Assembly (NCBI RefSeq): GCF_039645985.1
Contig: NZ_CP147919.1
Location: 2,046,001 to 2,110,000, forward strand
Length of the DNA: 64,000 nucleotides
Direction: 5' to 3'
DNA from: Sulfurimonas sp. HSL3-7
Lineage (GTDB): Bacteria; Campylobacterota; Campylobacteria; Campylobacterales; Sulfurimonadaceae
Made by a program: the position numbers and the translations under genes. The notes beneath the pieces are model-generated. The model ran no database searches. It was not told the DNA's origin and saw only the letters and a program-made list of their open reading frames with translations. Below are positions 1-64,000 of this stretch, one piece after another; position 1 is the first letter of the stretch, and the number at the start of each line of letters is the position of its first letter.

Positions 1-311
1 TTTCGTTTTTTGGACATCATATCGAACTTGATCTGCTGCGACCGTTCAATCAGTTGTTCGAAAGGGAGTTCCTCCTCGAACAGGCGCATAAACACCTCGT
101 ATACGGCTTCGATCTGTACACCGACACAGGCGCTGAACAGCCCCTCTTTCGATTCAAAATAGGCGTAGATCGTTCCGACGCTCACACCCGCTTCATGGGC
201 AAGATCAGAGACCTTTAGCTCTTCGAAGCCATGCTCTTCGAACATCTCCTCAGCCTTATCCAGAATAAGCGTGCGTTTCATGTTCTTTAACTCTTGGTTT
301 AAACGCGACAT
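1..311 (-). CDS. TetR/AcrR family transcriptional regulator (partial)
   Basis: The reading frame starts at the ATG at 311 behind an AAGGAGAAG ribosome-binding site and runs off the left edge of the window, so only about 103 N-terminal residues are visible. They show the TetR helix-turn-helix: a first helix ending KRTLILDKAEEMF, then LKVSDLAHEAGVSVGTIYAYF followed by ESKEGLF, the classic AGVS-GTIY-YF-SKE signature. The ligand-binding domain is only just entered. It is divergent from the fatty acid desaturase at 582, and a 33-bp palindrome lies between them, so it most likely represses the desaturase and itself, as FabR- or DesT-like regulators do. That role is inference; the family call is firm. 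Confidence 0.9.
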   Translation of the reverse strand, partial: MSRLNQELKNMKRTLILDKAEEMFEEHGFEELKVSDLAHEAGVSVGTIYAYFESKEGLFSACVGVQIEAVYEVFMRLFEEELPFEQLIERSQQIKFDMMSKKR

Positions 312-360
312 TCTTCTCCTTCGTGACATAATCCGGAAGTGTATGCTAACTAAATTAAAA

Positions 361-393
361 ATGAACTTAATTCATTTTATGAATTAAGTTCAT
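361..393. promoter_or_regulatory. Palindromic operator between TetR regulator and desaturase
   Basis: ATGAACTTAATTCAT (361-375) and ATGAATTAAGTTCAT (379-393) are perfect reverse complements separated by TTT. Each 15-mer is itself an imperfect dyad, so the site could hold one TetR dimer per arm or a pair of dimers. It sits 49 bp upstream of the TetR start on one side and about 190 bp upstream of the desaturase start on the other, the expected place for an autoregulated divergent operator. Confidence 0.75.
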
Positions 394-581
394 TATATTT
401 GTTTGATTTTACTGCTGACTCTCTGAGTAAAGGGCATCCAAAATGCATCATACACGTTTATTGATACCGTCAATGACGTGTGTGATAAGCCTTAATGCAG
501 CATTGTCGTATCAATCAGGTAGCGATTATCTCAGAATACAACGGTTATAATTCCGGCAAATTTATACATCAGGTAATGCTC

Positions 582-1544
582 ATGCCCGCAACCCCTTATC
601 CAGATATTTTTGATGAGCTGAAAACCCAGGTTCGTGCCGCCGGCCTTCTGCGCCGGGTTCCTGTCCGCGGTTCGATCGAGATGATCGCGCTTGTTGTTTC
701 TTTCATCGCTGTCTACAGCACGCTGCCTCTATGGAATCCCCTTCTGCTCGCTCTTTTTATGACCCTGCTCTTTACCCGTGCTGTTTTTGTGGCCCATGAC
801 ATTTTGCACCTGCAGTATTTTCAAAACAAAAAACTCTCTTTTCGCCTCAGCCACCCGTTTTCAGCCATCATCCTGAGCAACTCATCATCCTGGTGGGACC
901 TCAAACACAACATCAACCACCACCACTTCTGTAACACCGTCACCAAAGACCGGGACATCATGGCGCTTGACGGGGCCTTTACACCGAATAACCGCGGCAA
1001 CAAGCCTTTTATCAAAAAATATAAACGCATCATATTCTGGGGGGCGATGTTTTTTATGTACCCTGCTTTTATCGTACAGTCCTACAACTTTGTGATCAGA
1101 CGCAAAAACTACAGTGAACTTTTTTTAATGCTCCTGCATTGGCCGATCATTTGGGGCCCTCTCTTCTATCAGCTCCCTCTGGCCAATGCATTGACAACCT
1201 TTGTTACCCTCAACCTCGTTCTTTCTGCCTGGATGGCATTCGGTTTTATTACAAACCATCTGGGATGCGAAGTCTTCAGTGTTGAAGAGGTCGAAAAGAT
1301 GAGCTGGATGGAGCTACAGATGCGTTCATCGCGCTCGCTCAAAGGCGGCAGGTTCGTACACTGGTTCTATGGCGGGCTCAACACCCAGATTGAGCACCAC
1401 CTTTTTCCAAAAGCGCCACGGTTCAACCTCCTGAAAGTCCAGCAGATGACACGTGAATTTGCCAAAAGACACAATATCCCTTATTTTGAGACAAGCCCGA
1501 TAGAAGCCTATGTCCAGATAAACAAGGCATTGGACGCCTATTAA
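582..1544 (+). CDS. Membrane-bound fatty acid desaturase
   Basis: Di-iron acyl-lipid or acyl-CoA desaturase that introduces a double bond into membrane fatty acids. The three histidine boxes are present in order: HDILH, HNINHHH and QIEHHLFP, with hydrophobic segments before box 1 and between boxes 2 and 3. The start is placed at ATG 582, after CAGG at 570-573; an ATG at 576 and an in-frame upstream ATG at 495 are also possible, but the extra residues from 495 look non-conserved. It lies divergent from a TetR regulator across a strong palindrome, which suggests control of membrane fluidity. The exact regiospecificity cannot be read from sequence. Confidence 0.9.
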   Translation: MPATPYPDIFDELKTQVRAAGLLRRVPVRGSIEMIALVVSFIAVYSTLPLWNPLLLALFMTLLFTRAVFVAHDILHLQYFQNKKLSFRLSHPFSAIILSNSSSWWDLKHNINHHHFCNTVTKDRDIMALDGAFTPNNRGNKPFIKKYKRIIFWGAMFFMYPAFIVQSYNFVIRRKNYSELFLMLLHWPIIWGPLFYQLPLANALTTFVTLNLVLSAWMAFGFITNHLGCEVFSVEEVEKMSWMELQMRSSRSLKGGRFVHWFYGGLNTQIEHHLFPKAPRFNLLKVQQMTREFAKRHNIPYFETSPIEAYVQINKALDAY

Positions 1545-1756
1545 AAAACTTTTTTTGTTGAAGAAAAACCGTTACCGCTCAATATTTGAAAATTTTATAC
1601 CATTTGAGCATTGATGTGATAGTATATATATAGAATTATGCAACAATGCCACGATAATACAAAAGTTTTTTTTATCGTAAATGTAACGTACTTTTGCCAA
1701 AAATTTTTCCAATAAAAATCTATGCGGTTGAATACAATATTTGATAAAGTAATATT

Positions 1757-3709
1757 ATGATGACTCCTAACAAAATAACGATCATAGCGGCAATAGTTTT
1801 TTTGATATTTATGACAGCGTACAGTGCCTGTAGGGACCTCAGTGCCGATAAGTGCCGAATTGACAATGCCCGCCTCGTTGAAGATCGTCTTCACCCTCTT
1901 ATCGAGATCAATACGATCATCAGCAAACTGCAAAAAGAGCGTTCACTCGCTACCATCTATACGGCCGATCCGACTGAAAGTGCGGCTTCGGCGCTAGCCG
2001 ATCAGCACAGAGATACGGCCAAAGCCTTTGACAAGGTTTCAAAAACAGTCGATCTCTCAAATCTGCATGCACAATATGCCCGGATTCAAGACAATTCAGC
2101 AGTAGATCCGGCAGTCCCATCACAGACTTTTAAAGCCTATACCTTGCTGATCTCCCAGCTGATGGAGCAACCGCAGGCACCTCTGCTCAATACCGATAAC
2201 ACCGAGATCAGAAATTCACTTATCCGCTACCGTCTGCTAAAAGATATACAGGAAAGTACCGCCCGTCTGCAGGCAAAAGTCGGTCTGTTTTTAGCTTCGG
2301 CAACCGCAAAAGAGCAGCATCTTCATGAGATCATCGCCATCAACAGCCTCCACAAACATCTCCTTACGAAATTTCAAGAATATGCCCCTCTTTCTATGCA
2401 ATCCCCATTGGATAGCATACAAAAACAGCCCTCTGTGCAACAAACCTTTTCAGTCATTCAAAGCATTACAGACAACCCCCTTCAAAAGATTCCCCAGACG
2501 CCTTTTGAGTGGTTTCAACGCTCCACCTCTGCCGTCGACTATATTCATGATATGGCCAACCGCGAATTAAAACAGATACAAGCCACTGCCCTCCAGAACC
2601 GAGAAGCGGCAAAAAACGCCATGATCAGACACACCCTCTTTTGGGCAGGCACGATTGCAGCATTGTTTCTGATACTCGTCATATCGTTCAAGCGCTCCAA
2701 GGCATTGGCACGCGGACAGCAGCTCTTACAAAACTATCAAGAGGCGATTGACTACAGTACTATTGTCTCCAAAGCCGATCCAAAAGGGATCATTACCTAT
2801 GTCAACCCCGCTTTTTGCAATATATCGGGTTATTCACCTGATGAGCTGCTTCACCAGCCCCACAATATTGTACGCCATACCGATATGCCCGAAGAGGTCT
2901 TTAAAAAATTATGGGAAGATTTAAAAAAAGGGAAAAAATGGAACGGCATCATCAAAAACCTGAAAAAGGACGGCACCGCCTATTGGGTCGACGCCTCCAT
3001 CTCACCCATCTATGATGAAAAAGGAAGGCTGATAGAATATATCGCCATCCGTCGGGATATAACCGATATTATCCTGCTTAATGAAGAGATCAAAGAGACC
3101 CAGCGCGAACTGATCTACCGCATGGGCGAAGCCGTTGAGTCCAGAAGCAAAGAGAGCGGCCACCATGTGCAGCGCGTTGCACACTACTCGCAGCTTTTGG
3201 CGCAGCTGGTCGGCTTGAATGACGAAGAGTGCGAGATCATCTTTGCCGCGTCAACAATGCACGACATAGGAAAGATCTCTACACCCGACTCCATCTTACT
3301 GAAAGCAGGGAAATTGACGGAAGAGGAGTGGACACTCATGAAGGCCCATACCGAGGTCGGCTACAAGATCCTCAAAGGGTCAAACCGTCCGCTTCTTAAA
3401 GTAGCCGCAACTGTCGCCTATGAACATCATGAACATTACGATGGCAACGGCTATCCCCGCGGGATAAAAGGCAATGCGATATCGATCTACGGACGGATCG
3501 TTGCGATCGCCGATGTTTTTGATGCTCTTGCCACCGACCGTATCTACAAAAAAGCCTGGCCCCTCGATGAGATCATTGCCTACCTCAAAGTGCAGTCGGG
3601 AAAGCAGTTCGACCCCGAACTGATAGAACTTTTTGTCAACTATCTTGACCAGTTCATTGAGATCAAAAACAGATTCAAAGATATCCATAACGATACAAGA
3701 GAGGCGTAG
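1757..3709 (+). CDS. NIT-PAS-HD-GYP c-di-GMP phosphodiesterase sensor
   Basis: Membrane sensor that probably hydrolyses c-di-GMP. Residues ~7-23 and ~292-311 are transmembrane helices flanking a helical periplasmic domain whose start (LQKERSLATIY) fits the nitrate/nitrite-sensing NIT family. A PAS domain follows at ~330-438 (VNPAFCNISGYSPDEL, NIVRHTDMPEEVFKKLW), close to Aer-type PAS domains that may bind flavin or haem. The HD-GYP domain at ~450-630 keeps the HD pair (HDIGK, ~502) and HHEHYDGNGYP (~557-567), so it should be catalytically competent. The start is one of two consecutive ATGs with a weak ribosome-binding site. It stands alone. The sensed ligand is unknown. Confidence 0.9.
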   Translation: MMTPNKITIIAAIVFLIFMTAYSACRDLSADKCRIDNARLVEDRLHPLIEINTIISKLQKERSLATIYTADPTESAASALADQHRDTAKAFDKVSKTVDLSNLHAQYARIQDNSAVDPAVPSQTFKAYTLLISQLMEQPQAPLLNTDNTEIRNSLIRYRLLKDIQESTARLQAKVGLFLASATAKEQHLHEIIAINSLHKHLLTKFQEYAPLSMQSPLDSIQKQPSVQQTFSVIQSITDNPLQKIPQTPFEWFQRSTSAVDYIHDMANRELKQIQATALQNREAAKNAMIRHTLFWAGTIAALFLILVISFKRSKALARGQQLLQNYQEAIDYSTIVSKADPKGIITYVNPAFCNISGYSPDELLHQPHNIVRHTDMPEEVFKKLWEDLKKGKKWNGIIKNLKKDGTAYWVDASISPIYDEKGRLIEYIAIRRDITDIILLNEEIKETQRELIYRMGEAVESRSKESGHHVQRVAHYSQLLAQLVGLNDEECEIIFAASTMHDIGKISTPDSILLKAGKLTEEEWTLMKAHTEVGYKILKGSNRPLLKVAATVAYEHHEHYDGNGYPRGIKGNAISIYGRIVAIADVFDALATDRIYKKAWPLDEIIAYLKVQSGKQFDPELIELFVNYLDQFIEIKNRFKDIHNDTREA

Positions 3710-3786
3710 GTCTCCCGGAAGAGTCGGACCCGCTCGTCAAAACTTTTCACCTGTTGTCCAGTTATGTTCACGCAGGTATTGCTGCG

Positions 3787-4101
3787 TTAAAGCCTCTCTT
3801 CCAGCTCTTTTAAGCGTTTGTCCGTAAAGAACGTACCAAACGGCAGTAGTGATGCAATAAAGAAGATAGCGCTATCTTTTAGCGAAAAGTGATGTTTCTG
3901 GGCTGCCTGCATCAGGATGATCAAAAAAACGATGAAAAGTAGGCCATGGGCCATGCCTACGATCTTTGTCGCTGCGGCAATACCCATCATGTATTTCAGC
4001 GGCATCGCAATAAAGAGCAGCAGCAGGTAGGAGATCCCCTCTATAAAACCGATGATCCTGAAATTACCGATCAGATCATTATGAATATTTTTCAATAACA
4101 T
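3787..4101 (-). CDS. DUF3817 family integral membrane protein
   Basis: A 104-residue protein with three hydrophobic segments and the DUF3817 pattern: FRIIGFIEGISYLLLLFIAMPLKY, then KIVGMAHGLLFIVFL, then LLPFGTFFTDKRL. The family is small, of full length here, and has no established biochemical function. Transcription runs towards the HD-GYP gene, so the two genes converge. Its start, ATG 4101, follows AAGGTGTACATCA. Confidence 0.8.
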   Translation of the reverse strand: MLLKNIHNDLIGNFRIIGFIEGISYLLLLFIAMPLKYMMGIAAATKIVGMAHGLLFIVFLIILMQAAQKHHFSLKDSAIFFIASLLPFGTFFTDKRLKELEERL

Positions 4102-4574
4102 TGATGTACACCTTTTTTTGTCGAATAATATCCACTAATACTTATAAATATTATTTGAAAAGATAATTAAAATTTCACTATGGGTTTTCAAGAAGTTACG
4201 GCTGAAAGAGTTTAAAAGCACTTGGACTTATAAGACGCGCTGTTTGATCTCCTCTTCGACCAGCTTGGGCAGTAAAAAGGGGTTTAAAATTGCTTTGACA
4301 CTCTCTCTGCCGGCACAGTAACGAAAGGCGTAGACCGTTCTGCAGACCCCTCTTCCCGTCAGAATCCGCTTCCATTTTAACCTACACTTTTCAAAATATT
4401 CTGTAAAAAGGTGGTGATTAAATAAAGCTTACCATCACTTTTTATAATAATCGAATCATAGGAAACACAGCATGCAGGTTCCATACTTGTCTTCTGTTAA
4501 GTGCTCAGAAGATGATCTGCAATAGGGTGTCGATGTATCTCAGAGCCTGTGTTATCGATAAGAAAGGAGTCATT
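4102..4574. other. Intergenic region between DUF3817 and cupin genes
   Basis: About 470 bp. The first ~100 bp is AT-rich and likely carries the DUF3817 promoter. The middle holds an open frame on the minus strand without a start (4231-4428, listed separately). The last ~130 bp leads into the cupin gene. No other structure was recognised. Confidence 0.5.
4231..4428 (-). pseudogene. Orphan reading-frame remnant
   Basis: On the minus strand a 65-codon frame is open between stops and reads like real protein (YFEKCRLKWKRILTG, then VYAFRYCAGRESVKAILNPF, ending KLVEEEIKQRVL and TAA). It has no ATG, GTG or TTG start; the frame is closed upstream by a stop just beyond 4428. Base and codon usage match the neighbours. 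It looks like the C-terminal tail of a degraded gene, but no family was recognised. Confidence 0.35.
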
Positions 4575-5030
4575 ATGTCTTATCTACAATCATTTCTTAA
4601 CGGAGCGGGCAGACTGCTGCCCGCCGTTGTCTTTGCAACCACACTGGGTATTGCGAATGCAGAGGACTCTCTGATCAGAATTGTCAATGATCCGAACATT
4701 GCATGGGGACCCTGTCCTGCATTTTTAGGTGAGGGGTGTCAGCTGGCAGCCATTCACGGTGATCCGGCAAAACCGAATACCGACCTCTTTTTCAAGGTCC
4801 CTGGCGATTATGAGATCCCCAACCACTGGCACACATCACCGGAACGGATGGTACTGCTGACCGGAAAGATGACCGTCACCTATGAAGGCGAGAAGAGCGG
4901 CTTGTTATATCCGGGCCGCTATGCCTACGGACCGGCCAAAAAACCGCATACTGCCTATTGCCATGAAGGTGAATCCTGCATACTTTTCATCGCATTCGAA
5001 GATCCTGTCGATGCATTTGAAATAAAATAG
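4575..5030 (+). CDS. Secreted single-domain cupin
   Basis: Begins at ATG 4575 behind a strong AAAGGAG site; the open frame extends upstream to 4512 but without such a site. Residues ~1-29 form a signal peptide ending in GIANA. The rest is one small cupin barrel: motif 1 residues NHWHTSPERM, glycine turn PGRYAYGP, motif 2 histidine KKPHTAYCHEG. It resembles ChrR-like cupins, with metal ligands in HWH, E and H. Four cysteines (GPCPAFLGEGC and CHEGESC) could form periplasmic disulfides. Probably a periplasmic metal-dependent enzyme or binding protein; the substrate is unknown. Confidence 0.75.
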   Translation: MSYLQSFLNGAGRLLPAVVFATTLGIANAEDSLIRIVNDPNIAWGPCPAFLGEGCQLAAIHGDPAKPNTDLFFKVPGDYEIPNHWHTSPERMVLLTGKMTVTYEGEKSGLLYPGRYAYGPAKKPHTAYCHEGESCILFIAFEDPVDAFEIK

Positions 5031-5123
5031 ACAGCAAATTCTGCTTTTAAAGGTCGGATTCTAAAAAGTTTCGGGGAGAGGATAAAAGGGGTGTGTTGAA
5101 TATTATAGAGACGAGAGGCGAAA

Positions 5124-5149
5124 CGGAAAAAGCCCTGAGGCTTTTGCCG
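5124..5149 (-). terminator. Hairpin terminator of purL
   Basis: On the minus strand, right after the purL stop, GGCAAAAGCC pairs with GGCTTTTTCC around a four-base loop (CGG outer, AAAAGCC/GGCTTTT inner). A short T run lies within the 3' arm. The position immediately downstream of purL supports a terminator. Confidence 0.6.
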
Positions 5150-5150
5150 A

Positions 5151-7367
5151 CTAGAGATCCTGTTCGATCACCTTGCGGAACTGGCCGAAATAGACTGCAT
5201 CAAGGTCTTTCAGGCTCATCTCCACATCGTTGACCTTGAGATCGTTTCCGCCGACACTCCCGATCTTCTCGCAGGCCATCTCACCGACCATTGCTTTGAA
5301 GGCATCCGCATTCTCAGGGGCGATTTCGATGATCGCACGGCTCATCGATTCGGCAAATATATCGCGTGCATCGTCAATGTTCTTGATGACGACGTCACAG
5401 CCCAGACCGCTTGTCGCCGCCATCTTGGCCAGAGCGATCGCCGCGCCGCCCGAACTGAGGTCTTTTGCCGATGCCAAAAGCCCTTTTTTGTTGGCTTCAA
5501 TGACAAGATCCCAAAGCGCCAGCTCTTTTTTGTAGTCGATCTTAGGAAGTGTCCCTTCGACCGTACCACAGATCTCTTTCATATAGAGTGAACCGCCGAA
5601 CTCAGATGCCGTCTCACCTACAAGATAGAGGTCATTGCCCGCTTTCTGGAAATTGGAGAAAAGGACCTTGTTCTGGTCGTCATTGACACCGACCGTCGCG
5701 ATCGAAGGCGTCGGGAATACGGAAACACCGTTTGTCTCGTTGTAAAGCGATACGTTCCCTCCGATGACCGGGGTGTTCAGTTCGGCACACGCCTCTTTGA
5801 TCCCCAGACACCCTTCGGCAAACTGCCACATAACCTCCGGGTTCTCCGGGTTGCCGTAGTTCAGACAGTCGGTAATCGCCAATGGACGTGCACCGGACAT
5901 CGCAACATTACGCCCTGCTTCGATGACGGCTGCCGCCGCACCGCCTTTCGGGTCGATAAAGCAGAAACGGACATTACAGTCTGAGCTCATCGCCAAAGCC
6001 TTGCCGTTCTCTTTGACACGGATGACGGACGCATCAAGCATACCGCCTTTTTTGATAGTGTTAGTCTGCACCATGGAGTCGTACTGCTCATATACCCAGG
6101 CCTTGTCGACCACTTCCATCGAAGCGATCATCTTTTCAAAAGCTTCCTGGTTGGCGACTTTGGCAAAATCGTCGATCGTTGTCTCTTTGATGCCGTCAAG
6201 ATAGGCAGGACGAGCTGTCGGACGGTCCAGGATCGGTGCCTCCTCGGAGACCGGATCGACCGGAACTTCCGCACACTTTTCACCGTGCCAGAACAGTTCC
6301 ATATTCCCGGTATCAGTTACTTCGCCGATCACTGCCGCATCAAGATCCCACTTCTCGAAGATATCGATGATCGCCTGCTCGCTCCCTTTTTTCGCACAGA
6401 TCAGCATACGTTCCTGAGACTCGGAGAGCATGAAGTCGTACGGTGTCATTCCCTCTTCGCGGGCAGGGACTTTGTCAAGGTGCATGATCATCCCAGAACC
6501 GGAGCGCCCCGCCATCTCGAAAGATGAGGAGGTAAGACCCGCCGCACCCATGTCCTGGATACCGATAACATAGTCTGTTTTGAAAAGCTCGAGACACGCT
6601 TCAAGCAGCAGTTTTTCCGTAAACGGATCGCCCACCTGTACGGTCGGACGGAGTGATTTTGACTCCTCCGTAAACGAGTCAGAGCTCATGACCGCACCGC
6701 CGAGACCGTCACGGCCCGTTTTGGAACCGACATACATTACCGGGTTGCCGGTTCCCTCTGCCTTGCCGTAGAAGATCTCGTCCGATTTGGCGATACCGAG
6801 GTTGAAGGCGTTGACCAGGATATTTCCGTTGTAACACTCATCAAAACTGATCTCACCGCCGATTGTCGGGACACCCATACAGTTGCCGTAGCCGCCGATC
6901 CCTTCAACAACGCCGCGTACCAGATAGCGCTGATGCTTGCTTATTTTGTCATCGTTCGTCACATTGCCGAAACGAAGCGAGTTCAGACTCGCTACCGGAC
7001 GGGCACCCATTGTAAAGACGTCACGCATGATCCCGCCGACACCTGTTGCTGCACCCTGGTACGGTTCAATAAACGAGGGATGGTTGTGGCTCTCCATCTT
7101 AAAGACGGCCGCATAGCCCTCACCGATGTCAATAACACCGGCATTTTCACCCGGTCCCTGGATGACCCACGGTGCTTTTGTCGGGAAACCGTTAAGGTGC
7201 TTCTTGGATGACTTGTACGAACAGTGTTCAGACCACATTGCTGAAAAAATACCGATCTCAACGAGGTTAGGCTCGCGCCCCAGGATATTTTTGATATTGG
7301 CATATTCAAGTTTGGAAAGTTTGTGTTGACTCAGGATCTCATCAATGTTTTCGAGGGGTTTACTCAC
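5151..7367 (-). CDS. purL: Phosphoribosylformylglycinamidine synthase subunit PurL
   Basis: ATP-dependent synthase subunit of purine biosynthesis: FGAR plus ammonia from the PurQ glutaminase gives FGAM. The 738-residue length is that of the small PurL, which works with separate PurS and PurQ. Clear landmarks are [17 protein letters not shown] near the N-terminus, [53 protein letters not shown] and, in the second half, [17 protein letters not shown] and GGNVSLYNE. The start is GTG 7367 ([12 protein letters not shown]) after AAGGAAC; the open frame continues upstream to 7835 but that part crosses the Rrf2 gene on the other strand and is not conserved. It is divergent from Rrf2. Confidence 0.97.
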
Positions 7368-7434
7368 GACTGTTCCTTGCGAGGATGTATCTACATAATA
7401 CAGAATTTTTGGTTTTAAGTCGCGATTATACCAA

Positions 7435-7457
7435 AATAATATTTTAAATAATATTTT
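7435..7457. repeat. AT-rich direct repeat in the purL/Rrf2 intergenic region
   Basis: AATAATATTTT occurs twice with a 12-bp period (7435-7445 and 7447-7457), just upstream of the Rrf2 gene and between the divergent starts. One helical turn of spacing suits a protein binding twice on one DNA face. It may be the Rrf2 operator or simply an UP-like promoter element. Confidence 0.4.
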
Positions 7458-7472
7458 TGATAAACACTTAAG

Positions 7473-7919
7473 ATGCATCTGTTTACAATAAACAAATTGT
7501 TTCGTCAACGGAGTTTTCACATTTTTAGTAAAACAGCACAATATGCTTTTCGCATCGTTATTTTTATGGCCAGTGACACGCAACGCCTCTTCTCGGCAGC
7601 GTATATTCACGAAAAAATAGACATCCCTTACAAATACCTGACAATGCTTATGACCAAGCTGGCAAAGGCTGAGCTTCTTGAGGTAACGCGTGGCCGCAAC
7701 GGCGGTTTCACACTCAGCAGAGGTATCGATGAGATCTACCTGGTAGATGTACTTGAGGCTATCGGGGAGAACAACTGCACTAACTGTGCTTTTTCGGAGA
7801 GCGAATGCGATATAGAAAATCCATGTTCGCTTCATGATGCCTATAAGGTCCCGAAACAGGCTCTCGTAGAGATGCTAACGACCACCACTCTTGCCAACAT
7901 CGATCCTACGCTCATATAA
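7473..7919 (+). CDS. Rrf2 family Fe-S-type transcriptional regulator
   Basis: Winged-helix regulator of the Rrf2/IscR/NsrR family. The family core begins at [16 protein letters not shown], continues through [36 protein letters not shown] (recognition helix and wing), and has the cluster-type cysteines [17 protein letters not shown], so an Fe-S cluster sensor is likely. The start is uncertain: ATG 7473 adds ~16 residues before the usual family start and has a poor ribosome site, whereas ACGGAG lies well placed before an ATT codon at 7521, and TTG 7497 is another option. It is divergent from purL. Confidence 0.85.
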
Positions 7920-7978
7920 CCTCTTTATTTTAGGTTACCTGTTCCAACGCTTTAATCGGGGAACATCCGGGCTGACTG

Positions 7979-8257
7979 TCAGACGCGTTTTGTCACTTCA
8001 AGCAGATGGTATCCGAACTGGGTCTTGATCGGGCCGATGACAACGCCAACATCCGAAGAGAAGACCGCCTTGTCAAACTCAGGTACCATCTGACCCGGTC
8101 CAAACTCACCCAGATCGCCGCCGTTGCGGCTTGACGGGCATAGTGAGTTTTCCCTTGCCACCGCAGCAAAGTCAGCACCTGCTTCGATCTCTTTTTTAAG
8201 TGCTAAACACTGCTCTTCACTGTCCACTAATATATGTCTTGCTTCTGCTCTTGCCAT
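7979..8257 (-). CDS. PpiC-type peptidyl-prolyl isomerase (parvulin)
   Basis: A 92-residue single-domain parvulin that catalyses cis-trans isomerisation of proline bonds. Motifs: ARHILVDSEEQC at the start, the FAAVARENSLCPSS segment, GGDLGEFGPGQMVPEFDKAVF and the C-terminal FGYHLLEV. There is no signal peptide or membrane anchor, so it acts in the cytoplasm, like E. coli PpiC. The start follows AAAAGGAGCCAAA. It could be a foldase for cytosolic clients; the partner is unknown. Confidence 0.92.
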   Translation of the reverse strand: MARAEARHILVDSEEQCLALKKEIEAGADFAAVARENSLCPSSRNGGDLGEFGPGQMVPEFDKAVFSSDVGVVIGPIKTQFGYHLLEVTKRV

Positions 8258-8293
8258 TTTGGCTCCTTTTGATTTCTATTATTTTATACGGTG

Positions 8294-8451
8294 CAGGAGC
8301 AAAGCCCCCGCTCCTGCGCTAACGCTGCGTTCCCTTCAGCAGGAAGCTCACGTGCAGCCTGCCGCACTTGGTCTTTCTTGCGGAAAAACAGGAGCAAAGC
8401 CCCCGCTCCTGCGCTAACGCTGCGTTCCCTTCAGCAGGAAGCTCACGTGCA
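8294..8451. repeat. Two identical 63-bp direct repeats (95-bp period)
   Basis: The 63-bp unit at 8294-8356 recurs base for base at 8389-8451, with 32 bp between. Each unit starts with an inverted repeat (AGGAGC ... GCTCCT around a C-rich loop), continues with AACGCTGCGTT, and ends in CTCACGTGCA. It lies upstream of the parvulin gene and downstream of the GreB-like gene, so it is non-coding. Perfect identity implies recent duplication or gene conversion. Confidence 0.9.
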
Positions 8452-8470
8452 CTGACACGCCTCACCCTTT

Positions 8471-8998
8471 TTAACTGAACCCAAAATCCTTCTCATCCCG
8501 GTGGATCTTTTTGCGCTCAAATACCGGGATATACTCCAACTTCTCTACTTCATACTCTTTTTTACCGCCGGGAAGCTTGATGCTGAACTCATCGCCGACA
8601 CGCTTGCCCATCATCACCTTTGCAAGCGGGGCATGAATGGAGATGAGACCGTTTTCCGGCTCACTTTCCAAGAGACCGCAGATCGTGTAGACCTCTTCTT
8701 CACCTGTCTCCAGATTGCAAAGTGTGACGGTAGAGCCAAAATGGGCACGGGCGTGATCAAGCCCCGACGGATCGATAATCTGTGTCTTTTCAAGAATGTT
8801 ACTAAGATAGAAAAGCCGTTTATCGATATGGCGAAGTTTCTCTTTGGCCGCATGGTAATCCGCATTTTCACTGCGATCACCCAGTGCTGCCGCCACCTCT
8901 TTTTCACGGTTGGCCTTAGGCTTCTCGATCTCTTTAAGATACTTGAACTCTTTTATCAGAAGGTCATAACCCTCTTGCGTGATCGGTTCAATGTGCAT
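8471..8998 (-). CDS. greB: Transcription elongation factor, GreA/GreB family (GreB-like)
   Basis: Rescues backtracked RNA polymerase by stimulating transcript cleavage through the secondary channel. The N-terminal coiled coil carries LGDRSENADYHAAKEKLRHIDKRLFYLSNIL, whose DRSENADY and IDKRLFYL pattern is closer to GreB than GreA; the acidic tip residues are present. The C-terminal FKBP-like domain (HFGSTVTLCNLETGEEEVYTI ... APLAKVMMGKRVGDEF) is complete. At 175 residues it is slightly longer than usual, with a charged tail. The GreA versus GreB choice is tentative; the family is certain. Confidence 0.85.
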   Translation of the reverse strand: MHIEPITQEGYDLLIKEFKYLKEIEKPKANREKEVAAALGDRSENADYHAAKEKLRHIDKRLFYLSNILEKTQIIDPSGLDHARAHFGSTVTLCNLETGEEEVYTICGLLESEPENGLISIHAPLAKVMMGKRVGDEFSIKLPGGKKEYEVEKLEYIPVFERKKIHRDEKDFGFS

Positions 8999-9025
8999 AG
9001 TATCTTCTCATCTTTACGGGTTAGG

Positions 9026-9047
9026 AAGCAGCGGCTTTACGCTGCTT
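9026..9047. other. Perfect 8-bp stem-loop
   Basis: AAGCAGCG (9026-9033) pairs with CGCTGCTT (9040-9047) across a 6-base loop, upstream of the GreB-like gene. There is no T run, so it is either part of a two-hairpin terminator for the 9127-9453 gene or an mRNA structure before greB. Confidence 0.4.
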
Positions 9048-9076
9048 GTCACTACGGAGTTAGATGCGGTACAGTG

Positions 9077-9125
9077 CCGCGTCGGCTGAAAATGCAAAAC
9101 GGTTCGCATTTTCCTGAAGGCGCGG
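9077..9125 (-). terminator. Long imperfect hairpin after the 9127-9453 gene
   Basis: CCGCG (9077-9081) pairs with CGCGG (9121-9125) and, inside, GAAAATGC (9088-9095) pairs with GCATTTTC (9106-9113). It begins one base past the stop codon of the minus-strand gene, the place for a terminator, though it lacks a U tract and may be a 3'-end stabilising structure. Confidence 0.45.
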
Positions 9126-9126
9126 C

Positions 9127-9453
9127 TTATTTGTTAAAGCCCAGAATGTAAAAGGTGTTTTTGCCTTCAACCTGCTTCAGGGCCACTTTATACTTGTCGG
9201 CAAAATGTTGCACTTTCTCCATCGCCTCTTCAGTACGTTCCGGGCTCGGTGCTTCGATCTTGATCTTGAAATAGTCTTCACTGTTCGACATGGCAACGTG
9301 CGAGTCATCAACTTTGAGGTGTTCATTCAGATCAAAAATATGTTTTTCGATCTTCTCAAAAGAGTTCGTATTATTGATAATTCTCTCCAACTGGTTCAAC
9401 AGTGCTTCGTTGGGTGTATACCCAAGTTGTTTCAACATCGCTTCATTATTCAT
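9127..9453 (-). CDS. Small conserved-looking protein of unknown function
   Basis: A 108-residue soluble protein, not recognised. The N-terminal half is helical (NNEAMLKQLGYTPNEALLNQL), and the C-terminal half reads like an alpha-beta fold (YFKIKIEAPSPERTEEAMEKVQHFADKYKVALKQVEGKNTFYILGF). No cysteines, signal peptide or membrane segment. The start follows AAGGTGAAAA, which supports translation. It lies between the GreB-like gene and the Sel1 gene on the same strand. Confidence 0.65.
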   Translation of the reverse strand: MNNEAMLKQLGYTPNEALLNQLERIINNTNSFEKIEKHIFDLNEHLKVDDSHVAMSNSEDYFKIKIEAPSPERTEEAMEKVQHFADKYKVALKQVEGKNTFYILGFNK

Positions 9454-9506
9454 TTTTCACCTTGGCTTGTTTTTGCCGAAAATTCTAGCATAGAATGTGT
9501 TTACTC

Positions 9507-10490
9507 TCAAAATTGTTCAAACAGTAGATGGTATTGCCCCTTGTACTTGTCGGTATTGGCACACTGTTTGTACGCGGCCGCATACCTATCGGCCTCTTCG
9601 CCCTGGCGATAGAGGTTCGCAAGTATCTTGTTGACCTCGCATATCTCCGTCGCTTTTGCATACCATTCCAGTGCCTGCCGTCGATCGGCTCTGACACCCT
9701 GCCCTTCAAAATAGAGTTCCGCTGCCATCTGTGCACCCAGGGGGCTGCCCCCGTTTGCTGATTTGAGGATCAGCTCGACTCCGTACTGGATCCTGCGGAC
9801 ATTGCGCGGCCCGATAATATGAAGTTTCCCCATTTTGGCCATCGCATCGAGATTGCCTAGTCCGGAGGCATCGCTGTAGTACTCTAGCGCCACATTGAGG
9901 GCATTGCCCGTTTGCGGGGCGACCATCGGGCTCTTTCGGGTGTAGTTGCTGCGCCAATATGCATCGCCCATCAGTTCCATCGCTTTCTCATCGCCTTTTT
10001 TTGCCGCCTGATTGGTCAAAAAGAGCGCCATTCTAAGGTCCGGAGCAATAATTTTGTCGCCGTAAAAAAGCTCAGCTACCGTAAGATAATCTTTCCCAGA
10101 AGCCTCACGCCGGTTCTCCGAAAGGTCCCTGCTGACGGCCATCAAAGCTGAACGTATCGGACTTTTTTCAACATTGACAAGCGATTCCGTGACCTTCTTA
10201 TACCCATCTCTGCTGCGACTTTGCGAGAAAAGGATGATGCTGATACCCAGCGCTCCTTTGCCCCCGTTTCTAACCGAACGTTCCAGCCACCTTTTCGCTT
10301 CATTAGTTGAGCCCTTCGCATAATAGAGCAGCCCGAGATCGTACATCGCAGCAACGTCTCCCTTCATCGCATTGATCCGCGCAATGGCAATAGCGCGGTC
10401 GGCATTCCCTTTTTCAAACGTATTCTTCATCTCTTCAAAATCACCTCCGAAGAGAGACAGTGTCAAAAACAGTAACAGTAGGATCTTCAT
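9507..10490 (-). CDS. Secreted Sel1-repeat protein
   Basis: A 327-residue protein with a short signal peptide (MKILLLLFLTLSLFGGDF) and several Sel1-like helical repeats, for example AMYDLGLLYYAKGSTNEAKRWLERS, AMELMGDAYWRSNY and GAQMAAELYFEGQGVRADRRQALEWYAKA. Sel1 arrays act as protein-interaction scaffolds in the periplasm. The cysteines near the end (ATEICEVNK, YKQCANTDK) could pair. It overlaps nothing, but its 5' end is close to the divergent rnr promoter at 10519. No partner can be named. Confidence 0.8.
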   Translation of the reverse strand: MKILLLLFLTLSLFGGDFEEMKNTFEKGNADRAIAIARINAMKGDVAAMYDLGLLYYAKGSTNEAKRWLERSVRNGGKGALGISIILFSQSRSRDGYKKVTESLVNVEKSPIRSALMAVSRDLSENRREASGKDYLTVAELFYGDKIIAPDLRMALFLTNQAAKKGDEKAMELMGDAYWRSNYTRKSPMVAPQTGNALNVALEYYSDASGLGNLDAMAKMGKLHIIGPRNVRRIQYGVELILKSANGGSPLGAQMAAELYFEGQGVRADRRQALEWYAKATEICEVNKILANLYRQGEEADRYAAAYKQCANTDKYKGQYHLLFEQF

Positions 10491-10518
10491 ATATTCGCCT
10501 TCAATATCTATTCTTAGT

Positions 10519-10524
10519 TATAAT
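10519..10524 (+). promoter_or_regulatory. -10 box upstream of rnr
   Basis: Exact TATAAT, about 80 bp before the GTG start of rnr and in the gap between rnr and the divergent Sel1 gene. No clear -35 is visible, which is normal for Campylobacterota promoters. Confidence 0.5.
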
Positions 10525-10602
10525 ACTAGAAATTTATTTAAGAGCCTCCCTGCAATCATTATAGAATTGCCGGCGATGCTTTTGTATTGGGGAAAAGAGC
10601 GC

Positions 10603-12558
10603 GTGAAAAACCTTTTGATACGATTGACCGTGGGACTTTACGAACAGGACATCACCGAAGAGGAGATGGAACATGTTCAGAAATGGCTTGCTCAAGGCTA
10701 CCTCGTAAAAGAGGAGAAACTCTACCGCCTCCCCTCAAAATACCGCGCAGGTTCAATAATGATGGCCCAGCAGGGTTCCGCTTACCTGCGGGTAGTCGGT
10801 GCCAATGTCCGCGATCTCTACATCGATGAACACGATCTCGGCAGTGCCAAAGACGGTGACATCGTCATCGCCCAACGTCTGCTGGGAAAACGCGGCGGAC
10901 CAAGCGCCAAGGTCGTAGAGGTCCTCGGACGCGCCGAAACCTACAGCGTTGCCATACTGACGGTCAACAAGGGGCAAAAAGGGCTGGTCGACATTCGTAC
11001 CGGCTACCCGGCAGGCGTTCCGCTCAGCGCCGCCGAACTTGCCAAATACGAAGAGGGCGCCCTCTTCAAAATCAACGACCAGACCAGCGAAGTCATGGCA
11101 GAGCTGGGCCACATCAGCGATCCTCTGGTCGATGAGAAGATCGTGCTGGCGCAGTTTAACAAGCACGATGAATTCGAGCAGGATGTCCTCGATCTGGCGC
11201 AGAGTTTTGACAAGAACGTGGACGTCTCGTTCTACCCCGACCGCAAAGACCTGCGAAGCCTCCCTTTTTGTACTATCGACCCGGTCACCGCAAAAGACTT
11301 TGACGATGCCATCTGCTACATCCCCGAGAAGAACATCCTCTACGTCGCCATCGCCGACGTCAGCAGCTATGTCGAGCCCTTTGGTCCGATCGATGCCGAA
11401 GCGATCTACCGTAGTTTCTCAATCTACCTGCCGCACCGTTCCATTCCGATGCTGCCGCGCCAACTCTCCGAGACCCTCTGTTCGCTTCAGCCTCATGTCG
11501 ACCGTCTCGCCTTTGTTTTTGAACTGCATCTCGATGGGCTAAAAGTGGTAAAAAGCGAACTGTACGAGGCCATTATCCACTCCAAACGCCGCTTTACCTA
11601 TGAAGAGGTCGACCTCTTTTTCGAAGGCGGCCTTACGCCAAAAAACAGCGAGGAAGAACCTGTATTCGGCTACCTCCCCAAGCTGCGCGAACTGACCGAC
11701 GCGCTCAAAGAGGAGCGGCTGAAATACGGCTATGACTTCCATTCCGAAGAGGTCGAGATGGAACTCGACGAGGAGCAAAACATCATCTCTACTACGCTGA
11801 GCGAAGAAACCCCCTCGCACGGACTGATCGAAGACTGTATGCTTTTGGCCAACAAGGCGGCAGCCTCGCGTTACACCCACGGTGTCTTCCGTATCCACGA
11901 ACCTTCAAGCCAGATCAAGCTCCAGAGCCTCTATCAGGAGCTTGCAGGCATCGGCATCATCGTCGAACCCAAAGAGTCCATGAAAGAGACGATCGATTTC
12001 ATTCAGGCCGAAGCACGCAAACGCGGCCTCGACAAGGAGGTAGACACCCTCATCATCCGCGCGCAGATGCAGGCGCGCTATGCCCCGCACAATGTCGGCC
12101 ACTTCGGGCTCGGGTTTGACGCCTACACCCATTTCACCTCGCCGATCCGCCGCTATTCGGATCTCATCGTCCACCGTCATCTCAAGGCCCTGCTGGCCAA
12201 GGACACCGAGGAGAGTTCCTACGTCCTGCGCAACATCGACGCCCTCTGTTTCAGCATCAGCGAAAAAGAGCGCGAGGCCTCTACGATCGAGATACGTTTC
12301 ATGCAGCGCAAATTCGCCCGCTGGGCAAACGGACTGATCGGGCAGGAGTTCAGGGCACGAGTCCACGGCACGGATCCGGACTACATCGCCGAGATACTCG
12401 AACCGATCGTCGGCGCGGTGGTCAACCTCAGCGTCAGTACCCCGGTCACCCTTTTTGACGATATCATCGTCCGTATCGACAAGGTCGATCTGGCAACGGC
12501 CAAGATCAGCGCCAGCCTCGTCAAAAAGCTTGACACCGACCCGATGGAACTGAGCTGA
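10603..12558 (+). CDS. rnr: Ribonuclease R / exoribonuclease II family
   Basis: Processive 3'-5' exoribonuclease for structured RNA and mRNA decay. The cold-shock-like domain region is followed by the RNB catalytic domain with the metal-binding motif DPVTAKDFDDAICY and the later YAPHNVGHFGLGFDAYTHFTSPIRRYSDL signature; the C-terminal ~80 residues form a reduced S1-type region. The start is set at GTG 10603, preceded by GGGGAAAAGAG, giving 651 residues, the usual length in this phylum (shorter than E. coli RNase R). ATG 10576 and an upstream frame to 10372 are alternatives but overlap the divergent gene. Its stop overlaps the holA start. Confidence 0.93.
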   Translation: MKNLLIRLTVGLYEQDITEEEMEHVQKWLAQGYLVKEEKLYRLPSKYRAGSIMMAQQGSAYLRVVGANVRDLYIDEHDLGSAKDGDIVIAQRLLGKRGGPSAKVVEVLGRAETYSVAILTVNKGQKGLVDIRTGYPAGVPLSAAELAKYEEGALFKINDQTSEVMAELGHISDPLVDEKIVLAQFNKHDEFEQDVLDLAQSFDKNVDVSFYPDRKDLRSLPFCTIDPVTAKDFDDAICYIPEKNILYVAIADVSSYVEPFGPIDAEAIYRSFSIYLPHRSIPMLPRQLSETLCSLQPHVDRLAFVFELHLDGLKVVKSELYEAIIHSKRRFTYEEVDLFFEGGLTPKNSEEEPVFGYLPKLRELTDALKEERLKYGYDFHSEEVEMELDEEQNIISTTLSEETPSHGLIEDCMLLANKAAASRYTHGVFRIHEPSSQIKLQSLYQELAGIGIIVEPKESMKETIDFIQAEARKRGLDKEVDTLIIRAQMQARYAPHNVGHFGLGFDAYTHFTSPIRRYSDLIVHRHLKALLAKDTEESSYVLRNIDALCFSISEKEREASTIEIRFMQRKFARWANGLIGQEFRARVHGTDPDYIAEILEPIVGAVVNLSVSTPVTLFDDIIVRIDKVDLATAKISASLVKKLDTDPMELS

Positions 12559-13526
12559 TGCGCCGAAACGAGCTCGACAACCTTATCCGCAACAACGAAC
12601 GTCCGCAGGCCGTCATGCTCTACGGCGAGAGCCATTTTCTCATCGACTACTACCTGCGCATCTTCAGCACTATCCCCGATGCCAATGTGCTGAGCCTCTA
12701 TCATGACGAGTACGATTTCAACAGCGCGAAAGTCCACCTCTCACAGGGCTCGCTCTTCGGCGACCAGAACCTGCTCATTATCAAGAACGAAAAGAAAGTG
12801 CCCAAAAAAGATCTTGACATCCTGCTCGAACTGGTACAGAAGAACCCCGATAACACCTTTATCTACGCCTATTACGGCAGTGACATGAAGACCTCAGCAA
12901 AAGCCTTCAACAAGAAGTCCGGCGGCATCGAAGTGCGGCTCTTCCCCCCTTTTGCCAATGAGGCCCGCAGCCTCATCATGCAGGAGGCGCAGCGCCTGGG
13001 TGTCCAGATGGACGGTTATGCCGCCACCCACCTCATCGAAACGCAAAACGGCGACCTCTCGCTCGCCTTCAATGAGCTGAACAAACTCCGGATCCTCGGG
13101 CGCCCTGTCGGTGCCAAGGAGATCGACGCGCTGGTCTACGGGGTAGCCGAAGTAAAGATCGACCAGTTCATCAACCACCTGCTTGCCAAAAAAGATTTTA
13201 AAGAGGAGCTCCAGCGCATCCTCGAGAGCGGCGAGGACGAGATCCGCATCATCACGGCCATCAGCGCCTTCATAACGCAGCTCTACCTCTTTTACGCCCA
13301 CATCAAGATACACGGCATTGCCGACTCTGCGGCCATTCTCGGTTACAAACTGCCGCAGAAGATCGAACAGGAGCGCGCCCAGCAGAGCATCAGGTTCAAG
13401 CAGGAGCAGTACGAAACCATCCTGAACCTCCTGCTTGCGAATGAGCTGAAGATGAAGTCCGGCGGAGCGCTTGAGAAAAACGCCCTCCTTTTGGCGACGC
13501 TGATCAAACTGCAGAGCTATATTTAA
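12558..13526 (+). CDS. holA: DNA polymerase III subunit delta
   Basis: Clamp-loader subunit that opens the beta sliding clamp. The sequence follows the HolA plan: N-terminal MLYGESHFLIDYYLRIF and LLIIKNEKKVPKKDLDILLEL (degenerate AAA+ core), then EARSLIMQEAQRLGVQMDGYAATHLIETQNGDLSLAFNELNKL, and a helical C-terminal collar domain ending LLATLIKLQSYI. The 322-residue length is normal. Its ATG shares one base with the rnr stop (TGATG), so the two are translationally coupled, an arrangement common in Campylobacterales. Confidence 0.92.
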   Translation: MRRNELDNLIRNNERPQAVMLYGESHFLIDYYLRIFSTIPDANVLSLYHDEYDFNSAKVHLSQGSLFGDQNLLIIKNEKKVPKKDLDILLELVQKNPDNTFIYAYYGSDMKTSAKAFNKKSGGIEVRLFPPFANEARSLIMQEAQRLGVQMDGYAATHLIETQNGDLSLAFNELNKLRILGRPVGAKEIDALVYGVAEVKIDQFINHLLAKKDFKEELQRILESGEDEIRIITAISAFITQLYLFYAHIKIHGIADSAAILGYKLPQKIEQERAQQSIRFKQEQYETILNLLLANELKMKSGGALEKNALLLATLIKLQSYI

Positions 13527-13561
13527 CATCCAAAACAAAAAACCAATCAAAAAGAATCAAA

Positions 13562-15406
13562 ATGATACAATTTTCCAACGTCTCCAAAGCCTACGGCAGC
13601 CAAGAACTTTATAGCAACATCACCTTTAAACTCAACCCCGGTAACAAAATGGGCCTCGTCGGTCGTAACGGTAGCGGTAAATCGACCATGTTTAAACTTA
13701 TTTTGGGCGAAGAAGAGCCAAGTGAAGGGAGTGTGCTTATCCCTAAAAACTATAAGATAGGTGCCTTGCGTCAGCACCTTGAGTTTAGTGAAAAAACGCT
13801 GCGTGAAGAGGCTGCTCTTGCACTCGAAGATGACATGAAGTGGGATACCTACCGTGTCGAGAAGATCCTCTTTGGTCTGGGCTTCGTCCAGGAAGACCTC
13901 GACAAAGCCCCCCTCTCGTTTTCGGGTGGGTATCAGATCCGTATCAACCTTGCCAAACTGCTGGTGACCGAACCGAACCTGCTGCTGCTTGATGAGCCGA
14001 CCAACTACCTCGACATCCTTTCTCTGCGCTGGCTCAAGTCCTTTCTTAGAGCCTTTCAGGGCGAGGTGATCCTCATTACGCACGACCGCGACTTTATGGA
14101 CGGCATCTGTACCCATACCATGGGGATCGTCCGGCGTGATCTGTTTGTGATCCCAGGCGACACACACAAGTTCTATGCCCAGCTGGCCGAAAATGAGGAG
14201 CTTTACGCCAAACAGAAAGCCTCTCAGGACAAAAAAGTCAAGGAACTCGAAGAGTTCATCGCCAAAAACAAGGCGAGAGCATCGACAGCAGCACTGGCGC
14301 AGTCTAAAGTCAAACAGCTGGAGAAGATGGACCGTATGGAGGACATTGGTTTTGACAGTACCCTTGCCTTCGACTTTCAGTTCAAAGACACGCCGGCTAA
14401 AGTCCTGCTTGATGTTCAGGATATCAGCTTTGGGTACACCCCGGACAACATTCTCTTTAAGAACATCTCCTTTACCATCGAAAAGGGGCACTGCCTTGCC
14501 ATCATCGGTAAAAATGGTGTCGGTAAGTCTACCTTGCTTAACACTATCGCAGGTGAGTTAGAGCCCTTGACGGGTGAAGTCAAGTACCATGGATCCACCG
14601 CAGTGGGACACTTTGGTCAGACCAATATAGCACGTCTTAATCCCGACAGCACCATTATGGATGAGATCTATGCCGCCAATCCGAAACTTGCCGCCGCCAA
14701 TGTCAGGGCGATCTGCGGGGCGATGATGTTCAGCGGCGACCGTGCCGAAAAGAAGGTCTCGCTTCTCTCGGGTGGTGAAAAAAGTCGGGTGATGCTGGGA
14801 CAGATTTTGTCACGGCCGTCCAACCTGCTCTTTCTCGATGAGCCCACGCACCACCTTGACATCGACTCCATTGAAGCATTGACCGTCGCGATCAAAAACT
14901 TCCAGGGCTCTTCTATTATCGTCTCCCACTCCGAAGAGCTCTTACGCCGTGTCGCTGACCGGCTCATCATCTTTTCAAAAGACGGTGCAGAGCTGTTTGA
15001 CGGCGGGTACGACCTGTTCCTGGAAAAAAAGGGGTGGGATGAAGACGAGGTCGAAGAGACCAAACCTAAAAAGAAGAAAACCGCCAACCCGATGAGCAAA
15101 GAGAACAAAAAGCTCAAAAACATCATCACCAAAGAGCGTTCACGTGCAACGTCGCCGCTTCGAAAAGAGATCGAAAAGGCGGAGAAGTTCATTATGGAGA
15201 GCGAGACTCAGATCGCCAAGTATCACCAGGAACTAGTAGAAGCCTCCAATGTCAATGATAACGCCAAAGTGATGGAAGTCTCACAGTTTGTCTCTAAACT
15301 CGAAGCCGAAGTCGAAGAGAAATTTGAGCGCATGGAAGTTGCGCAGGAAGAGCTGGATGCCTTGATGGCGGAGTACGAAGAGAAGTTGGCGGTATTAGAG
15401 GGATAA
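13562..15406 (+). CDS. ABC-F family ATP-binding protein
   Basis: Soluble protein with two ABC nucleotide-binding domains and no membrane part, of the ribosome-associated ABC-F class (Uup, EttA, YbiT relatives). Domain 1: Walker A GRNGSGKST (~residue 35), signature SFSGG, Walker B LLLLDEPTNYLD. Domain 2: Walker A GKNGVGKST (~320), signature LLSGGEKSR, LLFLDEPTHHLDID. An inter-domain linker rich in K, E and A (~220-265) and a C-terminal charged coiled coil (~510-614) are present. It likely acts on stalled ribosomes. The subfamily is not resolved. It follows holA by 35 bp and may be cotranscribed. Confidence 0.92.
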   Translation: MIQFSNVSKAYGSQELYSNITFKLNPGNKMGLVGRNGSGKSTMFKLILGEEEPSEGSVLIPKNYKIGALRQHLEFSEKTLREEAALALEDDMKWDTYRVEKILFGLGFVQEDLDKAPLSFSGGYQIRINLAKLLVTEPNLLLLDEPTNYLDILSLRWLKSFLRAFQGEVILITHDRDFMDGICTHTMGIVRRDLFVIPGDTHKFYAQLAENEELYAKQKASQDKKVKELEEFIAKNKARASTAALAQSKVKQLEKMDRMEDIGFDSTLAFDFQFKDTPAKVLLDVQDISFGYTPDNILFKNISFTIEKGHCLAIIGKNGVGKSTLLNTIAGELEPLTGEVKYHGSTAVGHFGQTNIARLNPDSTIMDEIYAANPKLAAANVRAICGAMMFSGDRAEKKVSLLSGGEKSRVMLGQILSRPSNLLFLDEPTHHLDIDSIEALTVAIKNFQGSSIIVSHSEELLRRVADRLIIFSKDGAELFDGGYDLFLEKKGWDEDEVEETKPKKKKTANPMSKENKKLKNIITKERSRATSPLRKEIEKAEKFIMESETQIAKYHQELVEASNVNDNAKVMEVSQFVSKLEAEVEEKFERMEVAQEELDALMAEYEEKLAVLEG

Positions 15407-15520
15407 GAGTCTTAGGCAAAACCGTGTTAAACGTCCAAAAGCAACTGCGTCTCTCTTTAAAGGTCAGCTTTATTACAAGGAAGTGTTACCTATAATAAGC
15501 TACCGACTTAAGGAAAAGAT

Positions 15521-17107
15521 GTGATGAAAGAGAATAGATTTAACAAAGAAGCTTTTTATATCAATATTTTAATCGGTCTGCTCTCTGTCGTCATGATCGT
15601 TGTCGGCTACCAGACCCTGACCAGTCAGAGCAACAATATCAGGATCGAAGTGGACAATACCGCAAACGAATTCGAGACACGGATCAAAACCGGGATCGGT
15701 TCTGTTTTGTCTCTATATGCCGCTGCTGGGGAGATCTACAAAAATCAGGATATTCCCCTGGCGTATGTCGCCAAGGTCCACGGGGTGAATGTGCAAGGGG
15801 ATTTTGCCCTGGATGAACCGACCCTCTCCAACCTGACCGGATTCGGCGGATTTACATCCTCAAAAAAAGTACTCCACGAGATGGCAACGTCATTGGCCCT
15901 GACGACCTACTTTGCCATTGCCAAAGGGCTGAACAAGAGTTTTAAACAAATCTATTACGCTTCAAAACACAACTTCTCCACATCCTATCCTTTTCTATGG
16001 TCAGATCAGTTTATGTGGCATGCCGAAATGCTTGAAAAACCGCTGTGGCAGTATGCGACGCCGGCACTGAATCCTGAGAAAAAACTCTTTTTTACCCCGC
16101 TTCATAAATCGGCACAAAAAGAGAAGGTCCTGGTCACTATCGGGCACCCTTTCTATGACAAAAACGAGTTTCTCGGCACCGTCAACCTGGACATTGCCGT
16201 TGCCCTGGAGAGTGCTTTTCTTGAGAGTAAGAACCTTCATCACGGGACCTACGTTGTTGTCAGTCAGAACAATGAGATCGTTGCCGCCAGCAACCTTAAA
16301 GGGTATGATGTCGAAAAGATCTTTAGAGCATCTCAGCTGCTGAGCAGAGAGATCCTGGAGTCGGCCGTCACCGACAACGGTCATCTCTCCCTGGGCAGTC
16401 ATTATGTCTATGTAAAAGCGTTTGAGGATATTCCCTGGAAACTCTATTATGTCAAAGAGAAGCTCGATATCTATGTGAACTCTCTATATTATGTCGGCAT
16501 GATGTTTGTCGTCATACTCCTTCTCTTTCGGGTCAAAACGCTGATAAAACGTCTTTCCGCTTCGCGCAACGAACTGGAGCAGCAGGCGCTGACAGACCCG
16601 ATGACAAAACTCTACAACAGACGATACCTGTCGGAAATCACAGACCATCTTTTAGGGTTGATGCGCCGTAACAGGAGCCACATTACCGTGGTCATGCTCG
16701 ATATCGACAAGTTTAAAAACATCAATGACACCTATGGGCATCAGGTGGGCGACGACGTGATCATCGCACTTGCCCAGACCCTTAAAAAATCGACACGCGT
16801 CAGTGATGTGACCTGTCGTCTCGGCGGCGAAGAGTTTCTTATTCTTCTTCCGGAGACCGTAATGGAGGGCGGATATGCCATGGCCGAGACCTTGCGCCGT
16901 GAAGTCGAAAAACTCGTCATCACACTCGACGACGGCACAGAACTCCGCTTCACCATCAGCCTTGGCGTTGCCGAGGTCAACAGGGATGACAAAAACTTTG
17001 ATGCGGCGATGACACGCGCTGATGCGGCCCTCTATGAAGCAAAAGAGAACGGTCGGAACAGGGTCTGCCGTGCCAAACCCTTTGAAGGGACGATGTCAGA
17101 AAGCTGA
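15521..17107 (+). CDS. Cache-GGDEF diguanylate cyclase
   Basis: Membrane-bound enzyme that makes c-di-GMP from two GTP. A transmembrane helix at ~15-35, a periplasmic double-Cache sensor (~40-320) and a second helix (~325-343) precede the GGDEF domain (~360-520). The active site is intact (CRLGGEEF, with FKNINDTYGHQVGDD), and RVSD five residues before GGEEF is an inhibitory I-site (RxxD), so product feedback is expected. A dense ribosome-binding site is AAGGAAAAG before ATG 15521. It is monocistronic. The Cache ligand is unknown, possibly an amino or organic acid. Confidence 0.93.
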   Translation: MMKENRFNKEAFYINILIGLLSVVMIVVGYQTLTSQSNNIRIEVDNTANEFETRIKTGIGSVLSLYAAAGEIYKNQDIPLAYVAKVHGVNVQGDFALDEPTLSNLTGFGGFTSSKKVLHEMATSLALTTYFAIAKGLNKSFKQIYYASKHNFSTSYPFLWSDQFMWHAEMLEKPLWQYATPALNPEKKLFFTPLHKSAQKEKVLVTIGHPFYDKNEFLGTVNLDIAVALESAFLESKNLHHGTYVVVSQNNEIVAASNLKGYDVEKIFRASQLLSREILESAVTDNGHLSLGSHYVYVKAFEDIPWKLYYVKEKLDIYVNSLYYVGMMFVVILLLFRVKTLIKRLSASRNELEQQALTDPMTKLYNRRYLSEITDHLLGLMRRNRSHITVVMLDIDKFKNINDTYGHQVGDDVIIALAQTLKKSTRVSDVTCRLGGEEFLILLPETVMEGGYAMAETLRREVEKLVITLDDGTELRFTISLGVAEVNRDDKNFDAAMTRADAALYEAKENGRNRVCRAKPFEGTMSES

Positions 17108-17159
17108 CCCCGCTCGGTCACATCACTTACCCTGTTCTCTAAACGTTTCGCAACATCAT

Positions 17160-17789
17160 TTATTTTTCAATGATCTTTCGCATCCAGGCAGCGATATCCG
17201 CCAACTCTTCACGGTCGATGCTGTGATCTTTAGCATACGCTTTGAACGCCACATTAAAACCGTTCTGCTGCAGCAGCTGTACCTGCTCTTTCGAGGTTTC
17301 AAAAGGTAATACATTGTCATCGGTACCGTGGGTACATAACCAGTTCGAAGCGGCCGCCTCTTCGTTCATCTCGCTCAGCAATTTGGACGCATCATAGATA
17401 TAGCCGCTGACGGCGATGTAACCGGCAAGCACCTTGTGGTAGCGCGTACCAAACTCAAAGGTGAGCAGCGAACCCTGCGAAAAACCGAACAGAAAGCTCT
17501 CATCGGCATTAAACTCCTCTTCGAAGAGCATGTCCAAAGTCTCGGTAAGCAGTTGACTCGACTGTCGTATTCCGGGAAGCTGGTTCGGCGGCAGCTGGTA
17601 CCATGAAAACCCCGTAAAGTACTCAAACGGGGCATCCAGAAGAAGGTAATTCATGGTTTCGATCTGTAAAAAGTCCGGCAGCATCGTAAAACCTTCCGAC
17701 GAGTCCCCGCGCCCGTGAAGGATGATCATGACCTTTTTGGAAGGGACTTTTGAAGGGATAAAGATATTGTCTAAGGGTAGGTTTTGCAT
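17160..17789 (-). CDS. Carboxylesterase / phospholipase-type alpha/beta hydrolase
   Basis: A 209-residue cytoplasmic serine hydrolase of the YpfH/carboxylesterase type. The oxyanion segment is ILHGRGDSSEGF, the nucleophile elbow FGFSQGS, the acid lies in CTHGTDDNVLP and the histidine in AKDHSID, so the triad is complete. It would cleave short acyl esters or thioesters; the natural substrate is unknown. There is no Shine-Dalgarno site: a perfect TATAAT ends 5 nt before the ATG, in the same context as hrpB, so the mRNA is probably leaderless. Confidence 0.85.
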   Translation of the reverse strand: MQNLPLDNIFIPSKVPSKKVMIILHGRGDSSEGFTMLPDFLQIETMNYLLLDAPFEYFTGFSWYQLPPNQLPGIRQSSQLLTETLDMLFEEEFNADESFLFGFSQGSLLTFEFGTRYHKVLAGYIAVSGYIYDASKLLSEMNEEAAASNWLCTHGTDDNVLPFETSKEQVQLLQQNGFNVAFKAYAKDHSIDREELADIAAWMRKIIEK

Positions 17790-17794
17790 GCGGC

Positions 17795-17800
17795 ATTATA
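17795..17800 (-). promoter_or_regulatory. -10 box of a leaderless promoter (esterase)
   Basis: On the minus strand TATAAT is followed by GCCGC and then ATGCAAAACCT. With transcription starting 6-8 nt past the -10, the transcript would begin at or within a base or two of the start codon. Confidence 0.6.
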
Positions 17801-17939
17801 CAAAAACTATATGGATATCCGGACCGTCGTCATCAAAGTATCTTGGCAGAAAGAAGGATTTTCTGATCTCATAGCTGGGTGGAGAGGCTGCTTTAATAGA
17901 TATTCAAATAAACAACAGTGCTAAAGTAGAGCGCTTCGC

Positions 17940-18416
17940 TTACTTTTCCCCCTGCCCCAGCAATTGGTCGATGTGGTAAAAGAGGTTCGGGTATTCCTGT
18001 TTGATCTCTGTGACCAGCCAGTCCAGATCGAGTTTCACGATAGTGCTCTCCGGGCGGCTTTTTGCCAGCCGTTTGATCCTGTCCATCGCCACGGCCCACA
18101 CATCATAATAGTCGACCGGGTACTGTTTCCATATCGCTTTTTCGAGTTTAAGACGAAAGGTCTCGCCCTGCGCCGATGCGAACAAGGCGATCATTTTTGA
18201 GAGAGACTCAGCCGAAGTCATCGTATAGGGGAGATCGTTTTCATCAATGATAACCCACGGGTGCTCTGTGTCCCAGTTCCCCTGAATCAGCTCCAGCTCT
18301 TTATGGCGCCCGTTTATACCCGGACGCATTTTGACGATGGTCATCTCATCGGCATTCAAATTGAGCGTTTCGGCGATCTGTCCGAGATCTTTTTGCAGTT
18401 GTTTGGGGAAAGTCAT
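17940..18416 (-). CDS. Soluble protein of unknown function
   Basis: A 158-residue protein without recognised family. Visible features: IVKMRPGINGRHKELELIQGNWDTEHPWVIIDENDLPYTM, then a helical C-terminal half containing AIWKQYPVDYYDVWAVAMDRIKRLAKSRPESTI. It has no cysteines, signal peptide or membrane segment, and is rich in W and Y. The start ATG 18416 follows AAGGTTACACC. It lies alone between the esterase and the divergent secreted propeller. Confidence 0.65.
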   Translation of the reverse strand: MTFPKQLQKDLGQIAETLNLNADEMTIVKMRPGINGRHKELELIQGNWDTEHPWVIIDENDLPYTMTSAESLSKMIALFASAQGETFRLKLEKAIWKQYPVDYYDVWAVAMDRIKRLAKSRPESTIVKLDLDWLVTEIKQEYPNLFYHIDQLLGQGEK

Positions 18417-18543
18417 GGTGTAACCTTCATATGGATTGTCATTCTATTATCATAGCCAAAAAGCCGAACAAGCTTACAGATCGAAACCTTTCACTAAGGA
18501 CAGCAGAGGCACTTTTGCATCTCCAAAGATCTCACAACTCTGA

Positions 18544-18549
18544 TATAAT
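18544..18549 (+). promoter_or_regulatory. -10 box upstream of the 18582 gene
   Basis: Exact TATAAT ending 32 bp before ATG 18582, a normal leader length. Confidence 0.5.
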
Positions 18550-18581
18550 CGCCGAAAACAACCTTTGGAATAAAAAGAAAA

Positions 18582-19499
18582 ATGTTGAAAAGACTAAAAA
18601 CAGTCATCTTACTGACAGCGCTGCTCTTTCTCGGAACGGCCCAATCGCTTTGCGATGAGCTAAAAATAGTCGACGAGGTCAAGTTTAAAAAGCTCATTGA
18701 CGGCAAAGGCAAGATGGAGAGATACGAAGCGAGCGGGGTCCATTTTGCAAATAACCGCTTCTATGTTGTCTTCGACAACAGCAGCCGGGTGGCACGTGTC
18801 AACACGAAGCTCACCAAGGTGAAACTGCTGGGAAAAGAGCGTGCAGAAGTGGGATTTGAGGGCATTACCTATAACCCTCCGAAAAACGAGTTTTACCTTG
18901 TTGAAGAGTCGCTGAAGCATAAGGGGATGTGGCAGGGGCGTCTGAGTGTGACAGACGGAGGCTTTTCACCGACCTCGAAGCAGCGCTGGCTGGACTACGG
19001 GTTTGAGAGCGGCAACAAGGGATTCGAAGGGCTGGCCTTTTTCCGCAGAAACGGCACGGACTACCTACTGGCGCTCTGCGAGGGCAACCGCTGCAAGGCG
19101 GGGCGAAAAGGCGAAAAACCCGGCGGCGGGACGATACAGTTCTTTGTGAAAAAAAAGAAGAAATGGAATCTGACAGGTGCCATCCCTCTGCCTGAGAACC
19201 TACGTTTCACCGACTACTCCGGGCTGGACATCAGCACCGACAACACGCTGGCGGTCAGCTCACAGGAATCATCGGCACTCTGGATCGGAAAACTCGACAC
19301 TGACAGATGGAAAACCGTGGGCAGCGGCAAGGTCTACTATTTTCCGAAAGACAAAAAAGGCCGGACGCTCTACTGCAATGTCGAAGGGGTCTCATGGATC
19401 GACAATCATCATCTTGTCGTCGTCAGCGATGCGAAAAAAAAGTCGCAGCCGAAACGGTGTAAGATGAAAGAACAATCTATACATTTGGTAAAATTCTGA
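18582..19499 (+). CDS. Secreted beta-propeller-like protein (esterase-like/SdiA-regulated type)
   Basis: A 305-residue exported protein. The signal peptide is MLKRLKTVILLTALLFLGTAQSLC. The mature part shows repeated short strands typical of a propeller: EASGVHFANNRFYVVFDNSSRVARV, FEGITYNPPKNEFYLVEES, FEGLAFFRRNGTDYLLALCEGN, YSGLDISTDNTLAVSSQESSALWIG, NVEGVSWIDNHHLVVVSDA. The FEGITY/FEGLAF/VEGVSW motif spacing resembles the esterase-like phytase and YjiK/SdiA-regulated propellers. Catalysis is not evident. It is 15 bp ahead of a small lipoprotein gene and probably cotranscribed. Confidence 0.7.
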   Translation: MLKRLKTVILLTALLFLGTAQSLCDELKIVDEVKFKKLIDGKGKMERYEASGVHFANNRFYVVFDNSSRVARVNTKLTKVKLLGKERAEVGFEGITYNPPKNEFYLVEESLKHKGMWQGRLSVTDGGFSPTSKQRWLDYGFESGNKGFEGLAFFRRNGTDYLLALCEGNRCKAGRKGEKPGGGTIQFFVKKKKKWNLTGAIPLPENLRFTDYSGLDISTDNTLAVSSQESSALWIGKLDTDRWKTVGSGKVYYFPKDKKGRTLYCNVEGVSWIDNHHLVVVSDAKKKSQPKRCKMKEQSIHLVKF

Positions 19500-19514
19500 C
19501 CTAAAAGGACACCT

Positions 19515-19790
19515 ATGAGAAAAACAGGGAACGGGATAATAGCATCGGTACTGGCAATGACGTTACTGGCCGGATGTTCAGGCGTTGTAATGCACGGCTT
19601 TGATGAGGAGAGCGCACTGTACACCAAGCCTGCCTCGGAAAAAGAGATCAAAAAGGCGAAAGAAATTCCGGAACGTTCGGAAAAAGAAGTGAAAGAAGTG
19701 GACGAAGTTCTAAATGCTGGGACAAAGGCTCAGGCGCCTGATGAAGAGAACGAGACCGTTATATCCTATGACCCGAATGAGGGAGAATAA
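19515..19790 (+). CDS. Small lipoprotein of unknown function
   Basis: A 91-residue protein with a lipoprotein signal ending in LLAGC, giving a ~70-residue mature chain that is highly charged (KEIKKAKEIPERSEKEVKEVDEV) and probably disordered. AAAAGGACACCT precedes the ATG. It follows the secreted propeller gene by 15 bp, so both products likely act together at the envelope. Confidence 0.7.
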   Translation: MRKTGNGIIASVLAMTLLAGCSGVVMHGFDEESALYTKPASEKEIKKAKEIPERSEKEVKEVDEVLNAGTKAQAPDEENETVISYDPNEGE

Positions 19791-19888
19791 GAAGGTCAAC
19801 TACACCGTACTAAAAAAACGCACTTCTTCGTTCCCCTAGTCTCCGAAGGGATATCTTCGCGACAGAGGGGGTCGATGCTGCACAGACC

Positions 19889-20443
19889 TCAGCAGCAGCC
19901 GGAGGAGGAACAGCAGCTTGAGGGCGGCATCATACTGAACATCTGTTTTTTCGGCTTTTCCCAGGAGATGCCGAAACCGGCCAGAAAGTTTTTTACATCG
20001 TCAGTGCAGCAGGTCCCTTTCGGGTTGGACTTTTCACAAAACGACTTCCCATTTGCGATGATCGCTTTGACCTTTTCGGCGATATCCGGCTCTCCCTTCT
20101 CTATCATCGCCAGGACATCCCCTTTCAACAGCTTTTTGCAGTAGCAGAGCGGCGTTTTGGGGTCATCGTTTTTCAGCGTCACTTTTGACTTTATCTCTTT
20201 TTGCCCGAAGCTCTCACTGCCGTCGTCGGCATAATAGACGGTATCGCACACGGGGTTGGTGCAGAAGTTAAATGCATCCCTAGTGGAATGCATGTTGCTG
20301 AGCGGCTCCTTTTTCAACTGCGATTGTACGGTGACCGCCTCAACCTTGCTGCCTTTTTGATGGCACTGCGGGCAGACGCTTGCCGCATTCACCTGTGTTG
20401 CGCAGCCGCATGATGGGCTCTCTTTTTTATCGGTAAAAATCAT
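19889..20443 (-). CDS. CopZ-like Fe-S/zinc-ribbon metallochaperone
   Basis: Resembles the N-terminal module of Archaeoglobus-type CopZ, which binds zinc and a [2Fe-2S] cluster: CGCATQ, a CPQCHQKGSKVEAVTVQSQL zinc-ribbon pair, FNFCTNPVCDTVYYADDG, and PLCYCKKL. A second cysteine set (SFCEKSNPKGTCCTDDV) and a cysteine tail (SSCCSSSGCC) follow, giving many possible metal ligands. No heavy-metal-associated ferredoxin-like domain is present. The start is taken as ATG 20443 with AAAAAGGGA upstream; a TTG at 20464 is possible. It is divergent from an ECF sigma factor that may control it. Role in copper or iron handling is inferred. Confidence 0.75.
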   Translation of the reverse strand: MIFTDKKESPSCGCATQVNAASVCPQCHQKGSKVEAVTVQSQLKKEPLSNMHSTRDAFNFCTNPVCDTVYYADDGSESFGQKEIKSKVTLKNDDPKTPLCYCKKLLKGDVLAMIEKGEPDIAEKVKAIIANGKSFCEKSNPKGTCCTDDVKNFLAGFGISWEKPKKQMFSMMPPSSCCSSSGCC

Positions 20444-20553
20444 GTTATCTATTCCCTTTTTCAAGTCTCTTCATGCCTAAGACGTAATGCATTAAAAAAA
20501 GGTTGCAAGCTTTTGAAACTTTTGCATCTCTCGGCCAGTTTCCCATTACAGGG

Positions 20554-20559
20554 TAAAAT
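20554..20559 (+). promoter_or_regulatory. -10 box of a leaderless promoter (ECF sigma gene)
   Basis: TAAAAT, then ACCGT, then ATGCAG. Spacing and context match the hrpB and esterase starts, and no Shine-Dalgarno sequence is present. Confidence 0.5.
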
Positions 20560-20564
20560 ACCGT

Positions 20565-21131
20565 ATGCAGTTATCCAGAGAAAAAGAGATCGAGAAGCTC
20601 TACGAAACGTTCAGGCAACCGCTCCTGCGGTATATTTCGCACAAGGTGGCCGATGCCCACAGTGCCGAAGAGATTCTCAATGACGTGTTTTTCAAAGCTG
20701 CGAACTCGCTGGAGACACTAAAGGAGAAGACGAAAGTCCAAAGCTGGCTCTACAAGATCGCCTCCAACCGGATCATCGATTACTACCGCCGCCGAAAAGA
20801 GAACTATGTCGATATCGATGATGCACTCTTTTACAGTAACGAAGATGAGAATGAGACGATCTATGATGAACTGAACTGCTGTGTCGAGAAGTTTCTTCAC
20901 CAGCTGCCAAAGCACTATTCAGATCCCCTCAAAGCGGTCTACCTGGAAGAACAGACCCAGCAGGAGTATGCAGAGCAGAATAAGGTAAAGCTTTCAACCG
21001 TAAAGTCCCGGATAAAAAGAGGAAAAGCTTCGATGAAAACGTTTTTTGAACAGTGCTGTACATTCGAGAAAGACCGTTTGAACAACATGACGCACTGTAC
21101 ACCCAAAAACAGCGCTACCAAAAAGTGCTGA
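20565..21131 (+). CDS. sigZ: ECF RNA polymerase sigma factor, SigZ-like
   Basis: A 188-residue extracytoplasmic-function sigma factor. Region 2: LYETFRQPLLRYISHKVADAHSAEEILNDVFFKAANSL with VQSWLYKIASNRIIDYYRRRKE (-10 recognition). Region 4: LPKHYSDPLKAVYLEEQTQQEYAEQNKVKLSTVKSRIKRGKASM (-35 recognition). A short cysteine-bearing tail follows (QCCTFEKDRL, THCTPKN, KKC), as in SigZ-type factors that lack a classic anti-sigma gene; the cysteines could sense metal or redox state. No anti-sigma factor lies next to it. It is divergent from the CopZ-like gene, a plausible target. Confidence 0.85.
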   Translation: MQLSREKEIEKLYETFRQPLLRYISHKVADAHSAEEILNDVFFKAANSLETLKEKTKVQSWLYKIASNRIIDYYRRRKENYVDIDDALFYSNEDENETIYDELNCCVEKFLHQLPKHYSDPLKAVYLEEQTQQEYAEQNKVKLSTVKSRIKRGKASMKTFFEQCCTFEKDRLNNMTHCTPKNSATKKC

Positions 21132-21165
21132 AGCTGTATCTTCCTCTTTCAACAAAACTCTTTGA

Positions 21166-21238
21166 CGCCGTTTATACCCTCACCCACGCTAAAAAGGTAG
21201 ATGTGACGTTGTTCACTAAGCCCGCGTCATAAACGGCG
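21166..21238. terminator. Large inverted repeat between convergent genes
   Basis: CGCCGTTTAT (21166-21175) pairs with ATAAACGGCG (21229-21238), between the ends of the sigma gene (+) and the DUF4382 gene (-). The 53-base loop is large, so it may be a bidirectional terminator or a structural remnant. Confidence 0.35.
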
Positions 21239-21245
21239 AAGCGGT

Positions 21246-22157
21246 CTACAGTGTCCAGTCAAACGTGGTGGTTTCAGCACTTTCAACAGTGATCTCTGTC
21301 TGGATGTAGTATGTCTCATAATCCCCGTTGCCGTCGTATTTGGCGACGATCAGATCATAGGTTCCTGCCGCAAGGAATGTGAGCATATAGGCGCCGCCGT
21401 CCTTGACCTGTGAACTGGTAACGGCATTGGCAAAGCGCACCTCTTCAGGAGCCGGTTCATTGGCCTCCTCATCGTTCCATGTAGATGAACCTTCTACATA
21501 TTCATAGGCATAGACGACATAGCTGCTGTTGGTATCAAGATTGCCGAGTGTTCCTTTGATCGTACCGGCTTCGTTCGTAACAACCAGTTTGATGGTCGGT
21601 TTCAGTTTATAATAACTGCCGTCACCCGAACTGACGATGGATTTTCGGACATTGAAATCGGCGGTCATCACCACGGTACCATTGCGCGGCACTTCGTAGT
21701 TTCCGACCGCCTTATAACCTGTCTGCGAACCGCTGGGTACATAAAGCGTCTCATTCACGTCGTTGATCTCGATAAAACAGCCGGTATTGCTCTTGGGTCT
21801 TTTCTGCTCTTCTGCGGCATCCAGCATAAACCGCATCTGCGTGTATTTCCCGGCAGGCAGCTGAAAGTCACCCAGCGAGATGCTTTTTCCGTCTTGCCAT
21901 TCCAGAAGATTGATAGGGTTGACGGAGGTGTTAAACTCATCCATCGTTTTCCAGCTGCCATCGCTCGTATGGTACTCGATTCCGGTAATCGTGATATAGA
22001 CGCCGGTCACGCTCCCGTCGTCAATCAGCGGCGCATCAGCCAGACGTAAAGACAACGTCCCGGTCCCAATGCTGTTAGAACCGCTGCCTCCACAGTTAAA
22101 AAACATAAAAACTGCCAATGTGCCTGCAACGGCTGCAAAAATTTTAGACCAACGCAT
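21246..22157 (-). CDS. DUF4382 domain lipoprotein
   Basis: A 303-residue envelope protein. The start is ATG 22157 after AAAGGAGACGTT, and the lipoprotein signal ends at FMFFNCGGSGS. The DUF4382 domain covers roughly residues 30-180: GTLSLRLADAPLIDDGSVTGVYITITGIEYHTSDGSW, LLEWQDGKSISLGDFQLPAGKYTQMRFML. A second beta-rich domain (LTFLAAGTYDLIVAKYDGNGDYETYYIQTEI) looks like a carboxypeptidase-regulatory or Ig-type fold. Function is unknown; these proteins are often surface-exposed. It is monocistronic. Confidence 0.85.
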   Translation of the reverse strand: MRWSKIFAAVAGTLAVFMFFNCGGSGSNSIGTGTLSLRLADAPLIDDGSVTGVYITITGIEYHTSDGSWKTMDEFNTSVNPINLLEWQDGKSISLGDFQLPAGKYTQMRFMLDAAEEQKRPKSNTGCFIEINDVNETLYVPSGSQTGYKAVGNYEVPRNGTVVMTADFNVRKSIVSSGDGSYYKLKPTIKLVVTNEAGTIKGTLGNLDTNSSYVVYAYEYVEGSSTWNDEEANEPAPEEVRFANAVTSSQVKDGGAYMLTFLAAGTYDLIVAKYDGNGDYETYYIQTEITVESAETTTFDWTL

Positions 22158-22438
22158 AACGTCTCCTTTTGTCGTGCTATTATTCATTTTAAAAGAAGAA
22201 AGCTTAGAATCCTCCCAAAATTTTGGACTAGTACTATCGGGAAGATGCCTTCAGGCCCAATGCTCCGACCCGCTTTTTTTCTCAAAAGATCCGACCGTGT
22301 GCATGACAAACCCCATGCCCCCTTCCTGCTTCATTTCGGGCTGCATTCTTAACATGCAATACATCTTCATTATGAGAAAATATCTGTTAAAGGGCCGATA
22401 AGAGACCTGTTGACGGATAAGAAGGGGAGAAAGCGCCG

Positions 22439-23275
22439 ATGAAAGATTGGGAATGCGTCAGCTTTTTGCAGCGTATAATGCCGACACTCCGTCTGCAATG
22501 GCACGGTTTTCGGAAAGTACGGAAACAGGTCTGCAAACGGATTGAAAGACGCATCAAAGCACTCGGCCTCTCAGATTTTGACGCGTACGGTGAATATCTT
22601 GACTATGCGCAAAACGAATGGGATCTGCTTGACGGTATGTGCCGCATTACGATCTCCCGCTTCTACCGGGACAGGGGGATCTATGGACATCTAAAAGAGA
22701 CAGTGCTTCCGGAGCTGGCGGAAAAAGCGTGCGAGAAGGAAGCGAAAAGCCTCAGGATCTGGAGCGCCGGGTGTGCCTCGGGAGAGGAGCCCTATACCCT
22801 CTCGATTCTCTGGCAGATGGAACTGGCAGCGAAATTTCCTGTACTGAAAGTGGTGATCATCGCAACGGACAGCCATCTTGCAATGCTGGCACGGGCCGGA
22901 AAGGCCTGCTATCGCTACAGCAGCCTCAAAGAGCTGCCGAAACCGTTGCTAGAGCGCGCGTTTTATGTCGAAAACGGCAGCTACTGTCTCAAAAAAGAGT
23001 ATCAAAAGACGGTGACCTTTTCTCACCAGGACATCAGAGACGAGATGCCTGAAGAGACGTTTGACCTCATACTCTGCCGCAACCTCATCTTCAGCTACTT
23101 TGACGATGCACTGCAGCGAACACTGCTGAAGCAGATCGAAGCGAGGCTCAAACCCGGCGGCTATCTGCTCATCGGCACCCATGAGTCTCTGCCCGAAGGG
23201 GCAGCGGGATTCGAACCGCTAAGCCGTTGGCCGGGCTTATATCGGAGCATAGACAAAACGTATAAAAGAAAGTAA
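22439..23275 (+). CDS. cheR: CheR-type chemoreceptor methyltransferase
   Basis: SAM-dependent methyltransferase that methylates glutamates on chemoreceptors. An N-terminal helical CheR domain (CKRIERRIKALGLSDFDAYGEYLDYAQNEWDLLDGMCRITISRFYRDRGIYGHL) precedes the SAM fold: IWSAGCASGEEPYTLSILW (SAM loop), VVIIATDSHLAMLARA, FDLILCRNLIFSYFDDALQ, LKPGGYLLIGTHESLP. At 278 residues it is normal in size. No cheB or receptor gene is adjacent, so it may serve receptors elsewhere or a non-chemotaxis signalling role. Confidence 0.88.
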   Translation: MKDWECVSFLQRIMPTLRLQWHGFRKVRKQVCKRIERRIKALGLSDFDAYGEYLDYAQNEWDLLDGMCRITISRFYRDRGIYGHLKETVLPELAEKACEKEAKSLRIWSAGCASGEEPYTLSILWQMELAAKFPVLKVVIIATDSHLAMLARAGKACYRYSSLKELPKPLLERAFYVENGSYCLKKEYQKTVTFSHQDIRDEMPEETFDLILCRNLIFSYFDDALQRTLLKQIEARLKPGGYLLIGTHESLPEGAAGFEPLSRWPGLYRSIDKTYKRK

Positions 23276-23360
23276 CCGTACCATTTCGGTGGCGTATTCG
23301 GCGTTTCAATTTGAAAACAATGCTTGACGGCGATGCCGTTTCCGAGAAACCTAAGCCAAC

Positions 23361-23993
23361 CTACTTAACCGCGTCTGCTTCGTCCTCTTTCTTCTCTCTC
23401 TGCTGAAGGTCCTCAAACTTCAGGCGCAGTTGAAAGAGTTCCTCCTTATAGCGTTCGCCGTCGCCGTAGCTGAAAAAATAACGGTAGCGCGAATGGGTCT
23501 GGTGCGGTTTTTTTGCATGCGAAATGGGGCAGAAACGCTGTTCGGTACGGGCCGAGATCTCCTGCGCGTAGGCGACGAGTCCGTTAATGTAGCCGCAGTA
23601 GAGGCAGTTCATCTTTTCGAGCAGATTGAGGTAGCCGAGCTTATGACGGTCGAAGATGATATAGTCGCTTCGCCTCACCTTTGGGATCTTGTAGACCGGA
23701 AAGCAGACAGCGTGATAGAGTGTGGCGAAAATATCCAAAATGACGGCCGGGATGATGATACTGTAGATGACAGGCGAAACGAGGAAGGAGAGGAGCGGAA
23801 CCTCGGAGAGGTAGGTGAAAAGATTTTTCTTGAAGAGCTTCTGACGTGCCAGCAGCTCTTTTTCAAAGATGACTTTCCCCTTTTTTATCTGGTAACGAAA
23901 GGGCTCTTGTCGCTTTTCAAGCTCCGCATCGATCTTCTGTTCGAGATGCCTGACCTCTTCGATCAACGCCTCTATGGTTTGGGGAATGGGCAC
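23361..23993 (-). CDS. Membrane-associated protein with CxxC motif, unknown function
   Basis: About 210 residues from GTG 23993, which follows GAAGGAACCATT; the frame extends to 24038 but with no ribosome site. Order: an N-terminal coiled coil (IEALIEEVRHLEQKIDAELEKRQE), a hydrophobic block (YLSEVPLLSFLVSPVIYSIIIPAVILDIFATLYHAVCF), a conserved-looking KVRRSDYIIFDRHKLGYLNLLEKMNCLYCGYINGL with a CxxC pair, and RFCPISHAKKPH. The last part could bind zinc. The pattern recurs in many uncharacterised proteobacterial proteins, but no function is known to me. Confidence 0.7.
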   Translation of the reverse strand: MPIPQTIEALIEEVRHLEQKIDAELEKRQEPFRYQIKKGKVIFEKELLARQKLFKKNLFTYLSEVPLLSFLVSPVIYSIIIPAVILDIFATLYHAVCFPVYKIPKVRRSDYIIFDRHKLGYLNLLEKMNCLYCGYINGLVAYAQEISARTEQRFCPISHAKKPHQTHSRYRYFFSYGDGERYKEELFQLRLKFEDLQQREKKEDEADAVK

Positions 23994-24148
23994 AATGGTT
24001 CCTTCGTAATGGACTGAAAAGCAAGAACAGCAGGTCAAATATTCAGGTCTCTGTGCCGACTATCTGAAACAGTATACTCATTAAACGAAGAAACAGGAAA
24101 CGGCTTCTACTCTCTCCTGTCCGATATGATGAGCAGGTATGCGATAGA

Positions 24149-24580
24149 TCACCCCTCCGCTTTCTGAGACCGGCCGAATAGATATCCTGCTATTGCACCG
24201 AGAATGCCCATCGGTGCCGTTAGCGCATCTGACGTATCGACAACCAGGACAAGCAGTATCGCTCCGAATATGACCGATACCAGACCGACCACCGTGACAA
24301 TGTCTTTTGCCTGATGCTGCGGCGTTATCTTCATCAGGATGGTGATGATGACCAGTGTAAAGGCATAAAGGATCGCCGTGATCACCACATATCGATAGGT
24401 ATTTTCGATCACAGCCAATTGTGCGCTGTCGCTTTCGGACTGCACCTGCTTTGGCACATTGCTGTAATCGAACTCATCTTCAAACATACTGATATTCTCA
24501 TCTGCCGTAGCATAGAGTACTCCTGAAGGCAGTGTGACCAGGGCCATCAGCAGGAGTATCTGCTCTATTATCCTTTTCAT
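24149..24580 (-). CDS. Small inner-membrane protein with periplasmic loop
   Basis: 143 residues from ATG 24580 (AAAAGG 8 nt upstream; a GTG at 24589 is less likely). A cleavable-looking signal (MKRIIEQILLLMALVTLPSGVLYA) is followed by an acidic segment (DENISMFEDEFDYSNVP) and then three transmembrane stretches: YVVITAILYAFTLVIITILM, IVTVVGLVSVIFGAILLVLVV, PMGILGAIAGYLFG. Unrecognised family. It is the last gene of a minus-strand unit with 24593-24889 and the DUF2235 hydrolase. Confidence 0.65.
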   Translation of the reverse strand: MKRIIEQILLLMALVTLPSGVLYATADENISMFEDEFDYSNVPKQVQSESDSAQLAVIENTYRYVVITAILYAFTLVIITILMKITPQHQAKDIVTVVGLVSVIFGAILLVLVVDTSDALTAPMGILGAIAGYLFGRSQKAEG

Positions 24581-24592
24581 ACCCGCCACCTT

Positions 24593-24889
24593 TTACAAAG
24601 AATTCAAAATATCCAGAAGCTTCTGATAGTGTGAAGCGGCATCAAAGTTTCTCTCCCGAACGGACTGTTTCATCTTCTGACGGTAATATGCTTTGAGTTT
24701 TTCCCGTTTTTCCGGTGAATACTCCTTTGCTTTATTGCGAAAATCAGTATAGACCTTTTCCTCCACGCGGATCTCTGCCGAGTTGCTCTTCACTTCCGGA
24801 ACCTGATATCTCTCCAGGGCACCCGCCGTCACAGCGGCAGGTGCAGCGAGAGTCAAAAAGATCAGAATATTCATTGTCTTTTTACCCAT
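24593..24889 (-). CDS. Small periplasmic helical protein, unknown function
   Basis: 98 residues, start after AAAGGAAAAAA. A signal peptide (MNILIFLTLAAPAAVTAGA) precedes a short linker and a charged helical region (FRNKAKEYSPEKREKLKAYYRQKMKQSVRERNFDAASHYQKLLDIL). It is 12 bp upstream of the membrane protein gene and 43 bp downstream of the DUF2235 gene, all on the minus strand. No family was recognised; a periplasmic partner of the membrane protein is plausible. Confidence 0.6.
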   Translation of the reverse strand: MGKKTMNILIFLTLAAPAAVTAGALERYQVPEVKSNSAEIRVEEKVYTDFRNKAKEYSPEKREKLKAYYRQKMKQSVRERNFDAASHYQKLLDILNSL

Positions 24890-24932
24890 TTTTTTCCTTT
24901 ATTACATGTATCGCAGCGTGCAGCCTAGATGC

Positions 24933-25955
24933 TCACTCGTGGACCACTCTGTACGGTGCGAGCGTCGCCCTGTCTTCGATGTCGACCAGTGCCAGCGCCC
25001 TGTAGTCCGGTACTTTTTGGATCTTCTCCAGAACACTCGCGTGAACATACGGCGTATAGATATCCGTCGCAGAAGCCACCCGTCTCTCTTTTGGACCGTA
25101 ATAGATCTTATACGAGTCATGGATCTCTTTGGTCGCGTCAACTCGGTACGGATAGGTCGAGTCATCCAAAAGGACCATGTCACGGATCTTGTGGATCATC
25201 CACCGAAATGCGATATCCGAGTGCGCACGCTGCTTATAACCGCCGCCTACATCGGAGTGCACACCCGCGAACCAGACCTGTTCGATATCCTGATGTGCAT
25301 TTTTATCTCTGACATGCCACAGTGTCGGCCGAAAGGTCTCGCGCTGCTCGTCTATCGCCAGAGCATGGTAGGCGTGCTTGATCTCCCTGTTGATCTTGGT
25401 GTCATGAAACTGCAGAAACTTGTTGGTGTACTTCTTTAAAAAACCGACAGGGATCCCCAATGCTCCCACCGTGTCCCATACCCCTACGATCTCGATCTCG
25501 CAGGTGATGTTTTTGCTTTTATATTCGGCCCGTGTCGGCTTGTCCGCCTTTTTATAGACCTCAAACGCCTCTTCGATAGCGTTGTCCGTAAGCTGCTCTC
25601 TGGGAATAACGCCGCAGCTGTAGACCATTCCGGCAAGAGAGCGCGCCGTGTAGGCCCCCCGGCTGAAACCGAAGATCGAAACCCTGTCTCCCGGCACATA
25701 GTGTCTGCAGACCTCAAAATAGGCTTCGCGTATGTTTTTGGAGAGGCCGCGGCCCGAAACACCTCCGCGGATACGGTCATACCAGTGTGACCCCACCCCC
25801 TCGTCATAATAGACCACCTGCTTCTGCGGCTCATCTTTCTCCAGAAGTTCCCACAGATTTCTGACATTGGTCTCTTTATTCTCTTCATGCCGCCCTTCAT
25901 CCGGTTTGTTCCATGTCCCGTCAAGACAGATGATGATGTTTTTAGGCTCCGCCAT
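24933..25955 (-). CDS. DUF2235 (Tle1-like) alpha/beta hydrolase
   Basis: Member of the DUF2235 family, which includes type VI phospholipase effectors of the Tle1 class. Landmarks: IIICLDGTWNKPDEG at the start, VVYYDEGVGSHWYDRIRGGVSGRGL, the nucleophile elbow FGFSRGAYTARSLAGMV, EIVGVWDTVGALGIPV, and VWFAGVHSDVGGGYKQ with the acid/histidine region. The triad (S in GFSRG, D in WDT or HSD, H) looks complete. No PAAR, VgrG or signal peptide is nearby, so a housekeeping or self-acting lipase is equally possible. ATG 25955 (AGG 6 nt before) is preferred; TTG 26024 would add 23 residues. Confidence 0.85.
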   Translation of the reverse strand: MAEPKNIIICLDGTWNKPDEGRHEENKETNVRNLWELLEKDEPQKQVVYYDEGVGSHWYDRIRGGVSGRGLSKNIREAYFEVCRHYVPGDRVSIFGFSRGAYTARSLAGMVYSCGVIPREQLTDNAIEEAFEVYKKADKPTRAEYKSKNITCEIEIVGVWDTVGALGIPVGFLKKYTNKFLQFHDTKINREIKHAYHALAIDEQRETFRPTLWHVRDKNAHQDIEQVWFAGVHSDVGGGYKQRAHSDIAFRWMIHKIRDMVLLDDSTYPYRVDATKEIHDSYKIYYGPKERRVASATDIYTPYVHASVLEKIQKVPDYRALALVDIEDRATLAPYRVVHE

Positions 25956-25992
25956 GTTCTGCCTCGCTGTATCGGATTTTGATTCCTGCCAT
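25942..25992 (-). CDS. Possible 16-codon leader ORF overlapping the DUF2235 start
   Basis: A strong AAGGAG with 5-nt spacing precedes an ATG at 25992 in a different frame from the hydrolase. It encodes MAGIKIRYSEAEHGGA and stops 14 nt inside the hydrolase gene, past its ATG at 25955. It may couple translation of the hydrolase, whose own ribosome site is weak. Confidence 0.3.
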   Translation of the reverse strand: MAGIKIRYSEAEHGGA

Positions 25993-26291
25993 TTTTTCTC
26001 CTTGGAAATAAAATCTGGATTCAAGCTGCTGAAAGAGGTTTTTGTCGTTAAAAGCAGTCAGAAGAAGAGCCCTCGCATAGGCCCCATCCTTCTCTCATCC
26101 CAGCAACTCTTATCAACTCATACAAATCAATTATAACGTGAAAGTCGGACAAATTCCTATATTGTGCGAGAGGTTAATGTTGCGTCTGGAGATAGCGGTG
26201 TAAATCATAATCATCAATACCGAAGCCGTAAATGAAGGGGCGAGCCCGGGCAGGACTCTGAGAGGGGAGAAAGAGTAGATTGGAAAAGAGA

Positions 26292-27158
26292 TTACTCGGC
26301 GACTTTCGGCAGTTCGTTGGAGAGGATCTCAAGGTTCGGCTGCATGATGATCTCGATGCGGCGGTTTAGGGCTCGGCCCTCCTTGCTCTCATTGTCCGCA
26401 CGGGGATGAAATTCACCGAAGCCTGCTGCCGAAACATTTTCAGCTGCCACCCCTTCTTGTATCATCAGGTGGACAACGCTCAGGGCCCGCGCGGTGGAAA
26501 GTTCCCAGTTGCTTGGGAAACGGGCACTTTTCATCGGTACATTGTCCGTATGCCCTTCGATCTGGAATCGGCGGTCGGAGAACTCTTTAAGCACGTTGGC
26601 GATCTGCTTGAGCGCTACCTGCCCGTCAGCATTTACCCGGGCGCTGCCTGTTGCAAAGAGAACGTTGTCCGGCAGGTTGATGACAATGCGGCCCTGCTCG
26701 ATGCTGACTGTCAGCTGTCCGCCGTCGATCATTTTTTGGAGTTCAGTGACAAAACGGGCGTAGATCTCGTTGCGCTTTTTGGTCTCCGCCTCGATCTGAC
26801 GCATGGTCTCAAGCTGTGCCTCTGAGTCACTCAGCCTGGACCTTGACGCCTGCAGCTGCGACTCTGCAGTGTTCAAGAGTTTCTGGGCTTCATCGAGCTC
26901 CCGTTGAAGCACCGCTTTTTTCAAGTCAAGGTCCGAGAGTTCAACATTATTGAGTTCGATCAGCTCCTTGCTGCGTGCGATCTCTTTTTCGTTGCTTTCG
27001 ATTTGGAGCTGCTGATCATGGATGGTCTTCTGCGCCGAACCCAAGGAATCGCGCGTTTTGTTAAGTTCCTGCAACGCCGCTTCATGCGTCTGTTTGGTGA
27101 CACACCCCGTACTAAGCAGTGTTACCACAGTCAGGGTTGCAATTGTGACTAATCTCAT
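26292..27158 (-). CDS. OmpA-family lipoprotein with coiled coil
   Basis: 288 residues from ATG 27158 (AAAAAGGAGACTATC upstream; the frame opens earlier at 27200). A lipoprotein signal ends in LLSTGC. Residues ~20-135 form a long coiled coil. The C-terminal OmpA domain (~150-275) shows LPDNVLFATGSARVNADGQVALKQIA and FQIEGHTDNVPMKS ... NWELSTARALSVVHLMIQEGV, then RADNESKEGRALNRRIEI, the peptidoglycan-binding signature. It likely tethers the outer membrane to the wall, or is a stator-like anchor in the MotB/Pal class. Monocistronic. Confidence 0.88.
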   Translation of the reverse strand: MRLVTIATLTVVTLLSTGCVTKQTHEAALQELNKTRDSLGSAQKTIHDQQLQIESNEKEIARSKELIELNNVELSDLDLKKAVLQRELDEAQKLLNTAESQLQASRSRLSDSEAQLETMRQIEAETKKRNEIYARFVTELQKMIDGGQLTVSIEQGRIVINLPDNVLFATGSARVNADGQVALKQIANVLKEFSDRRFQIEGHTDNVPMKSARFPSNWELSTARALSVVHLMIQEGVAAENVSAAGFGEFHPRADNESKEGRALNRRIEIIMQPNLEILSNELPKVAE

Positions 27159-27402
27159 GATAGTCTCCTTTTTTTGTACTATTTTCTGATTATAACTCAA
27201 CTATCACAACAGAAAATCCAAAAAGATATAATCAAAAGAGACACCCCCTTTCCTCCGCACTGCAGAGATATTTTCTGCTTACAGTAACGGAAACACAGCT
27301 TATATAAAATGGAACCCCTGCTTTCCTCTCTTGCAAATAACTAAATAAAAATTGAGCAAAGCGCTCTGTATGATGGCAACACAAAATAAAGGAGTGCTAC
27401 CT

Positions 27403-27657
27403 ATGAGTAATAAAATCACAGATGTTAAAACAAATGAAAAAAACGAGGTTCTTTTTACCTACGACGCGAAGAACTATATCCTGATCGAATCAGAGTATCT
27501 CAAGGTCGTGACCCAGCCTAAGAAAACCGTCTATTGTCTGAACGGCCCTTCGAGAGTCGACCTTGTCAAGTTCGGCATGCCTATTCAAAAGGTAGAAGGC
27601 TACAGCGACTTGTGCAGCGTACTTAAAAACATCATTCCAGCGGAAGCCCTTTTATAA
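27403..27657 (+). CDS. Small protein of unknown function
   Basis: 84 residues from ATG 27403 after AAAGGAGTGCTACCT; an open frame extends to 27352 without support. It reads as a compact beta-rich domain (ITDVKTNEKNEVLFTYDAKNYILIESEYLKVVTQP, VYCLNGPSRVDLVKFGMPIQKVEGYSDL). Two cysteines. No family recognised. It stands alone between the OmpA lipoprotein and the helicase-domain gene. Confidence 0.65.
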   Translation: MSNKITDVKTNEKNEVLFTYDAKNYILIESEYLKVVTQPKKTVYCLNGPSRVDLVKFGMPIQKVEGYSDLCSVLKNIIPAEALL

Positions 27658-27703
27658 CCCTCTCGGGTCAGCGATGAAAACCCCCTTTTCATCTGCGCTC
27701 AGC

Positions 27704-27709
27704 TATAAT
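27704..27709 (+). promoter_or_regulatory. -10 box upstream of the 27738 gene
   Basis: Exact TATAAT ending 28 bp before ATG 27738, with GGAACC as a weak ribosome site in the leader. Confidence 0.5.
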
Positions 27710-27737
27710 CGCGCCTTACTTCAAAGGAACCGATTAC

Positions 27738-28412
27738 ATGCCTGAGCAAACCGACCAACCCACTGAAAAGATCTACAACGACCCCATAAGTGTTGCTAAA
27801 CGTACCAGACAGAAGCTGCACCTTGTCGCAGGCTGTGACAAAGCGGCTATCCTTGCACACATCATCAAAAGCAGCGATGATATACAGACCGTTGTCATCA
27901 CAAAAACCAAACGTGATGCGGACGCCCTGAGTATTTTCCTTAAAAGCCGGAGTATCAACGCCGCGGCGATACACGGCAACAAAAGAACACAGGAGAACGA
28001 AGCGGCAGCCAAGGCTTTTGGAGAGGGTAAGCTGAACGTCCTCATCACCACCGACATGATCCTGCAGTCGCTTGGACTCAGCAATATTGCCCGCATGGTG
28101 AGTTATGACCTTCCGACGGAGCCGGAGAACTATCTCAGCCGTTTAGGCTGCCTGAGCGAGACAGGTGAAGCCATCGCCCTTGTCACTCCTGAAGAGGAGC
28201 GCGAACGCTTTGACATTGAACGGGTTATCAGGCAGGAGATCCCCGAAGAGGAGGTTGAAGGTTTTGTACCGGAACCCGAATCTGCCGCCGAAGAGACACC
28301 GCAGCGCACGAAAGACCGGAACAAGAAACCGCGCCACCGTAAACAGAAACGAAAGCGGGGGGACAAAGCGAAAGAAGATGCGCACCCCGAAGAGCCGCAG
28401 GACGATCAATAG
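27738..28412 (+). CDS. Stand-alone helicase C-terminal (RecA2) domain protein with basic tail
   Basis: 224 residues that match only the second RecA-like lobe of DEAD-box RNA helicases: VVITKTKRDADALSIFLKSRSINAAAIHGNKRTQENEAAAKAFGEGKLNVLITTDMILQSLGLSNIARMVSYDLPTEPENYLSRLGCL. Walker A, DEAD and motif III are absent, and motif VI, normally HRIGRTGRAG, reads SRLGCLSETG, so the arginine fingers are lost and it cannot be an ATPase by itself. The C-terminal ~60 residues are a basic low-complexity tail (RTKDRNKKPRHRKQKRKRGD), as in RNA-binding helicase tails. It is followed after 3 bp by a DEDD exonuclease. An RNA-binding adaptor is plausible. Confidence 0.75.
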   Translation: MPEQTDQPTEKIYNDPISVAKRTRQKLHLVAGCDKAAILAHIIKSSDDIQTVVITKTKRDADALSIFLKSRSINAAAIHGNKRTQENEAAAKAFGEGKLNVLITTDMILQSLGLSNIARMVSYDLPTEPENYLSRLGCLSETGEAIALVTPEEERERFDIERVIRQEIPEEEVEGFVPEPESAAEETPQRTKDRNKKPRHRKQKRKRGDKAKEDAHPEEPQDDQ

Positions 28413-28415
28413 CGC

Positions 28416-28943
28416 ATGATAATCCTGGACTTTGAGACAAACTCATCCAACATCCATGATGTCATAGAGGTTGCCGCGTTTAGAGCGTTCATGAGCGGTG
28501 GAGAGTATATTGTTACCGACACCTTTCACCGCTACTACTACTCCAAATATACGGTGAACCCTCATGCCCTGCTTGTCCATAAACTCTCCCCGCAAAAAGT
28601 CGAAACGCTTAGAAACAGTGCCGGCTATGCGGAGTATTTTGAAGATGACCGTGATTTCATCGATTTTTGTAGCGGGGCCAAAACGCTGGTCGCCCACAAT
28701 ATCGCTTTTGAGCTTCGCCATCTAGGTACTCTTGTCTCATTTGAGCGTCACTTCTGCACGATGAAAGAGAACAAAAAGGCGGTCAATGCTGTCAATATAA
28801 AAGGCAATCTGAAAAACCCGAAGCTCATAGAGACCTGTGCATTTTACGGTATTGATTTTGATGATGCGCAGTATCACAGCGCTATCTATGATGTCACGAA
28901 GACATTGGAAGTTTTAAATTCCATGAATAGCACGGTGATCTGA
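28416..28943 (+). CDS. DEDD-family 3'-5' exonuclease (RNase T/PolC epsilon-like)
   Basis: 175 residues with the DEDD plan: motif I MIILDFETNSSN (D-E), motif II LVAHNIAFELRHL (N-x-x-F-D/E region), motif III YHSAIYDVTKTLEVL (H/Y-x-x-x-x-D). The motif II acidic residue is E in place of the usual D, so activity needs testing. It starts 3 bp after the stop of the RecA2-domain gene, so the two are cotranscribed, which suggests a shared RNA or DNA processing task. Confidence 0.8.
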   Translation: MIILDFETNSSNIHDVIEVAAFRAFMSGGEYIVTDTFHRYYYSKYTVNPHALLVHKLSPQKVETLRNSAGYAEYFEDDRDFIDFCSGAKTLVAHNIAFELRHLGTLVSFERHFCTMKENKKAVNAVNIKGNLKNPKLIETCAFYGIDFDDAQYHSAIYDVTKTLEVLNSMNSTVI

Positions 28944-28979
28944 CCTTCAACCCATTGCACTCCTGCATAGAAGGTCCCC

Positions 28980-29708
28980 TTACAGATCCGCTCCGAGAAA
29001 AACTTTCTCGTCAAGATCAAAGATCTTCCGGTAGGCCTCTTCTAAGTCGACAGATCTATCCTTATAGTCCATCAGCTCACCTATCTCGACGGTGATAGCG
29101 TGCTGTTGCTTCGGTCTGTTTTGTAAAGCGGCTTCCAGAACGTCGTTTGCATTGGTCCGAATATAGATCGGCAGGATCGGGAGCCTGTTTTTCAAAGCGA
29201 TAATGCGGGCGCCCTCTTTAAAATCGGAGAGATCGCTCGCCTCTTTGTTGCGGGTGCCTTCAGGAAAAAGAAAGATCGAGTTCCCCTCATCGACACCGGA
29301 TTTGATATCTTTAAAAAATCCGCTCATCTGCTTGGCTTCCCTGTCCAGGAGAATACTTCCCGCGTTTCTGGTAAAAATACCGAAGAAGAAAGAGTTGTAA
29401 AGCTCTTTTTTCGAAACCCACAGGCCGAAAATATCCGTCTCTTTGAGCGCCACTTCGATGATCAGCGGATCAATAATACTGCGGTGATTTGTGATGAGTA
29501 GGAAACGCCCCTCTTTGGGCAGTTTCTCTTTCCCTTTGACGACAACATCGATGTGCAGTGCAGCGAGAAGTTTTTGGGCATATTCAAGCCTGAGCCTCTT
29601 TTTCGCTGCACCTGAGTCTGTTTTCTTGAGTGTCAAACCGTATCTGTTTGTCAGATATGTGGCGTAAAGCGCCATCTTAATGCGATTAAGGTTCAATTGA
29701 GGACCCAT
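28980..29708 (-). CDS. plsC: PlsC-type 1-acylglycerol-3-phosphate acyltransferase
   Basis: Membrane-bound acyltransferase of phospholipid synthesis or lysophospholipid recycling. The catalytic NHRSIIDPLI block (HX4D), the glycerolipid-binding FPEGTRNKEASDLSDFKEGARIIAL and later PILPIYI are all present. The family length is typical (242 residues). Several alternative homologues exist in each genome, so the assignment to plsC rather than a paralogue is tentative. Convergent with the exonuclease gene. Confidence 0.85.
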   Translation of the reverse strand: MGPQLNLNRIKMALYATYLTNRYGLTLKKTDSGAAKKRLRLEYAQKLLAALHIDVVVKGKEKLPKEGRFLLITNHRSIIDPLIIEVALKETDIFGLWVSKKELYNSFFFGIFTRNAGSILLDREAKQMSGFFKDIKSGVDEGNSIFLFPEGTRNKEASDLSDFKEGARIIALKNRLPILPIYIRTNANDVLEAALQNRPKQQHAITVEIGELMDYKDRSVDLEEAYRKIFDLDEKVFLGADL

Positions 29709-29856
29709 ACAAGAGGAAGTAAATCTGCAATTCCTTGCCTTTAAAAAATTGGAATAGATAACGTAATCTTATCTTAAATGCCAGGTATTCCCCATAAAAA
29801 AAACATTTATGCCATGAAGGAGTGGCCATTTTTGCGCTGCCCTTTACTGACGGGGC

Positions 29857-30726
29857 TTACCTTGCAATGACCGTCTTGAGCTTTATAAACAGCTTTTCTG
29901 CCATCAAGACAAGCGCCCCGATAACCACGCCCGTTACCATTTCGGCCAGCAGGCTCGGCATGAAATGGAGGGCGTCATGAAGCGGATGGACATTGTGGAC
30001 AAAGATGCCGCCGGCAACAAGAAGCATTGCCAGTGTCCCGACCACCGTCAGAAGCTTGATCACCTTCGGCAGGGCCAGGACAAGCGTCTTGCCGACAGCT
30101 TCAAGGGGTCTGTTCCTGTTGTCGGCGATCGCGATAAGTTTGAAGCCCATATCGTCCATCCGCACCAGCAGTGCGACAAAACCGTAAACCCCTATGGTCG
30201 CCAAAATCGCCACGGAAGAGACGACTACGATCTGGACCGGCAGTTCTTTTTCCACCACCGTTCCCAGCGCGATGATGACGATCTCGATGGAGAGGATGAA
30301 GTCGGTGAGGATGGCCGACTTGATCTTCTTTGCCTCATGCTCCAGGATGGTCTCTGTCGAGACAGCGCTAAATTCCTCTTTTTCATGGGGATGCGGCTGA
30401 AAATAGTCATAGATCTTCTCCGCCCCCTCGAAAGCGAGGTAGAGTCCGCCGAGCATCAAAATAGGGACGATGATCCACGGGGCAAAAGCACTCAGCAGAA
30501 AGGCAAACGGCAGGATGATCAGCTTGTTACGGAACGAGCCTTTCGTGATGGCCCACAGGACGGGAAGCTCCCTCGAAGAGGCAAAGCCAGATGCCTTCTC
30601 GGCATTGACGGCCAAATCGTCACCCAATACCCCTGCCGTTTTCTTCGTGGCGATCTTGCTCATTGCCGCCGCATCGTCAAGCAACGCTGCGATGTCGTCA
30701 AATACAGCGAAAAAACCTGCTGTCAT
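29857..30726 (-). CDS. DUF808 family inner-membrane protein (YedI-like)
   Basis: 289 residues starting MTAGFFAVFDDIAALLDDAAAMSK, the DUF808 signature, after AAAAGGAGTAGT. Five or more hydrophobic helices are visible (LIILPFAFLLSAFAPWIIVPILMLGGLYLAF; ILTDFILSIEIVIIALGTVV; IVVVSSVAILATIGVYGFVALLV; VIKLLTVVGTLAMLLVAGGIFV; LLAEMVTGVVIGALVLM). The protein is widespread and of unknown transport or structural role. Confidence 0.88.
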   Translation of the reverse strand: MTAGFFAVFDDIAALLDDAAAMSKIATKKTAGVLGDDLAVNAEKASGFASSRELPVLWAITKGSFRNKLIILPFAFLLSAFAPWIIVPILMLGGLYLAFEGAEKIYDYFQPHPHEKEEFSAVSTETILEHEAKKIKSAILTDFILSIEIVIIALGTVVEKELPVQIVVVSSVAILATIGVYGFVALLVRMDDMGFKLIAIADNRNRPLEAVGKTLVLALPKVIKLLTVVGTLAMLLVAGGIFVHNVHPLHDALHFMPSLLAEMVTGVVIGALVLMAEKLFIKLKTVIAR

Positions 30727-31007
30727 ACTACTCCTTTTGCTGTTTTGCAGACTCTATTTTATCGAAAAGAACATTGCTGCATTGACTATTTAAAAAACCT
30801 TTCCATTCTGACGACAAAAAAGGCATTAGACCATCATTTTTCTTTACGTTTTATCTGTGCCTAAGACTGTGCTCCTTTGCATTTTATCTGCAGCTGAAAG
30901 ATAAAACAGAAAAATATCGTTCAAATATTCTTTAATTTTCATCGCTTTTATCCTCTCTGACTAAGTTTGTGTGCTATTATTTTTGCAAAAATAAGGAAAA
31001 GCTGAGA

Positions 31008-31589
31008 ATGTCCTATCAGGTTATCAAAGTGAGCACGGAAGATCAGCTCGAAAAAATATATGCATTTCGATATCAGATTGTCTGTGAAAAATTGGGGGTC
31101 ACTGAGCTGGACAACTGTGAGCCTAACCGTGAGACAGATGAATACGACGCTTACTCTGAGCATTTCGCCGCCTTTGATGAAGCTGGCGAAGTTGTAGCAT
31201 GCACACGTCTTATTCACCACTCTCCCATTGGTTATCCTACTACAAATTATATGACCTACGATACGGATACTTGGCACTTTGATCAGGAACAGCTCGGTGA
31301 ACTTTCGAGAGTATTTGTCACACCGAAATTCCGTAGTATTTCGGAACTAAAACCCCTTTTCAATGATCTCAAAATTATTATCTATCCCACCATGGTAAAT
31401 CTCAATATAGCCTATACTTTTGCTGCCCTGGAAAAACCGTTTTTTCGATTACTCAACATGCTGAATTTTCCCTATAAGCGCATTGGAGATCTTCAACCAT
31501 ATATTGGGCAACGCTATCCCTCTATTTTATATATGGATGAATTGTACGACGCCAATCGTGAACTTTTCAGTAAAAGCGAAATACAGTGA
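31008..31589 (+). CDS. GNAT acyltransferase, N-acyl amino acid / autoinducer-synthase-like
   Basis: 193 residues from ATG 31008 (AAGGA upstream). It fits the LuxI/N-acyl-amino-acid synthase branch of GNAT folds: an N-terminal YAFRYQIVCEKLGVTE, a DEYDAYSEHFAAFDEAGEVVACTRLIH acyl-transferase strand region, and LGELSRVFVTPKFRSI. It resembles PEP-CTERM/exosortase-associated acyltransferases and FeeM-type N-acyl synthases, which take acyl-ACP. The TGA stop overlaps the GTG start of a TonB receptor by 4 nt, so it is coupled to a receptor, YfiR-like and GGDEF-EAL genes. The product may be an acylated amino-acid signal; this is inference. Confidence 0.7.
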   Translation: MSYQVIKVSTEDQLEKIYAFRYQIVCEKLGVTELDNCEPNRETDEYDAYSEHFAAFDEAGEVVACTRLIHHSPIGYPTTNYMTYDTDTWHFDQEQLGELSRVFVTPKFRSISELKPLFNDLKIIIYPTMVNLNIAYTFAALEKPFFRLLNMLNFPYKRIGDLQPYIGQRYPSILYMDELYDANRELFSKSEIQ

Positions 31590-33697
31590 AAGCCCGATAT
31601 TTCAGTTTCATGCTGTTGGCCTGCAGTACCGTCTTGCTGCAGGCAGAAGAGTCACTAAAGGAGTTTTCATCGACTAATATTCCGCATCTCGCTTCGGTTA
31701 CGCAGCAGATTGGCAGGGATCTTGAACACTTTACAGAGGCCGCCACAGAAACGAAAGCAAATGAACCGTACCAGCCCTATATCATCTCCGTTTTGGATGG
31801 AAAAAGACTTGAAAAACTCGGTATTTCAACACTCGGAGAAGCCCTGGAATTGATACCGGGTGTCGATATTGCCACCGACCTTATGGATATGAAAACTCCA
31901 ATTTTTCGGGGTTCCAACCCTTTGGCCTTCGGGCAGGTCAAACTGCTGATTGACGGCATACTCGCCAATGATACTTTTATTGACGGGTTTGCAAGTTATC
32001 ACTATATGCCCATCGAAGTCATCAAACGGATTGAAGTAGTTCGTGGACCCGGCAGTAAAACAGACGGCATCAACGCCTATGCCGGTTCCATCCAGGTCAT
32101 TACCTATGCTGAAGAGATCGGCGAACCACTCAACCGTGTCTTCGCCAAAACCGGATCCTACAACGCACTGGCCGTCGGGTTCACCTCTTCCGCCACCGAA
32201 GGCAAACTCCGCATACATGCCGACGGTTACTACCAGAAGGATAAAAAAACACTGTATGCCGGTCCGGATGCGGCTGCCACTGGTATTTATAACTATCAAA
32301 CACCCTTTTATACCATCGACAATACCGCTCTTGCACAAAGTGGAGATGCCCCGCTGCAGACAACGACCTATGCTCTCGGTTTGCAGCTTGATTACGATGC
32401 CTTCAGCTTCAAAGCAAGAGGGAACAGTTATACCCATGGCAGTGCCTACGGTCTTAACGGTTTACTCCCACAAGATGATGATCGTATCGAAATGCCTGCC
32501 TATCTGCTGGAATTGGGCTGGGACAAGCATTTCGGTGACCTTGAGGCCGTCATCAAGATCGGCGCAAAATATGACAGCCTCAGCGGTGATGCCAGATCGG
32601 TACCAGCAGGATTCGAACTTCCTAGTCTTTCCGATCCTCTCCATGAAAAAGTCACCTTTACGGACGGTTTTTATGGAATTCATCAGGCTGATCAGCGCTC
32701 TTTTTACCAATCTGCCTATCTTAAATACAGCGGGGTGGATAACCATCAAATCACCATCGGCTACCGTCTGAGTCGGGAAGAGACCTACAACATCGTTACG
32801 ATAACGACCGACAGGGATACCGGCATAGGGCTGGTTGACTATACGGATACTCTCCCCTTTTTTGATATTGATGCAAAACGCGACACTGCGATGTTCTCCC
32901 TGCAGGATCAGATGGAGATCGGGACAAAACTCGGCATACTCTATGGCATCAATATTGAAAAGACTTCATTATCAAAGATACAGTATGATCCCAGGATATC
33001 TTTTGTCTACCAAAGTGACATGCAGCGTATCTTTAAAGCCATCTACAGCCATTCACACCGCAACCCCTCCTGGCAGGAACTCTATACGCTTAACAACGCG
33101 GCGCGTGTCGGCAACACCGACCTTAAACCCGAAACCGTGGATGCTTTTGAACTGGCATTCATTCAAAAATTCAGCGGCAGCAGCTATCTGCAGGCTGATG
33201 TTTTCTACCTGATAAACAAAGACCAGATCGATAAGAACAATGCCCTGCACCTTTATCTTAACAACCACAATACCGATATCTACGGGTTTGAACTGGAAAC
33301 AAGCACCCAGATATTGCCGCATGACCAGCTCTATGCCAGTTATTCCTACGTCGACGGTTCCGATGATCAGGGAAATCCTCTGGCCAATGTCGCACAGCAC
33401 CTGGCAAAAGCGAGTTATCTCTACAAGTTTTCTCCGGAGTTGAGTGCCGGAACGGTCCTGAAATATGTCGGCAGTAAATCCCGTATTGAAGGTGATCAGC
33501 GTGACGATACGCCCTCTTATTTTACAGCGGACCTTTCTGCGCACTACCAGAACCCAGCACGGCAGTTCAATGTAACAGCCAGCGTCAAGAACCTTGCCGA
33601 TGCCGATGTCGTCTACCCTTCAGAGCCGAATACCTATACCAATGATTACCCGCAGGACGGCCGTACTTTTCTGCTCACTTTGAGCAAGGAGTTTTAA
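31586..33697 (+). CDS. TonB-dependent outer-membrane receptor
   Basis: 703 residues; GTG start overlaps the upstream stop. Signal peptide MKARYFSFMLLACSTVLLQA. The plug domain (~60-190) has YIISVLDGKRLEKLGISTLGEALELIPGVDIATD, IKRIEVVRGPGSKTDGINAYAGSIQVITY; the beta-barrel ends with GRTFLLTLSKEF, a typical C-terminal aromatic. The N-terminal region has no clear TonB box seen by eye. In the unit 31008-36163 the receptor sits between a signal-synthase-like gene and a c-di-GMP effector, so it may import the same molecule the synthase makes. The substrate is unknown. Confidence 0.9.
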   Translation: MKARYFSFMLLACSTVLLQAEESLKEFSSTNIPHLASVTQQIGRDLEHFTEAATETKANEPYQPYIISVLDGKRLEKLGISTLGEALELIPGVDIATDLMDMKTPIFRGSNPLAFGQVKLLIDGILANDTFIDGFASYHYMPIEVIKRIEVVRGPGSKTDGINAYAGSIQVITYAEEIGEPLNRVFAKTGSYNALAVGFTSSATEGKLRIHADGYYQKDKKTLYAGPDAAATGIYNYQTPFYTIDNTALAQSGDAPLQTTTYALGLQLDYDAFSFKARGNSYTHGSAYGLNGLLPQDDDRIEMPAYLLELGWDKHFGDLEAVIKIGAKYDSLSGDARSVPAGFELPSLSDPLHEKVTFTDGFYGIHQADQRSFYQSAYLKYSGVDNHQITIGYRLSREETYNIVTITTDRDTGIGLVDYTDTLPFFDIDAKRDTAMFSLQDQMEIGTKLGILYGINIEKTSLSKIQYDPRISFVYQSDMQRIFKAIYSHSHRNPSWQELYTLNNAARVGNTDLKPETVDAFELAFIQKFSGSSYLQADVFYLINKDQIDKNNALHLYLNNHNTDIYGFELETSTQILPHDQLYASYSYVDGSDDQGNPLANVAQHLAKASYLYKFSPELSAGTVLKYVGSKSRIEGDQRDDTPSYFTADLSAHYQNPARQFNVTASVKNLADADVVYPSEPNTYTNDYPQDGRTFLLTLSKEF

Positions 33698-34257
33698 TGC
33701 GAATATGGCTCGTCAGCATGCTTATCGTTGTTCCGCTTTTCGGATTCAGCTATAGCCCGTTGATGCTCAAAGCCCAGGCATCCATCTTCCCCAAGCTTCT
33801 GCTGCTTGCCAAAGAACCGGAAAAGCTGCTGGTTCAAGGCAGCATCGTTTTTGCCATTGTCCACGAAGCTGAAGACACCTTGACGGCTTCCAGACTCAAG
33901 TCCCTGATGGAACAACAGTACAAAGGGCGCATAGAAGGGTACCCTTTTAAAGTAATTTTGATACAATATTCCAAACTCAATGAGACAGTTGAAGCGAGTG
34001 CCGTTATGGCACTTCATTCAGAAAAGCATATCGATGAGCCTGCCAAACTGGCCGTTAAGAAACAGATCGTCTCTTTTGTGGAGGATGCCGCCTATCTGAA
34101 TGAAGGCTATCTTTTTTCCCTGAACCTGGAGCGTTCGACGGTGATCTATATGAACAAGCCGATGCTGCCGTACTATGGGATTGAATTTTCAGACACGCTC
34201 TATCATGTTGTAAGGTTTTTTGATGATAATAAAGAAAGCGCATTCCCTCTCCACTAG
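33697..34257 (+). CDS. YfiR/DUF4154-like periplasmic protein
   Basis: 186 residues, signal peptide MRIWLVSMLIVVPLFGFSY, ATG overlapping the upstream TAA by one base. The body shows a YfiR-like layout: an N-terminal LMLKAQASIFPKLLLLA helix, alternating strands, and a C-terminal VIYMNKPMLPYYGIEFSDTLYHVVRF. Family membership is moderate; the similarity is by pattern. In the YfiBNR system YfiR restrains a membrane diguanylate cyclase from the periplasm; here the next gene is a HAMP-GGDEF-EAL protein, giving the same logic. It overlaps that gene by 35 nt. Confidence 0.6.
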   Translation: MRIWLVSMLIVVPLFGFSYSPLMLKAQASIFPKLLLLAKEPEKLLVQGSIVFAIVHEAEDTLTASRLKSLMEQQYKGRIEGYPFKVILIQYSKLNETVEASAVMALHSEKHIDEPAKLAVKKQIVSFVEDAAYLNEGYLFSLNLERSTVIYMNKPMLPYYGIEFSDTLYHVVRFFDDNKESAFPLH

Positions 34258-36163
34258 AATCGTTCTTTCCGTCGCTCTTGTTTTTTTTCTGCTCTTCTTT
34301 GCGATCTTTCTGGTCTTTGGCAAAATAACTAAAGATGCGCTTTACACGGCCGAAAAAGACAAAGCGGAGATCATTGCCGAAATGATTGCACCCATGCTGG
34401 CCGTTGAACTCTATCTGGGCCGTAATGAGAATGTGTTGGCCATAGCCGACCAAATCACCGCCAACCCCAATATTCTCTCTTTTGAGCTTGTTCAAGACGG
34501 TCAGCGTATCGTCAGACGCAAAAATACGGAAATCGACAGCAGCGATACAGATGAAGATTTCAATGTCGAAACAGAGCTGATCCACCCCGTCAACCATCAT
34601 CCGATCGCTAAACTTCACCTCTCCTACTCAAGTGAGCATTACCACCATCTCGCCAGGCAGTACAGAATGGTTTTTTTGATATTACTCGGCGTACTGAGTC
34701 TGCTCATATTCCTGTTTACCTTTTACCTCCGCCATCTGCTTACACCGCTTAAACGTATTGCTTCAGAGGTTGCCGGTTTTACCCCCGGTCAGGAACTTTC
34801 GCTTCCCCCTTATAAGAAAAACAATGAGATAAGCGATATTGCCACTGCCTTGAAAGTGATGAATATACGTATTTCCGACTACGCCGAGCAGCAGGAGAAT
34901 ACGGCGCAGATTCTGGAACAGGAAGTCGCAAAAAAGACAAGCCAGCTGAGACGTCAGCTTTATACCGATGCACTGACCGGATTGCCAAACCGTACACGGC
35001 TGATGGAAGATATCGGCAAAGCGCGTCACGGCGTACTCATACTTGTCAACATCGATGAATTCCGGCAGATCAACGACTTTTACGGCCACATTGCCGGAGA
35101 CCATGTTCTTAATACCCTGGCCAAGACACTTACACATCTCAGCAAAAATGAGACGGACATGTCCGTCTATAAGCTCTCCGCCGACGAGTTTGCCCTCTTC
35201 ACCGACCATGCCCTTGACTATCATAATCTGGAACTGTTATTAAACGAATTAAACACCGTCATCGAAGCCACCCCTATCGATTACGAGGAGGCCAGGCTCA
35301 ACATCCGGAGCACACTTGGCGCAACAATGAACATCGTAGAAGGAATGGAGAAGGCCGATATCGCTCTCAAAACAGCCCGCAGCCGTCACAAACCCTTCAT
35401 GATCTATGACGGAAGCCTCAATATCGAGCATCAGTACCATCAGAATATGCAATGGACCCAAAGGCTCACAGCTGCGATCTCCGAAGATCGTATCGTTCCC
35501 TATTACCAACCTATCTTCGACAACCGATCCGGCGCCGTCAGCAGTTATGAATGTCTGGTCCGGCTGGTTGAACCCGACGGCAATGTCCTGACGCCGTTTC
35601 ATTTCCTTGAAATCTCTAAAAAAGCACGGCTTTATCCCCGTCTGACGATGATCATGGTGGAGAAAAGCTGCCGCCATTTTAGTGGCAGACCTGACCATTT
35701 CTCTATCAATCTCTCCGTAGATGACATCCTTAATGAGGATACCGTCTTGTTTATCAAAGAGCAGATAGAAACGCACCGTGTCGCGGAGCAGATTATTTTC
35801 GAGATCCTTGAATCCGTCGGAATCGAAAACTATCCGGAGATCCTCAGCTTTATCGAAGAGATGAAGGCGCTCGGCTGCCGGTTCTCCATTGACGATTTCG
35901 GTTCAGGCTACTCCAACTTCGAACACCTGCTGCAACTCAAGATCGACTACATCAAAATCGACGGCAGCCTCATCCGGAATCTCCATACCGATGCCAATGC
36001 GATTTCGATCATCCAGGCGATCGTCTATTTTGCCAACAAACGCAACCTGATATGTATTGCCGAATTCGTTCACAACGCCGAAGTGTACGAAATTGTCAAA
36101 GAGCTCGGTATCGAGCGTTCACAGGGCTTCCATCTCGGTGAGCCTCTCCCCGATACACTTTAG
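34223..36163 (+). CDS. HAMP-GGDEF(degenerate)-EAL c-di-GMP phosphodiesterase
   Basis: 646 residues from ATG 34223 (AAGG 8 nt before; a TTG lies 3 nt upstream). Transmembrane helix ~12-32, a periplasmic domain, second helix ~155-172, then HAMP (TPLKRIASEVAGFTPGQE). The GGDEF-like domain reads YKLSADEFALF, so the first two glycines are lost and no I-site is seen; it should not make c-di-GMP. The EAL domain keeps most catalytic residues: YECLVRL (ECL for EAL), INLSVDDI, FEILES, DDFGSGYSN, IKIDGSL. It is likely a phosphodiesterase gated by the YfiR-like protein and the TonB receptor. Confidence 0.9.
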   Translation: MIIKKAHSLSTRIVLSVALVFFLLFFAIFLVFGKITKDALYTAEKDKAEIIAEMIAPMLAVELYLGRNENVLAIADQITANPNILSFELVQDGQRIVRRKNTEIDSSDTDEDFNVETELIHPVNHHPIAKLHLSYSSEHYHHLARQYRMVFLILLGVLSLLIFLFTFYLRHLLTPLKRIASEVAGFTPGQELSLPPYKKNNEISDIATALKVMNIRISDYAEQQENTAQILEQEVAKKTSQLRRQLYTDALTGLPNRTRLMEDIGKARHGVLILVNIDEFRQINDFYGHIAGDHVLNTLAKTLTHLSKNETDMSVYKLSADEFALFTDHALDYHNLELLLNELNTVIEATPIDYEEARLNIRSTLGATMNIVEGMEKADIALKTARSRHKPFMIYDGSLNIEHQYHQNMQWTQRLTAAISEDRIVPYYQPIFDNRSGAVSSYECLVRLVEPDGNVLTPFHFLEISKKARLYPRLTMIMVEKSCRHFSGRPDHFSINLSVDDILNEDTVLFIKEQIETHRVAEQIIFEILESVGIENYPEILSFIEEMKALGCRFSIDDFGSGYSNFEHLLQLKIDYIKIDGSLIRNLHTDANAISIIQAIVYFANKRNLICIAEFVHNAEVYEIVKELGIERSQGFHLGEPLPDTL

Positions 36164-36216
36164 GGCAATCACCGTTCTGCTCTTTCACGCACTTCGCGCA
36201 TACCTTTCTCAATACA

Positions 36217-37167
36217 TCACCAGCGTTCTTTGCGCCACTGCAGCTGCATCTTCTTTGTCAAAAAGGTCCATGCGACAATGCGGCTTATCTTTTGCCCCTG
36301 TCTCATCTCGATGGTCTGAACCTCAACGGGATTGAGCGGTTTCAATGCTTTGTAGATGGCGGTAAGGTTCTCTTTTTTGGAAACGAGGGTGGTAAACCAG
36401 AAGACTTTTGCGGCATGTACGGCACTCTGTTTCGCCATTTTTCGTATAAAGGCGCTCTCGCCCCCTCTGCACCAAAGCTCGTTGCTCTGTCCTCCGAAGT
36501 TGAGCGTCTTCCCTTTGCTTTGCTTGCCGGTGAGGTTTCTGATCTTCCTCTTGGTTCCCGCACTTGCCTCCTCTTCAGAGCGGTGAAACGGCGGGTTGCA
36601 GAGCGTCAAATCGAAGCGGTCGTTTTTCTGAATGATACCGCTGAAAATATGCTCGGGATTGCTCTGCAGACGCAGCTCTATATTGCCGACGAGGGCATCA
36701 TTGGCATCGATGACGGACTGTGCGGAGCGGATCGATGTCGGGTCGATGTCCGTTCCGACGAACCGCCAACCGTAAACGCTGTGACCGATGACGGGGTAGA
36801 TGCAGTTTGCCCCCACGCCGATGTCCAGGGCCGTGACCCTTGAACCTGTCGGGACATCGCCGCCGTTCGACACCGCCAGAAGGTCCGCCACGTAGTGGAT
36901 GTAGTCGGCACGCCCCGGGATCGGCGGGCAGAGATACTGCTTGGGAATACGCCAGTTTTTGATGCCGTAGAAGTGTGCGAGCAGCGCTTTGTTCAAAACC
37001 AAAACCGCATCGGGATCGGCAAAGTCGATGGAGAGGTCGCCGTACGGGTTCTCGCGGACATAAGGGGCGAGTTTTGGCTCACTCTTTATCAGTGCTTCGA
37101 AGTCGTAGCGGTCATTATGAAGGTTCCGCGGGTGCAGACCCTTATCGTGTTTTTTGATCATTTTCAT
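36217..37167 (-). CDS. rlmF: 23S rRNA (adenine-1618-N6)-methyltransferase
   Basis: Modifies A1618 of 23S rRNA using SAM. It starts at ATG 37167; the frame extends to 37245 but those residues are not conserved. Motifs: [41 protein letters not shown], the SAM-loop [27 protein letters not shown], and catalytic [11 protein letters not shown]. The C-terminal [14 protein letters not shown] matches RlmF. Length 316 is normal. There is no ribosome site; a TATAAT box ends 9 nt before the ATG, so the leader is very short or absent. Confidence 0.92.
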
Positions 37168-37176
37168 TGTAACCGT

Positions 37177-37182
37177 ATTATA
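37177..37182 (-). promoter_or_regulatory. -10 box of a near-leaderless promoter (rlmF)
   Basis: Minus-strand TATAAT, then ACGGTTACA, then ATG. A start 6-8 nt past the box gives a leader of only 1-3 nt. Confidence 0.45.
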
Positions 37183-37274
37183 CAGAGATATCAGCACAAC
37201 TGTCATTGCTATACTTTTGCTATATTTCGGCAGTATAATAAACAAACAAAGAACTGTTTAAAAAAGGAAGAGCG

Positions 37275-37625
37275 ATGCAAACAAACTCACTTATCGATAT
37301 TTTTACCGACCACGTCCTTAACAGGAAAAGCCTAAAAGATTATGTCGAGATCAGAAAAGGGCTCCATGAGCGCGGCGAGTTCAATGATGCTTCGCTTATA
37401 CGGGCCGAAGAGATCCTTCAATGCCTCAAGCTTGTCGATAATGAGAGCTATGAGCTGATGTACAAGACCCTCGACGAGATCTTTGAACACGATGCGGGTA
37501 ATGCGGTCGAGTACCCCATCAACTTCATCAGAGAGGTTCTGAAAATCGGTCAGCACGGGAAGACGGGCAGGAAGGTCTGCGAAGAGTACCGACGGACTCT
37601 GGAACACCATTTTCACGGGGAGTAA
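37275..37625 (+). CDS. Small helical protein of unknown function
   Basis: 116 residues after AAAAAGGAAGAGCG. Mostly helical and charged (FTDHVLNRKSLKDYVEIRKGLHERGEFNDASLIRAEEILQCLKL ... LMYKTLDEIFEHDAGNAVEYPINFIREVLKI). No signal peptide or membrane part. No family recognised. It is monocistronic, with its own terminator. Confidence 0.65.
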   Translation: MQTNSLIDIFTDHVLNRKSLKDYVEIRKGLHERGEFNDASLIRAEEILQCLKLVDNESYELMYKTLDEIFEHDAGNAVEYPINFIREVLKIGQHGKTGRKVCEEYRRTLEHHFHGE

Positions 37626-37628
37626 GCT

Positions 37629-37669
37629 GATCTTTGTCGAGAACGGTTCAAAAGATCATTGTTTTTACA
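37629..37669 (+). terminator. Terminator of the 37275 gene
   Basis: GATCTTT (37629-37635) pairs with AAAGATC (37651-37657), followed by ATTGTTTTT, a U-rich tract. It begins right after the stop codon. Confidence 0.6.
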
Positions 37670-37744
37670 TGTTTTTCATTATCATAGCAAGCATGTTAGC
37701 GGCTCAATTTCTTTTGAATATTTTTCAATAGTTAGTATTCAACT

Positions 37745-37772
37745 TTTTTTCTCTGCTAGCACAGAGAAAAAA
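37745..37772. terminator. Bidirectional-looking hairpin
   Basis: TTTTTTCTCTG (37745-37755) and CAGAGAAAAAA (37762-37772) form an 11-bp stem with a 6-base loop. A T run flanks one side and an A run the other, as in bidirectional terminators. Confidence 0.45.
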
Positions 37773-37844
37773 CCTTGAGGAAAAAAAGAGAGTGCAATAC
37801 CCTTCGGCCAAAAATTATTTTCAACACTTTCACCTGTCAACAGA

Positions 37845-37883
37845 TGGCATTCCGGCACTGCTGCCGGAATTAATGGTCAGACG
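37845..37883 (+). repeat. 39-bp hairpin repeat, copy 1
   Basis: TGGCATTCCGGCA, then a loop CTGC, then TGCCGGAA, then TAATGGTCAGACG after one variable base. The TTCCGGCA/TGCCGGAA arms pair perfectly. The matching copy at 38455-38493 differs at two positions, one of them a loop base. Confidence 0.75.
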
Positions 37884-37993
37884 TCCAAAATATAAACTTC
37901 TAAGACATCATGGATAGTATGGAAATTTCATGTTCCCTACAATGAGGCATAGCCGAATTGAAAAGCGACAGCTTTTAGTGCCAAAGGCGTTAA

Positions 37994-38021
37994 ATAAAAA
38001 GCAAACTGCTTTGCTTTTTAT
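37994..38021. other. Perfect 12-bp hairpin
   Basis: ATAAAAAGCAAA (37994-38005) pairs with TTTGCTTTTTAT (38010-38021) around CTGC. The outer bases (GGCGT, CGACGC) could extend it. Confidence 0.6.
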
Positions 38022-38116
38022 AGCCGACGCGACAAGGTGTTATGCTTCAGCTTCACCGCGGCAGCATATGCGTTACCGCTTGGCTCTTTTCGTGGCATCT
38101 GCAGAGCAAACTGGAA

Positions 38117-38190
38117 ATCAATTTGATGCGTTAAGAAAACGGCTTGTTTGAACGTAAGTGAGTTTGCCGTTTTTAGTGTCAAATTGATTG
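38117..38190. other. Nested inverted-repeat element
   Basis: Outer arms AATCAATTTGA (38117-38127) and TCAAATTGATT (38180-38190) pair exactly, and inside them AAAACGGC (38137-38144) pairs with GCCGTTTT (38167-38174). Two nested perfect stems suggest a folded RNA or a transposon-like end. Confidence 0.6.
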
Positions 38191-38454
38191 GAAGTTTAGT
38201 ACCCAGTAGCCCGCCAGGCCGTGACCAAAGGAAATGCCCTTGGGTAAAGCCGTCACGAGAGCTTTGTCGTTTCCTTTTTTGCGGCGTATAAGTGCTAAAG
38301 CACAATACAGGGAGCAACTAAATTGCGAGTCGTAAAAAGGAAAGAGTGTATGAAACAAAAGTCATTCGTTCCTATATCTTCACCACAATAGATCCAAGCT
38401 GTACAACTTCTTTATGAATGTATTTTGACAGCTAGGATGTCACTTTTTACTATG

Positions 38455-38493
38455 TGGCATTCCGGCACTGGTGCCGGAACTAATGGTCAGACG
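38455..38493 (+). repeat. 39-bp hairpin repeat, copy 2
   Basis: Same unit as at 37845, with arms TTCCGGCAC and GTGCCGGAA, then TAATGGTCAGACG. Flanking bases also agree partly: CACTTT before, and CTTCTA followed by GACAT after, in both copies. Confidence 0.75.
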
Positions 38494-38564
38494 CAAAGAA
38501 AAGAGCGATAACTTCTATGACATTTTAAACTTGGATGGGCGTCTATTTAACTCCTCTCCTGCGC

Positions 38565-38570
38565 TATAAT
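38565..38570 (+). promoter_or_regulatory. -10 box of a leaderless promoter (hrpB)
   Basis: TATAAT, then ACCGC, then ATGCAAAACCT. No Shine-Dalgarno sequence precedes the ATG, and the start site would fall at or next to the ATG. Only one base of the 17 bases TATAATACCGCATGCAA differs from the esterase promoter. Confidence 0.65.
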
Positions 38571-38575
38571 ACCGC

Positions 38576-41098
38576 ATGCAAAACCTCCCTATCCGTCAGG
38601 TCATACCCCGTATCGTCACCACCCTGAGCGAATCGAACCGGCTCGTGCTTCAGGCTCCTCCGGGTGCGGGTAAGACGACGGCGGTGCCCCTTACGCTGCT
38701 GGATGAGACATGGTTGGAGGGACGCCAGATCATCATGCTCGAGCCGCGCCGCCTGGCTGCACGAAACGCCGCGGCCCGCATGGCCGAACTGCTGGGAGAA
38801 AAGGTCGGCGAGACGGTGGGGTACCAGATCCGCGCGGACCGTTGTGTAAGCAGCAGGACAAAGATCATTGTCGTGACCGAGGGGATCTTGACCCGCATGC
38901 TCCAGGGCGATCCGGCGATCGAGAACGCCGCCCTGCTGATCTTCGACGAGTTCCACGAACGCAGCCTCCACGGCGACCTTGCCCTCGCGCTTGCCCTGCA
39001 GTCGCAGGCGCTGCTGCGCGACGATCTCAAGATCATGGTGATGTCCGCCACCCTCAACACCGAAGCCATTGCCGCCCTTCTTAGCAATGCCCCCGTCATC
39101 ACCAGCGAGGGGCGCAGTTTTCCGGTAGAGAACATCTACCTCGACAGCAAAACACCCCACCCCTCACCGATGCAGCTGAGTGCGCTTATTGCCAAGACAG
39201 TCGGTGACGTTCTGCGCCGTGAAAAGGGCAGCATCCTGGTCTTTCTCCCGGGGGTCAGGGAGATCAAAAAGACCGAAGCTAAACTGCGCGAGACGTTCAA
39301 AGAAGACAACCTCATCATCGCCCCGCTCTATGGCGACATGAGCAAGCAGGCTCAGGATGCTGCGATCAGACCCTGCAGCGAGGGAAAACGCAAGATCGTC
39401 CTTGCCACCAACATTGCCGAGACAAGTCTCACCATCGAAGGGATCACCGTCGTCATCGATGCCGGCCTGCAGCGGGTTGCCACCTTTGACAGCGGTTCGG
39501 GGATGAACCGCCTCCACACTCTCCCTGTATCGCAGGACGCCGCAGTGCAGCGCAGCGGCCGTGCGGGACGTCTGAGCCCGGGGAGATGCTACCGTCTCTG
39601 GCATGAGCACCGTCCGCTTGCGCGCCACAGCACCCCGGAGATAATGACAAGCGACCTTGTACCGATGATGCTCGAACTTGCCAACTGGGGCGTCGAGGAA
39701 GTGGACGAGCTGCAGTGGCTCGACCTTCCGCCCGCAGCAGCCGTCGAACATGCCCGCGAACTGCTCAGAGAACTCGGCGCCCTAGAGGGCAACACGATCA
39801 CCCCGCACGGCAGGAAGATACTTGAACTGGGAACCCACCCCCGCCTTGCCCATATGATCCTCAAAGGCTCCGAACTCGGCTACGGGGAGACTGGCTGCCT
39901 GATCGCCGCGCTGCTGAGCGAAAAAGAGATCTTCACCGGCAGCGCCCGCCATTCGGCCGACCTCTCTCTGAGAGTAAATGCCCTACAGGAGCGCCACTCG
40001 GGCAGCCACATCGACCAGGGAGCCTTCAGGCGCGTCCTGGAGACGGCTTCGGCCTTGCGAAAAAAACTTAACAGCAGCGGTAAAATCAAACAAAGCCGTG
40101 CCGATACCGTCGGTCTTCTGCTGGGTTTCGCCTACCCCGACCGTATCGCCGGATGCCGCGGCCCGAAAGAGAGCCGCTACCTTCTCAGCGGAGGAAAGGG
40201 TGCCGTTCTAAACAGCGAAGACGGACTCTTCGGCGAACCCTACCTTGTCATTGCCGACCTCGATGCCGCCGGGAACAACGCCCGCATCTTCCGTGGCGCA
40301 GCACTCTTTGAGACCACGATGCAAGAGTATTTCGGCGACCTTATTGTAAAAGAGCGTCTGACGAGGTGGAACGATGAGAGCGAGCGGGTCGAAGCAAGAG
40401 AGGTAACAAGGCTCGGTGCGATCACGCTTAATGAACGCCCTCTCCGAAACATTGACGACAGCGAGATCAAGATGGCACTGCTCGGCGCGGTCAGAGAGAA
40501 GGGGCTGGACACTTTGACATGGTCGAAAGAGGCACTCGCTCTGCGCCAAAGAATGGACTTCCTGAATTACTGGAAAGAACAAGATGACAAAGCAGCAGCC
40601 CTCATCGGTGACCTGCCCGACGTCAGCGACACATGGCTGCTGGAGCATCTTGAACAATGGCTGCTGCCGCACCTCGAGAGGGTAAAAAGCTTTAAAGCCT
40701 GCCGCAAGCTCGACACTTATACGATGCTCTCGTCTCTCCTTACATGGGATCAGAAGAAACATATCGACATTCTCGCCCCGGCCAGAATTAAAGTGCCAAG
40801 CGGCTCAGACATACGCCTAAACTACGAAGACCCGGCTTCCCCGGTACTGGCGGTACGGCTGCAGGAGCTTTTCGGTATGCTGGAAACACCGCGTCTCATC
40901 AACGGCACCGTGGCGATCACCATCGAGCTGCTCTCGCCGGCGCACCGTCCGATGCAGGTGACGAAGGATCTGTACAGCTTCTGGGAAAGCACCTATCATG
41001 AGGTCAAAAAGGAGCTCCGCGGCAAGTACAAAAAACACTACTGGCCCGACGACCCCTTCACGGCCCGGGCCACCAGCAAGACCAAAAAAAACATGTAA
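38576..41098 (+). CDS. hrpB: ATP-dependent RNA helicase HrpB
   Basis: DEAH-box-type helicase, 840 residues. Lobe 1: LQAPPGAGKTTAVPL (Walker A, ~29-37), IFDEFHERSL (~123), VMSATLN; lobe 2: GSILVFLPGVREIKKTEAKL, APLYGDMSKQAQDAAI, IVLATNIAETSLTIEG, and QRSGRAGRLSPGRCYRLW (motif VI). The C-terminal HrpB domain ends PDDPFTARATSK. The start MQNLPIRQVIPRIV agrees with the family's beginning just before the helicase core. Its expression is probably from a leaderless mRNA. Its physiological role is poorly known in general. Confidence 0.95.
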   Translation: MQNLPIRQVIPRIVTTLSESNRLVLQAPPGAGKTTAVPLTLLDETWLEGRQIIMLEPRRLAARNAAARMAELLGEKVGETVGYQIRADRCVSSRTKIIVVTEGILTRMLQGDPAIENAALLIFDEFHERSLHGDLALALALQSQALLRDDLKIMVMSATLNTEAIAALLSNAPVITSEGRSFPVENIYLDSKTPHPSPMQLSALIAKTVGDVLRREKGSILVFLPGVREIKKTEAKLRETFKEDNLIIAPLYGDMSKQAQDAAIRPCSEGKRKIVLATNIAETSLTIEGITVVIDAGLQRVATFDSGSGMNRLHTLPVSQDAAVQRSGRAGRLSPGRCYRLWHEHRPLARHSTPEIMTSDLVPMMLELANWGVEEVDELQWLDLPPAAAVEHARELLRELGALEGNTITPHGRKILELGTHPRLAHMILKGSELGYGETGCLIAALLSEKEIFTGSARHSADLSLRVNALQERHSGSHIDQGAFRRVLETASALRKKLNSSGKIKQSRADTVGLLLGFAYPDRIAGCRGPKESRYLLSGGKGAVLNSEDGLFGEPYLVIADLDAAGNNARIFRGAALFETTMQEYFGDLIVKERLTRWNDESERVEAREVTRLGAITLNERPLRNIDDSEIKMALLGAVREKGLDTLTWSKEALALRQRMDFLNYWKEQDDKAAALIGDLPDVSDTWLLEHLEQWLLPHLERVKSFKACRKLDTYTMLSSLLTWDQKKHIDILAPARIKVPSGSDIRLNYEDPASPVLAVRLQELFGMLETPRLINGTVAITIELLSPAHRPMQVTKDLYSFWESTYHEVKKELRGKYKKHYWPDDPFTARATSKTKKNM

Positions 41099-41352
41099 AC
41101 GGTTAGCAGAACCGCCTTCTCTTGCAAGCTAGCCTCAAAACAGCACCCTCCCTTTCATTTCCCGTCTAAATGACCGGTATACAGCTCCTATTAACATCAT
41201 TCGAAGCAGATAAGGATTTAACAGAAGCTGATTAACATATTAATATTCTAATAATAATCAACAAACTATAATAGAACGAATTTACAATAGTTTATCTGTC
41301 TCCGTATCCTCGATAAGGTCTATTGTCGAAGTGCAATGAAAGGGAAATAGAC

Positions 41353-43347
41353 ATGAATGATATGCTTGATATCTCGGTACTGTATGTTGAAGACGAAACG
41401 GGAATCCGACATTCGGTTGCACGTTCCTTGTCACTGCTGGTCAAAAACGTCCATACCGCAGAAAACGGTCTCGAAGCACTGGAAAAGCTCCATGAACATC
41501 CGGTGGATCTGATCATATCCGATATCAAGATGCCGAAGATGGACGGGCTGACCCTTGTTGAACAGCTCCGAGAAGAGGGGTATACGATCCCGGTCGTGAT
41601 CACATCCGCCTTCAATGAGACGGAGTACCTGAGTAAAGCGATCGACCTGAAAGTCGACAAGTTTATCAACAAGCCGATCCGTATCAGCGACTTGATGGGA
41701 ACAATATCGAAAGTCGCCGAAGCGATCTATAACAAGCAGCAACTCCGGCTCAAGCAGCAGGAACTGGAACACTACCGTCAGGCGATAGAACAGACGAATT
41801 TCGTCATGCACATCACGCCGGAGGGTTCGCTGCTGAGCATGAACCGCGAACTCTCGGACTATTTTGACGAGATGGGGGAAGAAGATTTTTCCTTCTCATC
41901 GGTATACGATCTGTTGGATGAGGCGTATGTCACAGAGCTGCTTGAAAAAGTAGAGACGTTGAAGATCTTCAGCAAGATGACGCTGTTGACACTCAACAAC
42001 AGAAACTATACGATATGGATCACCGCTTTCCCCTCTGCTCTAAAAGAAGACCGCATCATCGAGATAACCCTGCTTTTGACCAATATTTCCGAAGTCGTCC
42101 GTGAAAAAGATGCGATGATAGAGAAGCTCTATACCGATGAGCTGACAGGGCTTCCCAACCGACAGAGGCTCTTTCATGACCTGGCCGAGCATAACGCAAA
42201 AAGGATGATGATGATCGTCGATATCGACGGATTTTCGAATCTAAACCACCTCTACGGTTTTGATACCGGCGATGATATCTTGAAACAGATGGCTTCGGTA
42301 CTGGCCGATTATCATCCAAATACTGAGCCATGGCACCTCTACCGGAGCGATATGGACCATTTCGTTATTCTCTTTGAAAAGACAGCGCCGCTTGATCTGA
42401 CCGGAACGGAAACAATAGCGAAACAGATCATTGAGCATGTGGACAACCACCCCTTTGTCATCGGCGGCGTGTTGCGCATCGAAGTCGGCATCACCATCGG
42501 TGCCAGCTGTATCGAAAAAACCGACCTCTATGCCGAAGCCTCTTTGGCCCTGAAGTTTGCCAAAAGTTCCCATAAGGCATTTCAATGCTACTCCGATCTT
42601 GATGGATTCAAAGAACACTTCGAAGCCAACCTGCAGATACAGGGGATGATCAAGAACGCGTTATACAACGACACGGTGGAAAACTATTATCAGCCGATCT
42701 TCGATGCCAACGGCAAACTCGTGAAATATGAAGCCCTTGTGCGGATACGCAATCCGGAAAACCCGGAACATATCCTGACACCCTATCACTTTCTTGATAT
42801 TGCCCGCCAGTCGAAAAACTATCCGCTGCTGACAAAACGGGTGATCGACAACGCGTTCCGGGACTTTGCATCTTCACCCCACGGTTTCAGCATCAACCTC
42901 TCCTTTGACGACATCAGCAACCCCGAGATCAGCCTCTATCTCGAAGAGATGATCAAAAAACATCAAGGGGGAGAGGTGACCCTTGAGCTGCTTGAAAGCG
43001 AGGGCTTGAAAGATATCGGGCAGACCATCAGGTTCTGCCAACATATGAAAAGTCTCGGTGCACAGATAGCGATCGACGATTTCGGAAGCGGCTATTCCAA
43101 CTTTGTCTATTTTTTCGATATGCCCATCGACATCCTCAAGATCGACGGTTCACTGGTCAGGCGCATTCATGACTATCGCGGCTACATTGCGTTGGAGACG
43201 ATCGTCAAGTTTGCCGACAACCTCGGGGTTAAAACAGTGGCCGAGTTCGTCGAAGACGAAGCGGTCTTCAATAAACTTAAAAGCCTCGGTGTCGACATGT
43301 TTCAGGGCTACTACTTCTCACCGCCGAAACCCTTCGGGGAACTTTAG
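41353..43347 (+). CDS. REC-PAS-GGDEF(degenerate)-EAL response regulator
   Basis: 664 residues from ATG 41353 after AAAGGGAAATAGAC. REC (~5-122): LYVEDETGIRHSV, phosphoacceptor Asp in LIISDIKMPKMDGLTL, KPIRISD. A PAS-like stretch (~135-255) follows. The GGDEF-like domain has LYRSDMDHFVIL in place of the signature, so it is inactive. The EAL domain is intact: KYEALVRI, INLSFDDIS, LELLESEG, DDFGSGYSN, LKIDGSLVR, TVAEFVEDE; it should hydrolyse c-di-GMP. Its EAL half is close to that of the 34223 protein. The stop codon abuts the ATG of the histidine kinase gene, so the two form a two-component pair. Confidence 0.93.
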   Translation: MNDMLDISVLYVEDETGIRHSVARSLSLLVKNVHTAENGLEALEKLHEHPVDLIISDIKMPKMDGLTLVEQLREEGYTIPVVITSAFNETEYLSKAIDLKVDKFINKPIRISDLMGTISKVAEAIYNKQQLRLKQQELEHYRQAIEQTNFVMHITPEGSLLSMNRELSDYFDEMGEEDFSFSSVYDLLDEAYVTELLEKVETLKIFSKMTLLTLNNRNYTIWITAFPSALKEDRIIEITLLLTNISEVVREKDAMIEKLYTDELTGLPNRQRLFHDLAEHNAKRMMMIVDIDGFSNLNHLYGFDTGDDILKQMASVLADYHPNTEPWHLYRSDMDHFVILFEKTAPLDLTGTETIAKQIIEHVDNHPFVIGGVLRIEVGITIGASCIEKTDLYAEASLALKFAKSSHKAFQCYSDLDGFKEHFEANLQIQGMIKNALYNDTVENYYQPIFDANGKLVKYEALVRIRNPENPEHILTPYHFLDIARQSKNYPLLTKRVIDNAFRDFASSPHGFSINLSFDDISNPEISLYLEEMIKKHQGGEVTLELLESEGLKDIGQTIRFCQHMKSLGAQIAIDDFGSGYSNFVYFFDMPIDILKIDGSLVRRIHDYRGYIALETIVKFADNLGVKTVAEFVEDEAVFNKLKSLGVDMFQGYYFSPPKPFGEL

Positions 43348-45060
43348 ATGAAGCTGTTAAAACGCATCGATTACCTGGGGCGTTTTACATCGCTGTTTGT
43401 CCTTGGCGGCGTCTTTCTCTCGATCTTGTCAATCGCTCTGTTCTCCGTACAACAGCTTCGTCTGCAGGATGTCGTCGACATCGAAAAGGGCGAAAGCGTA
43501 CTTGAACTGAAACAGCAGGGATTCAAAAACTCGTTGAACCATTTCGAAGCCCTGCTCCACGCCATAAACAACAACCGCTTTTTTATGGACTATCTTAGAG
43601 AGAACACGCCACAGAACTACCAAAACAGTATAGACACCTTCTGTACCGTCGTCCAAAGCGATCAGCGCATTATGCAGCTGCGCTATCTGGATGAGACCGG
43701 GCAGGAGCGGATACGCATCGATCGTACCGATATGGATGAACTTCCTGCCCGTATAGAGGGCGACAGGCTGCAGAACAAATCGCGCCGCGACTATTTTTTA
43801 GAGAGCAGCAAAAACAGTTACGGTCAGCTCTACATCTCCAAGCTCGACCTCAATATCGAACATGGGAAGATCGAAGTCCCCTACAAGCCGGTGCTGCGCT
43901 TTGCGCTGCCGGTATTTGAAGAGGGGGAACGGCGGGGGATCGTTATCGTCAATATCTTTATGGAGAATATACTCGAAGAGCTGACAGCTTCTCAGCTCTT
44001 TTACCTCTACCTGTATGACGATGAGAACTGTCTGCTCTACTCCAATGACCCTGCCCGCAGCAACTGGACACGCTACCATGATCAGCAGTGCACTTTTGAC
44101 ACAGCCGGTGTGCTGCTTGAGCGCGAAGCCTTTAAAGTCAGCGATCAGGAGACCCTCCATATCGGATTGGTCCCCATCGAGAGCCAGAAAGATATATTCG
44201 GCAATATGCTCGAAAGTATCCTGTTTCTGATACTCTTCATCATCCCCGCAGGCATCGTGATCGCTTTTTTCCTCGCGAAGATCCCCAAACGGCTGTATGA
44301 TGAGCTTGAAGAGCAGCAGAAAATGCTTTTGCAGCAGTCGAAACTTGCCGCTATGGGAGAGATGATCGGTGCGATCGCCCATCAGTGGCGCCAGCCGCTC
44401 AATGCGATCGGTGTCCTGGTTCAGGAGCTGCAGCTCAAGATCGAACTTGACGCCCTGAAAAGAGGTGAGGCCAAAGCACTGAGCGAAGAGTTACAGCAGT
44501 ACCTGGAGTACATGTCAAAGACCATTGACGATTTCAGGGATTTTTTCAAGCCCTCAAAACAGAAAGCACCCTTCGACATCATCAAAGCGATCGAGACTTC
44601 ATTGGCAATCACGAAGAAGCATCTTCAAAGCCATGATATCGATGTCTCCGTTGATGCCGAATGCAAGGCTGCGAACCTGCAGGCTGACGCCCGCGCCTAT
44701 GTAATCGAAGGGTATGAAAGCGAATTCAAACAGGTCCTCATCAATATTATCAACAATGCCCGCGAAGCGATCGAAGAACAGTCAACAACTAAAGATCTGC
44801 AGGAGAAATGGATACATATTCATGTAGTACGCACTGAAAAAGAGCTTATCATAACGGTCCAAGATAACGGCGGCGGAATACCCGAAGAGATACTCCAAGA
44901 CATTTTTGAACCGTACCATTCGACCAAATACGCACAGCAGGGAACGGGGCTGGGGCTCTACATGTCCAAGCTGATCATCGAAAGGAACATGCAGGGTCTG
45001 CTGAGTGCCCGCAACACCTCTGAAGGAGCAGCGTTTGAGATTATCCTCCGTGCTGACTGA
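43348..45060 (+). CDS. Cache-domain sensor histidine kinase
   Basis: 570 residues. Membrane helix ~13-33, a periplasmic double-Cache domain (~40-285), a second helix ~288-310 (FLILFIIPAGIVIAFFLAKI), then a dimerisation helix with the phosphorylated His in GAIAHQWRQPLNAIG, and a HATPase_c domain: NIINNAREAIEEQ (N box), VQDNGGGIPEEI (G1), GTGLGLYMSKLIIE (G2). It lacks a PAS or HAMP. The gene begins on the base after the stop of the REC-EAL gene, so this kinase should phosphorylate it and so set c-di-GMP hydrolysis. Confidence 0.93.
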   Translation: MKLLKRIDYLGRFTSLFVLGGVFLSILSIALFSVQQLRLQDVVDIEKGESVLELKQQGFKNSLNHFEALLHAINNNRFFMDYLRENTPQNYQNSIDTFCTVVQSDQRIMQLRYLDETGQERIRIDRTDMDELPARIEGDRLQNKSRRDYFLESSKNSYGQLYISKLDLNIEHGKIEVPYKPVLRFALPVFEEGERRGIVIVNIFMENILEELTASQLFYLYLYDDENCLLYSNDPARSNWTRYHDQQCTFDTAGVLLEREAFKVSDQETLHIGLVPIESQKDIFGNMLESILFLILFIIPAGIVIAFFLAKIPKRLYDELEEQQKMLLQQSKLAAMGEMIGAIAHQWRQPLNAIGVLVQELQLKIELDALKRGEAKALSEELQQYLEYMSKTIDDFRDFFKPSKQKAPFDIIKAIETSLAITKKHLQSHDIDVSVDAECKAANLQADARAYVIEGYESEFKQVLINIINNAREAIEEQSTTKDLQEKWIHIHVVRTEKELIITVQDNGGGIPEEILQDIFEPYHSTKYAQQGTGLGLYMSKLIIERNMQGLLSARNTSEGAAFEIILRAD

Positions 45061-45185
45061 CCATAGCCGGGTACCGTTTTTAGGGGAACCTCTGCATACG
45101 ACCCGGTGTCATTGCTATCTGCAGCCGTCACGGTTACCGGCATAAATGCAACTGCCGGGAGAAAAGAGAAGAAGATTTGGCGCAT
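44958..45185 (-). pseudogene. Possible remnant of a small exported protein
   Basis: A minus-strand frame beginning MRQIFFSFLPAVAFMPVTVTA, like a signal peptide, with a short mature part (DSNDTGSYAEVPLKTVPG), then running antisense into the kinase gene end. The start has no clear ribosome site. It could be chance or a truncated gene. Confidence 0.2.
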
Positions 45186-45354
45186 ATTGACAATAAGTCG
45201 GTAGACAAGCCCACATTCTTTAAAGAATCTTAAGCTCACTTTAGCTATTATTTCGGGCTTCCTTACTCTTTGTGCAAAAGTACAACTTGAGCATATAACG
45301 AACAACCTGTTGTTCACGAGCCATAAGGGGCGAACCCAAAAGGAGAAATACTCT

Positions 45355-45768
45355 ATGAGACATTACGAAAATCTTGTAATTGTTAAGCCGACATTAACAG
45401 AAGAAGAGACCAAAGCTTCAATCGCTGCGATTGAAGAAGTTTTAACGTCAAACGGCGCAGAAATTGTTGCACGTGACGAAATGGGTACAAAAAAACTTGC
45501 TTACCCTATCGCAAAAAACGAGCGTGGTTATTTCCATGTTGTTTATTACACAATGGCACCGGCTGCGATTGCCGAAGTTGAACGCCGTTTCCGTATCAAC
45601 GAAGACCTTCTTCGTTTTGTTACGATCAAATACGATTCTAAACGCGAAGTTACTGCATGGAATGATTTAGTTGCTAAAACTAAAAACAAACCAGCAGCAG
45701 CTCCGGCAGCAGAAGAAGCGCCAGCAGTAGAAGCTCCAGCAGCTGAAACAACTCCGGCAGCTGAATAA
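45355..45768 (+). CDS. rpsF: 30S ribosomal protein S6
   Basis: 137 residues from ATG 45355 behind AAAAGGAGAAATACTCT. The S6 core is typical: MRHYENLVIVKP, IAAIEEVLTSNGAEIVARDEMGTKKLAYPI, GYFHVVYYT, RFRINEDLLRFVTI. The C-terminal ~30 residues are an Ala/Pro/Glu-rich tail (AAAPAAEEAPAVEAPAAETTP), a known variable extension in this phylum. It heads the rpsF-ssb-rpsR operon; S6 pairs with S18 on the 30S platform. Confidence 0.97.
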   Translation: MRHYENLVIVKPTLTEEETKASIAAIEEVLTSNGAEIVARDEMGTKKLAYPIAKNERGYFHVVYYTMAPAAIAEVERRFRINEDLLRFVTIKYDSKREVTAWNDLVAKTKNKPAAAPAAEEAPAVEAPAAETTPAAE

Positions 45769-45783
45769 GTAAGGGAAACCCAG

Positions 45784-46335
45784 ATGTACAACAAAGTCGT
45801 CCTAGTAGGAAACCTGACACGAGATATTGAACTGCGCTACAGCCAGGCAGGCATGGCTATTGCCAAGACTGCGATCGCTACAAGCCGTAAATTCACTTCA
45901 AACGGTGAAAAAAAAGAGGAAGTGATGTTTATTGACATCACTTTTTTCGGACGCTCGGCAGAAGTGGCAAACCAATATCTTCGCAAGGGTTCAAAAATCC
46001 TTGTCGAAGGGCGTCTTCAGTTTGAACAGTGGGTTGATCAAAATGGCGGGAAACGTTCTAAACACTCTGTCGCTGTTGAGACAATGCAGATGCTCGATTC
46101 CAAAGGCGAAGGCCAGCAAGCCAACGCCCAAGGCGGATACAATGCACCTCAGCAAGCACAGGGCGGTTACGGACAACCGCAACAACAAACGCAATCTTCT
46201 TCATACAATGCTCCGCAGCAACAACAGTACCAGCAGCCATCGTATGGCCAGCCTGCACAGCAGCAAGCACCGAAGCAGAATATGCCGGCAGACCTACCGT
46301 CTATTGACATTGATGAAGATGAGATCCCATTCTAG
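45784..46335 (+). CDS. ssb: Single-stranded DNA-binding protein
   Basis: 183 residues. N-terminal OB fold (MYNKVVLVGNLTRDIELRYSQAGMAIAKTAIAT, EVMFIDITFFGRSAEVANQYLRKGSKILVEGRL), a Gln/Tyr-rich linker (~110-165) and the conserved acidic tip DIDEDEIPF that recruits partner proteins. It lies 15 bp after rpsF and is cotranscribed with it. Confidence 0.97.
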   Translation: MYNKVVLVGNLTRDIELRYSQAGMAIAKTAIATSRKFTSNGEKKEEVMFIDITFFGRSAEVANQYLRKGSKILVEGRLQFEQWVDQNGGKRSKHSVAVETMQMLDSKGEGQQANAQGGYNAPQQAQGGYGQPQQQTQSSSYNAPQQQQYQQPSYGQPAQQQAPKQNMPADLPSIDIDEDEIPF

Positions 46336-46379
46336 AGTCCAAAACGGCTCTACAGTAATAAACGCATAAGGAATTAATT

Positions 46380-46643
46380 ATGGCTGAAAGAAGAAAATAC
46401 AAAAAACGTTATTGTAAATATTGTGAAGCAAAAATTGACTTCATAGATTACAAAGATGCAGGTTCATTGAGATTCTCTCTCTCTGAGCGTTACAAGATCA
46501 TGCCACGTCGTTTGACTGGTAACTGTAAACGTCACCAAGAGATGGTTACTATTGCCATCAAACGTGCGCGTGCAGCAGCGATCATCCCTTACACTGTTAC
46601 ACGTAAAGCGGTTGTCAACAACCCTTTCGAAAACATCAAGTAA
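46380..46643 (+). CDS. rpsR: 30S ribosomal protein S18
   Basis: 87 residues with the S18 features: [26 protein letters not shown], the [39 protein letters not shown] core. Ribosome site AAGGAATTAATT. The end of the rpsF-ssb-rpsR operon. Confidence 0.97.
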
Positions 46644-46650
46644 GACCTCG

Positions 46651-46669
46651 GCGAAGCACAATGCTTCGC
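46651..46669 (+). terminator. Terminator of rpsF-ssb-rpsR
   Basis: GCGAAGCA (46651-46658) pairs with TGCTTCGC (46662-46669) around a 3-base loop, 8 bp after rpsR, followed by TGTTCT. Confidence 0.7.
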
Positions 46670-46793
46670 TGTTCTATCCCCTTCACCCCGACACCGCCAA
46701 TTGACATTAATCTTCATTATATAAACGATAGACACACCTCTTTACATGCCTTTGTCTTTATGATATTATAGATAGAGAGAAGAAGGAGCGAGT

Positions 46794-48179
46794 ATGCCTT
46801 TTATGGAACGTCTGCACAGTGCTTTAATACTGAAGACACCGATGTATCATCCCAACGAAGCCCATATTATCGAGCATACGCATGAGCTTTTTTATGAGAC
46901 CATCGTGCATGGCAACACACCCCAGATGGTGCAGATGATCGTGGAGGGTTTTGATGTCGATTTTCATGAAATGGCGCAGACACCGCCGCTTATCTTTGCG
47001 ATCAAATATAATCAAAGGGAGATCATCGACACCCTGCTCCTCTACGGTGCCCATGTCAATATCCAGGATAAAGACGGCAACACCCCGCTGCATTTCGCAC
47101 TCAAATTTGAACATATGGAAATCGTAACAACCCTGATCCGCTACGGCGCCGATGCAACCATAACCAATCATGAAGGTCTCTCCGCCATCGACACTGCTTC
47201 AGAGCAGTATCAGTCGATTATCAACGCAACCGTTTCTATGGTTGATACCAAAGCCTACAACATCTTCGAGACGGCACGCCTGGGAGACCTTAACCGCCTT
47301 ATCCACAGCGTTCAAAACCATCAACAGCTTTTTCAGACAAATCAAGAGGGACAGTCCCTGCTTCATCTGGCGGTGCTGAGCAACAACATCAAAGTCGTGC
47401 TCTACCTGCTCAACAAGGGGCTTGATATTGACAAAGAGGACAGTGACGGGCTCACCCCGCTAATGCTGGCGATGAGTCATCCCCGCTATTTCAATATTGT
47501 ACTGCTGCTGCTCGATCGGCACGCATCCATTGAACACACCTCCTACAACGGCCACAGCGCATTGAGTATCGCGATTCGCAACGACAATCCCGAAGGGGCA
47601 AAAGTACTGGTCAAACGCGGCGCCAATATCAATATCATCGACAATGTCCATACGCCCCTTTCACTGACCCATATTGCCCTGAACCAATATCATGAGAGTG
47701 CACACGCCTACAGAGAGCTGGAGACGCTGCTCCTGAGCAAAGGGGCCAAGGTCGATGTTGCCCTTAACTCACTGGGATGGACCCCGCTTTGCTCTACAGT
47801 CACCAAAGTACAGGACACGGCCAATAAAGAGCATCTCCGCCTGCTTTTGCAACTCGGCGCCGACGTCAATCATTTGGATATAAACGGACGTACGCCGCTG
47901 ATGTTGGCGGCATCTATGGGGCGGCTTTCAGCCGTTAAACTACTTATGAGCAACTACGCTTCCAGCCATATAATCGACAATTACGGCTGGAGCGCCCTTA
48001 TGTTCGGGGTCTACTACAACCACTTTGAGACGGTAACTTTTATGCTTAACAACGGTGTTGACCCCAACCTTATCTCGTCGCAGGGGCTTACCGCACTCAA
48101 AATCGCGCAAGAGCACAAACGCTACAAGATGATCGACCTGCTGTTGGAATACGGAGCGATAGCGACAAAAGAGGAGTGA
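46794..48179 (+). CDS. Ankyrin-repeat protein
   Basis: 461 residues, start after AGAAGGAGCGAGT. About ten ankyrin repeats cover most of the length, e.g. DKDGNTPLHFALKFEHMEIVTTLIRYGADATI, DGLTPLMLAMSHPRYFNIVLLLLDRHASIEH, NGRTPLMLAASMGRLSAVKLLMSNYAS, YGWSALMFGVYYNHFETVTFMLNNGVDPNL. No signal peptide or effector domain, so it is a cytoplasmic binding scaffold of unknown partner. It stands between rpsR and the secreted peptidase. Confidence 0.88.
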   Translation: MPFMERLHSALILKTPMYHPNEAHIIEHTHELFYETIVHGNTPQMVQMIVEGFDVDFHEMAQTPPLIFAIKYNQREIIDTLLLYGAHVNIQDKDGNTPLHFALKFEHMEIVTTLIRYGADATITNHEGLSAIDTASEQYQSIINATVSMVDTKAYNIFETARLGDLNRLIHSVQNHQQLFQTNQEGQSLLHLAVLSNNIKVVLYLLNKGLDIDKEDSDGLTPLMLAMSHPRYFNIVLLLLDRHASIEHTSYNGHSALSIAIRNDNPEGAKVLVKRGANINIIDNVHTPLSLTHIALNQYHESAHAYRELETLLLSKGAKVDVALNSLGWTPLCSTVTKVQDTANKEHLRLLLQLGADVNHLDINGRTPLMLAASMGRLSAVKLLMSNYASSHIIDNYGWSALMFGVYYNHFETVTFMLNNGVDPNLISSQGLTALKIAQEHKRYKMIDLLLEYGAIATKEE

Positions 48180-48200
48180 AAACGATTCGCTACGCCGGAC

Positions 48201-51002
48201 CTAAAATACAGCGCCGAGTGAAAATCTGTAGTTATGGGCCTCTTTGGTATTGTCATTGTAGATATATTCCATACGGACCGGGACACTCAAGCGGTTCATA
48301 AGCAAGATCTCCAGAGTAACGCCCACAGTGGTCTCATTATAGACGGTATGCCCGCTACGCGCATTCCAGCTGAAATCGGCCTGGCCAAAATCCTGTATAT
48401 CGTAGTAGCGCTGTTTGACGTAAAGGGCCTCCCTGGTTAGCGAGAACGGAAAGGTGAAGAACAAAAGACGCCCGTCAAACTGTTTTGTCAAAGAGAGTTC
48501 TCCTACTGCGGCCTGTTTCACAAAACGGGTGTGCTCCAGTGAAGGCATCACCACGGAAGAAGGATCTATAAAGAGCGACGTCTGGAAATTGCTGAATTTA
48601 ACTCCGCGTGTATAATCCGCATCCTCTACAGTCGAACCGTCTCTCTCATAATCTGATCGTACGCCCTTGAGGGCCATTCCTATATAGAACTTGTACGGAA
48701 GGTCATGCGAGAGGGTATACTCAAAACCGTAAGAGCGGTCACCCCGGTCATACGAACCAAACAGTGAGAGCGCGTTGAGATAGTTGATGAACATCGACTG
48801 CCCATACTGCTCGCTATGGGCGAGGTTTCCGCTCAGCACCAACGGCGAACGGGCATTATTGTCGTAATCCTGGTAGTAACTCAACTGAACGTCACCCCGG
48901 TCGTATCCGCGCTGGATCACCGGCAACCGCAGGTAGGCCGAAAGGCCGTACCTGCGGCTGTCTTTTTCGATATCACGTGAGAACGTCGAATATTCGTTTG
49001 TCGTTGCATTGTAGTCGTAGTAGGTATTGGCATCGCCTTCATTGTAGACGCCGTATAGCGTTCCTCCGAATTCAAGCAGGTGCGCACCGTTGGCATACCC
49101 CAGTCCGGCAACCCCGACCTCATCGATGCCACTCTGTGCAAAAAGAGAGAAGGTGTTGCTCAAAAGAGGGTCTGTAAAACTTGCTGCCAGCGAATAGGTA
49201 AAGAGTCTCTTTCCGTTTTTGCTGGCGGTGCCAAAGCTTACCGTCGACCCGCCGTAATGGAGATTGAGCGGTCCGTAATAGGGATCGTCCAAGGTCAGTT
49301 GTTCTCTTTTGTTCTGTGCTTCGCGGGCCGCGAAACCGGCAGTGCTGAAACGAGAATCCTCTTCAAAAAAATATTTGACCGCATACGGAGCCTCTTCCCT
49401 GCTCTCGAGAGGGTTGATGACATAGTAGTAGTTGTCACTGCCGATCGCAGCAATCAACACCTCTTCGTCATTGACCAAGCGCGCTTCGACCACGTTGTCC
49501 GCTCTGCAGACGCGCGCTACTCCGCTCTCTCCCACCCGGTACAGAGAGCTCCCCTTTTCGCTGTTGGCGACGAAATAGACACGGCCGCTGCTGTCCACAT
49601 CACTGACGATCCCGTAATAGCCGTCATAACTGTAGAGCGGAGTTCTGTTGCGGTAGAGTGTGCGTCTCTTGCCGTTCTGCACAAAATAGTAGAGGTTATC
49701 GTCTCTGTCGATGTGCACCGATGAATTGACCTGCGCGTAAAAGTCGTCGCCGAGATACAGCTGCGGCTGATCGAAGGAGGAAGGGACATCGAAATAGACC
49801 GGAGTTCCGCCTTTCAGATAACCCTGGATCATCCTCGACTCAGTACCGTCGATAATATGACCGTTTTCATCAAAAAGCCCCTGATAGATCCTGGTCGGAT
49901 TGACAAATCCGCTTCCTTGTGTACGGTACTCGTCGTGCAGATTGATGATCTTTCCTTGGAAATAGCTCTCTCTCTCAACCTTGAGCACTTTGTCTTTTTT
50001 AAAAAGACGGACCAGTTCGGGGGCGCGCCGGGCATCCGAGATCAGAAAATAGATCTTGTCATAGCTGCTGTTCAACGAAGTGAAATATTTCGATGTGACA
50101 AGAGGTGTTCCCTCTGTCTCGGCAAAACCTTCCGATGCCTGCAGAAGCCATTGGTTGAATCCGGCGATCGCCTCTTCATAGCTCTCGCCAAACGTGATCC
50201 TGAAGATATGGTTGGTACGAAACGGCCAGAGCCACGACCTGGAGTGGTTGTAGAAAAAACTGTTTGCCTTTTCAATGCCGTACTTCTCAGCCAGATAGAG
50301 GTGAAAGAATCCGCCTATGATATAGTGCCTGTCATAATAGGGAAACGCATGTGTGGTCTGATTGAACAGAAACTGCGGCGTAATATGCCCCGCCCTTGCC
50401 TGCATAACGGTCTCGGCTTTAAAACGGCCGCTGTATAGACGTCCCCCGTTGCCCTGCCAGGACTCGTTCAATACGGCATTGCCTTCCAACAGGAAAGAAG
50501 TGATCGTCACGTTGGGAACGCTGAAAAGCGGGAAAAACCCTGCTATCATCACACTGTTACCCAAGACACTGTGCAGGCCCTTTGTGACCGGGCTCGCCTT
50601 GGCATTGAGCTGATAGTTGTGCGCGGTCTCGTGATAGAGCAGCGTATTAAGCCATGATGTCGATGCAAAATAATCGGCCTGCAGCGAACCGCCCCCGTAA
50701 TTGATCTGCAGATTATAGGGGAACTGTGTCGAAAAACCGTTGGCGACCTGGTTTTGCTGAGAGATGATCCCGACATGCAGCGGCGTATCCATCGCATAAC
50801 CGAAAGTGTCTTGGTACTCTTTGTTGATCAAAGGCGCCAGAGCCATTGCCTGCTCGGCGGCATAACGGTTCTGCTTCGTGTAGATGAGCTCGACATTCTC
50901 CTTCCCGGCTTTGTAATACTGCTCATCACCCGGAACGATCGCCGCACCGCCATAGAGCAATGAACCGAAGATAACCGTATAAAGAAAAAGGCTTTTTGTC
51001 AT
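48201..51002 (-). CDS. Secreted gluzincin-like metallopeptidase with C-terminal beta-barrel
   Basis: 933 residues. Signal peptide MTKSLFLYTVIFGSLLYGGAA. Residues ~40-300 form a zinc-protease-like domain with HETAH (~124-128) and a possible third ligand Glu (~173, in LLEGNAVLNES), the HExxH + E pattern of gluzincins. The middle (~320-560) has repeated strands like a propeller (SVHIDRDDNLYYFVQNGKRRTLY; GIVSDVDSSGRVYFVANSEKGSSLY). The C-terminal ~340 residues alternate strands and end NYRFSLGAVF, as in an outer-membrane barrel. A cell-surface protease is likely; the fusion is unusual. Start weakly supported. Confidence 0.75.
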   Translation of the reverse strand: MTKSLFLYTVIFGSLLYGGAAIVPGDEQYYKAGKENVELIYTKQNRYAAEQAMALAPLINKEYQDTFGYAMDTPLHVGIISQQNQVANGFSTQFPYNLQINYGGGSLQADYFASTSWLNTLLYHETAHNYQLNAKASPVTKGLHSVLGNSVMIAGFFPLFSVPNVTITSFLLEGNAVLNESWQGNGGRLYSGRFKAETVMQARAGHITPQFLFNQTTHAFPYYDRHYIIGGFFHLYLAEKYGIEKANSFFYNHSRSWLWPFRTNHIFRITFGESYEEAIAGFNQWLLQASEGFAETEGTPLVTSKYFTSLNSSYDKIYFLISDARRAPELVRLFKKDKVLKVERESYFQGKIINLHDEYRTQGSGFVNPTRIYQGLFDENGHIIDGTESRMIQGYLKGGTPVYFDVPSSFDQPQLYLGDDFYAQVNSSVHIDRDDNLYYFVQNGKRRTLYRNRTPLYSYDGYYGIVSDVDSSGRVYFVANSEKGSSLYRVGESGVARVCRADNVVEARLVNDEEVLIAAIGSDNYYYVINPLESREEAPYAVKYFFEEDSRFSTAGFAAREAQNKREQLTLDDPYYGPLNLHYGGSTVSFGTASKNGKRLFTYSLAASFTDPLLSNTFSLFAQSGIDEVGVAGLGYANGAHLLEFGGTLYGVYNEGDANTYYDYNATTNEYSTFSRDIEKDSRRYGLSAYLRLPVIQRGYDRGDVQLSYYQDYDNNARSPLVLSGNLAHSEQYGQSMFINYLNALSLFGSYDRGDRSYGFEYTLSHDLPYKFYIGMALKGVRSDYERDGSTVEDADYTRGVKFSNFQTSLFIDPSSVVMPSLEHTRFVKQAAVGELSLTKQFDGRLLFFTFPFSLTREALYVKQRYYDIQDFGQADFSWNARSGHTVYNETTVGVTLEILLMNRLSVPVRMEYIYNDNTKEAHNYRFSLGAVF

Positions 51003-51116
51003 GTCAACTGCTTTAGATAGGCTACAGCCATTTTAACAGAACTTTAATGATATCGTTTTGATGATGCGATTAATTGGAAGGGATGAAAGGTTTAAAATAT
51101 CGTTTAAGTAAACGAA

Positions 51117-51135
51117 GGCGTACTAGATGTACGCC
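51117..51135. other. Short hairpin downstream of the cytochrome c gene
   Basis: GGCGTAC (51117-51123) pairs with GTACGCC (51129-51135). It lies about 60 bp past the cytochrome c stop on the minus strand and may be its terminator. Confidence 0.3.
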
Positions 51136-51193
51136 GGGGCGCTTCGGGTGCACAACAGCCAGGGGCTGAAAGCTGCACTAAAGCTAAGATGGT

Positions 51194-51526
51194 TTAGCCA
51201 CAAGAAGGAACGTTTCCTGAATCAGAACCGTACTCGTAAAGGAAATCTTTAAGATCTGCTGCAGATTTTTCGAATTTTTTACCGTTAGCATATTTCTCTG
51301 CTTTGGTACCTTTGTGCCATTCTTTGAATACAGCACCGTTATCTTCGAATGCTTCTTCCCACTCGTCTTGAGTTTTCATAGCAGCACCTTTAGTACCGTT
51401 ACCGTGACATTTTTTACACTGTTTAAGGTAAGCTTTTTGACCTTTTTTGATGTCAGCGTTTGCAGATGTTGCAAACATACCTAGGGCTACGAGTGATGCT
51501 AATAGAATTGAAGTCTGTTTTTTCAT
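51194..51526 (-). CDS. Small monohaem cytochrome c
   Basis: 110 residues: signal peptide MKKQTSILLASLVALGMFATSANA, then CKKCHG, a single CxxCH haem c site. The other axial ligand is not obvious: candidates are M in GAAMKTQDEW or H in EWHKGTKAE. A C-terminal cysteine is present (VPSCG). Expected in the periplasm as an electron shuttle. Preceding region has AAGGAGAAAATAGAGC-type ribosome site. It is alone on the minus strand. Confidence 0.88.
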   Translation of the reverse strand: MKKQTSILLASLVALGMFATSANADIKKGQKAYLKQCKKCHGNGTKGAAMKTQDEWEEAFEDNGAVFKEWHKGTKAEKYANGKKFEKSAADLKDFLYEYGSDSGNVPSCG

Positions 51527-51634
51527 GCTCTATTTTCTCCTTGTGATGAAAAGTTGATAAAATCATACATGAGCATAACTAAATCTAAAGTAAAGATGTT
51601 CCTCTAGCGGTGAATATTCATAAAAAAGCGTTAC

Positions 51635-51976
51635 CTATTCGTCTTCGTCCGCCGTTTCCAGCTCATCTTCCTGTTCAGCCGTTTTGACCGTCTGGCGAAT
51701 CTTGTCCTGACGCATTTTACGGTTGCTCGTATGCTTGAGCTTTTCGAGTGTCTTATCGTCAAGTCCCATCTCTTTCTTGATCGCTTCGTCATCGAAACCG
51801 GCCACTTCAAGAACATAGACTTTCAGCTCACGTTTGGTCATATTACGCTTGAGGATGTTGTAAAGCTCAACCTCGTTATTGCTGATCATTGCCGTAGGAC
51901 AGCCGTAAAAGTCAGCCAAAGTCGCGCGAATGGACTTCTCGCCGTTGTATTTGTACCAGATCGAATTTTCTAACAT
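51635..51976 (-). CDS. Small putative HTH protein, unknown function
   Basis: 113 residues. The middle reads like a sigma-region-4/LuxR-like helix-turn-helix: NMTKRELKVYVLEVAGFDDEAIKKEMGLDDKTLEKLKHTSNRKM. The tail is acidic (QEDELETADEDE). No other domain. Its ATG overlaps the stop of serB by one base, so it is translated after serB. A DNA-binding or RNA polymerase-binding role is a guess. Confidence 0.6.
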   Translation of the reverse strand: MLENSIWYKYNGEKSIRATLADFYGCPTAMISNNEVELYNILKRNMTKRELKVYVLEVAGFDDEAIKKEMGLDDKTLEKLKHTSNRKMRQDKIRQTVKTAEQEDELETADEDE

Positions 51977-52596
51977 TATATTTCCTTCAAGATCAGTGTC
52001 AGATCTTTTTTATCTATTATTATATTGGCCTCTTTTTTCAGGATCTCTCTGCCACAGAAGGCAACGCGGGTACCGGCATGGGCAAACATACTCAAGTCAT
52101 TGGCCCCGTCGCCGACCACCATCGTCTCCTCTTCGCTGACGCCCAGGATACTCTGCAGCCTTACCAGCATGTCGCCTTTGGAGAAGTTAAACATCATATC
52201 CCCACCCACAAGTCCGGTCAGTTTGCCCTCTTTGACATGCAGGGCATTGGAGAAGTCGGCGTCATAGCCCAAAATATCTTTGGCATAGGTCGTCGCCGTT
52301 CTGAACCCGCCGCTGAAACAGACCACCGTCATGCCGCGCTTTTTAAGTTCGGCGATCGTCTCTATCGCACCCGGCATATAAGGAAGCGATTGGCTGATCT
52401 CTTCGACCTTGGCGTAATCCAGCCCTTTGAGCAGGCCGACCCTCTCCTGAAGCGACTCAAAAAAGTCCAGCTCGCCGGCCATCGCCCTCTCGGTGATCTC
52501 GGAAACCTGCTCGCCGATTCCCAGCGCCTCCGCAAAAAAATCGATCGTTTCGCCATCCATCAGGGTCGAATCAAAATCAAACACACATAATTTCAT
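51976..52596 (-). CDS. serB: Phosphoserine phosphatase
   Basis: HAD-superfamily enzyme that dephosphorylates phosphoserine in serine synthesis. Motif I CVFDFDSTLMDGETID (nucleophile Asp in DFDST), motif II VVCFSGGF, and motif III/IV MVVGDGANDLSMFAHAG. 206 residues, consistent with the short SerB form. Overlaps the 51635 gene start by one base. Confidence 0.9.
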   Translation of the reverse strand: MKLCVFDFDSTLMDGETIDFFAEALGIGEQVSEITERAMAGELDFFESLQERVGLLKGLDYAKVEEISQSLPYMPGAIETIAELKKRGMTVVCFSGGFRTATTYAKDILGYDADFSNALHVKEGKLTGLVGGDMMFNFSKGDMLVRLQSILGVSEEETMVVGDGANDLSMFAHAGTRVAFCGREILKKEANIIIDKKDLTLILKEI

Positions 52597-52617
52597 AATA
52601 AATTACTCTTCTTTCGT

Positions 52618-52623
52618 TATAAT
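52618..52623 (+). promoter_or_regulatory. -10 box upstream of metF
   Basis: Exact TATAAT 28 bp before the TTG start at 52652, in the divergent serB/metF gap. Confidence 0.5.
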
Positions 52624-52651
52624 CACGCAATTATAGCGTAGGAAGCCCTTT

Positions 52652-53560
52652 TTGTTTGAACAACTGATCGATAAACTGCAAAACTCAACATACATCACCC
52701 TTGAGACGACCCCGCCGCATTCGGCCCGTTTCAAACCGGTTATCGATACGATTGCAGCGCTGGAACTCGACAAACTGGTTGACGGGTTCAGCACGACGGA
52801 CAACCCCCTTGCCAAACTCAAATACAATGCCCTTTTTGCAGCCCAGCTCCTGCAGAACCGTTTCAACAAACCGGTCCTGGCTACGATGAGTATGCGCGAC
52901 CGAAACCGCATCGCTCTGCAGTCCGACCTTCTGGGCGCCAACGAAGCGGATGTCCGGGCCATACTGGCACTGACGGGCGACCCGGCCAAGATCTCCGATC
53001 AGAAAGAGGCCAAAGGTGTTTTTGAGGGCGATTCCACCTTCCTGCTTGACATCATCACGTCGCTCAACAGCGGCAGCGACTTGATGGGCAAGCCCTTTAA
53101 AGATGCCCCTGAAACGATCTACCCTTTTGCTGTCGTCAACGCCCACGCGCGCAACCCGAAATCCCTGCAGAAAAAGATGCTCAAAAAAATCAACCACGGC
53201 GCTGTCGGGATCATCACGCAACCCGTCTATGATATAGAGAATGCCAAAATGTTGGTGGAGTTGATGGAGAGTGCAAACCGCGAAAGTGAACAGCAGAGCA
53301 GTGCCACGCTGATATTGGGCATATTTCCGATCACAAAACTGCGTACCGCACAATTTCTCGATGCCCATGTACCCGGTATCCATGTCCCGGCATACTGGCT
53401 TGAAGCCCTTGAAAATGCGGCCGATATTTCAACGGACGAAGAGTACAGGGTCGGCTTTGATCTCAGCAAAAAACTCTTTGACGATATCAAGGCCATCCAC
53501 CCGAAAATACACCTGATGACCGCCAACCACTTTCAGATCGCAAAAGAGATCCTCGCTTAA
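52652..53560 (+). CDS. metF: Methylenetetrahydrofolate reductase family
   Basis: 302-residue TIM-barrel flavoenzyme that reduces methylene-THF to methyl-THF for methionine synthesis. Starts at TTG 52652 after AGGAAG; no ATG upstream fits. Landmarks: YITLETTPPHSARFKP (the usual FEFFPP is altered to LETTPP), ATMSMRDRNRIALQSDLLGA, ILALTGDP, HGAVGIITQPVYDIENA, AYWLEALENAADIS. The family assignment is good, but the altered N-terminal motif leaves room for a related reductase. Confidence 0.8.
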   Translation: MFEQLIDKLQNSTYITLETTPPHSARFKPVIDTIAALELDKLVDGFSTTDNPLAKLKYNALFAAQLLQNRFNKPVLATMSMRDRNRIALQSDLLGANEADVRAILALTGDPAKISDQKEAKGVFEGDSTFLLDIITSLNSGSDLMGKPFKDAPETIYPFAVVNAHARNPKSLQKKMLKKINHGAVGIITQPVYDIENAKMLVELMESANRESEQQSSATLILGIFPITKLRTAQFLDAHVPGIHVPAYWLEALENAADISTDEEYRVGFDLSKKLFDDIKAIHPKIHLMTANHFQIAKEILA

Positions 53561-53614
53561 TATAAGATTTGTAAACTTCTTGTTATAGTTTATTAAATAC
53601 TTCCAAGGTACGCA

Positions 53615-55216
53615 ATGTCTCTATATCTGTTTTTAACCTCCCTTTTTATCTCTTTTGTATTTACCGCCTGTACCCCCGCTCCAGATGTACCGCTCTCTGC
53701 CGAACTGAGTCAATACGCAGAAGCCCAGGAAAGATGTGAAGGGCTGCGCACGGAGATCGCTGTTGCCGATGCCCTCGAAAACGAGTGCCATCTTTTTCTG
53801 AACCGTCTGGAGAAAGCCAATGCGCTCGACTACAAGATAGCGCACTTCAACGATGACAATCCAGACCCCAACGCCAAACCCAAACCGGAGTACATCCTTT
53901 TACAGACCGAGAGCCACCGCCAGCATCTGAAAAGCAGCCTTGCGTACCAAAAGCTTATAGACACGCTTAACCGTGTCTCTGCAACGGCAATTGCCAATGA
54001 TGAACTTTCCGACGTTGAACTGACGTTGACCTTTAGCGAGACTGAGTTTACGAAACAGCACTATCACTATTATAAGCGATATGCTCCCCAGTTTGATACC
54101 GATCCACGATACCTTGCCTTCGAGAAGCAGTATGCCAAAGAGCTGTTAGAGGAGGGGCTGCTGTTTTTAAGTCAGGGCGAGAAGCACCGCGCGCTTAAAA
54201 ACTTCAAAGAAGCGGCTGTCCTGCACAGCGCTCAGGCCGAATACCTTGCCGGAATCATTTACGAGGCCAAACATGTCGACAAAGCCATTGAGTGGCACAC
54301 AAAAGCGCAAGCACACGGCATCAAAGAGGCCCGCCTCCACCTCGCCCGTCTCTACAAACGAAAGATGGAGCCCAAAGAGTCGCTTAAATGGTATCTGGCG
54401 GCTGCGGAAGACGGTGATGCCTATGCGCAGTTCCTGCTTTATCAGCAGTACATAACGTCAACCTCGCAGAAGACGGAAGAGATCGCCGACAAATGGCTGC
54501 AACATTCTGCAGAGAACGGTTTCCCGCCGGCAGAGTACGCCTATGCGGAGCGTCTCGAGCAGAACAATAAGCCAGAAGAAGCCAAAACATGGCTGCTCAG
54601 AGCAAAAGACCACGGCATAACCGCTGCGAACGGACCGCTCGGCGGGCTCTACTTCGAGGATAAAGAGTACGAAAAAGCCTACCCTCTTCTGGATGCCGCC
54701 AAGAGTGCCACAGCAAAATACCGGCTCGGTGTGATGTTTGAACGCGGGCTCGGTGTTGAACCTGACTATTACAGTGCCTACCAATGCTACAAAGAGGCAG
54801 CTCGGCTGGGCTATGGCGATACAGGAAAAGAGATGGCCCGTGTCGACAAACTGAAAACGCAGCGTGAGCAGGCGTATTACGAGGCGGCCAAACGCAAAAA
54901 ACGGCTTTACAAAAAAGAGCTTGCCGAACGCTGCGGTGAAAGAGCGATCAAGCGCATCGCCAGAACAAAAGATACCAAGGTCTATCTTAACGGCCTGGTC
55001 TCACTGCCTCTGGAGGACGTTAACGGCTTTTTACTCCATACAGACGACGGCAGGCAGTTCTATGTGATCGATACCGACCGCCAAGCCGGTCTAAAACCGT
55101 TCCAACATGCCGACATCACCGCCATCTCCACCGGAAACGCGATCACGGTCAGCAGCGACAACCGCGGGACACGCGACGTCTATCAGTTTTATTTTCAACA
55201 GCACTGCCAACCCTGA
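53615..55216 (+). CDS. Sel1-repeat lipoprotein, paralogue 1
   Basis: 533 residues, start after AAGGTACGCA. Lipoprotein signal ends at VFTAC. An N-terminal helical region is followed by Sel1-like repeats (AEYLAGIIYEAKHVDKAIEWHTKAQAHGIKEARLHLARLYK; AYAERLEQNNKPEEAKTWLLRAKDHGI) and a C-terminal ~90-residue beta domain starting ERCGERAIKRIART and ending YFQQHC, with a likely disulfide pair. First of three tandem homologues, and 14 bp before the next. Envelope scaffold of unknown partner. Confidence 0.82.
   Translation: MSLYLFLTSLFISFVFTACTPAPDVPLSAELSQYAEAQERCEGLRTEIAVADALENECHLFLNRLEKANALDYKIAHFNDDNPDPNAKPKPEYILLQTESHRQHLKSSLAYQKLIDTLNRVSATAIANDELSDVELTLTFSETEFTKQHYHYYKRYAPQFDTDPRYLAFEKQYAKELLEEGLLFLSQGEKHRALKNFKEAAVLHSAQAEYLAGIIYEAKHVDKAIEWHTKAQAHGIKEARLHLARLYKRKMEPKESLKWYLAAAEDGDAYAQFLLYQQYITSTSQKTEEIADKWLQHSAENGFPPAEYAYAERLEQNNKPEEAKTWLLRAKDHGITAANGPLGGLYFEDKEYEKAYPLLDAAKSATAKYRLGVMFERGLGVEPDYYSAYQCYKEAARLGYGDTGKEMARVDKLKTQREQAYYEAAKRKKRLYKKELAERCGERAIKRIARTKDTKVYLNGLVSLPLEDVNGFLLHTDDGRQFYVIDTDRQAGLKPFQHADITAISTGNAITVSSDNRGTRDVYQFYFQQHCQP
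54260..54297 (+). repeat. 38-bp identity shared by two Sel1 paralogues
   Basis: 54260-54297 equals 55843-55880 base for base, in the codons for YEAKHVDKAIEWH. The surrounding sequence is clearly diverged, so this points to local gene conversion or strong constraint. Confidence 0.7.
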
Positions 55217-55230
55217 AAGAGAGATCGATC

Positions 55231-56805
55231 ATGCCCTATATTTTTATCCTGACATTTTCAACAATGCTTTTGCTGACAGGTTGTCTGGCGACGCCGAAAG
55301 CTGCGATGCATGCCAAACTTTCACCGTACAAAAGCCTCCAAAACGGCTGTACAAAAAACCCGCCCAAGGCGTTGGAACAGGAGTGTGCTCTCTTTCTGAA
55401 CGACCTCGAAGCGCAAAACACTCTTCTGCAGAAGATGGAAAACCTGAACGAGGATGAAAAAGCGGAAAGCGCCTACACCGCACTGGCCGCAGAAGCGTCG
55501 GCACGTCAGGAAAAGCTTCAAAACGACAAGGCCGTTTTAGCCGGCAGCTGCCAGGCAAAGATAAGAACGATCATTCAGAACGACGATCTCAACAGTGCAG
55601 AATTTTGTCTGCTGTTCGAGAAAAACCCTTTCACATTGGAGATGTACCGTTATCTGAAGCGGCACGCACCCCGCTTCGATATTTACCCCCAATACAGAGC
55701 CTTTGAAGAGGCCTATGCTTCCCAACACATCGAAAAGGGGCTCGCCGCCTTGAACAGGGGTGACAAGCATGCCGCGCTGAACGCCTTTCAAACGGCCTCG
55801 GATGCGAACAGCGCCGAAGCCAAATATCTTATCGGCATCATCTACGAGGCCAAACATGTCGACAAAGCCATTGAGTGGCATAAAGAGGCCCTTGCGCACG
55901 GTATTGAACGTTCCAAACTCAACCTCGCCCGGCTCCATCTCCGTATCAAGATGCCCCATAAAGCCAAGCAGTGGTATCTCAGCGCAGCAGAGGGGGGTGA
56001 TGCTCTCGCCCAGTACCGCCTTTTTAAAATGGATGCCAAATCCAAAAGCATCAAAGCGCGGGAAGAAGCACAGATGTGGCTGGAGCGCTCTGCAAAAAAC
56101 AACTACCCCCAGGCCCAATATATCTACGGTCTTCAACTCTTGAAACAGAAAAAAAAGCAAGAAGCGATCCGCTGGCTTGAGAAAGCCGAGAACAACGGCG
56201 TCACCGATACCCGATTTTTCCTCGGGAGACTCTATTTCCAAGAAAAGGCCTATCAAAAAGCATACCCGATGCTGATGGAGACGCAAAACAGAGGCGAAGC
56301 CAACGTTATGCTGGCACGGATGTACGAAGAGGGTCTCGAAATAGAGCAGAACCACGTTCTCGCCTACCGACATTATAAAAAAGCCCATGAATTCGGACAA
56401 AACAACTGCATAGCTGATATGCAGCGCGTACAGAAGAAGATCACCAGACAGGAACGCCAGGCTGCAAAAGGTATCGTCCAAAAAGAAGCCAAAGCGCAAA
56501 AAGAGGCCCGCCGGACATGCGGTGATCCTGTCGACAACAAAAATATCAAGATCCGCGACAAAACCGTTCGCATCGTGGGGGTGTCCGCCGGTGCGCAGAG
56601 AAAAAGTGGCGGGCTCACTGTCTATGGTGACCATGAGCGGCTCTACTATATCATTGATCCCAAGATAGATGACGGGCTCAAGGCCTATCAGAAAGTCGAT
56701 CTCCTCGTCAAAGCGACAGGGAATTCTGTCGAGATCAGCGACGACAGCGGTGCTTTGCAGCGCGTCTATCGAACGTATTATCTCAAAAATTGTAACTTAA
56801 ACTAA
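55231..56805 (+). CDS. Sel1-repeat lipoprotein, paralogue 2
   Basis: 524 residues; lipoprotein signal MPYIFILTFSTMLLLTGC. Same plan as paralogue 1: N-terminal helical region, Sel1-like repeats (AKYLIGIIYEAKHVDKAIEWHKEALAHGIERSKLNLARLH), and a C-terminal domain beginning TCGDPVDNKN and ending YYLKNCNLN. It starts 14 bp after paralogue 1 and ends 9 bp before paralogue 3. A 38-bp stretch is identical to paralogue 1. Confidence 0.82.
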   Translation: MPYIFILTFSTMLLLTGCLATPKAAMHAKLSPYKSLQNGCTKNPPKALEQECALFLNDLEAQNTLLQKMENLNEDEKAESAYTALAAEASARQEKLQNDKAVLAGSCQAKIRTIIQNDDLNSAEFCLLFEKNPFTLEMYRYLKRHAPRFDIYPQYRAFEEAYASQHIEKGLAALNRGDKHAALNAFQTASDANSAEAKYLIGIIYEAKHVDKAIEWHKEALAHGIERSKLNLARLHLRIKMPHKAKQWYLSAAEGGDALAQYRLFKMDAKSKSIKAREEAQMWLERSAKNNYPQAQYIYGLQLLKQKKKQEAIRWLEKAENNGVTDTRFFLGRLYFQEKAYQKAYPMLMETQNRGEANVMLARMYEEGLEIEQNHVLAYRHYKKAHEFGQNNCIADMQRVQKKITRQERQAAKGIVQKEAKAQKEARRTCGDPVDNKNIKIRDKTVRIVGVSAGAQRKSGGLTVYGDHERLYYIIDPKIDDGLKAYQKVDLLVKATGNSVEISDDSGALQRVYRTYYLKNCNLN

Positions 56806-56814
56806 AGGTTTGCT

Positions 56815-58383
56815 ATGCGGTTTTATTCATTACCTCTCTTTCTCCTACTTCTTGTCCTCTCGGGATGTACACCATCACCCGGTATCCCTCTGTCGCCTCA
56901 ATTGAGTTCCTATGCCGACGCGCAGCAGCAGTGCCATGCACTTCTCAGCGGCGAGGGCAAACTCGGCACGGAGGTCGAACAGGGATGTGACACCTTTTTA
57001 AAACGTCTAGAGAAGAGCAACGACATCGCCACCGAACTCGATACAGAAAAACTCAGAAAATCCGACCGGGCCATCAAAGAGACCGAGTATGCACGCCAGC
57101 GCCTTAAGCTGAAACTCGAGTACGAATTGCTGATGGAAACGGTCAAGAAAGCGACACTCGCTGCCGTCAGAGAAGACGATATCGATGCGTTTACCACCAG
57201 CGTCTCTTTCCCGGGGAACAGCTTTATCGAATCCTATTACGTCTATATGAAAAGCAAATCCCCCCGTTTCGACAAGGACCCCCGTTACCTTGCGTATCAG
57301 TATAGAGAGAGTGAAAAGCTGGCAGAAAAAGGGACATACTATCTCGACCAGGGCGAAAAGAGCAAAGCCCTCGAACTCTTTGAAAAAGCTGCCGATATGG
57401 GCAACGCGCAGTCCGCACGTTCTACGGCACTCCTCTACGAAGAAAATAATGTCAGCCAGGCGCTCTACTGGCATCGTAAAGCCGTTGAAAACAATGTCAC
57501 CGCGTCACAATACAACCTGGCCCGCCTCTATGAAACGCAAGGCGAGCAGGAGAAGGCAAGACGATGGTACGACAATGCGGCGCGGAGCGGTGATGCCCGG
57601 GCACAGTACAAGCTTTATCAGCGCCTAAAGGGCCAGGAAAAAGAGAAGGCCCTCAACTGGCTGAATAAATCGGCGCAAAGCGGCTATCCCGAAGCCCAGT
57701 ACGACTACGGAACGTTCTTGATGGAAGAGAATAGAACGGCCGATGCCATCAGCTTTTTGCAGCAGGCTGCACACAGCGGTTATCAGCCCGCTTCCGATTT
57801 TCTCGGAAACTATTTCTACAATCTGAAACTTTACGATCGTGCGATGGCCTCTCTTTCACAATCGGAAAGTGCCGACGCCTTCTACCTGCGGGCCGAGATG
57901 CTGGAAAACGCGCGCGGATGCGAGAGGGATTACGCTCAGGCCTATACTTTCTACGACAAAGCCTACGTCCTGGGAAAAAAAGAAGCCCTCGATGATGCCA
58001 AACGGGTCAAACAGCTCCAAATCCAAGAACAGCAGCGCATCGCCGAAGAGGCGGAAAAACGCAGGGCCGAGCAGATGGCGGCCATGGTCAAGGAGTGCGG
58101 CGAAGTGCCGACAGCTTTACTTATCAAGACGGGCAACAAAAAGTTCCATATCACGGGAACGGCTTCCGCATCTCTGGGCAGAAACACCTTCATTATCTAC
58201 GGTGATGACGGCGAATCCTACTACCTGCTGCAGGCGAAAGGTATCAAAGGAGGGCAGCGTGTCGACATCTCGGTACGCTCGACCGGCAAAACGGCGTTAC
58301 TCCGCAGTGCAGATGATGACGAGCCACGAGATATCTACCAATTTGTCTATCTAAAATCCTGCGCCGCCACGCAAGAGCAGTAG
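56815..58383 (+). CDS. Sel1-repeat lipoprotein, paralogue 3
   Basis: 522 residues; lipoprotein signal MRFYSLPLFLLLLVLSGC, start after AAAGGTTTGCT. Sel1-like repeats (AQSARSTALLYEENNVSQALYWHRKAVENNVTASQYNLARLYE; AQYDYGTFLMEENRTADAISFL) and the C-terminal domain (KECGEVPTALLIKTGNKKFHITG ... YLKSCAATQEQ). Less similar to the first two, so an older copy. Confidence 0.82.
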   Translation: MRFYSLPLFLLLLVLSGCTPSPGIPLSPQLSSYADAQQQCHALLSGEGKLGTEVEQGCDTFLKRLEKSNDIATELDTEKLRKSDRAIKETEYARQRLKLKLEYELLMETVKKATLAAVREDDIDAFTTSVSFPGNSFIESYYVYMKSKSPRFDKDPRYLAYQYRESEKLAEKGTYYLDQGEKSKALELFEKAADMGNAQSARSTALLYEENNVSQALYWHRKAVENNVTASQYNLARLYETQGEQEKARRWYDNAARSGDARAQYKLYQRLKGQEKEKALNWLNKSAQSGYPEAQYDYGTFLMEENRTADAISFLQQAAHSGYQPASDFLGNYFYNLKLYDRAMASLSQSESADAFYLRAEMLENARGCERDYAQAYTFYDKAYVLGKKEALDDAKRVKQLQIQEQQRIAEEAEKRRAEQMAAMVKECGEVPTALLIKTGNKKFHITGTASASLGRNTFIIYGDDGESYYLLQAKGIKGGQRVDISVRSTGKTALLRSADDDEPRDIYQFVYLKSCAATQEQ

Positions 58384-58431
58384 CACTGTTCCTGCCCCAC
58401 TGCCCATTCTTTATAATTACCCTGAATTAGC

Positions 58432-58437
58432 TATAAT
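58432..58437 (+). promoter_or_regulatory. -10 box upstream of serS
   Basis: TATAAT about 30 bp before ATG 58467. A second TATAAT-like box lies ~20 bp upstream. Confidence 0.5.
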
Positions 58438-58466
58438 TCGCCAATTTAATTCCCCAAGGAATAGTA

Positions 58467-59714
58467 ATGATCGACCTTAAACTCCTTCAAAAAGATTTTG
58501 ACCTTGTCAGCAGCCGGCTCCAGCGCAAGGGTGTCAGCCCGGAGACAATCGAATCCGTCAAAGAGAAAAACGAAGCGCTGAAAACAGCGAAAGCGGCCTT
58601 TGAGAACGCTCAGGCAGAGCAGAATGCGATGAGCAAGCTTTTCGGCACCTACAAACGCGAGGGCAGAGACATCACCGAGCTCAAGGCCAAAGTCGATGCG
58701 AACAAGATCGTCGTCACTGAGATGCAGAACCGACAGCGTGAAGCCGAAGAGTCGCTGACAGCCATGGTCATGGTCCTGCCGAACATGCCTGACAATGATG
58801 TGCCCGACGGCGAAGATGAAGAGGATAACGTCGAGATCAGAAAGGTACTGACCCCCCGTCAGTTCACCTTCACGCCGAAAGAGCACTGGGAACTGGCCGA
58901 GACGACAGGCTGGATCGATTTTGAACGCGGCGTCAAACTGGCACAAAGCCGTTTCTCCGTCATATCCGGCATGGGTGCAAGAGTCGAACGCGCACTGATC
59001 AACTTCATGCTCGACTTCAACCGCGAACGCGGCTTTAACGAGGTCTCTGTACCCCAGCTTGTCAACCGGCGCGCCCTTGAGGGAACAGGACAGCTTCCGA
59101 AGTTCGAAGAGGATCTCTACAAGGTCGAAAATGACGATCTCTACCTGATCCCGACAGCGGAAGTGCCGTTGACCAACCTGTTTCAGGACGAGATCATCCC
59201 CGAAAGCGAACTGCCGATCAAGATGAGCGGCTACACCTCCTGTTTCAGAAAAGAGGCCGGTGCGGCAGGACGCGACACCCGCGGCATCATCCGCCAGCAC
59301 CAGTTCCACAAGGTCGAGCTTGTCTCTATAACCGGCCCGAACGAGAGCGACGCCATGTTCGAAGAGATGGTCAGCTGTGCATCCGACCTTCTGACCGCGC
59401 TCGAACTCCCGCACCGTCTTGTCACGCTCTGTATCGGCGATCTCGGGTTCGGTGCGGCCAAAACCGTGGACCTCGAAGTGTGGCTGCCGGGGCAGAATAC
59501 CTACCGCGAGATCTCATCGGTCTCCAACACCCGCGACTTCCAGGCACGCCGTGCAAAGATCCGCGCAAAGATAGACAACAAAAACGTCCTTGTCCATACT
59601 CTTAACGGCTCCTCTCTGGCAGTCGGGCGTACCCTGGTAGCGATTATGGAGAACTTTCAAAACGAAGATGGCACTGTTACCATCCCTGAGGTATTAAAGT
59701 CTTACCTACGCTAA
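58467..59714 (+). CDS. serS: Seryl-tRNA synthetase
   Basis: Class II synthetase that charges tRNA-Ser, 415 residues. N-terminal antiparallel coiled-coil arm (~1-110) that grips the tRNA long arm; motif 1 around [24 protein letters not shown], motif 2 [28 protein letters not shown], motif 3 [27 protein letters not shown]. The ribosome site is AAGGAATAGTA. Normal in all respects; it marks the left border of the AT-rich right-hand segment. Confidence 0.97.
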
Positions 59715-60192
59715 AAAATTTTATAAAATACATTAAAATAGGCAGATTTTGCTGCCTGTTAACTACCTCAATCAATCCTCAAAAAAACTTAATACATTCT
59801 TTTTTATATTCATCATTCAAGCTTTTTTTGATGTTTCAACTAAACTTAAATAATAATCGTCTGGAGAATATTTCAACCTATGTGAATATCTATCAATCAT
59901 AGATTAAACAGTCATATCATTTGACATCGACTTCATTCCAGCAAACTTCTTTCTGATATACCTAATAACAGTAACAGACAATGATTCAATAAGCTTTGTC
60001 AACGCGGAATTTAACTCCGCCGTTGACAACAGTAATATAAACTTGTTCAAGCAAAAGTAAAAATTCAAAAAAATAGTAGATGTTACAAGTAGTAGCAATA
60101 TTTTTTTATAACTTTTAATTATTTATATTTCAATATTTATTGAATATGTTTTAAAGATAATAAAAAAACTTAATAACGAATGAGGGACTTCA
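59715..60192. other. AT-rich intergenic region before the WXG-like genes
   Basis: About 480 bp with base composition like the genes to its right and unlike serS. It contains an 18-bp-class hairpin (59996-60029) and no convincing gene; a minus-strand frame at 59904-60098 (ALTKLIESLSVTVIRYIRKKF) is weak and runs through the hairpin. It could be an island boundary or hold the promoter of the operon. Confidence 0.5.
59996..60029. other. Strong hairpin at the left edge of the AT-rich segment
   Basis: TTGTCAACGCGGA (59996-60008) pairs with TCCGCCGTTGACAA (60016-60029) with one bulged base and a 7-base loop. It is GC-rich in AT-rich DNA. Without a U run it may be a terminator relic, an attachment site, or a transposon end. 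Confidence 0.5.
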
Positions 60193-60477
60193 ATGAGTAA
60201 ACAAGTAGACATAGATATAGAACATGCAGATAACTATATGCAACATATAGATGCAACTACTAAACAAACGTTGATCATTGTTGATCGAATGAAGCAACAA
60301 GTGAATGGACTAAAGAAACATTGGACCAGTCAAGAAGGGGTCAATGAACAACATAAACTTCTGAAAATAATACAAGAGTATGAAGAGACTGTAAAAAAGA
60401 TGAATGCATTACATAAACATACAAAACAACATTCAGACCACGCCAAGCAAATCCTAGATTATGCAAACTCCAACTAA
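60193..60477 (+). CDS. Small helical protein, WXG100-like
   Basis: 94 residues, helix-turn-helix hairpin by pattern, no signal peptide. The centre carries W44 in HWTSQEG, a WxxxxG turn in place of the WxG of WXG100 proteins. The size, two long amphipathic helices and central tryptophan match WXG100 substrates of type VII secretion. Start after GAGGGACTTCA. The next gene has the same 15-base start context (ACTTCAATGAGTAAA) and the same WxxxxG, so the two are likely duplicates, probably partner chains. Family assignment is by pattern only. Confidence 0.6.
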   Translation: MSKQVDIDIEHADNYMQHIDATTKQTLIIVDRMKQQVNGLKKHWTSQEGVNEQHKLLKIIQEYEETVKKMNALHKHTKQHSDHAKQILDYANSN

Positions 60478-60486
60478 GGTACTTCA

Positions 60487-60750
60487 ATGAGTAAAATAGA
60501 AATCAACCATCAACAAGTCTTACAAATTATACGCGAGCAAGAAGAAGATATAAAAAAACTTCAATTTGCTTACGAAAAGAATAAAGAGATGCTCGATAAC
60601 ATTGATTGGAAAGATGAGAAAGGCGATAAAGCAAGAGATGTACTGGCAAAAATTATTGCAGAGCTTGAAAGGGTTATAGGTTTTCATAGAAAACGACTGA
60701 TGCATATAGAAGAGACTATGAAAAAATCTCAAAACTACTCAAATGCCTAA
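60487..60750 (+). CDS. Small helical protein, WXG100-like
   Basis: 87 residues, mostly helical and charged; W41 in DWKDEKGDKARDVL forms WxxxxG. Start after AAGGTACTTCA, 9 bp after the previous gene. Same size class and motif as its neighbour, so a heterodimer like EsxA/EsxB is plausible. No C-terminal YxxxD/E type secretion tail is obvious (ends KKSQNYSNA). Confidence 0.6.
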   Translation: MSKIEINHQQVLQIIREQEEDIKKLQFAYEKNKEMLDNIDWKDEKGDKARDVLAKIIAELERVIGFHRKRLMHIEETMKKSQNYSNA

Positions 60751-60793
60751 CTAAACAAATAATATTCGAATATAGAACAACAGTGGAAAAACG

Positions 60794-63694
60794 ATGACAA
60801 AAGAACAAGCAGATAAAGAGATTTCAAATTTAAAAGAACAGGCAAACTCTGAGATTACTACACTAGAAGAGCAAATAAACAACGAAAAATCAAAACTTGA
60901 AAAAAGCCATGCAGACACCATTCTGCAGCTAAACAAAATAGAAGAAGATAAAGAAAAAAACTTTTCAAATGAAATTGAGCTGACATTAAATACATATACT
61001 CAAGAACTAGAGAAAACCAATATTCAATGTGAAAAGAAAAAAGACATTGAACAAAAAAAATATGAAGACGACACATCCTCCCTCATCACCAGTATAGAGC
61101 AAGAAATAGAAAAGTTTATCAACAATGATATACCTGCGTTACAAAAAGCCAATTCTACATATTTGGAAAAATATGAGCAATATATTGCAAAACATCAATC
61201 TAACCATGAATTGCTAAAAGTTTTTCCAGATTCTGTTTCAATAGGTTATGACAAACTTACTCTATCGCCAAATGCATCTTTTGAAATACCTGCGGTTGTA
61301 CCTTTTCTTGGAGAGACATCCCTTAAATTTGATGCCACAGATGAGAATCATGATCTTATACAGACTATCATAATGAAAACTATCACTTCATTACCGGTTG
61401 GTGAGTATAAATTTATCGGTATTGATATGCAAAAAGCTGGTGGAAATCTCATTAACCTAGTTGAATTGGATGAGAAGATTGTGGGCTCAGGCATCTTGCA
61501 TAGCAAAAGATCTGTAATGTCTGCCATGGAAGAACTTTCGGATGCTATTGGCCAATTAACACAAAAATACCTAGGAGCAAAGTATTCATCACTTAAGGAA
61601 TATAATGAGGATGCTCAAGAAGTCGTTGAACCATATAGAATCCTATGTGTAACAAACTTTCCAGACAAGTTTGATGATACCAGTTTAGAGCATCTTGAAA
61701 TGATAGTTTCTCAGGGGCCTACAGTCGGTATTCAAACAATACTTTCAATTTCTCCATCATATAAGTTCGACAATCCAAAAATCGATGATGGCATACTGCC
61801 TTACTTGAGCGAAATAGAATGTTTATTAGTGGAGAATAGTACACGGGCAATTGAAACATTCCCTTCAGAAGTAATGCAGTCACTGGTTACTTCAATTAAC
61901 AGTAAGCACAGGAAAGTAGAGAAGAAAATCATTTCATTCGACTCTATCGTAGAAAATACTCTTTGGGAAAAAACCACGATTGATCGAATTGAAGCACCTC
62001 TTGGTCGTGCAGGTGCCAAGGGTGTTAAAAGTCTGATTCTTGGTGAAAGCGAACATCATGCACTTATTGCAGGTGCTACCGGTAGTGGTAAAACTGTATT
62101 ATTACATACACTGATCAATACGCTTGCGCATAACTATTCACCCGAAGAACTACAACTTTATTTATTAGATTACAAAGAAGGTACAGAATTTTCTGTTTAT
62201 AAAAATCTTCCGCATATGTCTGTTCTATCACTTTCAAGTGAACGACTATTTGGGTTAAATATTTTAAAAGGTGTTCAAGCGGAGATAAACAGACGTGGTG
62301 AACTTTTCAAATCAGAGACAGGTTCAAATAATATTAAAGAGTATCGTGAACGAAGCGGAAAAACACTGCATAGACTAGTGATCATATTTGATGAATTTCA
62401 GGTACTTGTATCAGGTATGGATAAAATTGCTTCAGAAGCGTTAGATATTTTCGAAGACATTGTTAAACGTGGACGTTCATTTGGGGTACATTTGATTTTA
62501 TCTACACAATCATTATTCGGCTTGGATTTAGGAAAAATAATGGGGCAAATTCAGGTTCGAATCGGTATGCGTATGGATGAAAGTGAATCGCAAAGACTCT
62601 TCTCAAGTGACAATAATGCGGCAAAATATTTAGAACGTGGTGAGGCAATATACAACCGTGACAATGGAAAAGAGGAGGCCAATGTCAAGTTTGGCGTAGC
62701 TTATATCGATAATGATTCAATTAATAAACATGTGCTAATGCTTAAAGATATCGCTCTAGAGCGTGGAATACCGCTTGATACGCAAAGAGTATTTGACACA
62801 AACCTGGATGCAGATATAACCAACAACACTTATTTCCAAAAAGAACATAAAGTTGGACGCTTCTCTGATGCCTATATTGGCGAACCAAACTTCATCAGTG
62901 ATCAACATGTCTTTTTTAGAATCAAACGTGATATTCCGGCCAATGTTTTAATTGTCGGTGATCCAAAAGAAACAGTATTCAGTCTAATTTCTTCTATATT
63001 ATATTCACTATCCCTTACTATGGATAAAGCAAGTGAATTCTATACCATCAATCTTCTTGGCGAAGATGATGAGTATAAAGAAGAACTGGACTTTGTTACT
63101 GGTCTGCCTGTAAAATCATATATTGGACATGACCTGGATGAAGCAGAAAACGTGATTGACAATCTCAATGATGAACTTGATAAACGCGAACTGAACAAAC
63201 AGACGAAATATCCTACAATCATACTTACGATAGTTGCTGTGCACAATGCACGTTCGTTCAGGTCGGATGGCTATAACAGTTCGACATATATTCAAAAGTT
63301 ACATAGATTAGTCAAAGATGGTGCAGCCAGAAATATCCATGTTATTCTTCATTCAGACCGATATAATCGTCTCAAAGAGATGGTTGAAAGTTCATTCTTT
63401 CGAGAGTTTGAATCTGCACAGATTATTCTACGTGGCGAAGACAGTCAAAAACTTTTTGAAGACCAGGGTCTTTTCCTGGATAAAGTCCGATCGCCGCATA
63501 TTGGGATTATCAAAGGTAATCAGAATAAATTTGATGTCGATGAATTTAAAGTCTATCCATTTGCAAAAGTCAAAGCGCTTTATGACAATTGTGCCCACAA
63601 TAATGATAAAGAAGATTATCCGAAATTTTTCAATGCCGTTGAAATTGACACGAAAGAGAAGACTGATGACACGTATGACAGTCTTTTTGACTAG
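60794..63694 (+). CDS. EccC/EssC-like FtsK-SpoIIIE ATPase, soluble
   Basis: 966 residues, 43 bp after the WXG-like pair. An N-terminal coiled coil (~1-140) leads into three RecA-like modules. Module A (~160-400) has no Walker A. Module B (~400-650) is a canonical FtsK/SpoIIIE ATPase close to EccC: IAGATGSGKTVLLHTL (Walker A, ~427-434), LQLYLLDYKEGTEFSVYKNLPHMSVLSL, RLVIIFDEFQ (Walker B, ~528), FGVHLILSTQSL. Module C (~690-930) has a degenerate loop GDPKETV. Unlike EccC and EssC it has no transmembrane helices. Codon use is AT-rich. It would drive export of the WXG-like proteins or pump another substrate. Confidence 0.8.
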   Translation: MTKEQADKEISNLKEQANSEITTLEEQINNEKSKLEKSHADTILQLNKIEEDKEKNFSNEIELTLNTYTQELEKTNIQCEKKKDIEQKKYEDDTSSLITSIEQEIEKFINNDIPALQKANSTYLEKYEQYIAKHQSNHELLKVFPDSVSIGYDKLTLSPNASFEIPAVVPFLGETSLKFDATDENHDLIQTIIMKTITSLPVGEYKFIGIDMQKAGGNLINLVELDEKIVGSGILHSKRSVMSAMEELSDAIGQLTQKYLGAKYSSLKEYNEDAQEVVEPYRILCVTNFPDKFDDTSLEHLEMIVSQGPTVGIQTILSISPSYKFDNPKIDDGILPYLSEIECLLVENSTRAIETFPSEVMQSLVTSINSKHRKVEKKIISFDSIVENTLWEKTTIDRIEAPLGRAGAKGVKSLILGESEHHALIAGATGSGKTVLLHTLINTLAHNYSPEELQLYLLDYKEGTEFSVYKNLPHMSVLSLSSERLFGLNILKGVQAEINRRGELFKSETGSNNIKEYRERSGKTLHRLVIIFDEFQVLVSGMDKIASEALDIFEDIVKRGRSFGVHLILSTQSLFGLDLGKIMGQIQVRIGMRMDESESQRLFSSDNNAAKYLERGEAIYNRDNGKEEANVKFGVAYIDNDSINKHVLMLKDIALERGIPLDTQRVFDTNLDADITNNTYFQKEHKVGRFSDAYIGEPNFISDQHVFFRIKRDIPANVLIVGDPKETVFSLISSILYSLSLTMDKASEFYTINLLGEDDEYKEELDFVTGLPVKSYIGHDLDEAENVIDNLNDELDKRELNKQTKYPTIILTIVAVHNARSFRSDGYNSSTYIQKLHRLVKDGAARNIHVILHSDRYNRLKEMVESSFFREFESAQIILRGEDSQKLFEDQGLFLDKVRSPHIGIIKGNQNKFDVDEFKVYPFAKVKALYDNCAHNNDKEDYPKFFNAVEIDTKEKTDDTYDSLFD

Positions 63695-63705
63695 GAGCCA
63701 CTTAC

Positions 63706-64000
63706 ATGTATACTGAATATAAAACATTAATTACTACTATCAAAGAAAACTCAAATCAGCTTCACGAACAAAATAGAAGTTTTCAAGAAAAACAAAAACA
63801 CTTGGAAGAAGAACTCCTGCAGGGAAGAGAAAACATCCTAAATCATCTTGAAGAAAAAAAACAAGAGATAGAGAACAACATACAAAACAGTCGAAATGAG
63901 CATAAAGCTTTAGTCTCAAAAGAGGAAGAAGAGTTTTCTGCAAAACTTCAAGCACTTCAAGACAAGTTACAACTTGGTAGAAAAAAAATTGACGATGATC
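63706..64000 (+). CDS. Coiled-coil protein (partial)
   Basis: Starts at ATG 63706 after TAGGAG, whose first bases are the stop of the ATPase gene, so the two are translated as a unit. About 98 residues are visible before the window edge, almost all charged heptad-like coiled coil (QEKQKHLEEELLQGRENILNHLEEKKQEIENNIQ). It resembles the coiled-coil N-terminus of the ATPase in style. Its function cannot be read; a structural partner of the ATPase is likely. Confidence 0.7.
   Translation, partial: MYTEYKTLITTIKENSNQLHEQNRSFQEKQKHLEEELLQGRENILNHLEEKKQEIENNIQNSRNEHKALVSKEEEEFSAKLQALQDKLQLGRKKIDDD

Follow-up and report, generated by a model that had tools for sequence, protein, structure and literature searches.

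The 64,000-nucleotide window of Sulfurimonas sp. HSL3-7 analysed here carries, right after serS and running past its right edge, a five-gene island that is a member of an already described class of mobile, reduced type VII secretion system (T7SS)-like elements. The cassette is not a complete or canonical T7SS. We lean towards its working as a stand-alone mobile type-VII-like export system, with secretion as a role that we infer.

The island is a foreign mobile insertion at a hotspot in the 3′ end of serS. The serS gene (58467–59714, + strand), with orthologues of 68–85% identity in 13 family members, is intact, and its 3′ end is the insertion site. Directly 3′ of it the G+C content drops from 50–58% to 30–38%, against about 50% for the chromosome, in keeping with the AT-rich block described in the earlier note, and returns to about 50% near L003:8000 (window ~66000; L003 coordinates are used past the window edge). 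The total length of the island, including the sequence past the edge, is about 6.4 kb. A 210-nt repeat, which the earlier note had not seen, brackets it. The left copy (59478–59687, + strand) is the 3′ part of serS, and the right copy (L003:8089–8298, window-equivalent 66088–66297) is a displaced serS tail with 87% identity to the left one, the first 20 nt being identical. A second displaced serS tail lies beyond the right copy (L003:8360–8414). A 571-aa protein encoded in the island is absent from 120 other genomes of the family. The drop of G+C, the duplicated serS tails and the restriction of this gene together support the lateral acquisition proposed earlier, as for a mobile segment of the T7SS-like class, and a mechanism can now be added, namely insertion at the serS 3′ end leaving duplicated serS tails.

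The genes of the island are gene A, gene B, an ATPase gene, the gene of the 571-aa protein and that of an 87-aa membrane protein. The leader between serS and gene A (59715–60192) is AT-rich and non-coding, with no ORF of at least 80 aa and no match in an Rfam search. The ORFs previously listed are found at exactly their positions (60193–60477, 60487–60750, 60794–63694, and a coiled-coil ORF running from 63706 off the edge). To the right of the 87-aa membrane protein gene, housekeeping genes follow in the approximately 14 kb that was read beyond the window edge. Neither the island nor this downstream sequence contains EccB/D/E, EsaA, EssA/B, EsaB or FHA genes, or a recognisable toxin or immunity gene. 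The expectation that other T7SS parts or a toxin would lie past the right edge finds no support in the approximately 14 kb read, where the 571-aa protein and the 87-aa membrane protein are followed by housekeeping genes. A transposase-like fragment with stops is located at the right end of the island (L003 ~7760–8060), and no integrase or TerY-P genes are present in the island. These features, together with the missing toxin, would suit a once larger mobile T7SS-like element that is decaying and no longer functional. Such decay is nevertheless unlikely, since the five ORFs are all intact and lie close together, their catalytic residues are conserved, and related stand-alone loci are equally small.

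Genes A (60193–60477, + strand) and B (60487–60750, + strand) share the start context ACTTCAATGAGTAAA and encode helical proteins of 94 and 87 aa with the central motifs W44-TSQE-G49 and W41-KDEK-G46, respectively, so that the two ~90-residue WxxxxG proteins noted before are confirmed. AlphaFold2 (AF2) places helices at residues 3–45 and 51–93 of the WXG100-like protein A and at residues 1–37 and 44–85 of B, with W44 and W41 at the bends. The search against WXG100 profiles that had been suggested as a check gave little: for protein A the PF06013 score is 13.8 bits (cut-off 27.3) and the TIGR03930 score 14.6 bits (cut-off 44.85), both too low, and B matches neither. With a WXG profile built only from the operons of relatives, protein A outscores all but 6 of 2000 shuffled sequences and all but 1 of 2000 phase-preserving shuffles; protein B does not beat its shuffles. 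The sequence evidence for A is therefore weak and marginal, and B is WXG-like by context and structure, its sequence score giving no support. As to the other check, prediction of the pair, single-sequence AF2 of an A-linker-B chain yields two hairpins, each bent at its tryptophan, with a pTM of 0.72, the A/B bundle being predicted from one artificial fused chain and a single sequence. A fold search with this model returned only generic four-helix bundles, with no WXG100 entries among the matches listed; this excludes nothing, as a dimer of two separate chains is out of reach for a fused one. As W-bend hairpins encoded in the same operon, A and B are candidates for the WXG100-type neighbours of the mobile class, with the score marginal for A and nil for B.

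The third gene (60794–63694, + strand) encodes an EccC/EssC-like soluble ATPase of 966 aa, consisting of a coiled coil and three ATPase-fold modules, for which AF2 gave a model with a pLDDT of 79. A continuous N-terminal helix of about 130 residues (60794–61192, + strand; residues 3–133 in the model) forms the coiled coil and occupies the place of the TM and FHA parts of EccC/EssC, as in the mobile T7SS-like class. No TM segment was detected in the ATPase by hydropathy. The three modules have the FtsK/HerA fold and Walker A/B motifs occur only in the middle one, again a mark of the class. Walker A, GATGSGKT, spans residues 427–434 (62072–62095, + strand), the sole P-loop according to homologue alignments and the AF2 model, and makes the middle module the only active one. 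Walker B, LVIIFDEFQ, spans residues 528–536 (62375–62401, + strand), and its D533 and E534 are invariant in 11 and 21 homologues. The further blocks LLDYKEGTEF and NLPHMSVLSL are also present, and FDEFQ is part of Walker B. The motif blocks of an EccC-type module B are accordingly real, while the membrane anchoring of a true EccC/EssC is not found in this ATPase without TM.

The domain architecture of the ATPase is nearer to EccC/EssC than to FtsK/HerA. Its profile scores of 127 bits against TIGR03924 (EccCa) and 95 bits against FtsK_SpoIIIE are far above chance. With NCBIfam models the ATPase scores 127 bits for EccCa and 35 for FtsK, whereas the genome's own FtsK scores 88 and 512. The EssC model alone was dropped as a test; it does not discriminate, because the genome's own FtsK scores higher than the ATPase (117 versus 105 bits). 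The best PDB sequence matches belong to EccC and EssC/YukB (4nh0 3.5e-55, YukB 6.3e-43, EccC5 5.9e-42), with FtsK at 3.8e-27. Similarly, the top eight Foldseek matches of the AF2 model are EccC/EssC over 550–895 columns and FtsK is matched over only ~300, though for the active module alone the structural match to FtsK equals that to EccC (Z 32.2 for both). HerA ranks below EccC, EssC, FtsK and TcpA in the sequence and structure match lists. In the D2 tree the ATPase groups with the mobile-T7SS-like family, and the FtsK branch is separate with 100/100 support. Clustering with HerA/FtsK, which would have spoken against the earlier proposal, was thus not observed, and the identification of the ATPase as a FtsK/HerA DNA pump was rejected on the model scores and the D2 tree.

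A canonical T7SS at this locus is likewise rejected, by the absence of partner genes and by scores far below the cut-offs (127 bits where EccCa calls for 509, and 106 where EssC calls for 778). T7SS components are not always within one locus, and the remaining membrane parts could in principle lie elsewhere in the genome. This is very improbable, as the downstream sequence contains none, neither TM helices nor two intact Walker modules are found in the ATPase, and a genome-wide search with EssC and WXG100 families recovered only this ATPase and FtsK, with no other WXG100.

The coiled-coil gene reported after the ATPase starts 12 nt downstream of it (63706–64000, + strand) and completes past the edge, at window-equivalent 65421 (L003:5707–7422), to a protein of 571 aa with a coiled coil, a single TM (residues 117–135) and MORN_2-like repeats. 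The gene of the 87-aa membrane protein follows (L003:7486–7749). Separate coiled-coil and TM proteins beside soluble ATPases are also seen at L053, L112 and L038. A separate anchor is nevertheless not a general rule, because most of the sampled soluble-ATPase loci have no adjacent coiled-coil+TM gene: it was found in 1 of 13 loci, or 6 of 32 by loose criteria, counts that rest on a crude hydropathy criterion with many loci dropped by motif or flank filters, and it is clear in only four. A bolder reading, less likely than not, is that in a Gram-negative type-VII-like machine the membrane anchor of EccC/EssC has been split off as the coiled-coil/TM/MORN protein, the whole travelling as a five-gene element that targets the serS 3′ end.

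In the export system that we favour, A and B would pair into a four-helix WXG100-type dimer serving as substrate, co-substrate or adaptor. An ATPase hexamer may dock to the inner membrane through contact between its coiled coil and the one at the N terminus of the TM protein, a docking that would replace the TM helices of true EccC/EssC, and ATP hydrolysis in the middle module could then power the export of the WXG-like cargo or its remodelling. The periplasm would be the side on which the MORN repeats lie. We know of no outer-membrane route for such cargo. Next to relatives of the ATPase there are clear WXG100 proteins (Pfam 1.5e-9), and the Helicobacter-type loci carry a WHH/colicin-like nuclease with SUKH immunity. 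Given that relatives have nuclease toxins and SUKH immunity genes as neighbours, the role of the cargo is most likely antibacterial or defensive. A link to phages was considered and set aside, as viral contigs yield few relatives beyond a single one at E 3e-64, and so were close relatives in Bacteroidota, with 1 of 395 genomes, the query's own centre.

Alternatively, though less probably, the island encodes an intracellular defence complex and not secretion, in which the ATPase would act in the manner of HerA/FtsK-type anti-phage motors, A/B and the coiled-coil proteins would have a structural or sensing function, and the TM/MORN protein would be a membrane effector of abortive infection. WXG-like partners, the standard companions of export ATPases, speak against this, as do the best matches and multi-module architecture, which are those of EccC/EssC, and the nuclease-toxin/SUKH pairs of Helicobacter-type relatives, typical of exported polymorphic toxins. 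In its favour are the missing TM of the ATPase, its weak matches to the SspH and mad8 defence ATPases, the compact island at an integration hotspot, and relatives embedded in CoCoNuT/TerY-P defence operons (PMC11090510), as at a Caballeronia locus (L034) with CARF, VWA, PP2C, kinase and AAA neighbours.

The ATPase/WXG class is treated in the literature in footnotes and one paragraph, and no experiment was found in the papers searched. With only five genes and a defined insertion site, the cassette could be moved to a laboratory strain, where it might show if WXG-like proteins are exported by a soluble EssC-like ATPase and what holds that ATPase at the membrane. This touches the question of whether diderm bacteria have working type-VII-like export.

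The cassette shares with canonical T7SSa/T7SSb (EccC/EssC, EsxA/B) the homology of the ATPase and a WXG-like hairpin pair, but its ATPase has no TM helices or FHA and one active module, and EccB/D/E or EsaA/EssA/EssB/EsaB are lacking; of the T7SS-like or T7SS-derived system inferred at the outset, the T7SS-like ATPase with WXG-like partners is supported. The 'WXG100 secretion system' HP0062/HP0066 of Helicobacter pylori (PMC4978471; HP0062 structure 3FX7, PMC3397514) likewise combines a soluble FtsK/EssC-like ATPase with a small hairpin protein bearing a tryptophan at the bend. Helicobacter-type loci differ in having, besides these, a SUKH immunity gene and a long coiled protein with a nuclease of the HNH type at its end, and the ATPases are only ~21–30% identical. 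The part of Bell et al. 2024 (PMC11090510, citing Anantharaman et al. 2012) concerned with extended Type III-A CoCoNuT systems describes a WXG100/EssC-like module which, like the cassette, has an N-terminal coiled coil, no TM, an active middle module and two WXG100-type proteins, one without a clear signature; the cassette is instead stand-alone, without VWA, CARF, McrBC, TerY-P, D-ExK nuclease or DNA-mimic genes. Also of this class are the 'mobile versions of T7SS' of Zhang et al. 2012 (PMC3482391), with solo WXG domains and a distinct YueA-like ATPase in which the middle one of three HerA/FtsK domains is the sole active one, and with epsilon-proteobacteria among the hosts named. The cassette agrees with them in the middle-only activity of three modules, the solo WXG-like proteins, the mobility and the Gram-negative host, and differs from them in adding a coiled-coil/TM/MORN protein and in its insertion site, identified here as the serS 3′ end.

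Directly past serS, G+C drops from 50–58% to 30–38%, and it rises again about 6.3 kb further on. The host chromosome is complete (2.87 Mb, the window being its bases 2046001–2110000), and the full island is seen only when sequence past the right edge of the window (locus L003, whose position 8000 is about window-equivalent 66000) is included. Five plus-strand genes separated by small gaps make up the cassette: small proteins A (60193–60477, 94 aa) and B (60487–60750, 87 aa), an ATPase (60794–63694, 966 aa), a 571-aa protein with a coiled coil, a single TM segment and MORN-like repeats, and an 87-aa membrane protein. Their third-position G+C is 18–30%, against 69% in serS. Past the island lie housekeeping-looking genes, judged from translations, e.g., an FtsH-like protease, a phosphatidylserine synthase/decarboxylase-like pair and his-like genes. 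Immediately 5′ of serS, at 53615–58383, three tandem paralogous genes encode lipoprotein-like proteins of ~525 aa with Sel1/TPR-like repeats.

The 3′ part of serS (59478–59687) recurs 6.6 kb downstream at L003:8089–8298 with 87% identity. This right copy is an in-frame serS tail with its own stop codon, and its first 20 bases are identical. Another, shorter displaced tail lies at L003:8360–8414. In most of the relatives tested, their own serS is slightly nearer the displaced tail than the present one, which is only indicative since aligned lengths differ; this is what one would see had an incoming element substituted a new tail and displaced the old one. In L148, a locus of the same family, a 53-base serS-tail fragment lies 1.2 kb past serS; among 151 family genomes searched at the DNA level, several more show two or three serS-tail matches. 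These extra matches occur in G418, G403, G869, G880, G886 and G400, some possibly being assembly duplicates or real second copies. The two displaced tails in the host, the L148 fragment and the extra family matches together suggest that the serS 3′ end is probably an insertion site used repeatedly in the family. No integrase was found in the island. In the non-coding right end (L003:7760–8060), the reverse strand holds what looks by eye like a short piece of a transposase (GNTTIECFFRTLKDDETYIMTSIAMGSKTPKALWDF), with stops on either side.

The earlier note had taken the ATPase to be EccC-like, and this reading held. With the NCBIfam EccCa and FtsK models the protein scores 127 and 35 bits, the genome's own FtsK 88 and 512, and a true EccC 951 with the former; the EssC model by itself does not discriminate EssC-like proteins from FtsK. 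A profile built from eleven relatives ranks EccC 4nh0 (3.5e-55), YukB and EccC5 above FtsK (3.8e-27) and HerA (3.5e-9), placing the ATPase nearer EccC/EssC than FtsK at the profile level. In the active-module tree it falls within a family of relatives (identity up to 47%, with L039); FtsK was rejected as its group, forming a separate 100/100 branch, and the branching order of EccC and the ATPase's family is not settled by this tree. The AlphaFold model (pLDDT 79, pTM 0.65) has an unbroken 130-residue N-terminal helix followed by three ATPase-fold modules, and only the middle one keeps Walker A and B. No TM segment was found. The top eight Foldseek matches are EccC/EssC proteins with 550–895 aligned columns, against ~300 for FtsK. 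VIA-align gives the active module Z 32.2 with both FtsK and EccC, the aligned residues numbering 278 and 520, respectively.

The same note had read A and B as WXG-like. In WXG100 profiles A stays under the cut-offs and B has no match. With a WXG profile from the relatives' operons, excluding A and B themselves, A was outscored by 6 of 2000 shuffles and by 1 of 2000 phase-preserving ones; B did no better than its phase-preserving shuffles. Both were also folded as one chain, the TAA between the in-frame genes being read as glycine within an artificial four-residue linker. The single-sequence AlphaFold model (pLDDT 74, pTM 0.72) predicts two hairpins with a bend at each tryptophan and four packed helices, which in PDB comparison resemble generic four-helix bundles. 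WXG-like remains the best reading of the pair on predicted structure and gene position; sequence is no proof of it.

ATPases of this class (E < 1e-40) occur in about two dozen of 397 Campylobacterota genomes, mostly Helicobacter. In Helicobacter-type loci the ATPase is accompanied by a SUKH immunity gene, a ~75-aa protein and a long helical protein whose end is a WHH-type nuclease. In some Helicobacter ATPase regions (L009, L011, L017) the reading frame is interrupted by stop codons, which means that this genus has broken copies; the CoCoNuT paper (PMC11090510) mentions an alternate code for Helicobacter. A locus from the host's family (L006) also has VWA, PP2C and kinase genes, and a Caballeronia plasmid locus sets WXG100 alongside CARF, VWA, PP2C, kinase and AAA genes. 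Scanning genome contigs yielded at least 408 relatives. The best 80 of these (L039–L118) are mostly from Planctomycetota, in which a 90-aa WXG, a ~200-aa helical protein, a ~75-aa WXG and an EssC-like ATPase form, in this order, a very common operon; the ATPases there have TM helices predicted in their own N-terminal part. A soluble ATPase adjoined by a separate coiled-coil/single-TM protein is found in the window, L053, L112 and L038, and not at most other loci. On an 'unverified bacteriophage' faecal contig (MT836827.1), genes for an EssC-like ATPase and a serine recombinase are joined by genes for a ThiF-like protein and a WXG-like metalloprotease-type protein; the contig has the look of a bacterial mobile element rather than that of a phage.

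Beyond the cassette anatomy, ATPase class, hairpin predictions and mobility established here, A and B may form a dimer serving as cargo or adaptor, the ATPase would dock to the membrane via the 571-aa protein, and ATP would drive export. The best rival to such export is that the cassette forms an intracellular defence complex.

In the literature searched, no description was found of the coiled-coil/TM/MORN partner or of serS as a target. The term WXG100 secretion system has been applied to Helicobacter pylori HP0062/HP0066 (PMC4978471); HP0062 itself is a dimer of hairpins whose tryptophan sits at the bend (PMC3397514). Zhang et al. 2012 (PMC3482391) gave the name mobile versions of T7SS to solo WXG domains paired with a YueA-like ATPase in which, of three HerA/FtsK domains, the middle alone is active; epsilon-proteobacteria are among the several Gram-negative lineages where they noted them. 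The same ATPase appears in Bell et al. 2024 (PMC11090510), where it is described as lacking a TM, having a coiled coil at its N-terminus and adjoining a pair of WXG100-type proteins; for the stand-alone form that paper cites Anantharaman 2012. The serS island cassette is a member of this published mobile-T7SS ATPase/WXG class.
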